64,000 bases of DNA from NCBI RefSeq assembly GCF_016909495.1, contig NZ_JAFBFW010000002.1, forward strand, positions 1 to 64,000, written 5' to 3'. Position 1 is the first letter of the stretch; each line of letters starts with the position of its first letter. The position numbers were made by a program, and so were the translations under genes. This DNA comes from Pantoea coffeiphila (GTDB lineage: Bacteria; Pseudomonadota; Gammaproteobacteria; Enterobacterales; Enterobacteriaceae). This document shows, in pieces, positions 1 to 64,000 of the stretch. The notes beneath the pieces were generated by a model. It searched no databases. It worked only from the letters and a program-made list of their open reading frames with translations, and had not been told where the DNA came from.

Positions 1-216
1 CTAAAGCTGCAACGCATATTGCCAGGAGAGAATCAGTTTCTGCTTTTGATCTTTTTCGGCGAATCCTGACCAGTTAGCCGATGGGGAAGTTTGTTACCTG
101 GCCCTGTCCTGCTGCGAAATCCATAGCCGAAAGGGAGTCAGCCTGTACGGCAGACGGGAAATCCGCCAGTCCGCTTCGTGACTTCAGTGTTGCTTTCAAG
201 GAAATTCACATGACCG
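1..216 (+). repeat. Truncated first copy of a tandem duplication leading into structured repeat A
   Basis: Positions 1-153 are nearly identical to 217-369, so the unit repeats with a period of 216 bp. This copy has the left arm of the structured element (GGGAGTCAGCCTGTACGG, about 133-150) but then jumps at about 160 into a segment ending in GACTTCAG. That segment also flanks the minus-oriented element near 3296-3340. The body and right arm of the element are missing, so this looks like a deletion remnant or a recombination joint. The window begins inside it, so its left limit is unknown. I see no coding signal; the short open frames here follow the repeat. Confidence 0.75.
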
Positions 217-348
217 CTAAAGCTGCAACGCATATTGCCAGGAGAGAATCAGTTTCTGCTTTTGATCTTTTTCGGCGAATCCTGACCAGTTAGCCGATGG
301 GGAAGTTTGTTGCCTGGCCCTGTCCTGCTGCGAAATCCATAGCCGAAA

Positions 349-554
349 GGGAGTCAGCCTGTGCGGCAGACGGGCAATCCGCAGCGCCGAGGTGAAAGCA
401 GCTGGCCAGGAGACGCCAGCAGGACGCTGGCGTCAGGCGGGGTCGGTACAAGGATGTACCGTCTCCGCCGGTCCGACCGGCCAGATGCTGTAACCGAGGG
501 CACCGCGCAACGCGCGGCGCGAGGACCGGCCGGCGGCCGCACAGGCTGACTCCC
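349..554 (+). repeat. Structured GGA-hairpin repeat, copy A (full length)
   Basis: A 206-bp intergenic module closed by a perfect 19-bp inverted repeat (349-367 with 536-554). Inside, in order: a hairpin with stem GACGCCAGC (412-420/426-434) and loop AGGAC; a long hairpin 436-469 whose inner stem CGGTACA/TGTACCG presents loop AGGA; a CCGGT/ACCGG hairpin at 468-480; and CCGCGC/GCGCGG at 503-517 followed by GCGAGGACC. Copies at 3385-3590 and 50699-50896, and inverted copies at 3118-3312 and 50181-50376, keep this order while stems change in a compensating way. That implies selection on a folded RNA or single-stranded DNA. It may be a transcribed RNA that binds CsrA, or a REP/BIME-like mobile palindrome; no transposase gene is in the window. 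Confidence 0.85.
436..469 (+). promoter_or_regulatory. Candidate CsrA (RsmA) site in hairpin of repeat A
   Basis: Positions 446-457 read GTACAAGGATGT, a perfect match to the SELEX-derived CsrA consensus RUACARGGAUGU. The GGA lies in the tetraloop of a 7-bp stem (444-450/455-461), which continues after one U-U mismatch into an outer stem (436-442/463-469). This is the geometry CsrA prefers. Function depends on whether the element is transcribed in this direction, which the sequence does not show. Confidence 0.5.
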
Positions 555-565
555 GGACACCTGCG

Positions 566-656
566 CCTCAAGCCTCAAGCCTCAAGCCTCAAGCCTCAAG
601 CCTCAAGCCTCAAGCCTCAAGCCTCAAGCCTCAAGCCTCAAGCCTCAAGCCTCAAG
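566..656 (+). repeat. Tandem array, 13 perfect units of 7 bp (CCTCAAG)
   Basis: Thirteen uninterrupted CCTCAAG units start 12 bp after the right arm of repeat A. The unit length is not a multiple of three and no gene runs through it. There are no spacers, so it is not a CRISPR. Arrays of different unit follow the other two plus-strand copies. Confidence 0.95.
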
Positions 657-736
657 CTCATCATTTTCAGGTTAATTACTGAACTACAATAGGCAATTAT
701 TAACTGTAATTAATACTTGAAAGCGTTAATCGAAAA

Positions 737-755
737 GATAATACTTCTCATTGAT
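737..755. promoter_or_regulatory. Fur box upstream of foxA-like receptor
   Basis: GATAATACTTCTCATTGAT matches the 19-bp Fur consensus at about 13 of 19 positions when read on the minus strand (ATCAATGAGAAGTATTATC). It lies about 100 bp before the start codon in an AT-rich promoter region (661-856). It fits iron repression of a siderophore receptor. Confidence 0.65.
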
Positions 756-856
756 ATTATTACAACTCTTTACATTTATCTGCCTGTATCAATACAGACA
801 GGTAAACCGCACTCAACGCGGTGGCACGTTCTAAACCTTAATAAGAGACTTTAACA

Positions 857-2992
857 ATGAGTATGGCTTTCAACCTGAAGCGTTCTGCGCTGCTCTGTTC
901 ACTCGCGCTCGTCGCACCCGGGATCGTTTTTGCCGCAGAAAACACCATTACGGTAACCAGCGCACCTGAAGAGTCCGCCACTTCACCGACCGAAGGCTAC
1001 ACGGTCAAAAGCAGCAAGGGCGCGACCAAAACCGATGAACCACTGATTACTACCGCGCAGTCCGTTTCGGTTGTTACCCGCCAGCAGATGGAAGACCAGG
1101 GTGCCATGAGCGTCAACCAGGCACTGAACTACACTGCCGGTGCCTTCACTAACTTCGGCGGCGCCGCCACCCGTTATGACACCGTTTCCCTGCGCGGTTT
1201 CCACGGCGGTGATGTGGATAACATCTTCCTCGATGGCCTGCGCCTGATGAGCGATCCGGGCAGCTTTAACGTATTACAGGTAGACCCGTGGTTCCTCGAG
1301 CGTATCGACGTGATTAAAGGGCCTTCCTCCGCGCTGTACGGTCAAACCGTGCCGGGCGGTCTGGTGATGGAAACGTCTAAACGCCCGCAGTTTACTGAAG
1401 AAGGCCACTTCCGTACCTACGTGGGAAATAACAGCACTTCCGGCGTGGCCGTTGATTACACCAATGCGATTAACGACCAGCTGGCCTTCCGTCTGACCGG
1501 CCTGACCCACAGCAGCGACACGCAGTACGACCACACCCGTGAAGAGAAATACGCGATCTCCCCTTCCCTGTTGTGGCAGCCTGATGAGTACACGTCGCTG
1601 TTGGTAAAAGCCTATCTGCAAAAAGATCCGTCCGGCGGCTACCACGGTTCCGTACCGGGTGATGGCAGCATTTACGAGCACAACGGCAAGAAGCTGAGTA
1701 CCGGTTTCTACGACGGCGATTCCGACCTTGACCGCTTCAAGCGCCACGAGCAGATCTACAGCTACGAATTCGCCCATCGCTTCAACGATACCTGGGCCGT
1801 TCGCTCTACCGCCAGCTACAGCCATTCCAACGTCGACCTGGACCAGATCTACCAGATTGGCTGGGTTTCTGCCGACAGCGATATTATGAATCGCTACTAC
1901 TCCGGCTCCCGCTCTTCGCTGGATGCTTTCGCCATCGACAACCAGCTGGAAGCCGATTTCGCGACCGCTGACATTGAGCATAAAGTGGTGCTGGGCGTGG
2001 AATACCATCAGTATAAAAACGACCTGCACGACGCCAGCGGCTATGGCTCACAGCTGAATACGGCAACGGGTCAAACCATCGGTGTGCGTCCGAACTATAA
2101 CTTTGTTCACTCCGAGCGCCAGTACTATCAGACCGGGATGTATTTGCAGGATGAGATGAAGTGGGACCGCGTACATTTCGACGTGTCCGGCCGCTATGAC
2201 CGCATCGTGTCGAAAATCAATAATATCGACCTCGGTAACGATAATCGCCGCCAGGATGACCACGTGAGCGGACGCGCCGGTCTGCTGTACGCCTTTGACA
2301 ACGGTGTATCACCTTACGTCAGCTACAGTCAGGCTATCACGCCGCAGTCGCTGACCGGTGCTGACGGCAATCTGCTGACACCTACCACCGCCGAGCAATA
2401 TGAGGCTGGTGTGAAGTTCCAGCCGGTAGGAACGTCCGATCTCTACTCCGTGGCGGTGTACGATCTGACGCAGAAAAACGTCGGCAGTCGTAACGTGCAG
2501 GGTGGCTATTACGACCCGGCTGGCAAGGTCAACTCTCGCGGTCTGGAACTGGAAGCGCGTAATCAGCTGACGCCGCGCCTGAGCACGATTGCCAACTATA
2601 CGCTGAGCCGCGTTCGTTATAAAGAAGCGATTGATGCCTCGACCGGTGAGTCTATCAACGGTCATACGCCATACGTTTCCCCTAATGCGACTGCATCTGC
2701 CTGGGCTAACTACAAGTTTGACTATGGTCTGAGTGCCGGTGCGGGTGTGCGCTATATCGGTAAGCAGTGGGCGGATAATGCCAATACCGTGCGTCTGCCG
2801 TCGGTAACGCTGTTTGATGCATCGGTTCGTGCGGATCTGGGCGCATGGAACAGCAGCCTGAAGGGCGCGTTTGTGCAGGTGAATGCCAATAACCTGACCG
2901 GACGTGACTATGTGGCGGCCTGCTACGGTTATGGTTACTGCTACTGGGGCGCGGAGCGTTCTGTAGTGGCGACCGTGGGGTATGATTTCTAA
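857..2992 (+). CDS. foxA: TonB-dependent hydroxamate siderophore receptor, FoxA-like
   Basis: Outer-membrane receptor of 711 residues that would import a ferric siderophore with energy from TonB-ExbB-ExbD. It has a signal peptide (about residues 1-26, cut after VFA), a TonB-box-like segment (ITVTSAP, about 31-37), a plug domain to about residue 170 with the typical VIKGPSSALYG motif, then a 22-strand barrel ending in aromatic Phe. The C-terminal part with paired Cys (CYGYGYCYWGAERS) resembles FoxA ferrioxamine receptors; FhuA is the closest alternative but is longer (about 747). ATG at 857 follows AAGAGA; ATG at 863 is also possible. A Fur box at 737-755 suggests iron repression. The gene stands alone between two structured-repeat regions. 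Ligand assignment is inference. Confidence 0.8.
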   Translation: MSMAFNLKRSALLCSLALVAPGIVFAAENTITVTSAPEESATSPTEGYTVKSSKGATKTDEPLITTAQSVSVVTRQQMEDQGAMSVNQALNYTAGAFTNFGGAATRYDTVSLRGFHGGDVDNIFLDGLRLMSDPGSFNVLQVDPWFLERIDVIKGPSSALYGQTVPGGLVMETSKRPQFTEEGHFRTYVGNNSTSGVAVDYTNAINDQLAFRLTGLTHSSDTQYDHTREEKYAISPSLLWQPDEYTSLLVKAYLQKDPSGGYHGSVPGDGSIYEHNGKKLSTGFYDGDSDLDRFKRHEQIYSYEFAHRFNDTWAVRSTASYSHSNVDLDQIYQIGWVSADSDIMNRYYSGSRSSLDAFAIDNQLEADFATADIEHKVVLGVEYHQYKNDLHDASGYGSQLNTATGQTIGVRPNYNFVHSERQYYQTGMYLQDEMKWDRVHFDVSGRYDRIVSKINNIDLGNDNRRQDDHVSGRAGLLYAFDNGVSPYVSYSQAITPQSLTGADGNLLTPTTAEQYEAGVKFQPVGTSDLYSVAVYDLTQKNVGSRNVQGGYYDPAGKVNSRGLELEARNQLTPRLSTIANYTLSRVRYKEAIDASTGESINGHTPYVSPNATASAWANYKFDYGLSAGAGVRYIGKQWADNANTVRLPSVTLFDASVRADLGAWNSSLKGAFVQVNANNLTGRDYVAACYGYGYCYWGAERSVVATVGYDF

Positions 2993-3001
2993 TCCCAGTT
3001 T

Positions 3002-3029
3002 GAGCCAGCGCGATCGGATGCGCTGGCTC
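3002..3029 (+). terminator. Hairpin after foxA-like gene
   Basis: A perfect 10-bp stem GAGCCAGCGC/GCGCTGGCTC with an 8-base loop starts 9 bp after the stop codon. Only a short T run (TTT) follows some bases later, so intrinsic termination is plausible but weak. Confidence 0.55.
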
Positions 3030-3041
3030 AGATCGTTTGGC

Positions 3042-3116
3042 TGCATCGGTGATTCGTTGCGTGTCCGGTGATCGTGCTGACTGGTGATTTATTGCCTGCA
3101 TGACCAGTGATCGCGC
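3042..3116 (-). repeat. Two diverged units of about 39 bp beside repeat B
   Basis: On the minus strand two imperfect copies (GCGCGATCAC... and GCACGATCAC...) repeat with a 39-bp period. They directly follow the 3' side of minus-oriented repeat B and may be an old, decayed counterpart of the perfect short arrays behind copies A, C and F. Confidence 0.55.
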
Positions 3117-3117
3117 T

Positions 3118-3312
3118 GACTGGCGGGTTTCCCTAATGGGACTTGTCCTCGCGCCGCGATGCGATGCCTTCACTTCTTTCGTCAGCCTTTCGGACCAGTG
3201 CAGACGGGGCGTCCTGCCCCGGCTGCGCTTTTCGTCCGCGTCCATGCGGCCGAATCCGGGCTTCCTCTCTACGTTCAGCGCTGCGGATGCCCAAACGGGA
3301 AACTCGCCAGTC
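3118..3312 (-). repeat. Structured GGA-hairpin repeat, copy B (inverted)
   Basis: A 195-bp module in minus orientation. Its terminal inverted repeat is 16 bp with one G-T pair (3118-3133 with 3297-3312) and has a sequence unrelated to the arms of copies A and C. Minus-strand hairpins are CGGGGC/GCCCCG with loop AGGAC (3205-3221) and CCGC/GCGG with loop ATGGAC (3236-3249), followed by a GCGCGAGGAC segment near 3147-3156. The order and GGA loops match the other copies although the stems differ. It faces away from copy C, 72 bp to the right. Confidence 0.75.
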
Positions 3313-3384
3313 CGCTTCGTGACTTCAGCGTTACCTTCAGGCAATCGACCCATTTAGATCAGGCGGCGAACCCCATAGCCGAAA

Positions 3385-3590
3385 GGGAGTCAGCCTGTGC
3401 GGCAGACGGGCAATCCGCAGCGCCGAGGTGAAAGCAGCTGGCCAGGAGACGACAGCAGGACGCTGGCGTCAGGCGGGGTCGGTACAAGGATGTACCGTCT
3501 CCGCCGGTCCGATCGGCCAGATGCGGCAACCGAGGGCACCGCGCAACGCGCGGCGCGAGGACCGCCCGACCGCCGCACAGGCTGACTCCC
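3385..3590 (+). repeat. Structured GGA-hairpin repeat, copy C (full length)
   Basis: A near-identical sister of copy A: 206 bp, the same 19-bp terminal inverted repeat (3385-3403 with 3572-3590), the same GTACAAGGATGT CsrA-consensus hairpin (3472-3505; motif at 3482-3493), and a damaged first hairpin (GACGACAGC instead of GACGCCAGC). It lies between the receptor gene and the glsB-like gene. A 62-codon frame is shared with copy A but not with copy F, so it is not taken as a gene. Confidence 0.85.
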
Positions 3591-3617
3591 TGACACCGGT
3601 ATCACCGCTTCCCCCCT

Positions 3618-3689
3618 GCACCAATGCACCAATGCACCAATGCACCAATGCACCAATGCACCAATTCACCAATTCACCAATTCACCAAT
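3618..3689 (+). repeat. Tandem array, nine units of 8 bp (GCACCAAT, then TCACCAAT)
   Basis: Six GCACCAAT units followed by three TCACCAAT units, without spacers, begin 27 bp after the right arm of repeat C. The two unit versions are in blocks, as expected if the array grew by slippage from a mutated unit. Confidence 0.95.
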
Positions 3690-3710
3690 GCAAGCATCCA
3701 CGCCACCAAT

Positions 3711-3742
3711 AAAAAAGCCACCCTCCTTAACAGAGAGTGGCT
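3711..3742 (-). terminator. Intrinsic terminator of the glsB-like gene
   Basis: On the minus strand AGCCACTCTC pairs with GAGGGTGGCT (one wobble pair) and is followed by six T. It lies 42 bp past the stop codon of the gene at 3784-4032. Confidence 0.75.
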
Positions 3743-3783
3743 CCACAATTCTTAACGAAACCAGCCCGCAGGCCCCATTCGTA

Positions 3784-4032
3784 TCAGCTACGTACCTTGC
3801 GATAAATCCACAGCACCACAATCGCGCCGATCACCGCAACCACAAAGCTGCCGAAATTAAACCCGTCAACCTTACCAAAACCAAAGAAGGTACTGATCCA
3901 GCCGCCGACAACCGCACCGACAACCCCCAGCACCACGGTAATGATAAAGCCGCCACCGTCCTTACCTGGCATAATCCACTTGGCGATAATACCGGCGATC
4001 AATCCAAAAATGATCCATGACAGAATACCCAT
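3784..4032 (-). CDS. GlsB/YeaQ/YmgE family small membrane protein
   Basis: An 82-residue protein of the GlsB/YeaQ/YmgE family (historically called transglycosylase-associated). It is almost wholly hydrophobic, with three predicted membrane helices (about 3-22, 27-50, 58-77), the glycine-rich GxxxG pattern of the family (GVVGAVVGGW) and a conserved MPGKDGGGF turn after the first helix. It acts in the inner membrane; its molecular role is not established, and family members are stress-induced. Length equals the family norm. It is a single gene with its own terminator. Which paralog it is (YeaQ or YmgE) cannot be told. Confidence 0.85.
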   Translation of the reverse strand: MGILSWIIFGLIAGIIAKWIMPGKDGGGFIITVVLGVVGAVVGGWISTFFGFGKVDGFNFGSFVVAVIGAIVVLWIYRKVRS

Positions 4033-4172
4033 TTACTCCCCCTTAATGATTACCGTTATCAAACTGGCACGATTAAAACTGCACTAAGTATAGGAGAGGA
4101 TTCTAAGTCTGTGATTTAAGGACAAACTTTTTCAGCAATTTTTTTTGGTACTTATCAACACCGGTTGACGGC

Positions 4173-4808
4173 TTAAATCGTACGATAGGCGGTTGTCACC
4201 TTCCATAAATAGCGCGGAGCCTGCGCCGCCGGGTGATTGTTCTGCACGTGCTGATAAAACTCATCCGGGCTCATGGCATTAATCATCGCAATCGCTCGAT
4301 TGCGATCCCGCGAGAAAGTCCGCAGTAGCGCACCGGCACCGTTAGCATAGGAAACGATAGTTGCGTAGCGCAGCGTTTCAGGATTGCGGATACCGGCCAG
4401 CTGCTGTTGCTGTAAAATACGCAGATAGGCCGTGCCGATATCGATATTTTTGACCGGATCGCGCAATTCACTTTTGCTCGGCTGCCCGTGGCGGCCCTGT
4501 GCACGATACACTTCGCGCCCGGCAGTGGAGGCTTTAATCTGCATCAGGCCAACGGCATTAGACTTGCTGACCGCCGTTGGATTGCCGCCGGACTCCACAG
4601 CAATAATGGCATCCACCAGTTTCTGATCGACACCGTAGCTACGGGCGGCGTTTTCAGTAAAGAGTGACCAGGCCTGTGCCACTTTCTGTGGCGGTGCTGA
4701 CGTCAGCGGGGTATCCGGCTGATGAACGATCTTCTTTGCGGGTTCGCTGGCGCAACCTGCCAGCAGTAGTGCAGCCATCATGGCTGCTAATTTCACGCAT
4801 TTATGCAC
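4173..4808 (-). CDS. emtA: Membrane-bound endo-lytic murein transglycosylase E
   Basis: Lipoprotein lytic transglycosylase that cleaves peptidoglycan strands internally, giving 1,6-anhydro-muropeptides. Of 211 residues (E. coli EmtA 203), the first 18 form a signal peptide with lipobox LLLAGC, so Cys19 would be lipidated. The SLT (Slt-type, GH23) domain has the catalytic Glu in AVESGGNP (Glu72) and the GLMQI and AYLRILQ motifs. It is divergent from ldcA, as in E. coli, so two cell-wall enzymes share a 281-bp promoter region. Confidence 0.93.
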   Translation of the reverse strand: MHKCVKLAAMMAALLLAGCASEPAKKIVHQPDTPLTSAPPQKVAQAWSLFTENAARSYGVDQKLVDAIIAVESGGNPTAVSKSNAVGLMQIKASTAGREVYRAQGRHGQPSKSELRDPVKNIDIGTAYLRILQQQQLAGIRNPETLRYATIVSYANGAGALLRTFSRDRNRAIAMINAMSPDEFYQHVQNNHPAAQAPRYLWKVTTAYRTI

Positions 4809-5089
4809 GCTTGTTTATCCTCTGGGCCTGGCGTCGCGCCTATCATACGACTTGCCGGTTAGCAGAAAATTGCCGTAATTCTTAATTTGCTGGCTGCGGC
4901 TGATGACATCACTACGGCTTTTCGTCATCATCGAAAGAATTCGACAGCGAGTGTACAAAAATAATTCACTTACCGGCGTATAAATTTTCACCAGCCTGCG
5001 GCAGAGCACACTTTTTATTGCCGTACATGCTGTCAAAATTGTTGATAAACGTCGGTAAAACCACTATCCGGATGAGATAAGTACGTATT

Positions 5090-6031
5090 ATGACCGTGTC
5101 TCCACGAAATATTCATCTGATCGCCCCTTCTGGCTTTTGCCACAATCCGGATGCCGCACAGCGCGGTATTGACCGCCTGCGTGCAGACGGACATCGGGTG
5201 ACCCATACCGACATTATCAGCAGACGCGAACAGCGTTTTGCCGGTAGCGACAGGCAGCGGCTGGCCGACGTTAACGATCTTGCGCGGCTGGAAACGCTGC
5301 CGGACATTGTGCTGGCCGTACGCGGCGGCTATGGTGCCAGCCGCCTGCTGCCAAATCTTGACTATAAAAGCCTGGCGGACCGTCTGCGCGGCGAACCTGT
5401 CGCACTCTGCGGGCACAGTGATTTCACCGCCATACAGCTTGCCCTGCTGGCTCAGGCCGGATTGCAGAGCTTTAGCGGCCCCATGCTGACAGGAAATTTT
5501 GGTGCGGAAACGCTCTCTGATTTCACCCTCAACAACTTCTGGCTGGCGCTGACCTCTGCGCAGTTCACCCTGCGCTGGCAGACCACGCCACAGCAGCTCA
5601 GCACGTCGGGCACGCTCTGGGGGGGAAATCTGGCGATGATCGCCTCGCTGATCGGCACTCCCTGGCTGCCGGATATCCGCGACGGAATTCTGGTGATCGA
5701 GGATGTTAATGAGCATCCATTCCGCGTTGAACGCATGCTGCTACAGCTGTTGGAAAGCGGTATTCTGGCGCGGCAAAAAGCCATTGTGACCGGCAGTTTT
5801 ACCGGCAACACGCTTTCTGACTACGATAACGGTTACGATTTCAGCAGCGTATGGGAGCTTATAGCGCAGCGCAGCGGACTGCCGCTGGTAACCGGCCTGG
5901 ACTTCGGCCACGGTCACGATACCGTTACGCTCCCGCTGGGCGCACGGGCCGAGCTTAACGTTAACGGCAGCGATGCCGCACTGGCGATTTCTGGCCATAC
6001 GACGATCGGATCGGCACCGCTGAGTCAGTGA
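5090..6031 (+). CDS. ldcA: Muramoyltetrapeptide (L,D-) carboxypeptidase
   Basis: Cytoplasmic serine peptidase of family S66 that removes the terminal D-Ala from tetrapeptides during murein recycling. It has 313 residues (E. coli 304). The nucleophile is in CGHSD (Ser110); the Glu of the VIEDVNEHPFRVERML segment and the His of GHGHD complete the S66 triad. It is divergent from emtA and alone in its unit; the next gene, dinI, has its own SOS promoter. Confidence 0.93.
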   Translation: MTVSPRNIHLIAPSGFCHNPDAAQRGIDRLRADGHRVTHTDIISRREQRFAGSDRQRLADVNDLARLETLPDIVLAVRGGYGASRLLPNLDYKSLADRLRGEPVALCGHSDFTAIQLALLAQAGLQSFSGPMLTGNFGAETLSDFTLNNFWLALTSAQFTLRWQTTPQQLSTSGTLWGGNLAMIASLIGTPWLPDIRDGILVIEDVNEHPFRVERMLLQLLESGILARQKAIVTGSFTGNTLSDYDNGYDFSSVWELIAQRSGLPLVTGLDFGHGHDTVTLPLGARAELNVNGSDAALAISGHTTIGSAPLSQ

Positions 6032-6140
6032 TTCGGTGAAAACGTGCTCACCGCGCGGCAGATTTGGCTGAGACCAGCCAGCATGCGGGGCGAGCACCCG
6101 TTCACCCGACGAAATAGTGTTTGAACCCGCTCTCATATAC

Positions 6141-6156
6141 CTGTATTTTTATACAG
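6141..6156. promoter_or_regulatory. LexA box of dinI
   Basis: CTGTATTTTTATACAG fits the consensus CTG-N10-CAG fully, with an AT-rich centre. It lies 26 bp before the dinI start codon, so any protein start upstream of it would be covered by the operator. Confidence 0.9.
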
Positions 6157-6182
6157 ATAAATTTAAAGGGAGCGAAAGTAGA

Positions 6183-6428
6183 ATGTTTGTTGAACTGATT
6201 TATGACAAGCGCAACGTGGCGGGACTGGCGAACGCCGAGCAGCTGATACTGGAAGAGCTGGAAAAACGCGTTCAGCGAGTTTTCCCTGATGCGCTGGTCA
6301 AAGTGAAACCGATGCAGGCCAACGGCGTAAAAAGCGACGCCAGTAAAGCCGATAAATCCACGCTGCTGCGTATCATCGAAGAAATGTTTGAGGAAGCGGA
6401 CCAGTGGCTGATTTCTGAAGAGTATTAA
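6183..6428 (+). CDS. dinI: DinI family DNA-damage-inducible protein
   Basis: An 81-residue protein (E. coli DinI also 81) that binds and modulates RecA filaments during the SOS response. The N-terminal strand MFVELIYDKR and the acidic C-terminal helix (EEMFEEADQWLISEEY), which mimics DNA, are both present. ATG at 6183 is chosen because AGGGAG precedes it and the LexA box ends at 6156. umuDC, another SOS operon, is 2 kb away. DinI-like paralogs exist, so exact orthology is not certain. Confidence 0.88.
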   Translation: MFVELIYDKRNVAGLANAEQLILEELEKRVQRVFPDALVKVKPMQANGVKSDASKADKSTLLRIIEEMFEEADQWLISEEY

Positions 6429-6498
6429 TGTGGGAAAGGGTGATCCAACATTTTTTTTGATTTCGCTCGCAAATAACGCGTTTTTGCCTGGCAATAAC

Positions 6499-6512
6499 TG
6501 AGAATACTCCTA
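6499..6512 (+). promoter_or_regulatory. RcsAB-like box before the ArcZ-like sRNA
   Basis: TGAGAATACTCCTA agrees at 12 of 14 positions with the RcsAB consensus TRVGAAWAWTSYGR. It ends 4 bp before a plausible -10 element (TAAAAT, 6517-6522), i.e. where RcsB usually sits on activated promoters. Confidence 0.45.
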
Positions 6513-6527
6513 TCATTAAAATTAATC

Positions 6528-6577
6528 GATTTCCCTGGTGTTGGCCCGCATTAAAGCTCTTAGCGGGCTTTTTTTTT
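6528..6577 (+). ncRNA. Probable ArcZ-like Hfq-dependent sRNA
   Basis: Positions 6528-6545 read GATTTCCCTGGTGTTGGC, identical as far as I recall to the seed of ArcZ, which pairs with rpoS and other mRNAs. It runs directly into a terminator (GCCCGC 6544-6549, GCGGGC 6563-6568) and nine T (6569-6577), as expected for an Hfq-binding tail. A -10 (TAAAAT, 6517-6522) would start transcription near 6528, giving a 50-nt RNA much like the processed form of ArcZ. arcZ normally lies beside arcB, not beside dinI, so this may be a paralog or an unrelated sRNA that converged on the seed. A longer primary transcript from further upstream is possible. Confidence 0.7.
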
Positions 6578-6838
6578 GCGTAAATATAAGTAAATATTAA
6601 CTGTTATAACATACACTGCCTAATTTCTCCTGAAACAATTCTTATGCTTTCTTCCCTTTTTAATCACGCCTCGTGGCCCGAAATATTTTCCCTGAAACGC
6701 AATCGGCCAGTAGCCAGCCTTGCCACATTTTAGCCCTGCGAAATTGTGATTCCGATCAATGCATAATCGACACTTTAGGTGCAGCATAGCCACGCTGTTT
6801 ACGTTCCTGACAGAAGAAAAAACAACGAAAGGACAGAC

Positions 6839-6964
6839 ATGAACGCCGTACTATTTTGCGCCCTGTTGCTGATTGGGGGGCCATTGATGGGATTTTTGGT
6901 GATCGTTGGCGCCTGCCTGCCGGGGATGCTGGGTGAGATCCTGCATCGACCCCGGCGTCATTAG
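6839..6964 (+). CDS. Small membrane protein, unknown function
   Basis: A 41-codon frame with a good ribosome site (AAAGGA, 7 bp before ATG). The protein has one long hydrophobic stretch (about residues 4-31, rich in Gly, Leu and Ile) and a basic tail (HRPRRH), which suggests a single membrane helix with the C-terminus in the cytoplasm. I do not recognise a family. It lies between the sRNA candidate and the convergent enzyme gene at 7049-7978. It could instead be a chance frame; the ribosome site and amino-acid pattern favour a real gene. Confidence 0.5.
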   Translation: MNAVLFCALLLIGGPLMGFLVIVGACLPGMLGEILHRPRRH

Positions 6965-7048
6965 TTCGGCAGGCCACTAACCGGCATCCACCCGATAAGC
7001 ACCAGTAAAATAACCATCGGGTGAATCACAACGTCTCTACGCTACGGA

Positions 7049-7978
7049 TTACCGGTTTAAACGATCGATCACCAGCAGGCTGACCATCAGGTCCAGGTGC
7101 GCGCCGCCCGCATTCTTATACAGCGTAATATCCTGCTGCTGTCGGCAGAAACTCGTGTTCTGGCAAATCTCATAGAGATCGGCTTCGATATGCTGTTCCG
7201 TAATCATGCCCAACCGCAGTGGAATATGAAGATCGCCGGACATCGCGGCGTTGGTCCGGTCGTCGACAAATACCCGTGCTTTTGCCACCGCTTCACCGTC
7301 TGCTTCCTGCATATCCGGGCGATAGCCACCCAGCAGATCGATATGCGTACCGGGCTGCACATCTTTCCCCAAAATCAGCGGTGACGCCGAGCTGGTGGCC
7401 GCGGTGATAATGTCCGCGCGTCCTACCGCTGCGCTAAGATCCTGCACAATTTCCGCTTCAATCCCCTTCTCTCTCAGCGCGGCCAGCGTCGCAGCCAGCT
7501 TTTCAGCCGTGCGGTTCCACAGCAGCACGGTGCGAATGGACGGTCGGATATGCAAATAGGCATCGACCAGCGCCGTTGCCACCGGTCCGGCCCCCAGCAC
7601 CAGCAGTGTGGCGCTATCTTCACGGCTCAGTATGCGGGCAGCAGCCACCGAATCTGCCGCCGTTTTCCAGCGGGTAATCGCCGGACCATCAAGCACGGCA
7701 GAGATCGCTTTTGTCTCTTCGTCTATCACCACAAAGGCGGCATCCTCCGCCGCGCGTGGCGGTTTTGCCTGTGCGTTAGCCGGATAAATTGAGGCGATTT
7801 TTAATCCGGCACCGCGACCGGGCAGAATAACGCCCCGGCTAAGCAGGCCATAAGCGGCATCACCGAGGAAAAAGCCTTCCCCGGTATGGCGAGCCCCCAG
7901 ATGCGCCGAGTGAATGGCGTTGATGACGCCCTCCCATTCCAGCAGGTCATGAATGGTTTTTGCGGAAATAAATTGCAT
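7049..7978 (-). CDS. Ornithine cyclodeaminase / mu-crystallin family protein
   Basis: A 309-residue NAD(P)-dependent enzyme of the ornithine cyclodeaminase/mu-crystallin family. Members deaminate ornithine to proline, reduce cyclic imines or oxidise alanine or lysine derivatives. The Rossmann motif LVLGAGPVATAL is at about 125-136 and the substrate Lys region (GAGLKIASIYP) at about 60-70; the C-terminal KNAGGAHLDL segment is also typical. ATG at 7978 has AGGAG in front (GGAGCTGTTTC-ATG); nine extra residues upstream lack this. Which substrate it uses cannot be told, and no neighbour helps: it sits alone between accessory genes. Confidence 0.8.
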   Translation of the reverse strand: MQFISAKTIHDLLEWEGVINAIHSAHLGARHTGEGFFLGDAAYGLLSRGVILPGRGAGLKIASIYPANAQAKPPRAAEDAAFVVIDEETKAISAVLDGPAITRWKTAADSVAAARILSREDSATLLVLGAGPVATALVDAYLHIRPSIRTVLLWNRTAEKLAATLAALREKGIEAEIVQDLSAAVGRADIITAATSSASPLILGKDVQPGTHIDLLGGYRPDMQEADGEAVAKARVFVDDRTNAAMSGDLHIPLRLGMITEQHIEADLYEICQNTSFCRQQQDITLYKNAGGAHLDLMVSLLVIDRLNR

Positions 7979-8402
7979 GAAACAGCTCCTGAACGTAATC
8001 AGCACGAAATCAACGAATAAGGGGACAAGTACGGCTTAAGAATGTGCATATCGAACAGATGCAGATCAACTGCTGAAATTTATGATGCCCCGTAAAGATA
8101 GAAAGGCTTTACGTTGTGGTAGAAAATTCAGGCCGGGAATTATTTTCATTTTCATATAAATCATAACGTTATAATTTACTTATTTCTTTTCACGTTTTTT
8201 TGTTAATTAAGAGAAAGATCACACTCACGCTAAAAGAATATTACGGCAGCATGTTTTCTCATTTTTCCTGTCGCCCAAATTTAATCCTATTTTCTCACCC
8301 ACTGCGGGCGGTGGCGGAAAGTTCAGGCACTTAATCGAAATTACTCCTGTTGCGACCAGGCAAGAGAACATCTGAGTAAACTCACTCTCCATAAGTGCCG
8401 GA
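7979..8402. other. AT-rich gap between cyclodeaminase-like gene and umuC
   Basis: No gene is supported here. The left part should hold the promoter of the minus-strand gene ending at 7049. Near the right end GGCACTTA (8326-8333) and TAAGTGCC (8392-8399) form an inverted repeat just past the umuC stop, perhaps part of transcript end formation. No T run supports a clear terminator. Confidence 0.4.
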
Positions 8403-9668
8403 TTACTTCGCCAACGGCAGGTCCTGATAGCGGGTGGTATAAGCCGGTGACAGCATTTCGCGCTTCATCGCCCAGGGTTTCTGAATCCCCTGCCCGGCAA
8501 ACCACAGCGTGCCCCTGCCGCTCTGATTCACGCGGTCGATCACCTGCATCAGTGCCTCGCTGTTCTGCTGCGGTTTGAAATCATCGAACAGATTAAGCTG
8601 CGAAACGCCGTGGCTGAAAAAGTCGCCGAGCATCACCCCGGCCTTCATATATCGGTGCCCGTCGCGCCAGATGCGATCGAGTGCATGCATCGCGGCACGA
8701 ATAATATCCCGGGTATCATTGGACGGCGTCAGCAGCATACTCATCGCCTGATTGCCGTAAAACGGTTCATTCACCGTATGCGGACTGGTGCGAATAAACA
8801 CCGCAATCTGCCGACAGTACTGCTTTTCTGCCCGCAGCTTTTCCGCCGCGCGCACCGCATAGTTACACACCGCTTCACGCATATCGGCATAGTCAACGAT
8901 CCGCGAGGAAAACGAACGCGAGCAGAGGATCTGCTGCTTGTTTGGTGCCTGTTCCTCCAGCGCCAGGCACGGTTCACCGCGCAGTTCTCGCACCGTGCGC
9001 TCCAGCACCACGTTAAAGTGCTTGCGGATAATCCACGTGCTCTGTTCCGACAGATCTTTTGCGGTAATAATGCCCATCGCATTCAGCTTTTTGCTAATCC
9101 GCCGACCCACACCCCACACCTCCGCCACCGGTATCAGCGCCATCAGTTTGCGCTGGCGATCCACGTTCGACAGATCCAGCACGCCGCCGGTCCGCGTCCA
9201 CGTTTTTGCTGCGTAGTTGGCCAGCTTTGCCAGCGTTTTGGTCTGGGCAATCCCGACGCCAACGGTCAGGTGCGTATCGCGCTTCACCGTTTCACGGATC
9301 TCGTGCCCGAATTCTTCCAGCACCCGGCAGTTGCGCACGCCGGTCAGATCGATAAATGCCTCATCGATCGAGTACTCCTCTACCGCCGGGGTAATCTCCT
9401 CCAGCGTGGTCATCACCCGGAGACTCATATCGGCGTAAAGCGCATAGTTTGAGCTGAACACGCTCACCCGGTGCTGCCGCAGGTGGTCTTTGATTTTAAA
9501 ATAGGGTTCGCCCATTTTTACGCCGACCGCCTTTGCCTCCGCCGAGCGGGCAATCACGCAGCCGTCGTTGTTGCTCAGCACACAGACGGGTTTACCCTTC
9601 AGGTCCGGCCTGAACACCGTTTCGCACGAAGCGTAGAATGAGTTCACATCCACGAGGGCAAACATCAC
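8403..9668 (-). CDS. umuC: DNA polymerase V catalytic subunit
   Basis: Y-family error-prone polymerase of 421 residues (E. coli 422) which with a UmuD' dimer bypasses DNA lesions. The N-terminal [13 protein letters not shown] carries the first catalytic Asp; [10 protein letters not shown] carries the second acidic pair; a helix-hairpin-helix/little-finger region follows, with QLNLFDDF as a probable beta-clamp binding motif near residue 355. Its ATG overlaps the umuD stop by 4 bp (9665-9668), which indicates translational coupling in one SOS operon. Confidence 0.95.
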
Positions 9669-10087
9669 TTACCCAGCGTTTTAATCACGTGTTTCACCAC
9701 GCCGAAGATGTCGAACTGGTCAGCATCGGGAATCGGCATAATCGAATAGGCGGAATTCATCGGCCGCAGGTGCAGATAAGGCCGCAGCATCAGCTGCTTG
9801 ACGGTGAATTCGCCGTCCAGCGCCGCCACCACGATATCGCCGTGCTCCGCCTTCAGCGAGCTGTCTACCACCAGCATGTCGCCCTCGCCAATTCCACCTT
9901 CAATCATCGAATCGCCGCTGACCTTGATAAAGTAGGTTGAGCTGGGGTGGCTCACCAGCAGGTCATTGAGGTCGATGCGCTGCTCAATGTAGTCCTGCGC
10001 AGGCGACGGAAAACCACAGGGCACCCGGCTGATAAACAACGGCAGGTGCAGAATGACGCGGATTTCTGCGGGCTGATAAAACTTCAT
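9665..10087 (-). CDS. umuD: DNA polymerase V accessory protein UmuD
   Basis: A 140-residue LexA-like protein (peptidase S24) that RecA filaments cause to cut itself, giving UmuD', the active partner of UmuC. The cleavage site Cys24-Gly25 (VPCGFPSP), the nucleophile Ser60 (GDSM) and Lys97 (FTVKQ) are all present at the E. coli positions. A LexA box begins 22 bp upstream of the start. It heads the umuDC operon. Confidence 0.96.
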
Positions 10088-10108
10088 AGCTACGATCTCA
10101 AATAATTA

Positions 10109-10124
10109 CTGTATATAAATACAG
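10109..10124. promoter_or_regulatory. LexA box of umuDC
   Basis: CTGTATATAAATACAG is a full CTG-N10-CAG match, very close to the E. coli umuDC operator, and lies 22 bp upstream of umuD. Confidence 0.93.
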
Positions 10125-10463
10125 TAATATTGTTTTACCGCTTTGATCAAGGTCAGAAACAGAAGGTTTTTGTAAAGCGGTTGCTGGAAAAGGGAATTTA
10201 TTTTGCCTCACAGGCAGGCAAGCACTCCGCTTCGTTGCCCGCGGCTCACACGCTGACCGATCGTTTTCAACGCTTTTCAGACACGGCTCACACACCGGAC
10301 TCTCGTTTTAAACACTTTTCACTGGCCTGCCTGAAAGAGACCAGAGACGGTTATCGCCCGGAGTACGACCTGCTGGAGCGATCCGGTTTATTTTATTAAA
10401 TGTGACAATGCTGGCACTTAAGATAAAAGAAACGGGTGAATAAGCGCTTCGGTCACCCGGCAA
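10125..10463. other. Gap between umuD and the antiterminator gene
   Basis: I see no supported gene. An 89-codon plus-strand frame would need a TTG start without a ribosome site and overlaps the SOS promoter. Two imperfect direct repeats of about 36 bp lie near 10240-10320 (both contain CGGCTCACAC or GCGGCTCACAC and CTTTTCA). GGGTGA/TCACCC (about 10434-10457) could form a hairpin just before the promoter at 10464. Confidence 0.4.
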
Positions 10464-10492
10464 TTGACATTCTGCTATGCACTCATTTATTT
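10464..10492 (+). promoter_or_regulatory. Candidate sigma-70 promoter of the antiterminator gene
   Basis: TTGACA (10464-10469) and TTATTT (10487-10492) are 17 bp apart. The position, some 40 bp before the antiterminator gene, fits. The -10 box is poor, so the call is modest. Confidence 0.45.
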
Positions 10493-10534
10493 TTCCCGGA
10501 TAAATCTCCCGCCCTGTTCCTTCTGGAGCTTGTG

Positions 10535-11380
10535 ATGAAAATAGATCGAATACTGAATAACAATGTTGTTATCACCGTTGATGACAATTTGCAGGAAATG
10601 GTGGTCATGGGTAAAGGTATCGGCTTTAACAAGAAAGCCGGAGAATACATTAATCCGACTAACATTGAGAAAACGTTTTCACTGGATAACCCCTATAGCG
10701 ATCACTTCAGATCACTACTGGATCAGGTTTCGAAAGAGTGCATCCTTGCAACAGAAGCCATTATTTCTCTGGCCCGGGGTCGACTACCGGGAAAACTACA
10801 CGACAGCTTATTAATTTCACTGGTTGATCACTTACACTATGCACTACAGCGATTTTCAGAAAACATCAGCATCCAAAATGCGTTACTGTGGGAAATAAAA
10901 AAAGTTTACCCACATGAGTACGATATTGGAAAAGACGCGCTTCAGATTATTTATCAGCATACCGGCACGCTTTTACCCGAAGACGAAGCCGGGTTTATCG
11001 CCCTGCATCTGGTCAACGCCCAGCTCAATGATAATATGCAAAACACGATGAAGATCACCCGTTTTATGCAGGACATATTAAGCCTTGTCGCCTACCACTT
11101 TGATATTACCTACCAGGAAAAGGCATTAAGCTATCAGCGTTTTGTTACCCATCTCAAATTTTTCGCCCAGCGCATTCTCGATAAAAAACATCTGGATATT
11201 GGCGATCCCGATCTGGCTAACTTAGTGAAGGAAAAATATAAAGACGCCTACTCATGCGCGATAAAAATCAGCAAATACAGTGAATTGCATCACGATCATC
11301 AGTTAACGATGGATGAACTGATGTTTCTGGCTATCCACATTGAACAGGTGAAAATATCCATTTCCACAGAGGATAAATAA
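10535..11380 (+). CDS. BglG/LicT family transcriptional antiterminator
   Basis: A 281-residue RNA-binding protein that, when dephosphorylated by its PTS permease in the presence of substrate, dimerises and binds the RAT hairpin to prevent termination. The CAT RNA-binding domain is at about 1-55 (MKIDRILNNNVVITVDD, GKGIGF), followed by two PRD domains with conserved His (SLVDHLHYAL; FIALHLVNAQ; LAIHIEQ). ATG at 10535 is preceded by GGAG; 33 upstream codons in frame have no ribosome site and overlap the promoter. The target RAT site lies at 11474-11514, before the permease gene. It resembles BglG and ArbG. Confidence 0.93.
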   Translation: MKIDRILNNNVVITVDDNLQEMVVMGKGIGFNKKAGEYINPTNIEKTFSLDNPYSDHFRSLLDQVSKECILATEAIISLARGRLPGKLHDSLLISLVDHLHYALQRFSENISIQNALLWEIKKVYPHEYDIGKDALQIIYQHTGTLLPEDEAGFIALHLVNAQLNDNMQNTMKITRFMQDILSLVAYHFDITYQEKALSYQRFVTHLKFFAQRILDKKHLDIGDPDLANLVKEKYKDAYSCAIKISKYSELHHDHQLTMDELMFLAIHIEQVKISISTEDK

Positions 11381-11389
11381 CACATCTTT

Positions 11390-11460
11390 TGTGAGACACT
11401 TCACACAGTGTCATAACATTAAGAAAAACGCTTGTCGGAAAGGAAATTTGAGATTATAAA
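11390..11460 (+). promoter_or_regulatory. CRP site and promoter of the beta-glucoside operon
   Basis: TGTGA-N6-TCACA at 11390-11405 is a perfect CRP core. Downstream, TTGTCG (11432-11437) and TATAAA (11455-11460) have a 17-bp spacer. A start near 11467 puts the CRP centre at about -69.5, a usual class I activation position. This gives catabolite control in addition to antitermination. Confidence 0.75.
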
Positions 11461-11473
11461 TTTTCCCATAACA

Positions 11474-11514
11474 GGATTGTTATCTTCTCGCCTAACCGGC
11501 GCGCTGAGCAAAAC
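11474..11514 (+). promoter_or_regulatory. Ribonucleic antiterminator (RAT) sequence
   Basis: GGATTGTTA at 11474-11482 and GCAAAACC at about 11508-11515 are the two conserved edges of the BglG/LicT family RAT hairpin. The 3' edge overlaps the left arm of the terminator at 11511, so the two structures exclude each other, as in bgl leaders. Confidence 0.85.
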
Positions 11515-11569
11515 CTAACTACACCTCCCGAATCAGGTCAACGGGAAGGAAAGTTAGGTTTTTTTTTGC
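11511..11569 (+). terminator. Leader terminator controlled by antitermination
   Basis: AAACCTAACT (11511-11520) pairs with AGTTAGGTTT (11552-11561), with an inner CCTCCCG/CGGGAAGG stem, followed by a run of nine T. It lies 42 bp before the permease start and would stop transcription when no antiterminator is bound. Confidence 0.88.
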
Positions 11570-11607
11570 CTAAAATTTCCTTCTCAGGAAACTCTGACAA
11601 GAGGTAA

Positions 11608-13044
<1,437 letters not shown>

Positions 13045-13146
13045 GTTTCTTTTTCACCCTTTTCCACCCCTTTAACCCTGTTTTTCCCTCACTGGCTGCC
13101 TTCCGCTGCCGGACGGGCTGGGTATTACCTAAAATATGAGGACTAA

Positions 13147-15838
<2,692 letters not shown>

Positions 15839-15853
15839 CAGATTTTCGACATC

Positions 15854-15873
15854 AAGCCCGGTTATCCGGGCTT
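15854..15873 (+). terminator. Hairpin after the porin gene
   Basis: AAGCCCGG/CCGGGCTT with loop TTAT begins 15 bp after the stop. There is no T run, so it may work as an mRNA end stabiliser or a weak terminator; it also separates the operon from the convergent immunity gene. Confidence 0.45.
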
Positions 15874-15891
15874 AATGTCCACGTTGAGGCG

Positions 15892-16104
15892 TTACTTTGC
15901 AGATTTGCTGGTGAAAAGCCGAATGGCGATAAAATCCAGACATTTAATGGTGCAGGCCACACAGGATGCCACAACCAGGGTTTTCGATATCCCTGCTGGC
16001 GGACTGAAGCCCCAGACGGGGAGAACTCCGGCCCCGCCAAGAATCACAAAGGCAATCACCGCGCCGATAAAGCCAGACAGGGTACGGTAAATTTTCATTA
16101 TCAC
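15892..16104 (-). CDS. Candidate microcin immunity protein
   Basis: A 70-residue basic membrane protein with two predicted helices (about 10-31 and 42-63) and a short Lys-rich end (TSKSAK). Starts: GTG at 16104 has AGGA nine bases upstream and is preferred; ATG at 16098 is an alternative. It lies 25 bp downstream of the microcin-like gene on the same strand, the usual position of immunity genes, which for microcin V and its relatives are also small and membrane-bound. I know no family for it; the function rests on position and form. Confidence 0.6.
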   Translation of the reverse strand: MIMKIYRTLSGFIGAVIAFVILGGAGVLPVWGFSPPAGISKTLVVASCVACTIKCLDFIAIRLFTSKSAK

Positions 16105-16129
16105 ATCGCGTCATCCTGTAATTTATATT

Positions 16130-16459
16130 TTACCAGGTACATTGTGCACCATAATTAGAACCGGCATTGCTAGCGCTATTACCCGAGCCAGGTTTTGCAC
16201 ATGCAGGCGATAATGCTGCACCAACTGCGCCTCCTGCAGCGCCTCTCCATCCTCCAAATAGTCCTCCAATAGTCCCGCCAATTACAGTAGCTAAACAATC
16301 ATCGACTCCATCATAAGAGAAGTTTGCTCCCGTGTTTCGCCCCCGATGGGAACCACTCGTGCGACCTGCACTATTGATAGAGTTAGATGTATTAACAGGA
16401 TCATTCCTTCCACCTGCTCCGGAGATGCTATCTAATTCAACAAAATCCAACAATCTCAT
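16130..16459 (-). CDS. Candidate class II microcin precursor
   Basis: A 109-residue peptide. The first 17 residues (MRLLDFVELDSISGAGG) form a classic double-glycine leader like those of microcins V, L and 24 (MR-x-L/I-x-x-x-E-L/M-x-x-V/I-SG). The mature part (about 92 residues) has a hydrophilic Ser/Asn/Gly-rich start, a Gly/Ala-rich hydrophobic helix (IGGTIGGLFGGWRGAAGGAVGAAL, given here in parts: IGGTIGGLFGG, then WRGAAGGAVGAAL) and a Ser/Asn-rich tail ending in Trp. Cysteines are at about 55, 87 and 107. AAGGAGAG stands just before the ATG. Export would need a C39-peptidase ABC transporter and a membrane fusion protein, neither of which is in the window. Base composition around it is richer in A+T than the neighbours. 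Confidence 0.72.
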   Translation of the reverse strand: MRLLDFVELDSISGAGGRNDPVNTSNSINSAGRTSGSHRGRNTGANFSYDGVDDCLATVIGGTIGGLFGGWRGAAGGAVGAALSPACAKPGSGNSASNAGSNYGAQCTW

Positions 16460-16652
16460 AAACTCTCCTTTTTATTATTGAAAATTCATTCCATTTTAAA
16501 TGGAGAATAAGAGTAACAAAAAATAATGAAATTTAAAAAAAATAGACAGGAAACGCGGGAGCATAAAAAAATCAATTTTTCCACGCAGTTAAGATAAAAA
16601 CTTACAATAACAATATCAAAAGTAACAAACACCCCAAAAATAAACAATAAAT

Positions 16653-16668
16653 TGTGAACCGAATCACT
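16653..16668. promoter_or_regulatory. Candidate CRP site between microcin and lactonase-like genes
   Basis: TGTGA-N6-TCACT differs from the CRP core at one position. It lies in the 409-bp divergent gap (16460-16868), about 195 bp from either start codon, so the regulated promoter is not clear. A palindrome CCATTTTAAATGG (16491-16503) lies nearer to the microcin gene and might be an operator. Confidence 0.45.
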
Positions 16669-16754
16669 TTCACACTGTTATTTCGTGTAGACCGCCTTGA
16701 GGTAATTAAAGTAGTAATAACCTTCCCGGTGAGGACATTTCCATAAGATTTTCA

Positions 16755-16880
16755 TTCCGCAGAGTAAACTGCATAGCCTCTGTCATGACTTCAGCGTTGC
16801 CGTTAGTGCAATAACGGACTATTTTCATGACTCTGGACTTTTGCCAGCTATCAAAAGGGAATCGGTCTATGCGGCTTTAT
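16755..16880 (+). repeat. Decayed fragment resembling the flank of structured repeats
   Basis: TGACTTCAGCGTT near 16785-16797 and AAAGGGAATCGGTCTATGCGGC-like sequence near 16853-16874 (read in two parts: AAAGGGAATC, then GGTCTATGCGGC) follow the order found at 3320-3403 next to copy C. The body of the element is absent. Similarity is weak and may be partly chance. It overlaps the start region of the next gene. Confidence 0.35.
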
Positions 16881-17585
16881 CTACTCTATCTTGGCACCAT
16901 GCAGCCGGGCGATATCCCCGTGCCAGGCTATCTAATTCGAACAGCAGATAACATTAATATCCTCGTGGATACCGGCTGGCCCCGATCCTTTGTTGATGAT
17001 CCACGCCCCCCGCCAGGTCTGACGATCGATATCAGGCCGGAGGATATTATTACCGCACGCCTGGCCGACATTGGACTGAAACCTTCGGATATTCATTATC
17101 TGGTGTGCACCCACCTCGACGACGATCACTGCGGGAACCACGATTTATTTCCCGGTGCGGAGCTGATTATCCAGAAACAACATTATACGGTGGCGAAAGG
17201 GGGGCATCCGCGTTTTGCAGCAAACCGCAGCGTATGGGATCGCCCCGATCTTCGCTACCGCCAGATCGAAGGCGATGTTGAACTGGTGCCGGGAGTGACC
17301 ATTTTTGAAACCAGCGGGCATGTTCCCGGACATCAGTCCCTGCTGGTACGACTGCCTGAAACAGGGAACGTGATACTGGCTGCCGATGCGGTAATGCACC
17401 ACACCATGGCTGATGCGACGACACGTGAAATCTATATCACCGATATGGATGATGAAACAGGTATACGACGCAGCACGCAGAAAGTCGCAGACATCGCCAG
17501 AAACGAGCAGGCAGCATTGGTTGTTTACGGCCACGACACCGGGCAGTGGGCGACTTTGCGTCTTTCACCGCAATACTACGACTAA
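16869..17585 (+). CDS. Metallo-beta-lactamase-fold hydrolase, AHL-lactonase-like
   Basis: A 238-residue protein of the metallo-beta-lactamase fold. Motifs follow the order of N-acyl homoserine lactonases (AiiA/AttM): THLDDDHCGN (residues 81-90), SGHVPGHQSLL, AADAV and YGHDTGQW. In the zinc motif HxHxDH the second His is replaced by Asp (HLDDDH; Asp84), while the remaining ligands are kept. If it is a lactonase it would open AHL rings and quench quorum signals; the general hydrolase fold is sure, the substrate is not. ATG at 16869 has GGGA upstream and suits the family's N-terminus; a start 14 codons earlier would be in the repeat-like fragment. Confidence 0.75.
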   Translation: MRLYLLYLGTMQPGDIPVPGYLIRTADNINILVDTGWPRSFVDDPRPPPGLTIDIRPEDIITARLADIGLKPSDIHYLVCTHLDDDHCGNHDLFPGAELIIQKQHYTVAKGGHPRFAANRSVWDRPDLRYRQIEGDVELVPGVTIFETSGHVPGHQSLLVRLPETGNVILAADAVMHHTMADATTREIYITDMDDETGIRRSTQKVADIARNEQAALVVYGHDTGQWATLRLSPQYYD

Positions 17586-17624
17586 CGTGGAAAGCAATAT
17601 CGGGGGCCAGCCAGCCCACCCTGC

Positions 17625-18518
17625 TTAATCGTTAACCGCACACGGCTGCGCTGGCAGCCGCTTAACACGCATCATCCCGGCTGCCGCCAGCAAAATAGCG
17701 GCGGTCCCCGCCATCTGCAATGGATGTAATCGATGCCCAAAAGCCACGGCATCCACGATAAACGCCACCACCGGGTAGATAAATGAAAGCGCGCCGGTAA
17801 GGTGTGTTGGCAGCCGCTGGATCGCGCCGTACAGCAGGATATACATTAATCCGGTATGCACGACGCCCAGTGTCATCAGCAGCGACCAGCTGGCGGGCGC
17901 AATGGCATCGTGGCTTTGCAGCGCAAACGGCAGCAACAGCACCGTTCCTACCAACACCTGTACCAGCGCAATTAAATGCGGCGGCATTCCACTGAGTTTT
18001 TTAGTGATAAGCGCCGCCAGGGCATAGAAAAATGCCGCCCCCAGCGCCAGCAGAATCCCCATCAGATAATCGCTGCTGCTGACAGCGGCATCAGGCCGTG
18101 CCTGCACAATCAGCAGTAACCCGGCAAATGACAGCAGCAGCCACCCCAGCTTCGCCCGCGTCAGGCGTTCGTGCAAAAACAGCGCGCCCAGTCCCACCAG
18201 CATAAACGGCTGGGTGTTATACACGGCCGTCGCTATAGAGATTGATGCGCGTGAATAGGCGGCAAACAGCAGTAACCAGTTGACCACAATGGCCACACCG
18301 CCCAGCGCCGCCAGCAGGAGCTGACGCCGGGAGACCCGCCCGTACCGCAGCAGCCCCATTGCCGCACAAACGGGCAGCAGGGTGAGCGCGCCAAACAGAC
18401 AGCGCCAGAAAACCACTTCGGTTACCGGCCTGCCGGAAAGCGTCACCAGCCAGCCGATGGTGCCGGAAATAATCATCGCCGCCGTCATCTCCAGCGTGCC
18501 GCGTGTCGTATTGTTCAT
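17625..18518 (-). CDS. EamA/DMT family transporter
   Basis: Inner-membrane protein of 297 residues with ten predicted helices in two EamA repeats (about 5-140 and 150-285). Members export amino acids or other metabolites. ATG at 18518 has GGGA upstream; longer versions reach into the intergenic region and lack a ribosome site. It is divergent from an Lrp/AsnC regulator 128 bp away, a pairing that often means the regulator controls the exporter in response to the same amino acid. Confidence 0.85.
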   Translation of the reverse strand: MNNTTRGTLEMTAAMIISGTIGWLVTLSGRPVTEVVFWRCLFGALTLLPVCAAMGLLRYGRVSRRQLLLAALGGVAIVVNWLLLFAAYSRASISIATAVYNTQPFMLVGLGALFLHERLTRAKLGWLLLSFAGLLLIVQARPDAAVSSSDYLMGILLALGAAFFYALAALITKKLSGMPPHLIALVQVLVGTVLLLPFALQSHDAIAPASWSLLMTLGVVHTGLMYILLYGAIQRLPTHLTGALSFIYPVVAFIVDAVAFGHRLHPLQMAGTAAILLAAAGMMRVKRLPAQPCAVND

Positions 18519-18646
18519 CAGATTTCCCAAATGTGTCGGATCGCGTGGTCCATAATTTACGCGTAACTTCGACAAATTCACCTGCGATAAACAAGGCACT
18601 TATGCAAAAATACCTGTGTTAAAAAGGTAAAACTGGAGAAAAACTG

Positions 18647-19084
18647 ATGGCCCTGGATGATATCGATCGCCGCCTGCTCGCGCTGTTACAGACCGATGCC
18701 CGGACGCCGATTAAAGCGCTGGCTGAACAGATCGGCCTTTCCGCTCCCGCCGCGGCCGAACGGCTGCGACGTCTGGAAGATCGCGGTGTAATTCGAGCTT
18801 TTACCGTCGAGGTGGATGCGCACGCGCTGGGCTACTCGCTGCAGGCCATCGTTCGCATCAAGCCGCTGCCGGGAAAACTGCATGAGGTGCAGAAACTGCT
18901 GGAAGCCATTCCTGAACTGGCTGAATGCGACAAAGTGACGGGCGACGACTGCTTTATCGCACGCCTGCATCTGCGTTCCATCGAACATCTGGATTTTATT
19001 CTGGATCGCATCACCGATAAGGCAGAAACCAACAGCGCGATTGTGAAGTCTCAGCCAGTTAAGCGGCGGTTACCGGGATATTAA
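18647..19084 (+). CDS. Lrp/AsnC family transcriptional regulator
   Basis: A 145-residue DNA-binding protein: AsnC-type winged helix at about 1-60 (LDDIDRRLLALLQTDAR, then LSAPAAAERLRRLEDRGVI in the recognition region) and the RAM ligand-binding domain at about 65-140 (DDCFIARLHLRS). It probably senses an amino acid and controls the divergent EamA exporter; that link is inference from position. Confidence 0.88.
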   Translation: MALDDIDRRLLALLQTDARTPIKALAEQIGLSAPAAAERLRRLEDRGVIRAFTVEVDAHALGYSLQAIVRIKPLPGKLHEVQKLLEAIPELAECDKVTGDDCFIARLHLRSIEHLDFILDRITDKAETNSAIVKSQPVKRRLPGY

Positions 19085-19221
19085 AGCGTGGCCGACTGGC
19101 ATCAGACCGCACGTTCAGCGTAAAGGGCCAGCTCAGAATAGGATAACTTTCCGGCCTGAAATTGAGATTTTTGATAACTTTTTTTGATAACTGTTTATAT
19201 GCCAGCCAACAAAAACGAACA

Positions 19222-19752
19222 TTATTGTTTATCCCATTCGGCGTGGGTCAGTGTAAACAGCATGCTGGCGGGCGCATTTTTTACATCATGAATGTCCCGT
19301 ACATATCTGAGTCCGGCATTCGTCAGGACTTTCTGCGATGCCAGGTGATTTGCTCTTACTGTGGCAGATATATCAGGTAATTTGATCTCACCAAACCCAT
19401 AGCTGACCGCATAGTTAGCAAACTCTGTCGCCAGGCCTTTTCCCCACGACTCCGTGGAGAAGCGATATCCCAGGCTATTGATAGAAATATCAGCATAACT
19501 GCGGATGTTTAACCCGCCAAAACCGATAATTCTTTCGGGATTATCCTTTAGCGAGATAGCCCAACTTCCGAAAGCGTAATCTTCCCAGTGTTTAAGCCAT
19601 CGAGCCAAAACACCACGGGCATAATCAATATCAGGATATGGTCCTGCAGGATTAAACGTATTTGTGGCAGGGTCGCCATAAATTCTGAAAAGATCATCTG
19701 CGTCTGAGCTGATTACGGGGCGAAGATGCAGTCGAGCGGGAGTTATCGGCAA
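19222..19752 (-). CDS. GNAT family N-acetyltransferase (RimJ/RimL type)
   Basis: A 176-residue acetyl-CoA-dependent transferase: LHLRPVISSDADDLFRIY at the N-terminus and the acetyl-CoA loop region (YRFSTESWGKGLATEFANYA) at about 95-115. The target is unknown. The start is TTG with AGGAGG 5 bp upstream; there is no ATG in that region. Monocistronic. Confidence 0.82.
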   Translation of the reverse strand: MPITPARLHLRPVISSDADDLFRIYGDPATNTFNPAGPYPDIDYARGVLARWLKHWEDYAFGSWAISLKDNPERIIGFGGLNIRSYADISINSLGYRFSTESWGKGLATEFANYAVSYGFGEIKLPDISATVRANHLASQKVLTNAGLRYVRDIHDVKNAPASMLFTLTHAEWDKQ

Positions 19753-19898
19753 AATGCCTCCTGAGTTTTTGATTCATTCAACGAATTATCTTGCTGTTTT
19801 TATAGCCAGAACCCTTCAACTTCACAACAGGTTACATACAGCATCACAAACTTATAAGAACTTATGCTGTGATAATCTTTTCAAAACGAGCTGAAAAA

Positions 19899-20267
19899 AT
19901 GAGAAAAATTATTGTTTTGTCGCTGGTATCTGCTTTGGCGTCATTCACTCACTTCGCGCAGGCTACTGACTGCGAACCTAATGATCTGGGTGGCTATTCT
20001 TGTTTAAATGACGATGGTTCAACCAGCGACAGCATGCCGAATGAGATGGATGGTACGGATACGATTTCCAGTAAAGGGGGCTTTACCAGTACGGATTCAG
20101 GCGATGAAGAAGCCGATGCTGAGCTTGATGGTTCATCACTCAACTCAGCCAACGATTCATCAAGTATGAATACGAATGATGCCTTAAAAGGCAGAGACTG
20201 GAATGCGCCGTCCAATATTAATGACGGTGCGGCAACGTCCAGCCTGGACATGACAAATCATCAGTGA
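19899..20267 (+). CDS. Small acidic secreted protein, unknown
   Basis: A 122-residue protein with a signal peptide (about 1-22, cut after AQA). The mature part is rich in Ser, Asp and Asn and strongly acidic, with only two cysteines (DCEPNDLGGYSC), close together, which may form a disulfide. No catalytic motif and low complexity from about residue 45. I do not recognise a family. The ribosome site is weak (GAGCTGAA). It is followed by a gap and then by the convergent icd terminator. Confidence 0.6.
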   Translation: MRKIIVLSLVSALASFTHFAQATDCEPNDLGGYSCLNDDGSTSDSMPNEMDGTDTISSKGGFTSTDSGDEEADAELDGSSLNSANDSSSMNTNDALKGRDWNAPSNINDGAATSSLDMTNHQ

Positions 20268-20364
20268 ACAGGTATTCATGCAATGTGGCCAGCTGAATCG
20301 ACGTTCCTGAAACTTTGGATTCATTAGTTGGCGACATATATAAAAATCAGTCCATAAGCGCAAC

Positions 20365-20389
20365 AAAAACGGGGGCCAAAAGGCCCCCG
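20365..20389 (-). terminator. Intrinsic terminator of icd
   Basis: On the minus strand CGGGGGCC/GGCCCCCG with loop TTTT is followed by five T. It lies 26 bp past the icd stop. Confidence 0.93.
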
Positions 20390-20414
20390 TCTTCACAACA
20401 ATCAACAGCACATA

Positions 20415-21665
20415 TTACATGTGGCTGATCATTGCATCGCCAAACTCTGAAGATTTCAGCAGTTTAGCGCCGTCCATCAGACGCTCGAAGTCATAGGTCA
20501 CGGTCTTGGCGTTAATTGCGCCTTCCATGCCTTTAACGATCAGGTCTGCGGCTTCGAACCACTCCATATGGCGCAGCATCATTTCTGCGGACAGGATTAC
20601 GGAACCTGGGTTCACTTTATCCTGGCCAGCGTACTTAGGTGCAGTACCGTGGGTCGCTTCGAACAGGGCGCATTCGTCACCGATGTTTGCGCCCGGAGCA
20701 ATACCGATACCGCCAACCTGTGCCGCCAGGGCATCAGAGATGTAGTCACCGTTCAGGTTCATACAGGCAATAACGTCATACTCGGCTGGACGCAGCAGGA
20801 TCTGCTGCAGGAACGCATCGGCGATCACGTCTTTGATAACGATCTCTTTGCCGGTGTTCGGGTTCTTGATTTTCACCCACGGGCCGCCGTCGATCAACTC
20901 GCCGCCGAACTCTTCGCGTGCCAGAGCATAGCCCCAGTCCTTGAAAGCGCCTTCGGTGAACTTCATGATGTTGCCTTTGTGAACCAGGGTTACGGAATCA
21001 CGGTCGTTAGTGATTGCGTATTCGATGGCAGCACGAACCAGACGCTTAGTACCGGCTTCAGAGCACGGCTTAACGCCGATACCGCACTGCTCAGGGAAGC
21101 GAATTTTCTTCACGCCCATTTCATCACGCAGGAACTTGATCACTTTATCCGCTTCCGGCGTGCCCGCTTTCCATTCGATACCGGCATAGATATCTTCGGA
21201 GTTTTCGCGGAAGATCACCATATCGGTGTCTTCAGGGCGTTTAACCGGGCTTGGCGTACCGGTGTAGTAACGAACCGGGCGCAGGCAGATGTAGAGGTCA
21301 AGCTGCTGACGCAGCGCAACGTTCAGGGAACGAATACCACCGCCGACTGGGGTAGTCAGTGGGCCTTTGATAGCCACGCGGTATTCTTTAATCAGATCGA
21401 GGGTTTCCTGCGGCAGCCAAACGTCCTGGCCGTAGAGCTCTACCGATTTCTCACCGGTGTAAATTTCCATCCAGGAAATTTTACGCTCACCGTTATAAGC
21501 CTTCTGCACAGCGGCGTCGACAACTTTGATCATCACTGGAGAAACGTCCACACCAATGCCATCACCTTCGATGAATGGGATGATTGGATTGTTTGGTACG
21601 TTCAGTTTTCCCTTTTCCAGGGTGATTTTCTGACCTTCCGCCGGAACAACTACTTTGCTTTCCAT
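20415..21665 (-). CDS. icd: NADP-dependent isocitrate dehydrogenase
   Basis: TCA-cycle enzyme of 416 residues, the same length as in E. coli, converting isocitrate to 2-oxoglutarate and CO2 with NADPH formation. Ser113 in [12 protein letters not shown], the residue AceK phosphorylates to divert flux to the glyoxylate shunt, is conserved. [13 protein letters not shown] and the [17 protein letters not shown] segment (in parts [17 protein letters not shown]) are typical. The 3' end is intact; in E. coli K-12 this end is a prophage attachment site, but no phage lies here. Confidence 0.97.
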
Positions 21666-21763
21666 TAACCTCTCCTTCGAGCGCTTTTTTTGTTAATGAC
21701 TTGTAAGATGCGCGTCAATACTACTTGAATATTGACTCCGCGCCAATCATCTCAGGATTGCGG

Positions 21764-21769
21764 TATAAT
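21764..21769 (+). promoter_or_regulatory. -10 element upstream of rluE
   Basis: A perfect TATAAT 29 bp before the rluE ATG. No good -35 lies at 17 bp. Transcription from about 21776 excludes a more upstream protein start. Confidence 0.55.
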
Positions 21770-21797
21770 GCGCTTATTGTTTCTAAGTGCAAAGACC

Positions 21798-22424
21798 ATG
21801 CGAAAATCTTCTGTTAGCCCTCACCGCGTTAAGCGGAACAGCCCGCGCCAGGCCGCTAAACCCGTCGATAAAGGGCCGCGCTCGGTGATTTTATTTAACA
21901 AACCGTTCGATGTTCTGCCCCAGTTCAGCGACGAGTCCGGGCGGCGCACGTTGAAAGATTATGTGCCGCAAACGGGTGTTTATGCGGCTGGTCGGCTGGA
22001 TCGCGACAGCGAAGGACTGATGGTCCTGACCAACGACGGTGCGCTACAGGCCAAACTGACCCAGCCGGGAAAACGTACCGGAAAGGTCTATTTTGTTCAG
22101 GTTGAGGGTGAACCCGCTGAAAGTGACCTGCTGCCGTTTCGCCACGGCTTAACGCTGAAAGATGGCCCCACCCTGCCCGCCCTGATTGAACGGGTTGCTG
22201 AACCCGACTGGCTTTGGCAGCGCGAACCGCCGATCCGCGAGCGGAAGTCGATCCCCACCAGCTGGCTGAAGATCACCCTGTTTGAGGGGCGTAACCGCCA
22301 GGTACGGCGAATGACAGCCCATATCGGTTTCCCCACTCTGCGTTTAATTCGTTTTTCGATGGGCACGCTACAGTTAGAGGGACTGGCCCCGGGCGAATGG
22401 CGCGATATCAGCCATCTGATCTGA
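21798..22424 (+). CDS. rluE: 23S rRNA pseudouridine(2457) synthase
   Basis: RsuA-family pseudouridine synthase of 208 residues (E. coli 217) that modifies U2457 of 23S rRNA. The catalytic Asp is in [15 protein letters not shown], and [20 protein letters not shown] (in parts [20 protein letters not shown]) is the C-terminal family motif. No S4 domain, as in RluE. The basic N-terminal tail differs from E. coli. nudJ follows 45 bp later, as in E. coli. Confidence 0.93.
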
Positions 22425-22469
22425 CTCTGCGCGTGGAAGCCGCACGCCGTTAACTTTAAGGAGCTACTC

Positions 22470-22943
22470 ATGTTCAAACCGCACGTGACCGTCGCCACCG
22501 TCGTTCAGGCCGAAGGACAATTTCTGGTTGTTGAAGAACGGGTACGCGGCCGCGCCACCTGGAACCAGCCGGCAGGCCATCTGGAAGCCAATGAAACGCT
22601 GCTACAGGCCGCCGCGCGCGAGCTGTCGGAAGAGACCGGTATCGAAGCCGTACCGCAGGCGTTCCTGGGGATGCATCAGTGGATTGCGCCGGACAACACG
22701 CCGTTTCTGCGCTTTCTGTTTTGCCTCGATCTGCCCGCCATTGTGGAAACTTATCCGCAGGACCGCGACATCGATCGCTGCTGGTGGCTGCCGCCGGAAG
22801 AGATCCTGACGTCGAAAAAACTGCGCTCGCCGCTGGTGGCCGAAAGTCTGCGGGTTTATCAGCACGGCCCGCGCTATCCGCTGTCGATCCTCAGCGCCTT
22901 CCAGTGGCCGTTTAGCGAGGATGCGCCCGCCGCCGGTGCATGA
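22470..22943 (+). CDS. nudJ: Nudix phosphatase NudJ
   Basis: A 157-residue Nudix hydrolase (E. coli 153). The Nudix box [20 protein letters not shown] (continuing TGIE) fits GX5EX7REUXEEXGU. The E. coli enzyme releases phosphate from HMP-PP, a thiamine precursor, and from nucleoside triphosphates. AAGGAG precedes the ATG. Part of the rluE-nudJ-mnmA-hflD-purB series. Confidence 0.93.
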
Positions 22944-23131
22944 TAGAATGCTGCCGCAATTTTATCAGAGTCGCCTTTAACGACTCCTGGTGCCCGAAAA
23001 TCCCCCAATACGGTAAAGCGGCAGTTTTTAGTATCGCGCCAGATCGATCCCGGTCTGCGACTGCGACAGATCAAAACCTCCGATGCGCTCGGGTTTGGGG
23101 ATAAGGGTAAAAACTTTAAAGTCAGGTAATT

Positions 23132-24241
23132 ATGTCTAACAGCCAGAAAAAAGTGATCGTCGGGATGTCCGGCGGCGTTGACTCCTCCGTTTCCGCCTGG
23201 TTACTGCAGCAGCAGGGCTATCAGGTTGAAGGCCTGTTTATGAAAAACTGGGAAGAGGACGATGGCGAAGAGTACTGCACCGCAGCAGACGATCTCGCCG
23301 ACGCGCAGGCCGTCTGCGATAAGCTCGGCATCTATTTACACACGGTAAACTTTGCCGCCGAATACTGGGATAACGTCTTCGAGCACTTCCTCGCGGAGTA
23401 CAAAGCGGGCCGCACGCCCAACCCGGATATTCTGTGTAATAAAGAGATCAAATTTAAAGCCTTCCTTGAGTTTGCCGCCGAAGATCTCGGGGCGGACTAT
23501 ATCGCCACCGGCCACTACGTGCGCCGTGCCGACGTTGACAGCAAAAGCCGCCTGCTGCGCGGCCTGGATGGCAACAAAGATCAGAGCTACTTCCTCTATA
23601 CGCTGGGCACCGATCAGATCGCGCAAAGCCTGTTCCCGGTGGGCGAGCTGGAAAAACCGGAAGTGCGCCGCATCGCAGAACAACTGGAGCTGATTACCGC
23701 GAAGAAGAAAGATTCCACCGGCATCTGCTTTATCGGCGAGCGCAAATTTACCGAGTTCCTTGCCCGCTATCTGCCCGCACAGCCGGGTCCGATCGTTACC
23801 GTGGCCGGGGACACCGTCGGTCAGCATCAGGGTCTGATGTATCATACGCTCGGCCAGCGCAAAGGGCTGGGCATTGGCGGCACCAAAGATCACAGCGAAC
23901 AGCCGTGGTACGTGGTGGATAAAGACGTGGTGAATAATGTGCTGATCGTCGCCCAGGGCCACGATCACCCGCGCCTGATGTCGGTCGGGCTGATCGCCCA
24001 GCAGCTGCACTGGGTGGATCGCGAAGTGCTTCGCGCCCCGCTACGCTGCGTGGTGAAAACCCGCTACCGTCAGGAAGATATTCCGTGCACCATCACGCCG
24101 ATCGACGATGAGCGCATAGAGGTTCGTTTCGACGAGCCGGTCGCGGCGGTAACGCCGGGCCAGTCAGCGGTATTCTATCTTGATGAAGTCTGCCTCGGCG
24201 GCGGCATTATTGAACAGCGTCTGCCTCTGGTAAGTGCCTGA
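23132..24241 (+). CDS. mnmA: tRNA-specific 2-thiouridylase
   Basis: A 369-residue enzyme that thiolates U34 of Lys, Glu and Gln tRNAs using ATP and sulfur relayed by IscS/TusE. The PP-loop GMSGGVDSS is at about 11-19; the catalytic cysteines lie in [12 protein letters not shown] and [10 protein letters not shown]. The 188-bp gap upstream holds no gene that I can support. hflD begins 36 bp downstream. Confidence 0.96.
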
Positions 24242-24277
24242 TACAGACGACGCGCAGGGAAGACAACAGGAGTCATC

Positions 24278-26321
<2,044 letters not shown>

Positions 26322-26441
26322 TCCCCCCGCCGGGCCGGCGCTAGTCGGCCCGCGTTAACCTGCGGTTTATTTGCTTTCTCCTATACTTCTGACAGTTTAT
26401 GCTGCGTCTCAATGCAGTTCGAATCGATTAAGGATTAGGTT

Positions 26442-27110
26442 ATGCGTGTGTTAGTCGTCGAAGATAACCCTCTGTTGCGTCATCATCTCGCCGTTCAGCT
26501 GCGTGAGATGGGTCATCAGGTGGATGCTGCGGAAGGCGCAAAAGAAGCGGATTATTTTCTCAATGAGCATACGCCGGACATTACGCTGGTCGATCTCGGC
26601 CTGCCGGATGAAGACGGCATGGCGATGATCCGCCGCTGGCGCAGCCAGGAAGTGCGTCAGCCGATTCTGGTGCTGACCGCCCGCGATGGCTGGCAGGCAA
26701 AAGTTGAAGCGCTGGAAGCCGGTGCCGATGACTATGTCACCAAGCCTTTCCATATTGAGGAAGTGGTTGCGCGCATGCAGGCACTGATGCGTCGTAACAG
26801 CGGCCTGGCCTCGCAGATTATTACCCTGCTGCCGTTCCAAATCGATCTCTCCCGCCGTGAGCTGACGATTAACGAACAGCAGATCAAGTTAACCGCCTTT
26901 GAATACACCATTATTGAAACGCTGATCCGCAACGTCGGCAAAGTGGTCAGCAAAGATTCGCTGATGCTGCAGCTGTATCCCGACGCTGAACTGCGTGAAA
27001 GCCACACCATTGACGTCCTGATGGGGCGCCTGCGTAAGAAGATCCAGGCCGAACACCCGCAGGATGTGATTACCACGGTGCGCGGTCAGGGCTACCGTTT
27101 CGATCTCTGA
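26442..27110 (+). CDS. phoP: Response regulator PhoP
   Basis: A 222-residue OmpR-family regulator: receiver domain with phospho-acceptor Asp51 ([13 protein letters not shown]), switch Thr in VLTARDG and Lys in VTKPFHIEE, and a winged-helix DNA-binding domain at about 125-222. It controls genes for Mg2+ uptake, envelope change and resistance to antimicrobial peptides. phoQ begins 4 bp after its stop. A clean PhoP box before the gene was not found. Confidence 0.97.
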
Positions 27111-27114
27111 AGTG

Positions 27115-28587
27115 ATGACGCTGCTACGGAAGATATTCCGCCGGAAAAAACCGCTGTCGCTGCGCGTGCGCTTCCTGCTGGCCACCGCCGCCGTAGTGCT
27201 GACCATGTCGCTCTCCTACGGCATGGTGGCGGTGATCGGCTACGTGGTGAGCTTTGATAAAAATACCTATCGCGTGCTGCGCAGTGAGAGCAATCTGTTC
27301 TTCACCCTCGCCCAGTGGCAAAACAATCGCCTGACCATCGTGCAGCCGGAGCGGATGTCGCTGAATTTCCCGGCGCTGGTGTTTATTTATGACAATCGCG
27401 GCAAGCTGCTGTGGCAGCAGCGCGACGTGCCCGAAATCCGCAGCAAAATTCGCCGCGAATGGCTGAACAAGTCCGATTTTTACGAGATCGATACCAACAA
27501 CTACACCAGCCGCAAGGTGCTGAGTAACGATCGCGATGCGCAGAATAAACTCAGCGCCTACGATGATGACGGCAATGACACCTTCACCCACTCGGTGGCG
27601 GTGAACCGCTATGAGGCGACCATCAACCTCCCGGAGCTGACCATCGTGGTGGTGGATTCTATTCCGCAGGAGTTACAGCATTCCGACGTTGTCTGGTCGT
27701 GGTTCAGCTACGTGCTGCTGGCCAATCTGCTGTTGATTATTCCGCTGCTGTGGCTGGCGGCGCACTGGAGCCTGCGCCCCATTGGCTCGCTGGCAAGCCA
27801 GGTGCGCGAGCTGGAAAACGGCGTGCGGGAAACGCTCGACCCGGCGCCGCCGCAGGAGTTAAAAGGGCTGGTACGCAACCTCAACATGCTGCTGGATAAC
27901 GAACGGCAGCGCTATACCCGCTATCGCACCACGCTCAGCGATTTAACCCACAGTCTGAAAACGCCGCTGGCGGTGTTGCAGACGACGCTGCGTTCACTGC
28001 GCGGCGGTCGGAACCTGTCGATAGAGCAGGCCGAGCCGATTATGCTGGAGCAGATCAGCCGCATCTCGCAGCAGATTGGCTACTACCTGCATCGCGCCAG
28101 TATGCAGGCCGACCACCATGCCCTGAAACGTGACCTGCACTCGGTGCCTGCCCTGCTCGACAGCCTGTGTTCGGCGCTGAACAAGGTGTATCAACGCAAA
28201 GGCGTGGTGCTGACGCTGGATATCTCCCCGGAGCTGATCTTCGTGGGCGAGCAGAACGATTTTATGGAAGTGATGGGCAACGTGCTGGATAACGCCTGCA
28301 AATACTGCCTGGAGTTTGTTGAAGTGACCGCCAGCCAGACCGATAACCAGCTGCAGCTGATCGTGGAAGATGACGGCCCCGGCATCCCGGAAAATAAACG
28401 CGACCTGGTCTTTGTTCGCGGCCAGCGGGCCGATACGCTGCGGCCGGGCCAGGGTCTGGGCCTTGGCCTGGCGCGTGAAATTCTGGAGCAGTACGCCGGG
28501 GACATCAGCGCCAGCAGCAGCCAGCTTGGCGGAGCGCGGATGGAGATTGTGTTTCGCCGCCAGGAACTGCTGCACAAGGATGAGTAA
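27115..28587 (+). CDS. phoQ: Sensor histidine kinase PhoQ
   Basis: Inner-membrane kinase/phosphatase of 490 residues that senses low Mg2+, acid pH and cationic peptides. Helix 1 at about 18-43, periplasmic PAS-like sensor to about 190, helix 2 at about 195-215, HAMP, the phosphorylated His279 in [13 protein letters not shown], and the ATPase motifs [17 protein letters not shown] and [10 protein letters not shown]. The acidic membrane-facing patch that in E. coli is EDDDDAE is here reduced to AYDDDGND (148-155), which may change metal sensing. ATG at 27115 is preferred over GTG at 27112. Confidence 0.96.
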
Positions 28588-28679
28588 ACTGCTTATGCGC
28601 AGACATTTGACCGAGACGATACACAGTCAGGCCCGCGCGCTGTTATAATCGATCCACTTTTGCGCTTCAGGAAACCCTC

Positions 28680-29807
28680 ATGGATTATCAACTCGATCTC
28701 GACTGGCCCGATTTTATTCAGCGCTACTGGCAAAAACGGCCGGTAGTACTTAAGCGCGGTTTCAAAAATTTCGTCGACCCGATCTCTCCCGATGAGCTGG
28801 CCGGGCTGGCAATGGAAAATGAGGTGGACAGCCGCCTCGTCAGCCACCAGAACGGCAAATGGCAGGTCGGGCACGGCCCGTTCGAAAGCTATGATCATCT
28901 GGGCGAAAATAACTGGTCGCTGCTGGTGCAGGCGGTCGATCACTGGCACGAACCTTCTGCTGCGCTGATGCGCCCTTTCCGCTTCCTTCCCGACTGGCGT
29001 ACCGACGATCTGATGATCTCCTTCTCGGTGCCGGGCGGTGGCGTGGGTCCGCATTTCGATCAGTATGATGTGTTTATCATTCAGGGAACCGGCCGCCGCC
29101 GCTGGCGTGTGGGTGAGAAAACCGAGCTTAAGCAGCACTGTCCGCACCCGGATCTGCTGCAGGTTGAACCGTTTGACGCCATCATCGATGAAGAGATGGA
29201 GCCGGGCGATATTCTGTATATTCCACCGGGATTCCCGCACGAAGGCTATTCGCTGGAAAACGCCCTTAACTACTCCGTGGGCTTCCGTGCTCCAAGCGGG
29301 CGTGAGCTGATCAGCGGCTTTGCCGATCACGTTCTGTCCCGTGAACTGGGCAGCTATCGCTTCAGCGATCCGGACGTGCAGCCGCGCGAAAACCCGGCAG
29401 AAATCCTGCCTGCCGAGCTGGCGGGTATCCGCCAGATGATGCTGGACGTTATCGACCAGCCGCACCAGTTTAATCAGTGGTTTGGTGAGTTTATTTCGCA
29501 GTCGCGACACGAGCTGGATATCGCGCCACCGGAGCCACCGTATCAGCCTGATGAAATCTACGACGCGCTTCAGCAGGGCGACTCGCTTTCACGCCTCGGC
29601 GGTCTGCGCGTCGTTTCGATCGGTGATGCGGTATTCATCAACGGTGAGCAGCTTGAATCCCCGCACCGCGCTGCGCTTACCGCACTGGCCAATCAGCTGA
29701 CGCTGAACCAGGAAGCGCTTGGCGAGGCCCTGGACGATCCGTCATTCCTCGCCCAGCTGGCAGCGCTGGTCAACAGCGGCTACTGGTACTTCGGCGACGA
29801 AGAGTAA
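28680..29807 (+). CDS. roxA: Ribosomal protein uL16 3-hydroxylase (YcfD)
   Basis: A JmjC-type Fe(II)/2-oxoglutarate oxygenase of 375 residues (E. coli 373) that hydroxylates an Arg of ribosomal protein L16. The iron triad is His125-x-Asp127 (GPHFDQYDVF) and the His of PPGFPHEGYS (about 187), at E. coli positions. The C-terminal winged-helix-like part is intact. Separate from phoQ by 92 bp; convergent with pepT, with a hairpin between. Confidence 0.94.
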   Translation: MDYQLDLDWPDFIQRYWQKRPVVLKRGFKNFVDPISPDELAGLAMENEVDSRLVSHQNGKWQVGHGPFESYDHLGENNWSLLVQAVDHWHEPSAALMRPFRFLPDWRTDDLMISFSVPGGGVGPHFDQYDVFIIQGTGRRRWRVGEKTELKQHCPHPDLLQVEPFDAIIDEEMEPGDILYIPPGFPHEGYSLENALNYSVGFRAPSGRELISGFADHVLSRELGSYRFSDPDVQPRENPAEILPAELAGIRQMMLDVIDQPHQFNQWFGEFISQSRHELDIAPPEPPYQPDEIYDALQQGDSLSRLGGLRVVSIGDAVFINGEQLESPHRAALTALANQLTLNQEALGEALDDPSFLAQLAALVNSGYWYFGDEE

Positions 29808-29818
29808 GACGCCTGAGA

Positions 29819-29847
29819 GCGGATGCCGTGAATAACGCGGCATCCGC
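29819..29847. terminator. Terminator between roxA and pepT
   Basis: A perfect 10-bp stem GCGGATGCCG/CGGCATCCGC with a 9-base loop, followed on the plus strand by CCTTTC. It lies 11 bp past the roxA stop; the T run is poor. Confidence 0.6.
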
Positions 29848-29887
29848 CCTTTCGACTGCGGTACAGAGTCACAGAATCAACGCTTTT

Positions 29888-31126
29888 TCAGGTAGAGGCC
29901 TTCGCCTGCTCCGCCGTCAGTGTGGCAATCCGTTCGATAACCTGCACCGCTTTCTCCATATTATCCAGCGACGCAAATTCATGCCTGCCGTGGTAGTTAT
30001 AGCCGCCGGTAAACAGATTCGGGCAGGGCAGCCCCATATAGGAGAGCTGTGAGCCGTCGGTCCCGCCGCGAATCGGCTTCACCAGCGGGTTAATATCGCA
30101 GTCGCGCATCGCCTGGAGTGCCAGGTCGATACTTTGCGGGCAGGCTTCCACCTTCTCGCGCATATTAAAATAGCTGTCCTCAATCACCAGCTCAATCAAC
30201 GCCGAGTGTGGCAGAGACTGCTGAATCCGCTGCGCAATATCCTGCATCAGCGTTTTACGCCGGGTAAAGCTCTCGCGGTCAAAATCGCGGATGATGTAGT
30301 GCATTTCCGCCCGATCGACCGCGCCCTTAATCCCGTGCAGATGATAGAAACCTTCGTAACCGGCGGTTTTTTCAGGCACTTCCTCCGACGGCAGCGCCTG
30401 ATGGAATCGCGTGGCCAGATCGAGCGCGTTGACCATCACGCCTTTGGCCGTGCCGGGATGCACGTTATTACCGGTGATTTTTACCGTCACCGATGCGGCG
30501 TTAAAGTTCTCATACTCAAACTCCCCCAGGCCACTGCCGTCAACGGTATAGGCCCAGTCGGCGCCAAAGGCCGCTACGTCAAAGAAGTGCACGCCTTTAC
30601 CAATTTCTTCGTCGGGAGTGAACGCCACGCGGATTTCGCCGTGCGACCGTTTGCCCTCAATCAGCCGCGCCAGCGCGGTCATGATCTCCGCCACACCGGC
30701 TTTATCATCGGCACCCAGCAGGGTTTTACCGTCGGTGGTGATCAGCGTATGGCCGTGCAGCTCGTGCAGAACCGGGAACATCACCGGCGAGAGGATCTCA
30801 TCGCCAATTCCTAATGCAATATCGCCACCGCGATAATTTTCAATGACCTGCGGTGAGACATTTTTACCGGTGAAATCCGGCGATGTATCAACGTGGGAAA
30901 TAAAGCCAATCACCGGCACCGGCCAGCTCACCGTTGATGGCAGCGTGGCCATCACAATTCCGTGCTCGCTGCAGCTGATATCACGCAGCCCCAAATCGTG
31001 TAATTCTTCACAAAGCCGATCCGCCAGGCGCAACTGCCCTTCCGTACTGGGGACCTGACGAACGTTACCTTTAGATTGCGTATCCACAGCTACATAGTTT
31101 AAGAAGCGATCGAGTAATTTATTCAT
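29888..31126 (-). CDS. pepT: Peptidase T (tripeptidase)
   Basis: Zinc aminotripeptidase of family M20 with 412 residues (E. coli 408), which removes the N-terminal residue from tripeptides. Metal ligands lie in [23 protein letters not shown] and [10 protein letters not shown]; the end [15 protein letters not shown] is typical. ATG at 31126 follows AGAGGG; an 18-codon extension upstream runs through a Fur-like box and is rejected. The enteric gene is known as anaerobically induced; the Fur-like site here is a new element. Confidence 0.95.
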
Positions 31127-31146
31127 CTGTCGTCCCTCTGAATGCC

Positions 31147-31165
31147 AGTAATGATTATCATCATT
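31147..31165. promoter_or_regulatory. Candidate Fur box upstream of pepT
   Basis: Read on the minus strand, AATGATGATAATCATTACT matches the Fur consensus GATAATGATAATCATTATC at 15 of 19 positions, with the central GATAATCATTA intact. It is 21 bp from the pepT start, i.e. within the probable promoter or leader. Confidence 0.6.
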
Positions 31166-31216
31166 AGGTAACCCATACATATTGTTTCAGGTCAGTTTAG
31201 TGTGCGGCGAAGGCCA

Positions 31217-31777
31217 TTAGCGGTGTGGGTAATGAATTAAATTATAAAAACGCACCGGCTGCGCGCCGCCGTTGCGATAGGCATGGGGCCGATCGGCCTC
31301 GAACCGCAGTGCGTCACCGGTAGCAATCACTTGCCAGACATCGGCAACCCGCAGCTCCAGCTGCCCCTCAATGACAATAGCATGTTCAATCACTCCCGCT
31401 TCGTGGGGAGCAGACTCGCTTACGGCACCGGGCGCCAGTTCGATGACCAGCATCTCGAATCCGGTCGCAGCATCAAACGGGAACAGCGTCTGCACCTGCA
31501 TCGCCAGATTAGGCTGACGAAATGCGGGTAATCCCTTCTGCTGTCTGGGGGCATCATGCGGCGTATCCGGGGCATCAATAAACAGGGAAAACGGCAGGTT
31601 AAATCCGGTGGCAATTTTCCACAGCGTAGCAATCGTCGGGCTGGATTCCGCTCGCTCTATCTGCCCCAGCATCGCCTTGCTCACGCCAGTGACTTCGGCA
31701 GCCTGGCTTAAACTCCACCCGCGCAGGCCACGCTGGGTTTTCAGCGTATGCGCCAGATGATTTTGCAGATCGTCCAC
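31217..31777 (-). CDS. XRE-cupin transcriptional regulator, SutR/YdcN-like
   Basis: A 186-residue regulator: an Xre helix-turn-helix at about 5-62 (GWSLSQAAEVTGVSKAMLGQ then IERAESSPTI) and a C-terminal cupin (about 110-180) that may bind a small ligand. Start is GTG at 31777 with a perfect AGGAGGG 7 bp upstream; longer versions run through the operators. It is divergent from a ydcO/benE-like transporter, exactly the ydcN-ydcO pair of E. coli. Two identical-type palindromes in the gap are the probable operators. Confidence 0.85.
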   Translation of the reverse strand: MDDLQNHLAHTLKTQRGLRGWSLSQAAEVTGVSKAMLGQIERAESSPTIATLWKIATGFNLPFSLFIDAPDTPHDAPRQQKGLPAFRQPNLAMQVQTLFPFDAATGFEMLVIELAPGAVSESAPHEAGVIEHAIVIEGQLELRVADVWQVIATGDALRFEADRPHAYRNGGAQPVRFYNLIHYPHR

Positions 31778-31815
31778 ACTTTTCCCTCCTGTTAACAGGG
31801 CGAGTATATCCGCTT

Positions 31816-31858
31816 GTACGTTATAACGCACGATGCTAACTTGTGCGTTATAACGCAC
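31816..31858. promoter_or_regulatory. Twin palindromic operators of the regulator-transporter pair
   Basis: GTACGTTATAACGCAC (31816-31831) and GTGCGTTATAACGCAC (31843-31858) share a palindromic core CGTTATAACG, with centres 27 bp apart. They lie in the 99-bp gap between the two divergent genes. The right site ends 18 bp before the transporter ATG, so it should block that promoter. Confidence 0.8.
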
Positions 31859-31876
31859 ACTAATTCGGAACCTGCA

Positions 31877-33058
31877 ATGCGCCCGCCCCTTTCAATACGC
31901 TATATCACTCTCCCGGCGCTGATCGCCGGATTTGTTGCCGTGCTGGTGGGCTATACCAGCTCCGCCGCCATTATCTTCCAGGCTGCCGGAGCCGCCGGAG
32001 CCACGCCGCAGCAAACCGGCGGCTGGCTGACTATGCTGGGTCTGGGTATGGGTATCACTACCCTGACGCTTTCACTGTGGTACCGCACGCCGATTCTGAC
32101 TGCCTGGTCGACGCCAGGCGCGGCGCTGCTGGTGACCAGCCTGCCGGGCACCCCGATTAATGAAGCCATTGGCATTTTTATCTTCGCTTCGGCGCTGATT
32201 GTGTTCTGCGGCGTTACCGGGCTGTTTGCACGGCTGATGAATCATATTCCGCTGGCGATTTCCAGCGCCATGCTGGCCGGTATCCTGCTGCGCTTCGGCA
32301 TTGACGCCTTTGGCGCTTTACAGGTGAATTTCGCCCTCAGCGGGACAATGTGCCTGGTTTATCTGCTAACCCGCCGCTTTACGCCGCGCTACGCCATCGT
32401 ACTGACGCTGTTCGCGGGGCTGGCGGTGGCCGCGATGCAGGGAAATATCCACGTTAGCGGCGGCCAGAGTATGGTGATGCCCGAATTTATTGCTCCGCAC
32501 TTCACGCTATCCAGCCTGCTGGGCATTGGCATTCCGTTCTTTGTGGTCACCATGGCGTCGCAGAATGCTCCGGGTATCGCCACGCTCAAAGCCGCGGGCT
32601 ATCAGGTGCCGATCTCGCCGCTGATTGCCTGGACCGGTGCCACGGCGCTGATCCTCGCCCCGTTCGGCGGATTTACCTTCTGTATTGCGGCAATAACCGC
32701 GGCGATTTGCATGGGACCGGAGATCCACAGCGATCCGCAGCGTCGCTACATGGCAGCAGCGGCGGCGGGCGTGTTTTACATTATTGCCGGGATTTTTGGC
32801 GGAGCCATCAGCGGGCTGTTCACCGCGCTACCGCTGGCGCTGATCCATACCATTGCCGGCCTGGCGCTGCTGGGCACGATTGCCGGCAGTCTGCAGCGGG
32901 CGCTGAGCGATGAGAAACAGCGTGACGCAGCGGTAATCACCTTTCTGATTACCGCTTCGGGCGTCACGCTGGTAGGGGTCGGTTCCGCATTCTGGGGACT
33001 CTGCGGCGGCGTTATCGCCCATCTGATTTTTTCGTTGCCAAAACGTCAAGCGGGTTAA
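31877..33058 (+). CDS. ydcO: BenE family transporter, YdcO-like
   Basis: Inner-membrane transporter of 393 residues (E. coli YdcO 391) from the benzoate/H+ symporter BenE family, with about 12 helices of the NCS2-like fold. Conserved segments include GYTSSAAIIFQAAGAAGAT, WSTPGAALLVTSLPG and TMASQNAPGIATLKAAGYQ. The true substrate is not known; benzoate is only the family prototype. Start ATG 31877 follows GGAA; the alternative farther upstream lies in the operators. Confidence 0.87.
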   Translation: MRPPLSIRYITLPALIAGFVAVLVGYTSSAAIIFQAAGAAGATPQQTGGWLTMLGLGMGITTLTLSLWYRTPILTAWSTPGAALLVTSLPGTPINEAIGIFIFASALIVFCGVTGLFARLMNHIPLAISSAMLAGILLRFGIDAFGALQVNFALSGTMCLVYLLTRRFTPRYAIVLTLFAGLAVAAMQGNIHVSGGQSMVMPEFIAPHFTLSSLLGIGIPFFVVTMASQNAPGIATLKAAGYQVPISPLIAWTGATALILAPFGGFTFCIAAITAAICMGPEIHSDPQRRYMAAAAAGVFYIIAGIFGGAISGLFTALPLALIHTIAGLALLGTIAGSLQRALSDEKQRDAAVITFLITASGVTLVGVGSAFWGLCGGVIAHLIFSLPKRQAG

Positions 33059-33064
33059 TCCCGC

Positions 33065-33898
33065 TTAGCGACCGAGATTACTCAACAGCCCGCGCACCCA
33101 GGCGGGCACAACTTCGCTGGCCAGACCATACGTTTTCTCATCAAACTCACTGCCGACCTGGCTTGGCTCCAGGTTCAGTTCAACGGTGTGCGCGCCCTGT
33201 AAACGGGCCTCATGCACAAACCCCGCAGCCGGGTAGACGTGTCCGGAAGTGCCGATCGCCACAAAATAGTCCGCATCGGCCAGCGCCTGATAAATCTCGT
33301 CCATTTGCAGCGGCATTTCGCCAAACCAGACAATATGCGGACGCAGAACCGCTGGGAACTGGCAGCAGTGGCAGCGGTCATCAGGCTTCACGTCTTCGGT
33401 CCAGTGCAGGATCTGGCCGCTGCCGGTGCAGCGCACCTTCAGCAGTTCACCGTGCATATGGATGATATTGCGGCTTCCCGCACGTTCGTGCAGATTATCG
33501 ATGTTTTGCGTTACCAGCAGGAAATGGTCACCCAGCACGGCTTCCAACTCGGCCAGCGCGGCATGAGCGGCATTCGGCCTGATCTCCGGCTGCTGTAGCT
33601 GGCTGCGGCGAGCGTTATAGAACGTCTGCACGCGTTGCGGGTTACGCGCAAAACCCTCAGGCGTGGCGACATCTTCCACTTTATGCTCTTCCCACAGGCC
33701 GTCCGCCGCACGGAAGGTGCGAATGCCGGATTCCGCAGAGATCCCCGCACCGGTCAGCACCACCACGCGCGGCAGCGGCTGACGTGAAATTTCGAGATTA
33801 CGATCGCGCTCAAAAATGCGCTGACGAAAGCGCTGGTGAACCTGACGGCGGTTTTTTTTGTAGCGGGCCAGTCGTAAGCGACGGCGGGGTGTGCGCAT
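33065..33898 (-). CDS. cobB: NAD-dependent protein deacylase (sirtuin) CobB
   Basis: A 277-residue sirtuin (E. coli 279) removing acetyl and succinyl groups from lysines, among them acetyl-CoA synthetase. NAD motif [18 protein letters not shown], catalytic His in [11 protein letters not shown], zinc Cys in RCTGSG and CHCC. The Arg-rich leader [20 protein letters not shown] is that of the long CobB form. ATG at 33898 follows AGAGGAT, 10 bp after nagK; the two genes probably form one unit. Confidence 0.95.
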
Positions 33899-33908
33899 AG
33901 TCGATCCT

Positions 33909-34820
33909 CTAATCCTTAATATGCAGGAATGCGGCACCGCGCATTCCGCCTGCGTCTCCATGTCGCGCTTTGGCAAAGCGCGGTGGTTTGGCGACCGGTA
34001 GCAGATACGGGGCAACCCGCTCCGCCAGGCCGTCATACAACGCATCAAAATTGGACAGCCCGCCACCAAGTACCACCAGATGCGGGTCCAGCAGAGTCAG
34101 CAGATTGCCCAGGCATACCGCCAGCAGCTGGCGATAGCGTTCAGTGTGTGCCAGCGCACTGGCATCTCCCTGATAATAACGGGTGATTATCTCCTGCGCA
34201 CTGAGAGTCTGGTGATAAAAGTGCTGCCACAGCCAGGAAAATCCTGAACCTGAGAGGTATCCCTCAATACAGCCCTTCTTGCCGCAGCCGCAGGTGAGCA
34301 GCGGAATATCGCGGCCCAACACCTCCAGCGCATCCACCGGCAGGCGCATATGCCCCATTTCTCCCACCACGTAATTGCGGCCGGTGACCGGTTTACCATC
34401 GACGATCACTCCACCGCCAACACCGGTGCCGAGGATCATACCAAGCACCACCGGATAGGCCTGAAACTCATCGTCCCAGGCTTCGGAGAGGGCAAAGCAG
34501 TTGGCGTCGTTATCGATACGGACTTCGCGCCCCAGCCGCTGGCTGAGATCGGCACGCAGCGTGCGGCCCCTTGCGGCGGGCAGGTTCGCGCTGAATACCG
34601 TGCCGTCGTCAGGCACCGGCAGGCCGGGAATACCCAGCCCCACGCTGCCCGCGCAGCCGCAAAACGCATCGGCCTCTGCGGTCAGCGCCTGCAATACCGA
34701 GAGAAACTGCTCGTAATCCTGCGCCGGGGTAGCAACCCGTTTGTTCCAGATGAGCTCGCGCTGCGCGTTATACACGCCCAGCGCAATCTTGCTGCCGCCA
34801 ATATCGAAACCGTAGTACAT
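33909..34820 (-). CDS. nagK: N-acetylglucosamine kinase
   Basis: ROK-family sugar kinase of 303 residues (E. coli 303) that phosphorylates GlcNAc set free in murein recycling. ATP motif [12 protein letters not shown] at the start, the zinc motif [15 protein letters not shown] near 180, and [11 protein letters not shown]. It functions with nagZ and ldcA, both in this window, in cell-wall recycling. Directly downstream of lolE (12 bp). Confidence 0.95.
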
Positions 34821-34832
34821 CCGTTGCCTCGC

Positions 34833-36077
34833 TTACTGGCCGCTTAACACACGTGCCGGGTCGATGCGGCTGGCACGCCTTGCCGGATACCAGCTGGCGA
34901 TCAGGCTGAGCAGCAGTGAGGTAAACAGCACGATAACCACATCACGCCAGTGCAGCTCGGACGGCAGGAAATCAATGAAGTAGATATCGCCGGAGAGGAA
35001 ATGATAGCCGGTCAATGCTTCAAGCGCATGAATGATAGCGGTCAGGTTCAGCGCGGCCAGCACGCCGACAACCACCCCGCTGACGCTGCCCACCAGCCCG
35101 GCCAGCAGCCCGTACCAGATAAAGATGGCGCGGATCAGGCCATCTTTGGCCCCCAGCGTGCGCAGCACGGCGATATCACCGCTCTTATCCTTCACCGCCA
35201 TCACTAGTGTGGACACGATATTGAAACAGGCCACGCCGATCACCAACACCATAGCCAGATACATAATGGCGCGGATCATCTGAATATCGCGGTACATGTA
35301 GCCGTAAGTGCCGATCCAACTGCGGATTGACACATAGGCGTTGGTGACGCTGCCCGCCTCGCGGATCAGCTTCTGGGCGCTGAAGGGATCGGCGGCTTTA
35401 ATGGCGATGCCGGTGACGTTATCGCCCATACCCAGCAGCTGCTGCGCGTCGGCCAGCGGAACCAGCGCCAGGCCGTGATCGAGCATGCCGCTCAGCTTAA
35501 GAATGCCGCTGACCTGCAGGCGTACCCGTTTCGGCTGTAACAGTTTGTTCTGCGCATCGCTGTTGGGGATCATAATGGTCAGCCAGTCGCCCTGCTTCAC
35601 CTTCAGGCTGTTGGCCACGCCCTGCCCCAGCAGGATTTGCTGCTTGCCAGCACCAAACGATTGCCACGCATTGCCCTGCACGTAGGAAGGCAGCGCGCTG
35701 AGACGAGATTCCTGCTGCGGGTCCACGCCTTTGACCTGCACAGCCTGCAGCTTGCTGCCGCTTTCTATCAGGCCGGTAAAGTTGATATAGGGGGCTGCCG
35801 CTGCCACGCCGGGTACTCGCTCAATTTTCGGCAGCATACCCTGCCACCCGGTAAACGGCTGGTTGACCGGTTCGATTTCACCGTGGGGTACAACAGCAAG
35901 AATACGGTTGTTCAGCTCACGTTCGAAGCCGTTCATCGCACTCAGCCCGACGATCAGCACCGCCACGCCCAGGGCAATACCCACGGTAGAAATCACCGAA
36001 ATCAGCGAGACCATCCCCCCGCGACGACGGCCGCGACTAAAACGCAGGCCCAGCAGTAAAGAGAGCGAATTCGCCAT
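34833..36077 (-). CDS. lolE: Lipoprotein-releasing ABC transporter permease LolE
   Basis: Inner-membrane subunit of 414 residues (same as E. coli) of LolCDE, which extracts outer-membrane lipoproteins and passes them to LolA. Four helices (about 25-47, 270-292, 315-345, 378-400) with a large periplasmic domain between the first two. Its ATG overlaps the lolD stop at 36077, so translation is coupled. Confidence 0.96.
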
Positions 36078-36781
36078 CAGAGGCTACCCACCATGGTCAG
36101 GCGATCGCTGAGCTGGCCGTCGCGCATTTCTACCTGGCGACGCATACGTTTGGCTAAATGCAGATCGTGCGTTACCACCAGGAATGCCGTGCCCTGACGC
36201 TGATTGAGTTCACCCAGCAGATCGAAGATCGCGTCGGCATTGCGCGCGTCCAGGTTACCGGTCGGTTCATCGGCCAGTACCAGTCGCGGATTATTCACCA
36301 GCGCGCGGGCGATAGCCACACGCTGGCGCTCGCCGCCGGACAGCTCCGACGGGCGATGCTCGGCACGGTGATCGAGGCCCACCGCTTTCAGCATTTCGAG
36401 CGCCCGGGTGCGGGCTTCGGCCTTTGGCGTTTTACCAATCATCAGCGGCATCGCCACGTTTTCCAGCGCGCTGAAGTCCGGGAGAAGATGATGGAACTGA
36501 TAGATAAAGCCCAGTTCGCGGTTGCGCAGCTCGGCTTTCGCGGCAGAGGACATCTCATTCAGCGACTTGCCGTCAAACACCACACTGCCGGAGGTCGGCG
36601 TATCCAGCCCGCCGAGCAGATGCATCAGGGTACTTTTTCCGGAACCGGAGCTGCCGACGATGGCCATCATTTCACCCGGCTGCACGCTGAAGGAAACGTT
36701 GCGCAGGACATCGGTCTGCACGCTGCCTTCCTGATAGCGTTTGCACAGGTTGTCGCACTGCAACAGGATCTTGTTACTCAT
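36077..36781 (-). CDS. lolD: Lipoprotein-releasing ABC transporter ATPase LolD
   Basis: A 234-residue ATPase (E. coli 233). Walker [11 protein letters not shown] at about 42-51, signature [15 protein letters not shown], Walker [13 protein letters not shown] and switch His in VVTHDLHLA. It overlaps lolC by 8 bp and touches lolE, so lolCDE is one tight operon. Confidence 0.97.
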
Positions 36782-37973
36782 AACGTAAAGCCTCAGCGGG
36801 TTGAACGGCGGCCGCGCGCCAGGAAGGATACAGCGTTGACAGCAGCGCCACGACGATCGCCGTTACGGTAATGGTCGCTACCTGCGTCAGGGAAATGTCC
36901 ACCGGCAGCGCCGCGCCATCAAGGAACGCGCCGATAACCGGCATCAGATTATTCAGCTGGCTGGCCAGCAGCATGCCAAGCAGCGCGCCCAGCAGCGAGC
37001 CAACCACGCCCGCAGTGGCACCCTGCACCATAAATACCGCCACAATTTGCCGCCGGGTCAGGCCCTGGGTTTGCAGGATCGCCACTTCGCCCTGCTTCTC
37101 CATAATCAGCAGGCCCAGTGACGTCACGATATTAAACGCGGCCACGGCGACGATCAGGCTGAGCAGCAGCCCCATCATGTTTTTTTCCATTTTCACCGCC
37201 TGGAACAGCTCGCCTTTACGCTCGCGCCAGTCCTTCCACACCATGCCCTCAGGCAGCTTTTGCTGGCTGATCACGTCAACATCGAGCGGCTTATCCAGCC
37301 ATAAACGCCAGCCGGTGATGTTGCCTGCCGGATAGCGCATCAGGCGCGAGGCGTCCTGCTGGTTAACGAGGATCTGATAGCCGTCAACGTCGCTGTTCGC
37401 GGCGAATGTACCGATTACGGTAAACAAACGCTGGCTGGGAATGCGCCCCATTGGAGTGAACTGGCTGGCGGAAGGCACCATCAGGCGGATCTGTTCGCCG
37501 AGGCGCACACCTAACTGCGCGGCCAGCTGCTCACCGAGAATGACGTTATACTCGCCGCTTTGCAGCTGCTGCTGCCTGACGTTCATCAGATAAGGCGTGA
37601 GCGGATCGGGCTCATCGGGGTTGATCCCCAGCATAACCCCAACACCAACGCTGCGCGCGCTCTGCATCACCACTTCTCCGGTCGTCAGCGGCGTGACCTT
37701 ACTGATACCGTTGAGGTGCAGCGAATCGGCGGGGGTTGTCTGCGGGTTAATGGAACCGCTGTCGCTGGTCACCAGCGCCTGCGGCATTAAGCCAAGGGTA
37801 TTTTGCTCCAGCTGGTGCTCCAGGCCGTTCATCACCGACAGCACGGTCACCAGCGCCATTACGCCGAGCGTGATGCCGATAGCCGAAAGCCACGAAACAA
37901 ACCGCCCAAAGCGGTCGGAGGCGCGCCCGCGCATGTAGCGCAGGCCGATAAAAAGTGCGACAGGCTGATACAT
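36774..37973 (-). CDS. lolC: Lipoprotein-releasing ABC transporter permease LolC
   Basis: A 399-residue permease (E. coli 399); its periplasmic domain contains the Hook that binds LolA. Four helices arranged as in LolE. First gene of lolCDE-nagK-cobB. In E. coli the upstream neighbour is mfd, divergently read; here about 8.6 kb of other genes lies between. Confidence 0.96.
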
Positions 37974-38430
37974 GAAATCCGTTTTTTGCTAATGCAATAA
38001 GTGGGGGGAATGATAAAGCTTAGTACCGTCTTATGGAACTACTAAGCCTCTGACTGTGCGCATTGTTTTGTCAATGGCTGAAACATTCGGCCTAATCTCA
38101 ACGGCAATGCCTAAAATATAGCCGGACTCGCATCAGTTACCCGCACCATCCACTAAATGAATGACGCTGAAATGGAAGATTTCGTCACACCAGTGGCGGA
38201 GAAGTTATTCATTAAGAACAGAATGTGATGATTTTCAGAAAAGACACGGCCAACTCTTGCTACTATGATAACCAGGAATGTTCTTACTTAATTTGCTTTC
38301 ATCCAGCTCGTCACTTATGTCATTCGCACGTGAGTTCAGGTAGCCACCCGCGGGAGGTCTGCCGGCCGGAAGCCAGCGACTCAATCAAAGATGCTATAAG
38401 CAGCCGTATCAGGCAGCAGCGAGTCTGAAG
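37974..38430. other. Gap between lolC and diguanylate cyclase gene
   Basis: No gene supported. The left side should carry the lolC promoter, and the right side that of the diguanylate cyclase, including an RcsAB-like box (38273-38286). A 67-codon frame at 38225-38428 has no ribosome site of quality and low-likelihood composition. Confidence 0.45.
38273..38286 (-). promoter_or_regulatory. RcsAB-like box before diguanylate cyclase gene
   Basis: On the minus strand TAAGAACATTCCTG agrees with TRVGAAWAWTSYGR at 12 of 14 positions. It lies 145 bp before the start codon at 38431, right after a possible -10 (TATGAT, about 38264-38269). Confidence 0.45.
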
Positions 38431-39825
38431 ATGCCAAACAATAAAAATCGTATTCACCAGGTTATCGTTCTATTTTTTTTCGCCATTTTGCTGTCGGTTA
38501 TCGGCCTGTGCTTTCGTAATTTCGAATCCATGTCGATCTTTTGGCCGGGCAATGCGGTGCTGCTGGGTTTACTGATCCGTTTTCCGGCCCTGGATAACCG
38601 CGTTTCACTGCTGGTGCTATTTTTCGGCATGCTGATCACGGATTTGTGCTGGGGCACTCCGGCGATGATCTCCGTGGGGGTGAATTTCTCCAACATTACC
38701 TTTATTGCCGCCGCGCGCTGGGTACTGCTGACTCGCCACTTTACCCGCCCGTATCCGCGCCGCTTACAGTCGCTGATGCGCATATTCCCGGCGTCGATTG
38801 CCGGTGCGCTGGTCTGCGCGGCGATCGGCGGCATTGTCAGCGAGCGCTATTTTCACGATGAGCTGTTTAAGGCCTGGTTTTCATGGTTCTCAGAACAGAT
38901 GTCGACCTCCATTCTGCTGCTACCGGCGGTAATCAGCCTGCCGCGACGTGACGAACTGCGCCTGATACTGAGAAAAACGTTTGAGAGTTCGCTGCTGCCG
39001 CTGGTCGCGCTGCTGGTGACCACCGCCATGAGTATCTGGGTAGGCGGCGGCGGCAGCCTGCTGTTTCCGCTTCCGGCGCTGCTGTGGTGTGCCATTAGCT
39101 ACCCGCTGTTTATTACCTGCTGCCTGACGCTGATAACCGGTATTAGCGAGATCATTCTGGTGGCCGGTAACGTCCTGAATATCCAGGGCGAAAACGATTT
39201 GTTCCGCATAGACAGCCTGTCTGCGGCACGGCTGGGGGTCGCTGCCATGACCATCAGCCCGTTAATCGTTTCGCTGAGTATTGAAGCAAATAAAAGGTTG
39301 GTTGCGCGCGTAACTCGCCGGGCGGATTACGATTTGTTGACCGGTGCACTGACTCGCAGCGGCCTCTCATCCCGTTTGCAGAGCTTAATCGCGCCACGCA
39401 ACCGTCTGACGGGTTTTTCCGGGGCGCTGTTCCTGGTCGATATCGATCGTTTTAAGAATATTAATGATACCTGGGGCCATGCTGCCGGCGATTATGTGCT
39501 GGCACAAACCGTGCACTGTATTCAACAGGCGCTCCCCCCCACTTCGCTGGTCTGCCGGATGGGCGGCGAGGAGTTCCTTGTGCTGCTGGAAGGGGCAAAC
39601 GAAGCGCGGGCATTCCTTCTGGCCAATCGACTGCGTAACAGCATCGAAAACAATGCCATTATGCATAAGGGCAACGATCTTAGCGTCACGGCCAGTATCG
39701 GTATCAGCCTGCTGAATATCAGCAGCGTACAGGCCCTGGATGAAGCAATTAACCGCGCAGATGAGCAATTATATATCGCCAAAAGCAGCGGCAGAAACCA
39801 GGTCAGGCCGGAATTCGTCCTGTAA
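38431..39825 (+). CDS. MASE1-type membrane diguanylate cyclase
   Basis: A 464-residue inner-membrane protein. About eight helices in residues 10-290 resemble the MASE1 sensor (NFESMSIFWPGNAVLLGLL; WGTPAMISVGVNFSN). The GGDEF domain at about 305-460 has the active motif RMGGEEFLVLL and DIDRFKNINDTWGHAAGD, so it should make c-di-GMP from two GTP. Signal unknown. It stands beside an AriR-like gene and rcsA, hence probably in the control of surface polysaccharide and biofilm. Confidence 0.88.
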   Translation: MPNNKNRIHQVIVLFFFAILLSVIGLCFRNFESMSIFWPGNAVLLGLLIRFPALDNRVSLLVLFFGMLITDLCWGTPAMISVGVNFSNITFIAAARWVLLTRHFTRPYPRRLQSLMRIFPASIAGALVCAAIGGIVSERYFHDELFKAWFSWFSEQMSTSILLLPAVISLPRRDELRLILRKTFESSLLPLVALLVTTAMSIWVGGGGSLLFPLPALLWCAISYPLFITCCLTLITGISEIILVAGNVLNIQGENDLFRIDSLSAARLGVAAMTISPLIVSLSIEANKRLVARVTRRADYDLLTGALTRSGLSSRLQSLIAPRNRLTGFSGALFLVDIDRFKNINDTWGHAAGDYVLAQTVHCIQQALPPTSLVCRMGGEEFLVLLEGANEARAFLLANRLRNSIENNAIMHKGNDLSVTASIGISLLNISSVQALDEAINRADEQLYIAKSSGRNQVRPEFVL

Positions 39826-39996
39826 TAACTGTTGGCGATTGCCTGACTGCCGGTGGGTTTGACACCTGGTCAATCATTGCTACCCTTTTTCATTGCAGCC
39901 ATTTAACGAAAAGGGCCCGATACTGCGGGCATAAGCTTATTCCGCACACTGCCGGAGGATAAACACCTGGCCGTTGGCAATGATTGGAGAGTAAAA

Positions 39997-40206
39997 ATGA
40001 AACGTGATGTACTGAGCGAAGAATATTATGATGAAGTTTGCCGGGTTATCGGCGATGCTGCAATTGTACTGACGGAGGACGGCCATAATATTTCTCGGGG
40101 GATGATTGCCAGCCTGCTGAGGCAAACGCGGCTGAATCGCGTTGATGCTAACCGTGATGAACAGAAAATTTTGGAACATGCCATCCGGTTAATAAAGCCA
40201 GATTAG
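39997..40206 (+). CDS. YmgB/AriR/YcgZ family small regulator
   Basis: A 69-residue helical protein. EVCRVIGDAAIVLTEDGHNI and MIASLLRQ followed by DEQKILEHAIRLI match the layout of E. coli AriR/YmgB-type connectors, which influence biofilm and acid survival and feed into the Rcs phosphorelay. ATG 39997 follows GGAGAG. Its place 580 bp before rcsA fits such a role. Its paralog type (YcgZ, YmgA or AriR) is not clear. Confidence 0.72.
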   Translation: MKRDVLSEEYYDEVCRVIGDAAIVLTEDGHNISRGMIASLLRQTRLNRVDANRDEQKILEHAIRLIKPD

Positions 40207-40551
40207 CGGTAATGAGTACTTATATGCACATCGATATTATTAATTTGCACAAGAAATAATGTTTTCCTATGACCCACTGGAAGACAAATCATTTAGCGCA
40301 CTAAAAATAGTCAGTTTTCGTTGCCGTAACCGACAAATTTAAGTCATTGATTTACTAAATCTGAGCGGGCCCTGCCAGCGAGAATGCCGGAAATAAAATA
40401 GGGACAAAAAACAGTAAGATATCATAAGTGAAACATGAACAGCCCCATGTTTATTAGTACAACTTTACCGATCGTTTATTTCATTTGAATGACTGACTGA
40501 CGTTAGAAAAATCTGCCTGCTTTGAAGAAAGTTTTTCTGATTGAATTTTTT

Positions 40552-40565
40552 TAAGAAAAATCCTA
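40552..40565 (+). promoter_or_regulatory. RcsAB box of rcsA (autoregulation)
   Basis: TAAGAAAAATCCTA fits TRVGAAWAWTSYGR at 13 of 14 positions, 220 bp upstream of rcsA. A box at a similar distance drives rcsA autoactivation in E. coli. The rest of the 578-bp gap (40207-40784) is AT-rich, as at H-NS-silenced promoters, with no gene that I can support. Confidence 0.7.
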
Positions 40566-40784
40566 TCATGATTTTTAACATTTTACGCGATAGTGACCGC
40601 GATCGCTGCGACCAATGCAGCTCCCTTCTACAAGGATGAGTCAATACTCCAGCCACCTGCGGCGGGGTAGTATTAATGTTGGCAGCTATAACAAGAATGT
40701 GCATACAGAACGCTTTCTTTTGACACGCTAACGTGTAATTCATCGTTGACTTAAATGGATAACGAACCGGTAAGGGCCGCTAGA

Positions 40785-41426
40785 ATGCCGACAATAATTA
40801 TGGACCCGTGTAATTATACCCGTGCAGGGTTGATCAGCTATATGACAACCAAAGGGATTAAAAGCAAGAATATAACGCCGGTTAACGGTATCGATCGGCT
40901 GCAAACATGCTGTCAACAGCTGCATCCCGGCGTCGTGTTTATCAACGAAGACTGCTTCATTAACGAACCCGAAGCCAGCCAGCAAATCAGAGATGCGATA
41001 GTCCAGAATCCGGATACGCTGTTTTTTATCTTTATGGCTATTTCTAATAACCATTTTGAAGAATATCTGTACGTACGGAAGAACCTGATTATTACGTCGA
41101 AATCCATCAAGCCTGCCACTCTGGATCAGTTATTAGGCAGTTACTTCCAGCAACGGCTTAATGTTTCATCCCGCCAGTCGTCTGGCAAGGATGTCCATCC
41201 ACTGACGCTCAGTCAGACGGAATCCAATATGTTGAGGATGTGGATGTCGGGCCACGATACGAGCGAGATTTCTGACCAGATGCAAATCAAGGTAAAAACC
41301 GTTTCGTCACATAAAGGCAATATTAAGCGCAAAATCAAGACGCATAACAAGCAGGTGATCTACCATGTGGTGCGCCTGATGGATAACGTCACCAGCGGTA
41401 TTTACGTCAACGTGCGGCAGGGTTAA
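40785..41426 (+). CDS. rcsA: Capsule/exopolysaccharide regulator RcsA
   Basis: A 213-residue LuxR/FixJ-type regulator (E. coli 207) that joins RcsB to activate exopolysaccharide genes (amylovoran/stewartan-type clusters in Erwiniaceae). PTIIMDPCNYTRAGLISYM at the N-terminus, VVFINEDCFI in the middle, and a C-terminal helix-turn-helix nearly identical to E. coli (KTVSSHKGNIKRKIKTHNKQ). ATG at 40785 follows AAGGG. It is Lon-sensitive in relatives. Followed by a bidirectional terminator and the convergent dsrB. Confidence 0.95.
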   Translation: MPTIIMDPCNYTRAGLISYMTTKGIKSKNITPVNGIDRLQTCCQQLHPGVVFINEDCFINEPEASQQIRDAIVQNPDTLFFIFMAISNNHFEEYLYVRKNLIITSKSIKPATLDQLLGSYFQQRLNVSSRQSSGKDVHPLTLSQTESNMLRMWMSGHDTSEISDQMQIKVKTVSSHKGNIKRKIKTHNKQVIYHVVRLMDNVTSGIYVNVRQG

Positions 41427-41439
41427 CAGTAGCGGTTTA

Positions 41440-41458
41440 AAGGGGGGAGTCCCCCCTT
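41440..41458. terminator. Bidirectional terminator between rcsA and dsrB
   Basis: GGGGGG/CCCCCC with loop AGT, flanked by AA and TT. It is the only sequence between the two convergent genes (39 bp), so no DsrA sRNA lies at this spot. Confidence 0.6.
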
Positions 41459-41465
41459 AATGTGT

Positions 41466-41654
41466 TCAGGCGTGAGGCTCAACGAAAACGCCGTCTTCGT
41501 GACCCGATTCATTAAAGAACCAGATCCCCAGCGGATAGTCTTCCAGTGCAACCAGATACATTGTCCCTTCGTTAAACTCTTCCACCGCCAGAACCGTGCC
41601 GACCCGGCGTGGACCGCCGTCAGTTTTTACCGTCACCTGCTGATTCACCTTCAT
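41466..41654 (-). CDS. dsrB: DsrB protein
   Basis: A 62-residue protein of unknown function, almost the same as E. coli DsrB (62): [20 protein letters not shown], then [20 protein letters not shown] and LGIWFFNE. Named from its place downstream of rcsA, which is kept here. It has an SH3-like beta pattern and no enzyme motif. Confidence 0.93.
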
Positions 41655-41725
41655 GGTAACTCCTGTGCAATTTTTCCCAACAGTTTAACTTAAAAACCGC
41701 ATACTGCGCAGGGGTTTAGCCAGAA

Positions 41726-41884
41726 TTATCGGCGCGCAATCACCCACACTGCATGAACAATTCCGGGGATATAACCGCATAACGTCAGCAGGATGTTAAG
41801 CCAGAAAGCGCCACCGAAACCGACCTGCAGAAAGACGCCCAGAGGCGGTAGAAGAATCGCAATCACAATACGAATAAAGTCCAT
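41726..41884 (-). CDS. yqaE: YqaE/Pmp3 family small membrane protein
   Basis: A 52-residue protolipid of the Pmp3 family, the same length as E. coli YqaE. It has two membrane helices, with the conserved LLPPLGVFLQVGFGGAFWLN loop and NILLTLCGYIPGIVHAVWV in the second half. AGGAG stands 6 bp before the ATG. Family members are induced by envelope and osmotic stress; Cpx and Rcs involvement is known in relatives. An RcsAB-like box lies 138 bp upstream. Confidence 0.9.
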   Translation of the reverse strand: MDFIRIVIAILLPPLGVFLQVGFGGAFWLNILLTLCGYIPGIVHAVWVIARR

Positions 41885-42021
41885 ATTTTCTCCTTTTTAA
41901 TCGATAACTGTCTGATAAACAGTATAGACAGCGTGGCAAAATCAATCGGAAAAGGCACTGTCATAACCCGCCTTTTCGCTTTCTTTACGTTTCGCGCAAA
42001 GACTTCTGACATCGGGAACAC

Positions 42022-42035
42022 TTAGAATATTCTCA
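42022..42035 (-). promoter_or_regulatory. RcsAB-like box upstream of yqaE / sRNA candidate
   Basis: On the minus strand TGAGAATATTCTAA fits TRVGAAWAWTSYGR at 13 of 14 positions. It could serve yqaE (minus) or overlap the -10 (TAGAAT, 42023-42028) of the plus-strand RNA candidate, where it would repress. Confidence 0.45.
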
Positions 42036-42109
42036 CTGCACCAACCCCAAAGGCGCAGTCAACCTAAAAAGTAACAAGGATTTTGCCCGCGCAGCGCGGG
42101 CTTTTTTTT
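42035..42109 (+). ncRNA. Candidate small RNA
   Basis: No open frame of note, but a strong terminator (GCCCGC/GCGGGC at 42085-42101 plus eight T) stands here without an upstream plus-strand gene. A -10-like TAGAAT at 42023-42028 would start an RNA of about 75 nt with a 5' hairpin (ACTGC 42035-42039/GCAGT 42055-42059) and a linker AACCTAAAAAGTAACAAGG. It is convergent with DsrA. Family not recognised. Confidence 0.5.
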
Positions 42110-42162
42110 GCCCGCCGTTCCTGACATCTCTTACCTGATACCCGTGATGCCCTTCGATTGGT

Positions 42163-42241
42163 AAAAAAAACCCCAGCCGCTGGCCAGGGTAAATTGTTCA
42201 CATTAAAAATAAAATTCGTTACTCGGGGAAATCCTTTTACA
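42163..42241 (-). ncRNA. dsrA: DsrA small regulatory RNA (divergent homolog)
   Basis: Minus-strand sequence GGATTTCCCCGAGTAACGAA, then TTTTATTTTTAATGTG, aligns with the E. coli DsrA core (GATTTCCTGGTGTAACGAAT, then TTTTTAAGTG), which frees rpoS and represses hns. It ends in a hairpin (CCAG/CTGG within CCC/GGG) with eight T (42163-42170). The promoter TTAGTC/TAGGGT with a 17-bp spacer (-10 at 42247-42252) predicts a start near 42241 and an RNA of about 79 nt (E. coli 87). The place, between dsrB and mpgP (yedP), is that of E. coli dsrA. Confidence 0.72.
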
Positions 42242-42527
42242 GCACTACCCTAACCCGTTCTGGCATTAAGACTAATCCTAAGTTCACGCATTAATGTGTA
42301 CAACAATCGTTAACTTGTACAGGAAAACCCGCACCAGTTCTGCGCTGTGGGCATTCTGGCACTTTTGCAACCGGCCAAAAAATCAGCATTTTTTTTAGGA
42401 TTAATCCGCATACCAGCCTGTATCAGGCGAACTTCCACACCCCACAAGGTGACGATAGCTTGACTATACTTTGTGCTGATACGGTGGTCTTACTGTCACA
42501 CCGGGCTAATTTCGCGAGGTTAAAACT

Positions 42528-43343
42528 ATGCTTACACTGCAGGAACCTCTGATGATCGTTACCGATCTCGACGGCTCACTGCTCGATCATCACACCTACA
42601 GCTGGCAACCCGCCACGGAGTGGCTGACGCGTCTGAAAGAACACCACATCCCACTGGTGATCTGCTCCAGTAAAACAGCCGCGGAAATTGTGCCGCTGCA
42701 GCAGGAACTGGGTTTCGGCGGTTCGCCGTTTATCAGCGAAAACGGTGCTGTCGTTCACTATGGCGATGCTCAGTCGGCGCTCACCGGCCAGTTATCCCCC
42801 CAGGACTATCGGGCGATCTGCCATACCCTGCTGAATCTCCGGCAGCGTGACGCTTTTAAATTTATCGGCTTTGCCGACGTCAGTGAAAAAGAGATTGCCG
42901 AGTGGACCGGGCTGACCCCGGCTTTAGCTGCCCGGGCCAAAATGCGCGAAGCATCCGAAAGCCTGATCTGGCGGGACAGCAGAGAACAATTTGACCTGTT
43001 CCGGGTACGGCTGAATGAGGCGGAACTGGAGCTGGTTCAGGGCGGGCGTTTCTGGCACGTCATGAGCAAGGGAAGTGGCAAAGGTGCTGCGCTGCGCTGG
43101 CTGCTTGAGCACGCCCCTTCTTCGGCTTCTCCGCACAGCCGCCGCCCGATCACCATTGGCCTGGGCGACGGACCTAACGATGCGCCAATGCTCGACAGTG
43201 TCGATTATGCCGTGGTCATTCGCGGCTACAGCAAAAATCCGGTGCTCCTTGAGCGAGCCGACAAACAGCATATCTATCGCAGTACCGCCCGGGGCCCGGA
43301 AGGCTGGGTTGAAGGCCTGAACCATTTTATCACTCCATCCTGA
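42528..43343 (+). CDS. mpgP: Mannosyl/glucosyl-3-phosphoglycerate phosphatase (YedP)
   Basis: HAD-superfamily phosphatase of 271 residues (E. coli YedP 271). Nucleophile Asp in VTDLDGSLLDH, motif II VICSSKTAAE, and motif IV GLGDGPNDAPML. With GpgS coded 30 bp downstream it should complete the synthesis of glucosylglycerate, an osmoprotectant. GAGG precedes ATG. The 0.64-kb gap upstream holds the two RNA genes and a promoter region. Confidence 0.9.
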   Translation: MLTLQEPLMIVTDLDGSLLDHHTYSWQPATEWLTRLKEHHIPLVICSSKTAAEIVPLQQELGFGGSPFISENGAVVHYGDAQSALTGQLSPQDYRAICHTLLNLRQRDAFKFIGFADVSEKEIAEWTGLTPALAARAKMREASESLIWRDSREQFDLFRVRLNEAELELVQGGRFWHVMSKGSGKGAALRWLLEHAPSSASPHSRRPITIGLGDGPNDAPMLDSVDYAVVIRGYSKNPVLLERADKQHIYRSTARGPEGWVEGLNHFITPS

Positions 43344-43372
43344 CTGACCACCTACATTCCAAGGGGATAGCG

Positions 43373-44593
43373 ATGAGCGATTTTTACCAGAACGGCGTAA
43401 TAACTAACTTTCATAATCTCACCGGTCGCAGTCTTAAAGAGTTGGAAAAGGACCTGGTACGCTTTTCGCGCAAACGTAAGATGGGGCTGATTCTGCCCTC
43501 GCTGTTTTCGGAACTTGAAGGCCCGGCGCTGAGCCATATTGTTGATGAGCTGGCACAGGTTCCCTACCTGGGAGAGATCGTTATCGGCCTCGATCGTGCC
43601 GATCGCGATCAGTTTCTTCACGCCCGCGAGTTCTTCTCTCGCCTGCCGCAGCGGCATCGCATTTTGTGGAATGACGGGCCGCGTCTGAAGGCACTGGACG
43701 CCGAACTGGATAAAGAAGGACTCTCCCCCTCACAGCCGGGCAAGGGGCGCAACGTCTGGTTCTGCACCGGCTATACGCTGGCTTCCGATAAATCCTCCTG
43801 CGTGGCACTGCATGACTGCGACATCGTAACCTATGAACGCGGCATGCTGGCGCGGCTGCTTTATCCACTGGCTAACCCCGATTTCCAGTACGAATTCTGT
43901 AAAGGGTTTTATGCCCGGGTGGCCGATAACAAACTTAATGGCCGAGTAGGCCGACTGCTGGTTGGCCCGCTGCTGCGTTCGCTGCAAAAAGTTTACGGCC
44001 ACTCCGAGTATCTGGATTATCTCAGCAGTTTCCGCTACCCGCTTTCCGGCGAATTCGCCATGCGCACGCACGTGCTGAACGGCATCAAAATCCCCGGCGA
44101 CTGGGGGTTGGAAATCGGCGTCCTGTCTGAGATTTACCGCAACTATACCACCCGCCAGAGCTGCCAGGTGGAGATCGCAGATAATTACGACCACAAGCAT
44201 CAGCCGCTGTCGGAGGAGGACGGAACCGGCGGGCTGCGGCGGATGAGCAATGATATTGTGCAGTCGCTGCTGCGTAAAATGGCCACCATGGGCGTGAACA
44301 TCACCAGCGACTCCTTCCGGGTGTTGAAAGCAACCTACTATCGCAATGCGCTGGATATGATGGAGATTTACAACCACGAAGCGGTGATGAATGGCCTGAA
44401 GTTCGATCAGCACGCCGAAGAAGCGGCGGTAGAAATGTTCACCCAGTCAATACTCGAGGCCGGGCAGGCGTTTATTGAACGCCCTAACGAAAAGCCGTTT
44501 ATTCCCAGCTGGAGCCGGGTTCAGTCAGCGTTCCCCGATATTATGCAGCGCATCTATCAGGCGGTTGAAGACGATAACAGCGGCGATGTTTAA
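43373..44593 (+). CDS. gpgS: Glucosyl-3-phosphoglycerate synthase
   Basis: GT81-family glycosyltransferase of 406 residues which joins glucose from an NDP-sugar to 3-phosphoglycerate. Donor-binding and metal-binding parts are visible: LILPSLFSELEG, DKSSCVALHDCDIVTYERGM (metal motif DCD) and YPLSGEFAM, then GDWGLEIGVLSEIYRN. Upstream mpgP codes for the matching phosphatase. E. coli has mpgP next to dgcQ without this gene. The stop overlaps the convergent dgcQ stop by 4 bp. Confidence 0.87.
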   Translation: MSDFYQNGVITNFHNLTGRSLKELEKDLVRFSRKRKMGLILPSLFSELEGPALSHIVDELAQVPYLGEIVIGLDRADRDQFLHAREFFSRLPQRHRILWNDGPRLKALDAELDKEGLSPSQPGKGRNVWFCTGYTLASDKSSCVALHDCDIVTYERGMLARLLYPLANPDFQYEFCKGFYARVADNKLNGRVGRLLVGPLLRSLQKVYGHSEYLDYLSSFRYPLSGEFAMRTHVLNGIKIPGDWGLEIGVLSEIYRNYTTRQSCQVEIADNYDHKHQPLSEEDGTGGLRRMSNDIVQSLLRKMATMGVNITSDSFRVLKATYYRNALDMMEIYNHEAVMNGLKFDQHAEEAAVEMFTQSILEAGQAFIERPNEKPFIPSWSRVQSAFPDIMQRIYQAVEDDNSGDV

Positions 44594-46251
44594 TCTCGAT
44601 GGCGGACGCAGTTGCGTCCGTCCTGTTTCGCCAGATACAGCCTGCGATCGGCAACGGACTGCAGGTTATCCACCTGATACTCACCCTGCTCTTCACTGCT
44701 GCTCACGCCCAGCGATGCGGTAACCTTCAGCGTTTGATGTTTGCCCACCAGCAGCTCTTTTGCCGCCAGCTTGCGGCGAATGCGTTCCGCCACCAGCACG
44801 GCCTCATCCAGCCGGGTGGCCGGGAGCAAAATGCAAAACTCTTCCCCGCCTACCCGACCGGCGATATCGGTTTTCCGCAGCGCCTGACCAATCACCGATG
44901 CCGCGTGGGCCAGCACGCGATCTCCGGCGTGGTGTCCCCAACTGTCGTTAACCGATTTAAAATGATCGAGATCGAGTTGGATTACGGAGAGCGGCTGCTG
45001 CTGTCGGTGATTCAGCGCTGCCAGCTTTTCCGCGCGATCGAAAAAGGCAGTGCGGTTAAACAGCCGCGTTAAGCCATCGTAATTCGCGCGCCAGCTCAGT
45101 TTTTCCTGCAAATTCAGCAGGCTGCCGGTCATCCGAATAATCGTCTGATGGGAAACCAGTACCACAATGCTAAACATCAGCCACGTCAGCAGCAGCACCA
45201 GTCCAACACGACCACTGTCGCCCAGCAGCCCTTCACGCAGCGTCTGCACGTTGACCAGCATGCCGTCGAAATACTGCAGGCGGACCCAACTGACAAAACG
45301 CCCGTCAAAGCGCATTGTCCCGCTGTGGGTTCCGGCAGCCTGTTCGGTCAGCTGCGCCAGCTGTGCTTTGTGCAGACGGTACTCCTCCAGCTGGCTGCCG
45401 TCAGACCAGGCGATCAGATTGAACTGATGACCGACCAGCATTACCCCCCCTTCCTGCCGCGTGCTCAGCGACTGCTGCAGGTACTGCTTGATCTGCTGCG
45501 TGGAGAAATCCATTGCCAGTACGCCGTACCAGTAGCCATCACGATCGACCGGGCGCGCGACCGTCACCACCTTACCCTCGTTATCCATGGAGTCGTAGGG
45601 ATCTGACCACAGGATCTTACGCTGCGGATTGACCTTTGGGTCGAGGTCGACAAAGTAAGGACGCTGTGCCACGCCGGAGAAATTTTCCAGCGAGTGGTTG
45701 CTGCTGGCATCCGGCAGCGTGGAACTGAGGTAGAAACCGGCGCGAGAGATATACCAGAAGCGATAGTGGAAATCGCGCTCCGGCTGGTTAAATTGCAGGA
45801 TCTGGCTCATTTCCAGCACCGCATTTAGCTCATCGGCCAGGCGCCGGGAATCAGACCGGCTGAACAGCGGAAAACGCGTCAGCAGCTCATCGGAAATACC
45901 GTTGATCGGTATGCCACGGGTTTCACTCGGGCTAAGATGCCACAGTGGCGTATGGCGAACGTGCTCAAACTGCTGCAAGAAAGCGGTGGATTTGTCGGTA
46001 ATCAGTGGATCGCCGAGTGAATGCTCCAGCATACTGTGAAAAAACGCCAGTTCATCAAGGTTATGCTGCCACTGATTATCCAGATTGTTCGCCACCGCGC
46101 TGAGACGGGCCAGCTGGTTGGACTCATAGGTGCGCTTCAGCACTATCGCTTCATGCCAGGTGAGCAACGTTAAAAACAGAAACACGAGGGCAAAGCACAG
46201 GTGCACAATATTTTTAGGGTGAAAAAAGCGTGATTCCGTAGGCAAACTCAC
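44590..46251 (-). CDS. dgcQ: Diguanylate cyclase DgcQ
   Basis: A 553-residue membrane protein (E. coli YedQ 564). Helix at about 12-33, a periplasmic double-Cache-like sensor to about 355, helix at about 357-377, and a GGDEF domain at about 390-553 with the active motif RVGGEEFCILL. It makes c-di-GMP; in enterics it affects cellulose. mpgP-dgcQ order is kept from E. coli, with gpgS inserted. Confidence 0.9.
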   Translation of the reverse strand: MSLPTESRFFHPKNIVHLCFALVFLFLTLLTWHEAIVLKRTYESNQLARLSAVANNLDNQWQHNLDELAFFHSMLEHSLGDPLITDKSTAFLQQFEHVRHTPLWHLSPSETRGIPINGISDELLTRFPLFSRSDSRRLADELNAVLEMSQILQFNQPERDFHYRFWYISRAGFYLSSTLPDASSNHSLENFSGVAQRPYFVDLDPKVNPQRKILWSDPYDSMDNEGKVVTVARPVDRDGYWYGVLAMDFSTQQIKQYLQQSLSTRQEGGVMLVGHQFNLIAWSDGSQLEEYRLHKAQLAQLTEQAAGTHSGTMRFDGRFVSWVRLQYFDGMLVNVQTLREGLLGDSGRVGLVLLLTWLMFSIVVLVSHQTIIRMTGSLLNLQEKLSWRANYDGLTRLFNRTAFFDRAEKLAALNHRQQQPLSVIQLDLDHFKSVNDSWGHHAGDRVLAHAASVIGQALRKTDIAGRVGGEEFCILLPATRLDEAVLVAERIRRKLAAKELLVGKHQTLKVTASLGVSSSEEQGEYQVDNLQSVADRRLYLAKQDGRNCVRHRD

Positions 46252-46643
46252 TCGATTTCTCCCGGTTGCACCATGGCCGTTTTACCTGATGATTTTAGAC
46301 AATGAGTGCTATTGGCGCTATATCCGCCACGGGCTTATTTATCGACACTTATTGATCTGAAACATTTTAAAAGTGCCCTTTCGCCGGAAAGACGACGCTA
46401 ACGGGGATTTTTCACTATATTGATTCCGTCAGACTGCGGCAGTGGACATCATTGCCATAGCGAAAAAATGAAGCTTTGGATAAACATTGACCAGCCGGAG
46501 CGACACAGTACCCAGCGGCCAGCAAAAAAAAGGTATACTCGGCAAAGCTGAATTGGGGTCCCCTGCTGTCCGAGCCATTACAGCCGACAGGCGTCATGGC
46601 GGCTCCCCTCTCTCCCATTTGAGTAGAGACTATCGAACTGAAT
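46252..46643. other. Gap between dgcQ and mfd
   Basis: It should contain the divergent promoters of dgcQ and mfd. A 67-codon minus-strand frame (46415-46618) has neither ribosome site nor recognisable content. No ldtC/bhsA homolog is found next to mfd, unlike in E. coli. Confidence 0.45.
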
Positions 46644-49600
46644 ATGCCTGAAAACTATCGTTATACTCTTCCCTCACGCGCCGGCGATCAGCGGCTGCTG
46701 GGGCAGCTCACGGGCGCTGCCTGCGCCGTAGAATGCGCCGAAATTGTTGAACGCCATGCCGGCCCGGTGCTGTTAATTGCGCCAGATATGCAGAATGCTC
46801 TGCGGTTGCAGGATGAAATCCGCCAGTTTACGGAACAGCCGGTGATGACGCTGGCTGACTGGGAAACGCTGCCTTTCGACAGTTTTTCGCCGCACCAGGA
46901 AATTATCTCTTCGCGCCTCTCCACGCTTTACCAGCTGCCATCGCTAAGCCACGGTATTTTGATTTTACCGGTTAATACCCTGATGCAGCGCGTGTGCCCG
47001 CACAGTTTCCTGCACGGACATGCGCTGGTGATGAGCAAGGGGCAGAAGCTCTCCCGCGATACGCTGCGTTCACAGCTTGAACAGGCGGGCTACCGCAGCG
47101 TTGATCAGGTGATGGAACACGGCGAATACGCCACGCGCGGTGCCCTGTTGGACCTGTATCCAATGGGCAGCGACCGCCCGTACCGCATCGACTTTTTCGA
47201 TGATGAAATCGACAGTCTGCGTCTGTTTGACGTTGATACGCAGCGTACTCAGGAAGAAGTTTCCGCCATCAATCTGCTGCCTGCTCACGAGTTCCCGACT
47301 GATAAAAATGCCATCGAGCTGTTCCGCTCCCAGTGGCGTGAGCAATTTGACGTTCGCCGTGAACCGGAACATATCTATCAGCAAGTCAGCAAAGGCACCC
47401 TGCCTGCCGGAATCGAATACTGGCAGCCGCTGTTTTTCGACAAGCCTTTACCCGCGCTGTTCAGCTACCTGCCTGCCAGTACCCTGCTGGTGGTGGCGGG
47501 CGATCTGGAAAGCAGCGCCGAGCGTTTCTGGCTGGATGTGAATACGCGTTACGAAAATCGCAAAGTCGATCCGATGCGCCCTCTGCTTTCACCACCGGCT
47601 CTGTGGTTACGCTGCGATGAATTATTTGCCGAACTGAAAAACTGGCCGCGTATTCAGCTGCGTACCGATCTGCTGACAGACAAAGCGGCGAATACCAATC
47701 TGCAGTATCAACCGCTGCCGGATCTGGCCGTGCAGGCACAGGCCAAATCACCGCTGGAAGCGCTGCGGAAGTTTCTGGAATCCTTCAGCGGTTCGGTGGT
47801 GTTCTCCGTTGAGAGTGAAGGCCGCCGTGAAACGCTGCAGGAACTGCTGGCACGTATCAAGCTGAAGCCCAAAACGGTACGTTCGCTGAAAGAAGTCAGT
47901 AAGCCAGGTCATTACCTGCTGATCGGTGCCAGCGAGCACGGCTTTATCGACGGGTTGCGCAATCTGGCGCTGATTTGCGAGAGCGATCTGCTGGGCGAGC
48001 GCGTAAGTCGACGCCGCCAGGACAGCAAACGGACCATTAACCCGGACGTGCTGATCCGTAACCTCGCCGAGCTGCATCCGGGCCAGCCGGTGGTCCACCT
48101 TGAGCACGGCGTGGGGCGCTATATCGGTCTGACCACGCTGGAGACCGGCGGCATCACGGCAGAATATCTGATGCTGGCCTATGCCGGAGATGCCAAGCTT
48201 TATGTGCCAGTATCGTCGCTGCACCTGATTAGCCGCTACGCCGGTGGCGCCGAAGAGAATGCGCCGCTGCACAAGCTGGGCAGCGATGCCTGGACGCGCG
48301 CCCGGCAGAAAGCCGCCGAAAAAGTGCGTGACGTGGCCGCCGAGCTGCTGGACATCTATGCCCAGCGTGAAGCGAAAAAAGGCTTTGCCTTTAAGCACGA
48401 CCGGCAGCAGTACCAGCTGTTCTGCGACGGATTCCCGTTTGAAACCACACCGGACCAGGCGCAGGCCATCAACGCGGTACTGAGCGATATGTGCCAGCCG
48501 CTGGCGATGGACCGCCTGGTGTGTGGTGACGTCGGCTTTGGTAAAACCGAAGTGGCGATGCGCGCCGCATTCCTGGCGGTGGAAAACCACAAGCAGGTGG
48601 CGGTGCTGGTGCCCACCACCCTGCTGGCACAGCAGCATTATGATAACTTCCGCGATCGCTTCGCCAACTGGCCGGTACGTATTGAGATGCTCTCCCGCTT
48701 CCGAACCGCGAAAGAACAGGCACTGGTTCAGGCCGAAGCCGGCGAGGGTAAAGTTGATATTCTGATCGGCACACACAAGCTGTTGCAGAATGACATCAAA
48801 TGGCGCGACCTTGGTTTACTAATCGTCGATGAGGAGCACCGTTTCGGCGTGCGTCACAAAGAGCGTATCAAAGCGATGCGCGCCGACGTCGATATTCTGA
48901 CGCTGACCGCCACGCCAATTCCGCGCACCTTGAATATGGCGATGAGCGGCATGCGCGACCTGTCGATTATTGCCACTCCGCCGGCACGTCGCCTGGCAGT
49001 GAAAACCTTCGTTCGCGAGTATGACGATCTGGTGGTACGCGAGGCGATTCTGCGTGAGGTGCTGCGCGGCGGGCAGGTTTATTACCTGTATAACGACGTG
49101 GAAAATATCGAAAAAGCCGCACAGCGTTTATCTACGCTGGTGCCGGAAGCGCGGGTGGCGATCGGTCACGGCCAGATGCGCGAGCGCGAGCTGGAGCGGG
49201 TGATGAACGACTTCCATCACCAGCGTTTTAACGTGCTGGTCTGTACCACGATTATTGAGACCGGTATCGATATTCCTACGGCCAATACCATTATTATTGA
49301 GCGCGCCGACCACTTTGGTCTGGCACAGCTGCACCAGCTGCGCGGCCGCGTGGGCCGTTCGCATCACCAGGCCTATGCCTGGCTGCTGACGCCGCATCCG
49401 AAAGCAATGACCGTTGATGCCCATAAGCGCCTGGAGGCGATCGCCTCGCTGGAGGATCTGGGGGCTGGTTTCGCGCTCGCCACCCACGATCTTGAGATCC
49501 GTGGTGCAGGTGAGCTGCTGGGTGAAGGCCAGAGCGGGCAAATGGAAACCATTGGCTTCTCGCTGTATATGGAGCTGCTGGAAAACGCGGTGACCGCGCT

Positions 49601-50087
49601 GAAAGAAGGCCGTGAGCCGTCGCTGGAGGATTTGACCAGCAGCCAGACCGAAATTGAGCTGCGCATGCCGTCGCTGCTGCCGGATGATTTTATTCCTGAC
49701 GTGAATACCCGCCTTTCATTCTACAAGCGGATAGCCAGTGCCCAGCAGCAGGGCGATCTGGACGATCTGAAGGTCGAACTGATCGATCGTTTCGGTTTAC
49801 TGCCTGATGCGGCGCGTAACCTGTTGGATATTGCGGCTCTGCGGCTGATTGCTCAGAAGCTGGGCGTGCGCAAGATTGAAGCCAGCGATAACGGTGGTTA
49901 TGTTGAGTTTGCCGAGAAGAATAAGGTCGATCCGATGTGGCTGATTGGGCTGCTGCAAAAGGAGCCGAAGCACTGGCGTCTTGATGGCCCGACGCGCCTG
50001 AAGTTTATTCGCGATTTGGCGGAGCGTAAGGTGCGGATGAAGTGGGTACAGGAGTTTATGCAGCGTATGCAGGAGAACGTGGGCTGA
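46644..50087 (+). CDS. mfd: Transcription-repair coupling factor Mfd
   Basis: An 1147-residue translocase (E. coli 1148) which removes stalled RNA polymerase and recruits UvrA. UvrB-like region at about 1-340, polymerase-binding domain at about 470-550 (HLEHGVGRYIGL), then RecG-like motor with Walker A CGDVGFGKTEVAMRA, DEEHRFG box, TATPIPRTL and RVGRSHHQAYAW, and the C-terminal TRCF domain. Complete. Followed by structured repeats, with no clear terminator. Confidence 0.97.
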   Translation: MPENYRYTLPSRAGDQRLLGQLTGAACAVECAEIVERHAGPVLLIAPDMQNALRLQDEIRQFTEQPVMTLADWETLPFDSFSPHQEIISSRLSTLYQLPSLSHGILILPVNTLMQRVCPHSFLHGHALVMSKGQKLSRDTLRSQLEQAGYRSVDQVMEHGEYATRGALLDLYPMGSDRPYRIDFFDDEIDSLRLFDVDTQRTQEEVSAINLLPAHEFPTDKNAIELFRSQWREQFDVRREPEHIYQQVSKGTLPAGIEYWQPLFFDKPLPALFSYLPASTLLVVAGDLESSAERFWLDVNTRYENRKVDPMRPLLSPPALWLRCDELFAELKNWPRIQLRTDLLTDKAANTNLQYQPLPDLAVQAQAKSPLEALRKFLESFSGSVVFSVESEGRRETLQELLARIKLKPKTVRSLKEVSKPGHYLLIGASEHGFIDGLRNLALICESDLLGERVSRRRQDSKRTINPDVLIRNLAELHPGQPVVHLEHGVGRYIGLTTLETGGITAEYLMLAYAGDAKLYVPVSSLHLISRYAGGAEENAPLHKLGSDAWTRARQKAAEKVRDVAAELLDIYAQREAKKGFAFKHDRQQYQLFCDGFPFETTPDQAQAINAVLSDMCQPLAMDRLVCGDVGFGKTEVAMRAAFLAVENHKQVAVLVPTTLLAQQHYDNFRDRFANWPVRIEMLSRFRTAKEQALVQAEAGEGKVDILIGTHKLLQNDIKWRDLGLLIVDEEHRFGVRHKERIKAMRADVDILTLTATPIPRTLNMAMSGMRDLSIIATPPARRLAVKTFVREYDDLVVREAILREVLRGGQVYYLYNDVENIEKAAQRLSTLVPEARVAIGHGQMRERELERVMNDFHHQRFNVLVCTTIIETGIDIPTANTIIIERADHFGLAQLHQLRGRVGRSHHQAYAWLLTPHPKAMTVDAHKRLEAIASLEDLGAGFALATHDLEIRGAGELLGEGQSGQMETIGFSLYMELLENAVTALKEGREPSLEDLTSSQTEIELRMPSLLPDDFIPDVNTRLSFYKRIASAQQQGDLDDLKVELIDRFGLLPDAARNLLDIAALRLIAQKLGVRKIEASDNGGYVEFAEKNKVDPMWLIGLLQKEPKHWRLDGPTRLKFIRDLAERKVRMKWVQEFMQRMQENVG

Positions 50088-50180
50088 CGGGCGATTTGGT
50101 CCGTTTTATTGTGCTGAGTTCGGTTCAGCAGTGGAGTTTAAGTTAAACGCTTGTAGCTGTCTGAACCGTTTTGCGGCGCT

Positions 50181-50376
50181 GAGCGGCAGAGTCCCCCTTC
50201 GGGCGGGTCATCGCGTCGCTTCGCGATACCTTCTCTCCGATCGTCAGCCTGTCGGACCGCCTGAGACGTGCCATCCATGGCACGGCTCAGGCTTTCGTCC
50301 ACATCCCTGTGGCCGAATCCTGGCTTCCTCTCTTCGCTCAGCGCTGCGGATTGCCCGTAGGGTGCCCCTGCCGCTC
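50181..50376 (-). repeat. Structured GGA-hairpin repeat, copy D (inverted)
   Basis: A 196-bp minus-strand module; terminal arms GAGCGGCAG (50181-50189) and CTGCCGCTC (50368-50376). Minus-strand hairpins: CCACA/TGTGG with loop GGGA (50299-50312) and CGTGCCA/TGGCACG with loop TGGA (50267-50284), nested in an outer GCCTGAG/CTCAGGC stem (50259-50265/50286-50292) after one mismatch, the same design as copy A. A TCGC-GAA-GCGA hairpin near 50213-50226 corresponds to the CCGCGC/GCGCGG stem of A. Sequence GGGCAATCCGCAGCGCTGAG is shared with copy F. Confidence 0.75.
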
Positions 50377-50426
50377 CGCTTTTACATTCTGCGTTGCCTG
50401 CTAAAAAATCGTGTTCGTCCGCCACA

Positions 50427-50640
50427 AGAAATACATTTCACATCGCGATTAAAGAAAGATTGAAGGGACGGACTCTGCGGTGGCTGCCGGGCATTCCGCA
50501 GCGCTGGGGTGGCAGCAACTGGCCAGGAGACGCCAGCAGGGAAGCTGGTTTCAGGCTAAATTGGGTTCGGGTGGCAAGCAGGCAGCCCGTTAACGGCAAT
50601 TGCTGGCATTTTTCCTGGTATTTTATGTGCTGCGAAATAT
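50427..50640 (+). repeat. Structured repeat, copy E (right part lost)
   Basis: Positions about 50427-50530 are a diverged duplicate of 50653-50760, including the flank ACAAGAAATACATTTCACATC and the left arm CTGCGGTGGCTGCCGGGCA. The first hairpin is broken (GACGCCAGCAGGGAAGCTGG), and no right arm follows. As at 1-216, a truncated copy lies just ahead of a full one. Confidence 0.65.
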
Positions 50641-50698
50641 ACGCAATGCACCACCAGAAATACGTTTCACATCGCGATAAAGAGAGATAAAAAGGGAA

Positions 50699-50896
50699 AG
50701 CCTCTGCGGTGGCTGCCGGGCAATCCGCAGCGCTGAGGTGGCAGCAGCTGGCCAGGAGACGCCAGCAGGACGCTGGCGTCAGGCGGAGTCGGGTCAGGGA
50801 CGACCCGTCTTTGCCGGTCCGACCGGCCAGATGCTGACACCGAAGGCATCGTGCAGAGCACGACGCGAGGACCGCCCTGCAGCCACCGCAGAGGCT
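50699..50896 (+). repeat. Structured GGA-hairpin repeat, copy F (full length)
   Basis: A 198-bp module with a perfect 18-bp terminal inverted repeat (50699-50716 with 50879-50896) that differs from the arms of A and C. Hairpins: GACGCCAGC-AGGAC-GCTGGCGTC (50758-50780); CGGGTC/GACCCG with loop AGGGAC (50790-50807) in place of the CGGTACA stem of A; TCGTGC-AGA-GCACGA (near 50849-50863) in place of CCGCGC/GCGCGG. These paired changes support a conserved fold. Confidence 0.85.
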
Positions 50897-50925
50897 GAAC
50901 CGAGCACCTGAACTTCCAGCAACGC

Positions 50926-50983
50926 CAGTAACTTCAGTAACTTCAGTAACTTCAGTAACTTCAGTAACTTCAGTAACTTCAGT
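50926..50983 (+). repeat. Tandem array, six units of 9 bp (CAGTAACTT)
   Basis: Six perfect CAGTAACTT units plus CAGT, preceded by a diverged unit (CCAGCAACG), 30 bp after the right arm of repeat F and 33 bp before the ycfJ stop. Confidence 0.95.
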
Positions 50984-51016
50984 GATTTTCGACCAAATTC
51001 GCCCTCAAACCAACAA

Positions 51017-51556
51017 TCAGGCCTTATTATTCAACACCAGCTGACCGTTGCCATCCAGCGGAATACGCGTGCCGGGATCGTTATCCATACGGATCTTGCC
51101 CTGCTGATCGCCAATCTTATAAGTCACATCGTAACCCATCATCTTGTCCTGCTTATCATAGACGGTTTTACAACGCTGCTCGGTGGTGGTGTAAGTATCG
51201 CGATCCTGCAACGCACCCTGCACCTGATTACCGCCGTAACCGCCGGCCAGTGCGCCAGCAACGGTTGCTACATCGCGCCCGCGCCCGCCGCCAAACTGAT
51301 GACCCAGCACACCACCCGCCACGGCACCCAGCACGGAACCGGCAATACGGTTCTCATCCTGTACCGGACGACGGTGAGTCAGGGTCACGTTACGACACTC
51401 CTGACGCGGAGTTTTTATCGTTTCTTTAATTGGGGTGGCGGACAAAACCTGTGCAAACTGCGGACCGCGATCGAACACGTTCATACTGGCAACGGCAGCA
51501 ACGCCCAGGGCTGCAGCCACACCGATCCCAATACCGGCTAACATTGATTTATTCAC
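51017..51556 (-). CDS. ycfJ: Glycine-zipper surface protein YcfJ
   Basis: A 179-residue protein (E. coli YcfJ 179) with an N-terminal helix (about 5-24) that may be a signal anchor and a glycine-zipper region at about 70-110 (GSVLGAVAGGVLGHQFGGG; AGALAGGYGGNQVQGAL). Two conserved cysteines (QECRNV; EQRCKTV). Envelope protein of unknown function, in family 17 kDa surface antigen-like. AGGAGGGT stands before the ATG. Confidence 0.9.
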   Translation of the reverse strand: MNKSMLAGIGIGVAAALGVAAVASMNVFDRGPQFAQVLSATPIKETIKTPRQECRNVTLTHRRPVQDENRIAGSVLGAVAGGVLGHQFGGGRGRDVATVAGALAGGYGGNQVQGALQDRDTYTTTEQRCKTVYDKQDKMMGYDVTYKIGDQQGKIRMDNDPGTRIPLDGNGQLVLNNKA

Positions 51557-51771
51557 AGGAAACCCTCCTGAAAGTGTTACCGCGCATCTTTGCCTGCTGC
51601 AACATCCGTGGCAGGTACGGCATACTCGGCGTGCGCGACGCGCCGGGGTAATTAAGACAAATTTTGCGGCGGAGAGGGAAAACTGACAATCGGAATACGG
51701 GAAGAAATGAGATTACCGCATGATTAGTACCGCGTTTTAAGAGTGTTCCGAAGCACTCTCGCGGCCATCAT

Positions 51772-51823
51772 AAAAAAACGGCCCGCTGATAACGCGCAAT
51801 TAAGAACGTTATCCCGGGCCGTT
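51772..51823 (-). terminator. Terminator of ndh
   Basis: On the minus strand AACGGCCCG pairs with CGGGCCGTT and an inner GATAACG/CGTTATC stem extends it; seven T follow (A run 51772-51778). It lies 20 bp past the ndh stop. Confidence 0.9.
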
Positions 51824-51842
51824 TAACACTGTTCTGCTGAAA

Positions 51843-53147
51843 TTAGTGTAGCTTCAGCCTTGGGCGGATCACGCGGTTGATACTGCCCACCAGCATCATC
51901 AGGCCCGTCTTGAAGTAGCCATGCAGAGCGATCTGATGCATACGGTACAGAGAGATGTAAACGAAGCGCGCAATACGCCCCTCAACCATCATCGAGCCGC
52001 GCATCAGGTTCCCCATCAGGCTGCCCACGGTACTGAAGCGAGACAGGGAAACCAACGAGCCATGATCTTTATAAACATAGGCCTGCTGCGGTTTGCCTTT
52101 GATGTCAGCGAGAATATTTGCCAGCACGCGGGACGCCATCTGGTGAGCAGACTGCGCACGCGGCGGTACGAAACCACCTGCAGGCAGCGCGCATGACGCA
52201 CAGTCGCCGATTGCGTAGATGTTCGGGTCGCGCGTGGTTTGCAGCGTTGGCTCAACCACCAGCTGATTGATACGGTTGGTTTCCAGACCGCCGATATCTT
52301 TCATAAAGTCCGGCGCCTTGATACCGGCCGCCCACACCATCAGATCGGCTTCAATAAATTCACCGGATTTGGTATTCAGGCCGTTTTTCTCGGCGCTGGT
52401 CACCATGGTCTGGGTAAGCACCCGGACGCCAAGCTTGGTCAGCTCCTGATGCGCAGCGCTGGAGATACGCGCAGGCAGTGCAGGCAGAATACGCTCACCG
52501 GCTTCCACCAGCGTCACGTTCAGCGCATTGCTGTCGAGGTTTTTGTAGCCATAGCTGTGCAGCTGCTTAACGGCATTGTGCAGTTCAGCAGAAAGCTCCA
52601 CGCCGGTAGCACCCGCACCGACGATGGCGATGTTCACTTTCTCCGTTGCACCTTCGCTGGCGGAGAATTTCAGGAACAGGTTCAGCATCTCATTATGGAA
52701 ACGACGCGCCTGATGCGGGTTATCCAGGAAGATGCAGTTATCTTTCACGCCCGGCGTACCGAAATCATTCGAGGTGCTGCCTAACGCCATCACCAGCGTG
52801 TCATACGCCAGTTCGCGCTCAGGAACCAGCACGCTGCCCTGCGCATCACGGATTTCTGCCAGATGAACGCGGTTGTTTTCGCGATCCAGCTGCGTCAGCG
52901 TACCCAGCTGGAACTGGAAGTTATGCTTGTGCGCGTGAGCCAGGTAGCTCAGGCCATCAATGCCTTCATCCAGTGAACCGGTCGCTACTTCATGCAGCAG
53001 AGGTTTCCACAAATGGCTGTGGTTACGATCCACCAGCGTGATTTGTGCTTTATTCTTACGCCCAAGCTTATGGCCCAGCTGGGTAGCCAGTTCCAGTCCG
53101 CCGGCACCCCCGCCGATAATAACAATTTTCTTCATAGGTGCTGTCAA
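51843..53147 (-). CDS. ndh: NADH dehydrogenase II (NDH-2)
   Basis: Membrane-bound FAD enzyme of 434 residues that passes electrons from NADH to quinone without pumping protons. FAD motif [23 protein letters not shown] motif [17 protein letters not shown], and C-terminal amphipathic membrane-binding helices ([32 protein letters not shown]). The start is taken as TTG at 53147 (MTAPMKKI), since AGAGAGG lies upstream and the length then equals E. coli's 434 (MTTPLKKI); ATG at 53135 would lack a ribosome site. Confidence 0.95.
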
Positions 53148-53338
53148 ACGACCCTCTCTAAAAGTGAACCAATCGTTAACCAAAAGTTAAATAAATAACC
53201 TTGGTAAACATAGGGTTGGCGATGTTAATTCGCAAGCTGAGGGCAGGATATCACGGGGGAATTCATGAGTTCTACGAAAATTGATCCTGGTCAATTTTAT
53301 TATAAAAACCAAGAATAGTAAGAATAAACTTAGCAACG

Positions 53339-53358
53339 CAACCCGCTCAAGGCGGGTT
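53339..53358 (-). terminator. Hairpin downstream of ycfP
   Basis: AACCCGCC/GGCGGGTT-type stem with TTGA loop on the minus strand, 32 bp past the ycfP stop; only a broken T run follows. Weak. Confidence 0.4.
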
Positions 53359-53390
53359 ACGGAATGGATGTAAAAGGCGTATTTGGATAA

Positions 53391-53933
53391 TTATCCGAGG
53401 GTTTTGAAGTGATTAATTCTCGGCAGATGATGTGAGATGTTTTTAAATTTATGCCCCTCAACTTCATCCCAAATCAATTCATAAAATTCACGCAGCAGCG
53501 CGGCACTGCGTTGACTATCAAGGGCATCGTCATTGCGCGAGAGAAAAGTCAGACAGCGGCTATGGTTTTTCTGGCGGAAGTCCTTTACGCATTTGGTGGC
53601 AATATCGAGATACTCTTCTGGCCGATCGATTTTCCCTTCCATCACTTCCTGGGGCCACAGGTTAGGATTAAAGATTGCCTGACGGATATTGCACAGAAAT
53701 CCCACGCGTTCAGCCCAAAACCCCCCCAGCCCTACGCCGCAAATTAACGGCGATGGGTCGGTACAGTGCTTTAACAGCTTATCCGTCTCTTTAAGAATAT
53801 GTTGCATGTCATGCCTGGGATGCCGCGTGCTGTAACTCACCAGCCGGACATCCGGATCGATAAACTGCAGCTGTAAAACCTTTTCGTGATTGCCTGGACT
53901 GTTAGAGTCAAAACCATGCAGGTAGATAATCAT
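53391..53933 (-). CDS. ycfP: YcfP family esterase-like protein
   Basis: A 180-residue alpha/beta-hydrolase-like protein (E. coli YcfP 180), UPF0227. [20 protein letters not shown] at the N-terminus; where esterases have GxSxG this family has GVGLGG, so the usual nucleophile is missing. Function unknown. ATG 53933 gives the E. coli length; ATG 53939 is possible. Confidence 0.92.
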
Positions 53934-53968
53934 CGTCATTCTCACTTAACGTGCCGCAGGCAGCGGAG

Positions 53969-55000
53969 TCAGTCACCTTTTGCGGCTTTGTGTGCCAGCC
54001 AACGCTCCTGAAGGTTGTCGAGTGTCGCGCTGATTTGCTTCCAGCGGGAAGAGCCCAGCAACTGCTGGCGGGTATAGGAACCCCGATGGTATAACCGACT
54101 CACGCGCTCTGCATTGATCGGTGACAGGTTATCCAACACGCTAACCGCACCTGCACGATTATTGCACACCAGAATCATATCGCATCCGGCATCCAGTGCG
54201 GTTTGCCCGCGCTCGGCGTAGCTGCCCATCACCGCTGCACCTTCCATTGACAGATCGTCCGAGAAGATCACACCGTCAAAGCCCAGCTCTTTGCGCAATA
54301 CCTTTTGCAGCCAGTGCGATGAACCGCTGGCCGGGCGAGGGTCCACTTCAGTATAGATAACGTGGGCGGGCATAATCGCATCCAGCGCCTGCTCATCAAT
54401 TAATTGTTTGAAGATCGCCATATCATGCTGGCGAATCTCCGCCTCGCTGCGGTTATCGCGCGGCGTTTCCTTGTGGGAGTCTGCACTCACCGCACCGTGA
54501 CCGGGGAAGTGTTTACCGGTGGTTTTCATACCGGCCTCATGCATGCCGCGAATAAAACAGCGGGCCAGCGCCAGCGCCTGAACCGGATCTTCATGAAACG
54601 CACGCTCACCGATCGCTGCGCTGCCGTGACCGATATCGAGTACCGGCGCAAAGCTGATGTCGATATCCATCGAAATCATCTCCGAAGCCATCAGCCAGCC
54701 CGCCTCCTGCGCCAGTCTTGCCGCTTCAGCTGCATCATTCAGTGCGGCAAAAGACTGCATCGCCGGCAGCCGACTAAAACCTTCACGAAAGCGCTGTACG
54801 CGCCCGCCTTCCTGGTCAACGGCAATCACCAGACGATGACGCGACGCCGCGCGGATCTGCCTGATCAACTCGGCCAGCTGGGCCGGATCGTGGTAGTTGC
54901 GGGTAAACAGAATCAGCCCCCCCACCAGCGGGTGCTGTAAAATCTCGCGTTCTTCCGCATCCAGCTCGTAGCCGAGCACATCTAACATTACCGGTCCCAC
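53969..55000 (-). CDS. nagZ: Beta-N-acetylhexosaminidase NagZ
   Basis: Cytosolic GH3 enzyme of 343 residues (E. coli 341) that removes GlcNAc from anhydro-muropeptides in murein recycling. [16 protein letters not shown] contains the His/Asp acid-base pair, and the nucleophile Asp is in [13 protein letters not shown] start with AGAGG upstream. Its product feeds NagK. Confidence 0.96.
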
Positions 55001-55029
55001 ACTGCACCTCTGTAAGCCTGCTTATCAGG

Positions 55030-55878
55030 CTAATTAAACTGTGAAAGCCGCTGCCAGCCTGATGCTGCCAGCGCGCCAAATTGGTTTTCGCCGGTCTGCT
55101 GCCAGCGAAGTTCGTACCAGCTGGTAGCCAGCAGCAAAAGCCAGGGCTGCCAGCGCCGAATCTGTCGGCAAAGCCTGCCGCTGTCGATCTTCTGCCCGAT
55201 AGCGCAGGCGGTAATGAGCCGCTGCTGCTGCACGTCGTCCAGACCATTAATGTCGATCAGCGCCGCCAGCTCAAGGGCAACGTCGCCGTCGCCCGCATAC
55301 TCCCAGTCAATCAGACGCAAACGACCGCCGTTGCCGATAAGGTTACCGCTATGGATATCCATATGCAGCACCGCCAGCCGCAGTGGATGCGGTTCGCCGC
55401 GACGCCGCAGACGCTTGAGTGCTCTGAGCCAGGTGAGATTCCGCCGGGAGGGCAGGCTACGCTGCCAGTAGCTCATCAGCAGGGGCATGAGCTGAAGCCG
55501 GTAGCCGGTGAGCGGCTGGCGATGCAGCTTACTAATGATTTCAGACAGCGGCTCAATTGCCCGATCGAATTCCGCTGCGGACAGCACCTCTCCCGGCAGC
55601 CAGTCAAGCAGCAGCCAGTTTCGACTGCGGCCATAAACCGCAGGCACCAGGCCACTGTCTTGAAGTTTACGCAGAATACGGTATTCGCGCTGACGATTAA
55701 CGCCAGGCATCTCCAGCGAGCCTGCCGCCCGACGCGCCAGCAGGGTCTGACAGGGGAGAGAAACTTTCATACTGTAGCCGCTCAGACCATCCAGCGGCAA
55801 AACGGTACCGGCGACCTGCGCCGCCGGAAACTGTCTGGATATCAGCTGCTGCAAATCGGCGTTAATGCTGAACGTCAC
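55030..55878 (-). CDS. thiK: Thiamine kinase
   Basis: APH-fold kinase of 282 residues (E. coli 274) that phosphorylates salvaged thiamine. Catalytic loop HMDIHSGNLI and the metal-binding LIDWEYAGDGDVALELA are present. It overlaps the lpoB end by 17 bp, in the same operon order as E. coli (ycfL-lpoB-thiK-nagZ-ycfP). Confidence 0.93.
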   Translation of the reverse strand: MTFSINADLQQLISRQFPAAQVAGTVLPLDGLSGYSMKVSLPCQTLLARRAAGSLEMPGVNRQREYRILRKLQDSGLVPAVYGRSRNWLLLDWLPGEVLSAAEFDRAIEPLSEIISKLHRQPLTGYRLQLMPLLMSYWQRSLPSRRNLTWLRALKRLRRRGEPHPLRLAVLHMDIHSGNLIGNGGRLRLIDWEYAGDGDVALELAALIDINGLDDVQQQRLITACAIGQKIDSGRLCRQIRRWQPWLLLLATSWYELRWQQTGENQFGALAASGWQRLSQFN

Positions 55879-56470
55879 CGCTGCCTGACCAGATAATCTC
55901 GCCGGTTTGCACCAGCATCAGCTGCATTTGCAGCTCGGGCGCTTTCACATCCCCTTGCGCATTGCTGTAAAGCACGTACTGCGCACCCACGTAGCGTGCC
56001 AGACCAATTGCTTTACTGCGTGATACCAGGCTGTCTTCCGCCGACAGACCCAGTGTCTGTTTCGCCACCGCCAGCTGCTGCGGCGTGACCAGGGTAAACT
56101 GGCTGTTGTTAGCCAGCTCACTCTGCAACGCAGCGGTGGCTTTCGCACTTTGCAGGCTGCCATTGGTACTGTTTTTCACGTTGTCGACCAGCAGCACGCT
56201 ACCCGCCGTAACGCCGTCGGCTTTCAGCATCTGTGCCACCAGCGGGCTGACGCTGGCCTGCCAGTTAATGGTTTGCATTTTCGGCGGCTGCGGTACGGTT
56301 TCAATCGGTCCGGGCTGGGAAGGCACCGGCTGAGGTTGCTGCGGCTGTACCGGCTCTACCGGCGCAGGCTGCTGCGGCTGTTCAGGCTGCTGTTGCTGGT
56401 TAATAACACAACCGCTGAGGATCAGCGCCAGCGCCAGCACGCCAGAGAATTTTAACAGGTGACTTGTCAC
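55862..56470 (-). CDS. lpoB: Lipoprotein activator of PBP1b, LpoB
   Basis: Outer-membrane lipoprotein of 202 residues (E. coli 213) that stimulates the peptidoglycan synthase PBP1b. Lipobox LILSGC (Cys21), then a Pro/Gln-rich linker to about residue 65 that spans the periplasm, then a globular domain. The linker is shorter than in E. coli. Confidence 0.94.
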   Translation of the reverse strand: MTSHLLKFSGVLALALILSGCVINQQQQPEQPQQPAPVEPVQPQQPQPVPSQPGPIETVPQPPKMQTINWQASVSPLVAQMLKADGVTAGSVLLVDNVKNSTNGSLQSAKATAALQSELANNSQFTLVTPQQLAVAKQTLGLSAEDSLVSRSKAIGLARYVGAQYVLYSNAQGDVKAPELQMQLMLVQTGEIIWSGSGDVQH

Positions 56471-56481
56471 GCCATCACTCC

Positions 56482-56850
56482 TTACAGATACAGGTAAAGG
56501 CGAACTTTGCTCGCCGTCAGATTGCCGGTTTGCGAGGAAATGTCGATTTTACCCTTCGCGGGCACCACCAGCGTACGCGGCTTCTCGTAAGGCAGGATCT
56601 CCAGCCCACGATCGTCATACCAGTAGAAACGATAGGTGACTTTGACCGGTTTTTCCTGCTGGTTGACCAGGGTGCTTACCGCGCGCTGCTGGCCTTCCGT
56701 TTCGCTGATTATCGGCTCATCGGTGGTGATACCGGCAGAAAGAACCGAGGATTCCATCACCAGCGATTGCGAGGTATTAATGGTGGTGCGATCGTTACTG
56801 CAACCTGCCAGTGTAATCAGTAACGTCAGAGCCGTCAGACATGCCCGCAT
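56482..56850 (-). CDS. ycfL: YcfL family lipoprotein
   Basis: A 122-residue lipoprotein (E. coli 125) with signal and lipobox TLAGC (Cys17) and a DUF1425 domain (VNQQEKPVKVTYRFYWYDD). Function unknown; always next to lpoB, so a cell-wall role is possible. Confidence 0.92.
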   Translation of the reverse strand: MRACLTALTLLITLAGCSNDRTTINTSQSLVMESSVLSAGITTDEPIISETEGQQRAVSTLVNQQEKPVKVTYRFYWYDDRGLEILPYEKPRTLVVPAKGKIDISSQTGNLTASKVRLYLYL

Positions 56851-56876
56851 AACATTGTGTCCCCGTTCAGCGGCGC

Positions 56877-57227
56877 TCAGGAAGCCAGCATTGGGCCTAA
56901 AGGACGGCCACCAACCAGGTGAAGGTGAATATGATAAACCTCCTGGCCACCGTGTTTATTGCAGTTGATAATCAGGCGGTAGCCGTCTTCAGCAATGCCT
57001 TCCTGCTTAGCGATTTTAGAGGCGACGGTAATCATTCTCCCCAGCGCGGCCTCGTGTTCAGCCTGAACGTCGTTGGCGGTCGGTATCAACACATTCGGTA
57101 CGATCAGAATATGGCTCGGTGCCTGCGGTGAGATATCGCGAAACGCGGTGACCAGTTCATCCTGGAACAGGATGTCGGACGGGATCTCGCGACGAATGAT
57201 TTTACTGAAAATAGTTTCTTCGGCCAT
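56877..57227 (-). CDS. hinT: HIT-family purine nucleoside phosphoramidase
   Basis: A 116-residue HIT protein (E. coli 119) hydrolysing AMP-NH2 and aminoacyl-adenylates. The HIT triad is HIHLHLVGG near residue 101-109. ATG 57227 follows AAGGAT; upstream codons have no ribosome site. Confidence 0.95.
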
Positions 57228-57376
57228 GTTGCATATCCTTAGCAGTGTTTTTTTATAACCGCAGTATGAGCGAGAAAATCGTTTTCTTTCAACCTGCAAC
57301 TGATTTTTCTTTCCCGACTGCGCGGCTTTGCAGCAGTTCAGCGTTCCGGCAGCACGATTTATCCATCTGTTAAATA

Positions 57377-57409
57377 GCAAAAGGGGAAGCCGCTGGCCTC
57401 CCCTTTTGC
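57377..57409. terminator. Terminator between ptsG and hinT
   Basis: GCAAAAGGGGA/TCCCCTTTTGC, 11-bp stem. On the minus strand it ends in a TTTT within the stem, 17 bp after the ptsG stop. Confidence 0.8.
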
Positions 57410-57426
57410 GTCATCATCCTGCCCGA

Positions 57427-58860
57427 TTACATCTTACGGATGTAGTCATCCATATCGGTTTTCAGGTTGTCAGACTTGGTGCCGAAAATCGCCTGCACGC
57501 CGGAACCTGCAACGACAACACCGGCCGCGCCCAGTTTTTTCAACCCGGCCTGGTCAACTTTGCTGACGTCGCCAACGCTAACGCGTAAACGAGTGATACA
57601 GGCATCGAGGTTAGTGATGTTGTCTTTACCACCGAAGGCTGCAACCAGGTTAGCGGCCATTTCTGTGGCGTTACCGGTGGTCTGCTCGGTGGAGCTGTCT
57701 TCACGACCCGGGGTTTTCAGGTTCAGCTTAGCAATCAGCACGCGGAAGATGGTGTAGTACACCAGACCGTAGATGATACCGACGATTGGGAACAGCCAGA
57801 TTTTGCTGCTGTTGCCGCTCAGTACGATAAAGTCGATCAGACCGTGCGAGAAGCTGGTGCCATCGCGCATACCCAGCAGAATACAGATTGGGAATGCCAG
57901 ACCGGCCAGAATAGCGTGGATCGCATACAGGATCGGCGCAACGAACATGAATGAAAATTCAATCGGTTCGGTGATGCCGGTCAGGAATGAGGTCAGCGCT
58001 GCTGAGATCATGATGCCGCCGACTTTAGCGCGGTTTTCCGGTTTTGCTGAGTGCCAGATAGCAATCGCCGCCGCTGGCAGACCGTACATTTTGAACAGGA
58101 AGCCGCCGGACAGTTTACCTGCGGTTGGGTCACCCGCCATGTAGCGAGGGATATCACCGTGGAAGACCTGGCCCGCTGCGTTAGTGAACTCACCAATCTG
58201 CATCTGGAAAGGTACGTTCCAGATATGGTGCAGACCAAACGGCACCAGCGCACGCTCAACCACACCGTAGATACCGAATGCCACAACCGGGTTCTGATAC
58301 GCAGCCCACTGTGAGAAGGTCTGAATCGCCGTACCGATCGGTGGCCAGATGAAGGAGAGCACCACGCCCAGGAAAATTGCCGTCAGGCCGGAGATAATCG
58401 GCACGAAGCGTTTTCCGGCAAAGAAGCCCAGATATTCAGGAAGCTGGATACGATAGAAGCGGTTAAACATATAGGCCGCTATCGAACCGGCAATAATCCC
58501 GCCGAGGACGCCGGTATCCGCCAGGTGCTTGGCTGCAATCTCTTCCGCAGGAAGATGCAGGACCAGCGGTGCCACAACGGCCATGGTTTTCACCATGATG
58601 CCGTAGGCAACTACGGCGGCCAGCGCGGAAACGCCGTCGTTATTGGTAAAGCCGAGTGCTACGCCGATAGCAAAAATCAGCGGCATATTGGCAAAGACCG
58701 AACCGCCCGCTTCCGCCATAACCTGCGAAACCACCGCCGGCAGCCAGCTGAAGTTGGCGGAACCAACGCCCAGCAGAATACCTGCAATCGGCAGGACCGA
58801 TACAGGCAACATCAGCGATTTACCGACCTTTTGCAGGTTCGCAAATGCATTTTTGAACAT
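57427..58860 (-). CDS. ptsG: PTS glucose-specific EIICB
   Basis: A 477-residue glucose permease (E. coli 477). IIC membrane domain at about 1-390 with [15 protein letters not shown]; linker with the LKTPGRED motif; IIB domain with phosphocysteine in [10 protein letters not shown]. The leader has ACTCAGGAGC directly before the start, the region that SgrS blocks in E. coli. The phosphate comes from Crr, probably the same EIIA that serves the beta-glucoside permease of this window. Confidence 0.97.
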
Positions 58861-59072
58861 AGTGTAAAGCTCCTGAGTATGAGTGCTTTTCTTCGCGCCA
58901 GGCGCGTTGCAAAGGGGGGAGGACCCTTTGCGGGTGAGGCATCGTTGTGCCCCTGATATTTATTACGAAGAGTAAAATAAATCCGCGTAAATTTGTTTGA
59001 TGACTATCACGTTTCGTTGAACGTGCTGCCGCTCTTTGGATGATTTCACAAGGATTTGCGACTTTTTTCAGC

Positions 59073-59107
59073 AAAAAAAATGCAGCCACTGATTTTATCG
59101 GGCTGCA
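59073..59107 (-). terminator. Terminator of ycfH (fabF-to-ycfH operon end)
   Basis: Minus-strand TGCAGCC/GGCTGCA stem with a 13-base loop and eight T, 50 bp past the ycfH stop. It isolates ptsG. Confidence 0.9.
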
Positions 59108-59157
59108 CTTTACAAATTTTCGCTATTAATTACGAGCTATAAAAGAAAGCCCGCCAC

Positions 59158-59949
59158 TTAATCCGTCAGTCGTGACATCGGCACATGGAACAGACGGGAG
59201 AAGTTTTCCGTGGTCGCCTGCGCCAGCTCTTCAATACTCACGCCCTTCACCACCGCCATATATTCCGCCACATCGCGGGTGTAGGCCGGCTGATTCTCTT
59301 TACCACGGTGTGGAACCGGGGCCAGATACGGCGAATCAGTTTCAACCAGCATCCTGTCCAGCGGAACATAGCGTGCCGCTTCGCGGATCTGCTCCGCATT
59401 GCGGAAGGTCGCAATGCCGGAGAATGAGATATAGAAGCCCATATCCAGCAGCTTTTCCGCCGTCTCACGGTCTTCGGTAAAGCAGTGCAGCACGCCGCCG
59501 CAGCCTTCAGCCTGCTCTTCCTGCAAAATGGCCAGCGTATCTTCACGCGCATCGCGGGTATGGACGATCACCGGCTTATTCAGATCGCGCCCCACGCGGA
59601 TGTGTTCGCGGAATGAGGCCTGCTGGCGCGCTTTGGTCTCTTTCTGGTAGAAGTAGTCCAGGCCGGTTTCACCCATCGCAATCACCCGCGAATCGGCGGC
59701 AAGCTGGCGCAGTTCAGCGAAGTCGTACTCTTCTTCCTGATTCAGCGGATGAACGCCGCAGGAGTAGGCCACGTTAGGACGATCGCCAATTAATTCAATC
59801 ATCGCTTTATAGCCGGGCAGCGTGGTCGCGACCGCCAGCAAAAATTTCACATCGCGCGCGGCGGCTTTCGCCAGAACGTCAGAGACGTCCTGATGCAGCG
59901 TTTCGTAGTTCAGGCCATCCAGATGACAGTGTGAATCAACTAAAAACAT
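59158..59949 (-). CDS. ycfH: TatD-family metal-dependent hydrolase YcfH
   Basis: A 263-residue TIM-barrel hydrolase (E. coli 265) of the TatD DNase family. Metal motif [27 protein letters not shown] and ETDSPYLAP. Probably acts on DNA ends or D-aminoacyl-tRNA-like substrates; substrate not settled. ATG 59949 follows AAGAG, 11 bp after holB. Confidence 0.93.
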
Positions 59950-59960
59950 AATCGTTACTC

Positions 59961-60959
59961 TTAACCCGTAAAATCGGTAGCGTGAGGATGCAAAATGGCT
60001 TCCCAGCTCAGCAGCTGGTCGGTGAGCAGCAGCTCGCGGTTTACCGCCACGACGTTCAGCAGGCGGTCGCGGCAGGTCAGCCACTGGCGAAGGCTGGCAT
60101 CAATGGCCGTCGCCGGCAGCAGGCTGGCGATTTGCATCACCAGCGCCTGGCAGTCGACGTTGCTGATCCAGGCCCCGCCGCCCTGCTGCCACTTCACCGC
60201 ATCGACCAGCAGCGAGCAAAGCCAGCCAATACGACGTGCGGCATCATCATGATTCAGCGCGGGCAGCAGACTGAGCAGATCGCCCTGAATAGCTGCGGGG
60301 AGCGCCTGACAAACCAGCTGGCGCTGCTGCCAGTTTTTCTCTTCCAGCAGCATCAGCGCTGCCGCAGGCGCGCCGCTGCTCAACCGTAGCGCCGCAGTAC
60401 GTTCATTCAGGCCCGCGGCACACTGTTTTTGTAGCCAGTTCAGGCTCTGCATTTCATCCGGTGGCGCGAGGTGCCATTGCAGACAGCGGCTGCGCAGGGT
60501 TGCCAAAAGGCGGGAGGGTTCATGGCAGCTGAGTAAGAACCAGGTATTTTGCGGCGGCTCCTCCAGCGTTTTGAGCAGGGCGTTAGCCGCAGCTTCGGTC
60601 AGCTGTTCGGCGTCCGGCAGCCAGACCACTTTTGCCCCACCCTGTTGAGAGTGGTGATAGAGCTTTTCCGTTACGCTGCGCACCGCATCAATCCCCAGCG
60701 CACTCTTACCCTTCTCCGCTTCCAAACGATACCAGTCAGGATGGGTTCCCGCCTGCATCAGCTGGCAGGCATGGCAGCTTCCGCAGCTTTTCATCCCGTC
60801 GGGCTGGCGGCACATCAGCCAGCGGCCAATCCCCCACACCAGCGCATCGTCGCCCATACCGGGCAGCGCCTGAATCAGCAGCGCATGATGCGCACGCTGC
60901 GCCTGATGCTGGCTGATAATTTGCCGGTAACTGTTATTCAGCCACGGATACCAGTTCAT
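59961..60959 (-). CDS. holB: DNA polymerase III delta' subunit
   Basis: Clamp-loader subunit of 332 residues (E. coli 334). Zinc cysteines C-x2-C-x2-C (SCGSCHACQ) with an earlier Cys, the degenerate P-loop region, and [12 protein letters not shown] (sensor region). ATG 60959 overlaps the tmk stop by 4 bp. Confidence 0.94.
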
Positions 60960-61588
60960 TGCTGTTCCTGTAACCACTGCTGCAGCGTCTGCTCCAGCTG
61001 CTGCGTCACCTGCGGGAGGTCACGGGTTGCATCAATGGTTTTAATCCGCGCATCGGCAGCGGCCAGCGCAAGATAGCGGTCACGGGTGCGAATAAAGAAG
61101 TTCAGGGACTCCTGCTCAATGCGGTCCAGCGCACCGCGCGCGCGGGCACGCTGCAGGCCGATTTCAGGCGTGACATCCAGATATAGCGTCAGATCCGGGG
61201 TAAAGTCACCCAGCACCGCCTGTTTCAGGCTGCTCATCAGCTGGCTGTCCATGCCCCGTCCGCCGCCCTGATAAGCCTGAGAGGAAAGATCGTGACGATC
61301 GCCAACCACCCAGGCCCCCCGCGCCAGCGCGGGTTTAATCACGTTTTCCACCAGCTGCACGCGGGCAGCATACAGCATGAGCAGCTCGGCCTTATCGGTA
61401 ACCTGTTCGCCTTCAATCCCCTGCTTAATCAAATCGCGCAGTTTTTCCGCCAGCGGAGTACCGCCGGGTTCGCGGGTGAAAACAATATCGTTAATGCCAT
61501 GACGACGCAGTTCAGCCACTACCGCATCCCGCGCAGTGGTTTTACCTGCCCCTTCCAGGCCTTCGATAACGATAAATTTACTGTTCAT
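60956..61588 (-). CDS. tmk: Thymidylate kinase
   Basis: A 210-residue kinase (E. coli 213), dTMP to dTDP. P-loop [30 protein letters not shown] and LID region. Starts inside the end of mltG (11-bp overlap), thus coupled. Confidence 0.96.
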
Positions 61589-62603
61589 TTTTTTCCTTCA
61601 GCGCCAGGCGATACACCTGCACGGCTTTATTGTGGCTTGCCAGATTGGTGGTAAACGTATGGCCACCTTTCCCATCGGCAACGAAGTAGAGGAAGTTCGT
61701 TTTCAGCGGGTGAGCTGCGGCTTCCAGCGAGGCTTTACCCGGCATTGCAATCGGACCAGGCGGCAGGCCGTTAATCGTATAGGTATTCCAGGCCGTCGGC
61801 GTTTCCAGATCTTTGCGCGTTAGCGTACCGCGGTAGTCCGGCCCCAGGCCATAGATCACCGTCGGATCGGTTTGCAGACGCATACCCAACCGCAGGCGGT
61901 TAATAAACACCGAAGCCACTTTGCTGCGCTCGTCGCTGACCGCCGTCTCTTTTTCAATAATCGAGGCCATGGTCAGCATATCATTTTTGTTTTTATACGG
62001 CAGGCTATCCATTTTCCCCTGCCACTGCGCATCCACCTCTTTTTCCATCCGCTGGTAAGCGCGCTTGAGCACCGCAACATCGGTGGTATTCGCGGTATAC
62101 AGATAGGTATCAGGATAGAACCATCCCTCAACGCCCTTCGCTTCACCTTCCAGCTTAAGGGCACTGGCGACGGTAGCCAGCTGGTCATCCGCCAGCGTGT
62201 GTTTGATATACGGCGCGCTGCGCAGCTGGCTCAGCCACTCCTGCATGCGCGTGCCTTCTACGAAACGCAGCGGGAACTGGGCCTCTTTACCGCTGGCAAG
62301 CAGCGCCAGCATCTCGCGGACGGTCATTTTGGGGTCGAGCCGATAGGTCCCGGCCTTAAACTTTGCCAGATCCGGCTCAAGTTTCAGCAATACGCCAAAC
62401 CACGGGCTTTGTTTAATGATGTGCTTAGATTCCAGCTGGGCTTCCAGCACCACTCGGCCAGAACCTGCCGGGAGGGTAAAAATAGTTTCTTTGTCCACCG
62501 TCAGCGGTGAGTCTGCAAGCTGGCGGGTTTGCCAGTATCCGTAAGCAACGGCCAGCAGAGAGACAGCAACGACCCCGGCGATAATTTTGCGTGTTTTAGT
62601 CAT
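61578..62603 (-). CDS. mltG: Endolytic transglycosylase MltG
   Basis: Inner-membrane murein transglycosylase of 341 residues (E. coli YceG 340), thought to end nascent glycan strands. N-terminal helix at about 7-25; YceG domain with the catalytic Glu in [20 protein letters not shown]. It forms part of the fabF-pabC-mltG-tmk-holB-ycfH series. Confidence 0.95.
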
Positions 62604-62620
62604 GAAAATTCCACGGTTGA

Positions 62621-63415
62621 TTAATGGGGGTTAAGCAGACGGAACAAGCGGCGCGAGCTGAAGTGCCACGCCTCAATCTGACGAACGGGCAACACCGGCA
62701 TCAGTGCATTGGTGATCAGCACTTCATCGGCTTCCGCCAGCACCTCAACGCCTGCACGGACTTCGCTGAGGGTAAACCCCAGATCCGCGATCTGCCGCAT
62801 CACCCGCTGGCGCTGGATACCGTTCACGCCCGAAGCGCTTAAGTCCGGGGTAAAAACCTGCTCCCCGGTGCGCCAGAAAAAATTTGCCGCACAGCATTCC
62901 ACCAGCATGCCATCAGTGTCAAGCACCAGTGCCTCATCGGCACCGGTCTGCTCAAGCCGTGTGCGGATCAGCACCTGTTCCAGCCGGTTAAGATGCTTTA
63001 TCCCCGCCAGCAGCGGATTTTTCCCCAGCTGAATCGGGCTGAGGGCCAGCCTTGCCCCGCTCTCACGCAGCGTGTGGTAGTGTGCAGGATAGGCTGAAAC
63101 GGAGACGATGCGCGTGGGTGCTGCACAGCCAGCGGCGCTGTATCCCCTGCCGCCGCTGCCCCGGGTCACAATCGTTTTCAGTACGCCATCGTCACAGTCA
63201 GCAACTGCGCGAATCATTTCCTGGCGCAATAATTCCCAGTCCACGCCGGTTATCAGCAGACGTTCGCAGCCCTGCTGCAGCCGCGCGATATGTGCGGGAA
63301 ACAGCTCGATCTCGCCAGAACTTATGCGAGCGGTGGTAAAGCAGCCATCACCAAACTGCACGGCGCGATCGCTCGCGGCAACAACGCCCTGCTTCACCCC
63401 ATTGACCCACATCAT
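62621..63415 (-). CDS. pabC: Aminodeoxychorismate lyase
   Basis: PLP enzyme of fold type IV, 264 residues (E. coli 269), giving 4-aminobenzoate for folate. [17 protein letters not shown] Lys in [12 protein letters not shown], and [13 protein letters not shown] 63415 has GAGG 7 bp upstream; ATG 63412 is the alternative. Confidence 0.94.
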
Positions 63416-63591
63416 GCTGATTCCTCTATTTTCGATCATGCTGCAAGATTACCTGCCCGTCGTGCCAGAATCATCTGAATCTGCCGGGGATGATGAGCAA
63501 TATCAGGTAATACCCGGTTCGCTATAACTCGCAAAGACGAATATGTCGTTCAAAACCGGATAGTGGTGATTCGCTCCCCTCAATCGTAGGT

Positions 63592-63618
63592 AAAAAAAAG
63601 CCCGCCGATAAGGCGGGC
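63592..63618 (-). terminator. Terminator after fabF
   Basis: Minus-strand GCCCGCC/GGCGGGC stem followed by eight T, 20 bp past the fabF stop. It separates fabF from pabC in part. Confidence 0.92.
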
Positions 63619-63638
63619 CTTTACGCAAGAGCAAAAAA

Positions 63639-64000
63639 TCAGACCTTACGGAAAATCAGTGACCCGTTGGTGCCACCAAATCCGAATGAATTACACAGAG
63701 TGTATTCCATACCTTTCACCTGGCGCGCAGTATGCGGCACGAAATCCAGGTCACAACCTTCATCCGGGTTATCCAGATTGATGGTTGGAGGAACAACCTG
63801 ATCGCGCAGGGCAAGAATAGTGAAGATCGATTCGATCGCGCCCGCCGCACCCAGCAGGTGGCCGGTCATGGATTTTGTCGAGCTGACCATCACGCTACCG
63901 GCAGAAGCACCGAAGACGGATTTCACCGCCTGAGCTTCAGCGATATCACCGGCCGGCGTTGAAGTACCGTGCGCGTTGATATAACCAATCTGTTCCGCTG
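63639..64000 (-). CDS. fabF: 3-oxoacyl-ACP synthase II (C-terminal part)
   Basis: The last 120 residues of beta-ketoacyl-ACP synthase II, cut by the window end. Seen: [13 protein letters not shown] with one catalytic His, [15 protein letters not shown] with the second His and Lys, and the end [15 protein letters not shown]. The active-site Cys lies outside the window. It elongates palmitoleate to cis-vaccenate and adjusts fluidity with temperature. Confidence 0.96.

What the first reader, a model, noticed from the sequence alone, without database searches (positions are those of the whole stretch)
349..554. A family of structured intergenic modules with covarying stems and invariant GGA loops
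Seen: five near-complete copies (349-554 +, 3118-3312 -, 3385-3590 +, 50181-50376 -, 50699-50896 +), all 195-206 bp. Each is closed by a terminal inverted repeat of 9-19 bp whose sequence differs between groups of copies but is complementary within each copy. The main hairpin changes from CGGTACA/TGTACCG to CGGGTC/GACCCG, CGGGGC/GCCCCG and CGTGCCA/TGGCACG, while the loop stays AGGA, AGGGAC, AGGAC or TGGA. The CCGCGC/GCGCGG stem becomes TCGTGC/GCACGA or TCGC/GCGA. Such compensating change indicates selection on a fold. MITE ends would be conserved in sequence, unlike these arms. Inference: a family of RNAs, or a mobile single-strand DNA palindrome. I do not know a described family of this form.
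Basis: partly seen in the sequence, partly recalled or inferred. Interest (0 to 1): 0.9.

Follow-up and report, generated by a model that had tools for sequence, protein, structure and literature searches.

The report
Paired CsrA-type hairpin repeats between genes
The window holds copies of a genome-wide repeat made of two back-to-back folded modules, each showing two hairpins that look like docking sites for the global RNA-binding regulator CsrA; the single module was already catalogued as an RNA of unknown function, and its paired, high-copy layout is what stands out.

Summary
The five copies are real, and their stems covary far beyond chance. They are not an unknown family: all five reach the Rfam gathering score of RF01731, TwoAYGGAY, already proposed to bind CsrA (PMC4333381, passages). 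New here is the organisation. The host genome has at least 76 matches. Modules come in two types, A and B, standing 5'-to-5' on opposite strands: 32 of 34 multi-module loci are exactly one such pair. Loop GGA is kept in 365 of 368 hairpins while stems change. In internal helices G-U pairs outnumber A-C mismatches 124 to 15 on the GGA strand, leaving out one region with an alignment artefact (126 to 66 with it); the terminal stem shows 89 to 88. So selection on the core is strand-specific. Distribution is patchy: 10 of 30 congeneric genomes. The host has no RAYT-type (Y1) transposase match, and no promoter or terminator signal marks free sRNA genes. Best reading: a composite interspersed repeat whose read-through RNA presents two CsrA-type sites 25-31 nt apart. 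CsrA binding, transcription and the mobilising enzyme are untested. New variant of a known kind.

The parts
346..562 (+).
   Evidence: RF01731 53.1 bits at 407-475; B-type profile; both halves at the orthologous site in G111
407..475 (+). TwoAYGGAY core of c1, with AGGA and CAAGGATG loops
3106..3320 (-). Module c2, type A
   Evidence: RF01731 45.5 bits at 3192-3257; A-type profile
3192..3257 (-). TwoAYGGAY core of c2
3321..3381 (.). Spacer between the facing 5' ends of c2 (A) and c3 (B)
3382..3599 (+). Module c3, type B, partner of c2
   Evidence: RF01731 45.3 bits at 3443-3511; B-type profile
3443..3511 (+). TwoAYGGAY core of c3
50175..50384 (-). Module c4, type A
   Evidence: RF01731 63.8 bits at 50244-50322; A-type profile
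50244..50322 (-). TwoAYGGAY core of c4
50463..50566 (+). Partial type B copy (5' half) in the c4/c5 spacer
   Evidence: (D4)
50688..50907 (+). Module c5, type B, partner of c4
   Evidence: RF01731 52.5 bits at 50753-50821; B-type profile
50753..50821 (+). TwoAYGGAY core of c5
1..382 (+). 216-bp tandem duplication of spacer and 5' part of the B module (1-166 against 217-382, 98%)
   Evidence: D6
565..656 (.). Short tandem repeat (7-bp unit) just past the 3' end of c1
   Evidence: D2
3617..3690 (.). Short tandem repeat (8-bp unit) just past the 3' end of c3
   Evidence: D3
50925..50985 (.). Short tandem repeat (9-bp unit) just past the 3' end of c5
   Evidence: D5

Best explanation
This is a composite interspersed repeat built from TwoAYGGAY modules. 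A unit is two homologous but distinct ~220-nt modules, A and B, facing away from each other (5' ends inward, about 60-670 bp apart), with either module able to expand into tandem copies. Shown: identity with RF01731, high copy number, A/B layout, covariation, conserved loops, strand-biased wobble pairs. Inferred: read as RNA in the GGA sense, a module closes by its terminal stem and presents two hairpins with the loop motif CA(N)GGA(N)G, 25-31 nt apart, which a CsrA dimer could bridge. The modules show no promoter and terminator signals of their own, so if transcribed they are probably made by read-through from neighbouring genes. Because A and B face opposite ways, read-through from either side yields one sense module. 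The transcript then ties up CsrA, or lets CsrA act on the 3' tail. How the units spread is unknown; no RAYT-type transposase match exists in the host.
For: RF01731 hits: 5 of 5 window copies, 76 in the host genome, 70 of them over the cut-off (150 of 181 candidates scored). Loops: GGA in 365 of 368 hairpins and A(N)GGA in 363 of 368, in 184 modules from four genomes. At least two GGA loops in the MFE fold of 31 of 36 cores from ten further genomes, by a plain string count. Spacing of the two GGAs 25-31 nt in 181 modules, inside the 10-63 nt, optimum >18 nt, reported for CsrA bridging; the SELEX consensus RUACARGGAUGU with GGA mostly in a hairpin loop fits, c1 and c3 carrying GGUACAAGGAUGUACC (PMC7652899 passages). 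Internal helices keep G-U over A-C 124:15 with one region left out, 126:66 with it, and 145:25 by columns. In seven orthologous module pairs, 15 base pairs changed on both sides and stayed paired. Among 98 neighbouring full modules of four genomes, 64 are A/B facing 5'-5', 31 same type and strand, 1 faces 3'-3', 2 are A-A+. A CsrA match in 30 of 30 congeneric genomes. CsrA binding of this Rfam family was proposed by PMC4333381 (passages).
Against: No binding or transcription data. No sigma-70 excess upstream of modules in the sense direction (A 4.25 against 4.84 shuffled, B 5.45 against 5.35) and few T-runs past the 3' ends (2 of 47, 3 of 38); the reverse direction upstream of A, which points at B, scores 5.83, so a weak promoter for B in some spacers is not excluded. 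In several loci a neighbouring gene's terminator-like sequence lies between gene and element (by eye), which would reduce read-through. CsrA is in all 30 genomes but the repeat in only 10, so CsrA does not explain the distribution. Wobble bias fits a strand-specific ssDNA hairpin as well as RNA. The modules were collected with profiles made from such copies, so copies without GGA loops may have been missed. Double changes far outnumber one-sided ones (342 and 359 cells against 65 and 75, the latter added by hand), which could point to DNA-level palindrome correction.
Confidence: 0.5

Rival explanations
1. A strand-specific ssDNA mobile element of fold-back or REPIN style: the inverted A/B pair folds when single-stranded and an unidentified transposase recognises the GGA hairpins. 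The sequence need not act as RNA.
For: High copy number with patchy distribution. Inverted heterotypic pairs resemble REP dimers (PMC3733652 passages). In G112 the pair ends in long terminal inverted repeats, by eye. Tandem expansion and partial copies. G-T mismatches are also better tolerated than A-C in ssDNA (recalled). No clear promoter signal.
Against: No Y1 transposase (PF01797) match in the host, G100, G102 or G109, although the repeat is abundant there; G111 and G112 have one weak match each, E 1.4e-4 and 2.6e-6. Other transposase families were not searched. No clean insertion with target duplication seen at 13 compared sites. The loop motif is that of a known RNA-binding protein.
Confidence: 0.3
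2. DNA palindromes without a function of their own: hairpin-templated repair (template switching) keeps the arms complementary and slippage near the hairpins makes the tandem copies and short repeats.
For: Terminal stem shows no strand preference, 89 G-U against 88 A-C, though a 28-bp stem might simply tolerate any single mismatch. Few one-sided G-U intermediates. Many partial tandem copies and locus-specific short repeats.
Against: Does not explain GGA in 365 of 368 loops while stems vary, nor 124:15 in internal helices, nor the conserved core across genomes.
Confidence: 0.1
3. A set of stand-alone CsrB/RsmZ-like sRNA genes, each with its own promoter and terminator.
For: Two GGA hairpins per module, as in Csr/Rsm sRNAs.
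Against: No promoter excess in the sense direction and few terminators; short spacers serve two divergent modules (61 bp for c2/c3); tens of copies per genome.
Confidence: 0.05

Closest known systems
TwoAYGGAY RNA (Rfam RF01731; PMC2864571 and PMC4333381, passages)
   Same: Core of two GGA hairpins within an outer stem; 5 of 5 window copies over the gathering score
   Different: In the passages read it is a motif of human gut, gamma-Proteobacteria and Clostridiales, not described as a high-copy interspersed repeat with divergent A/B pairs and arrays
CsrB/CsrC and RsmX/Y/Z CsrA-sequestering sRNAs
   Same: GGA in hairpin loops, paired sites at bridging distance
   Different: No clear promoter or terminator of their own; many dispersed copies; two sites per module; sequestration untested
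REP / BIME / REPIN elements (PMC3733652 passages; PMC2817692 and PMC3116915 search listing only)
   Same: High-copy extragenic palindromes in inverted, often heterotypic, dimers and mosaics
   Different: ~220-nt multi-helix modules instead of 20-40 bp hairpins; no RAYT-type match in the host
YPAL/RU-2 and ERIC/RU-1 small mobile sequences of enterobacteria (PMC2229807 passages)
   Same: Non-coding, mostly intergenic, ~100-200 bp, strongly foldable, possibly mobile
   Different: The passages do not describe divergent two-type pairs; kinship by sequence was not tested because no YPAL sequence was at hand

Membership tests
TwoAYGGAY (RF01731) | Score at or above the family's gathering threshold | tested here: met
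   5 of 5 window copies, 45.3-63.8 bits against 43; 70 of 76 genome matches over the cut-off
TwoAYGGAY (RF01731) | Two adjacent hairpins with A(Y)GGA(Y) loops | tested here: met
   A(N)GGA in 363 of 368 hairpins; the nucleotide before GGA is often a purine in these copies, and five-base loops occur
TwoAYGGAY (RF01731) | Outer stem of the 168-position model | tested here: inconclusive
   The five window matches lie within model positions 43-123; these copies do have a covarying terminal stem of their own
CsrA/RsmA-binding RNA | GGA in hairpin loops, paired sites at bridging distance | tested here: met
   criteria from PMC7652899 and PMC4383904 passages
CsrA/RsmA-binding RNA | Physical binding to CsrA | not testable with these tools
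   needs EMSA or CLIP; CsrA gene present
Csr/Rsm sRNA gene | Own promoter and terminator | tested here: not met
   no promoter excess in the sense direction, T-run past the 3' end in 5 of 85 (promoter matrix recalled, consensus scan only)
REP/BIME/REPIN | RAYT (Y1 tyrosine transposase) in the genome | tested here: not met
   0 PF01797 matches in G000
REP/BIME/REPIN | Palindrome of 20-40 bp | tested here: not met
   modules are ~220 nt with several helices
REP/BIME/REPIN | GTAG or CGTC tag at one end | not tested
   no count was made
REP/BIME/REPIN | Inverted dimers or mosaics of alternating orientation | tested here: met
   64 of 98 neighbouring modules are A/B facing 5'-5'
MITE | Conserved terminal inverted repeats and target-site duplication | tested here: inconclusive
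   arms vary between host loci; long TIRs in G112 by eye; 13 sites in G099 lack the pair but hold 7-277 bp of other sequence, so no duplication could be read
YPAL/RU-2 | Sequence similarity to the 168-bp Yersinia repeat | not tested

The most novel reading that the evidence does not exclude
A selfish composite repeat has spread a genome-wide CsrA sink: tens of inverted A/B units sit between genes, and the inverted layout ensures that leaky read-through from either side always makes one sense CsrA-binding module, so repeat copy number helps set the free CsrA level and hence the Csr regulon of the host.
Probability: 0.2. Interest if true: 0.85.

Novelty: new variant of a known kind. Interest (0 to 1): 0.6.

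Why it matters
TwoAYGGAY has had no established function in the papers seen here since its 2010 description, and its proposed link to CsrA was made for Clostridia. Six congeneric genomes with 27 to 64 matches in one search (76 for the host in its own search), next to relatives with none, give a natural copy-number series in bacteria that have a csrA gene, so the hypothesis becomes directly testable. The strict A/B inverted layout also raises the question, noted in print for REP dimers too, why heterotypic pairs are preferred.

Tried and rejected
Unknown family: rejected, Rfam match. REP/RAYT element: rejected as membership, no PF01797 match in the host. Stand-alone sRNA genes: no promoter excess in the sense direction and few terminators. 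Preference for convergent genes: a first look gave 20 convergent, 22 codirectional, 7 divergent and 2 undetermined of 51 loci, but against a rough baseline by a similar ORF method there is no significant difference (p 0.83 and 0.24; only 33 element-bearing gaps classed). The ORF method is crude: at c2/c3 it chose a 126-aa + ORF over the 82-aa - ORF at 3784-4032. Orientation to codirectional flanking genes: the sense module is A in 7 and B in 6 of 13 loci (from the classes): no bias. Clean empty sites: 24 flank pieces gave 16 matches in G099; 13 sites with both flanks compared, none clean; two keep A- or B-like remnants by eye. A pair in G111 absent from the host: the host has a decayed B copy plus an extra gene there. 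Autonomous element with a transposase between A and B: the one wide spacer examined (L187, 1.3 kb) holds a 237-aa DUF6216 protein, no transposase. Phages: no match. Open reading frame test as for YPAL: uninformative, 83 of 84 modules have a stop-free stretch of 56 aa or more in some frame. In more distant genomes the host-made profiles show divergent neighbours but do not reliably tell A from B (for example B-/B+ in L074 and L180, A-/A+ in L084), so the heterotypic rule is claimed only for four genomes and, in 3 of 4 loci, for G112. Literature: TwoAYGGAY is in 7 held papers, 5 listed (passages of three of them read); searches for CsrA plus repeats and for Pantoea/Erwinia repeats listed no paper that describes this layout in its title or abstract start.

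Full report
What was claimed and whether it holds. The five copies exist at the stated places and align. Covariation is real: on an alignment of 47 type A modules from the host genome, 94.9% of cells pair and 48 of 69 pairs have changes on both sides (shuffled mean 24.3, 0 of 500 reach it); on 38 type B modules 92.4% and 55 of 77 (shuffled mean 32.0, 0 of 500). Structures slid by 1-3 columns reach covariation scores of at most 0.056 and 0.066, against 0.319 and 0.365. The structures came from RNAalifold on the same alignments, so the slid control leans in their favour, as the tool warns; related copies also count several times.

What it is. Rfam places all five in RF01731, TwoAYGGAY, at 45.3-63.8 bits with cut-off 43. 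The host genome (5.74 Mb, 25 contigs) has 76 matches, 70 over the cut-off; 150 of 181 candidates were scored, so this is a lower bound; none of 14 control genomes has one. The family is thus described, though without an established function in what I read. Weinberg et al. enter it as 'y n n', the first column meaning probably an RNA (PMC2864571, table passage; the key to the other columns was cut in the passage, and Rfam itself types it Cis-reg). Gardner and Eldai proposed from its loops that it binds CsrA, validation then in progress (PMC4333381, passages). A later preprint calls it relatively unexplored (PMC11661157, passages). I saw no report of a binding test; that rests on the listing and these passages.

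The composite layout. A profile search of 41 host stretches plus the window found 86 near-full modules. They fall into two classes, A and B. Of 51 loci, 34 hold more than one module: 19 are B(-)A(+), 13 A(-)B(+), one A(-)A(+), one B(-)B(-)A(+); 17 are single. The two main classes are the same unit seen from either strand: A and B back to back, 5' ends inward, 66-668 bp between the (somewhat trimmed) profile hits. In the window, c2/c3 and c4/c5 are such pairs, and c1 is half of one that is present with both halves at the orthologous place in G111. Over host, G111, G109 and G100, 98 neighbouring full modules give 64 facing 5'-5' heterotypic, 31 same type and strand (arrays of up to six A in G100), 1 facing 3'-3', 2 A(-)A(+), and none with different types on one strand. 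In G112, 3 of 4 loci are B(-)A(+) and one B(-)B(+); in more distant genomes divergent neighbours are seen but the host-made profiles do not sort the types. Partial copies and locus-specific short tandem repeats are common around the modules.

Distribution. 16 of 99 genomes drawn from the family (the host included) have a match, 9 over the cut-off (strict filters, at most 25 candidates scored per genome). 10 of 30 genomes of the genus have one, 9 over the cut-off; six have 27 to 64 matches in that search, which scored at most 64 candidates each, four have 1 to 4, and 20 have none. Named carriers of an exact type A core pattern are Erwinia sp. JUb26, Pantoea endophytica and Pantoea sp. SOD02 (33 stretches). 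35 plasmid records, all Pantoea, have a related stretch, mostly over about 30% of the query; no phage record does.

Loops and stems. In 184 modules of four genomes, GGA lies in the loop in 365 of 368 hairpins and A(N)GGA in 363; the modules were collected with profiles of such copies, which favours them. Of 36 cores from ten further genomes, taken from hits in stretches I had fetched, 31 fold by minimum free energy into at least two GGA loops by a plain string count (in one of them, L075, the second is not the expected hairpin), with quite different stems; the other five show one. The two GGAs are 25-31 nt apart (181 modules). These are the features of CsrA sites: SELEX consensus RUACARGGAUGU with GGA mostly in a hairpin loop, and dimer bridging at 10-63 nt, best above 18 (PMC7652899, passages). 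c1 and c3 carry GGUACAAGGAUGUACC. A CsrA match exists in 30 of 30 genomes of the genus.

Which strand. If RNA or ssDNA of one strand is the functional form, G-U (G-T) pairs should outnumber A-C in the GGA sense; if double-stranded DNA symmetry is all that matters, they should be equal. With a scoring that treats both alike, 148 non-redundant modules give 124 G-U against 15 A-C in internal helices and 89 against 88 in the terminal stem. I left out one region ('B mid') in which 51 A-C cells seem to come from a fixed column outside the helix; the column count gives 2 G-U and 1 A-C for that helix. With it the internal count is 126 to 66, p = 2e-5 as printed. By alignment columns the internal count is 145 to 25 and the terminal 80 to 111 (summed by hand). 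So the core is under strand-specific selection and the terminal stem shows no such preference; a 28-bp stem might also just tolerate any mismatch. In seven orthologous module pairs between the host and G111, 15 base pairs changed on both sides and stayed paired, 11 changed on one side and stayed paired, 29 have a mismatch in one of the two; an eighth pair could not be matched. Against a plain RNA reading, one-sided changes are few: 342 and 359 cells with double changes against 65 and 75 with one-sided ones (the latter summed by hand). Without a control RNA this is only a hint at DNA-level palindrome correction.

Expression and mobility. Upstream of the modules there is no excess of sigma-70-like sites over shuffles in the sense direction, and few T-runs follow the 3' ends; the reverse direction upstream of A scores somewhat higher (5.83 against 4.84, 5 of 47 at 8 or more), so a promoter pointing at B in some spacers is not excluded (promoter matrix recalled). 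In several loci a terminator-like hairpin with T-run of a neighbouring gene lies between gene and element (by eye). Stand-alone sRNA genes are thus unlikely; read-through is what remains if RNA is made. The host, G100, G102 and G109 have no Y1 transposase match, G111 and G112 one weak match each, so RAYT-driven spread is not supported now; other transposase families were not searched. Thirteen sites compared with G099, which has no RF01731 match, lack the pair but hold 7-277 bp of other sequence, two with module-like remnants by eye, so loss and decay are as visible as insertion. Orthologous pairs in G111 show that some units predate the split of the two genomes.

Best account. A composite interspersed repeat, BIME-like in layout but made of ~220-nt TwoAYGGAY modules, whose sense strand presents two CsrA-type hairpins. 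The inverted pair means that transcription from either side makes one sense module (inference). I hold this at 0.5, with a strand-specific ssDNA mobile element as the main rival at 0.3.

Noticed in passing
L187:2743-3456 (G111:C1): A 237-aa protein (PF19723 DUF6216, E 3.8e-11) lies inside the spacer between a B and an A module.
   Followed up: partly
L183-L186 (G112): In G112 the units end, by eye, in long near-perfect terminal inverted repeats with TTGACC-like short repeats outside, and carry extra 3' hairpins whose stems differ between copies.
   Followed up: partly
window 565-656, 3617-3690, 50925-50985: A short tandem repeat of 7, 8 or 9 bp, different at each locus, lies just past the 3' end of each of the three B modules; several other host copies show similar ones.
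   Followed up: partly
G124 (same genus): 64 matches to Y1 transposase PF01797 in one congeneric genome that has no RF01731 match.
   Followed up: no
L042:3810-3995: The one A(-)A(+) locus of the host: its + module classes as A but has a type B-like terminal stem by eye, perhaps a chimera.
   Followed up: no
window 63592-63684 (-): Sub-threshold match to the tryptophan operon leader RF00513 (28.7 bits, cut-off 41), with a hairpin and T-run.
   Followed up: no
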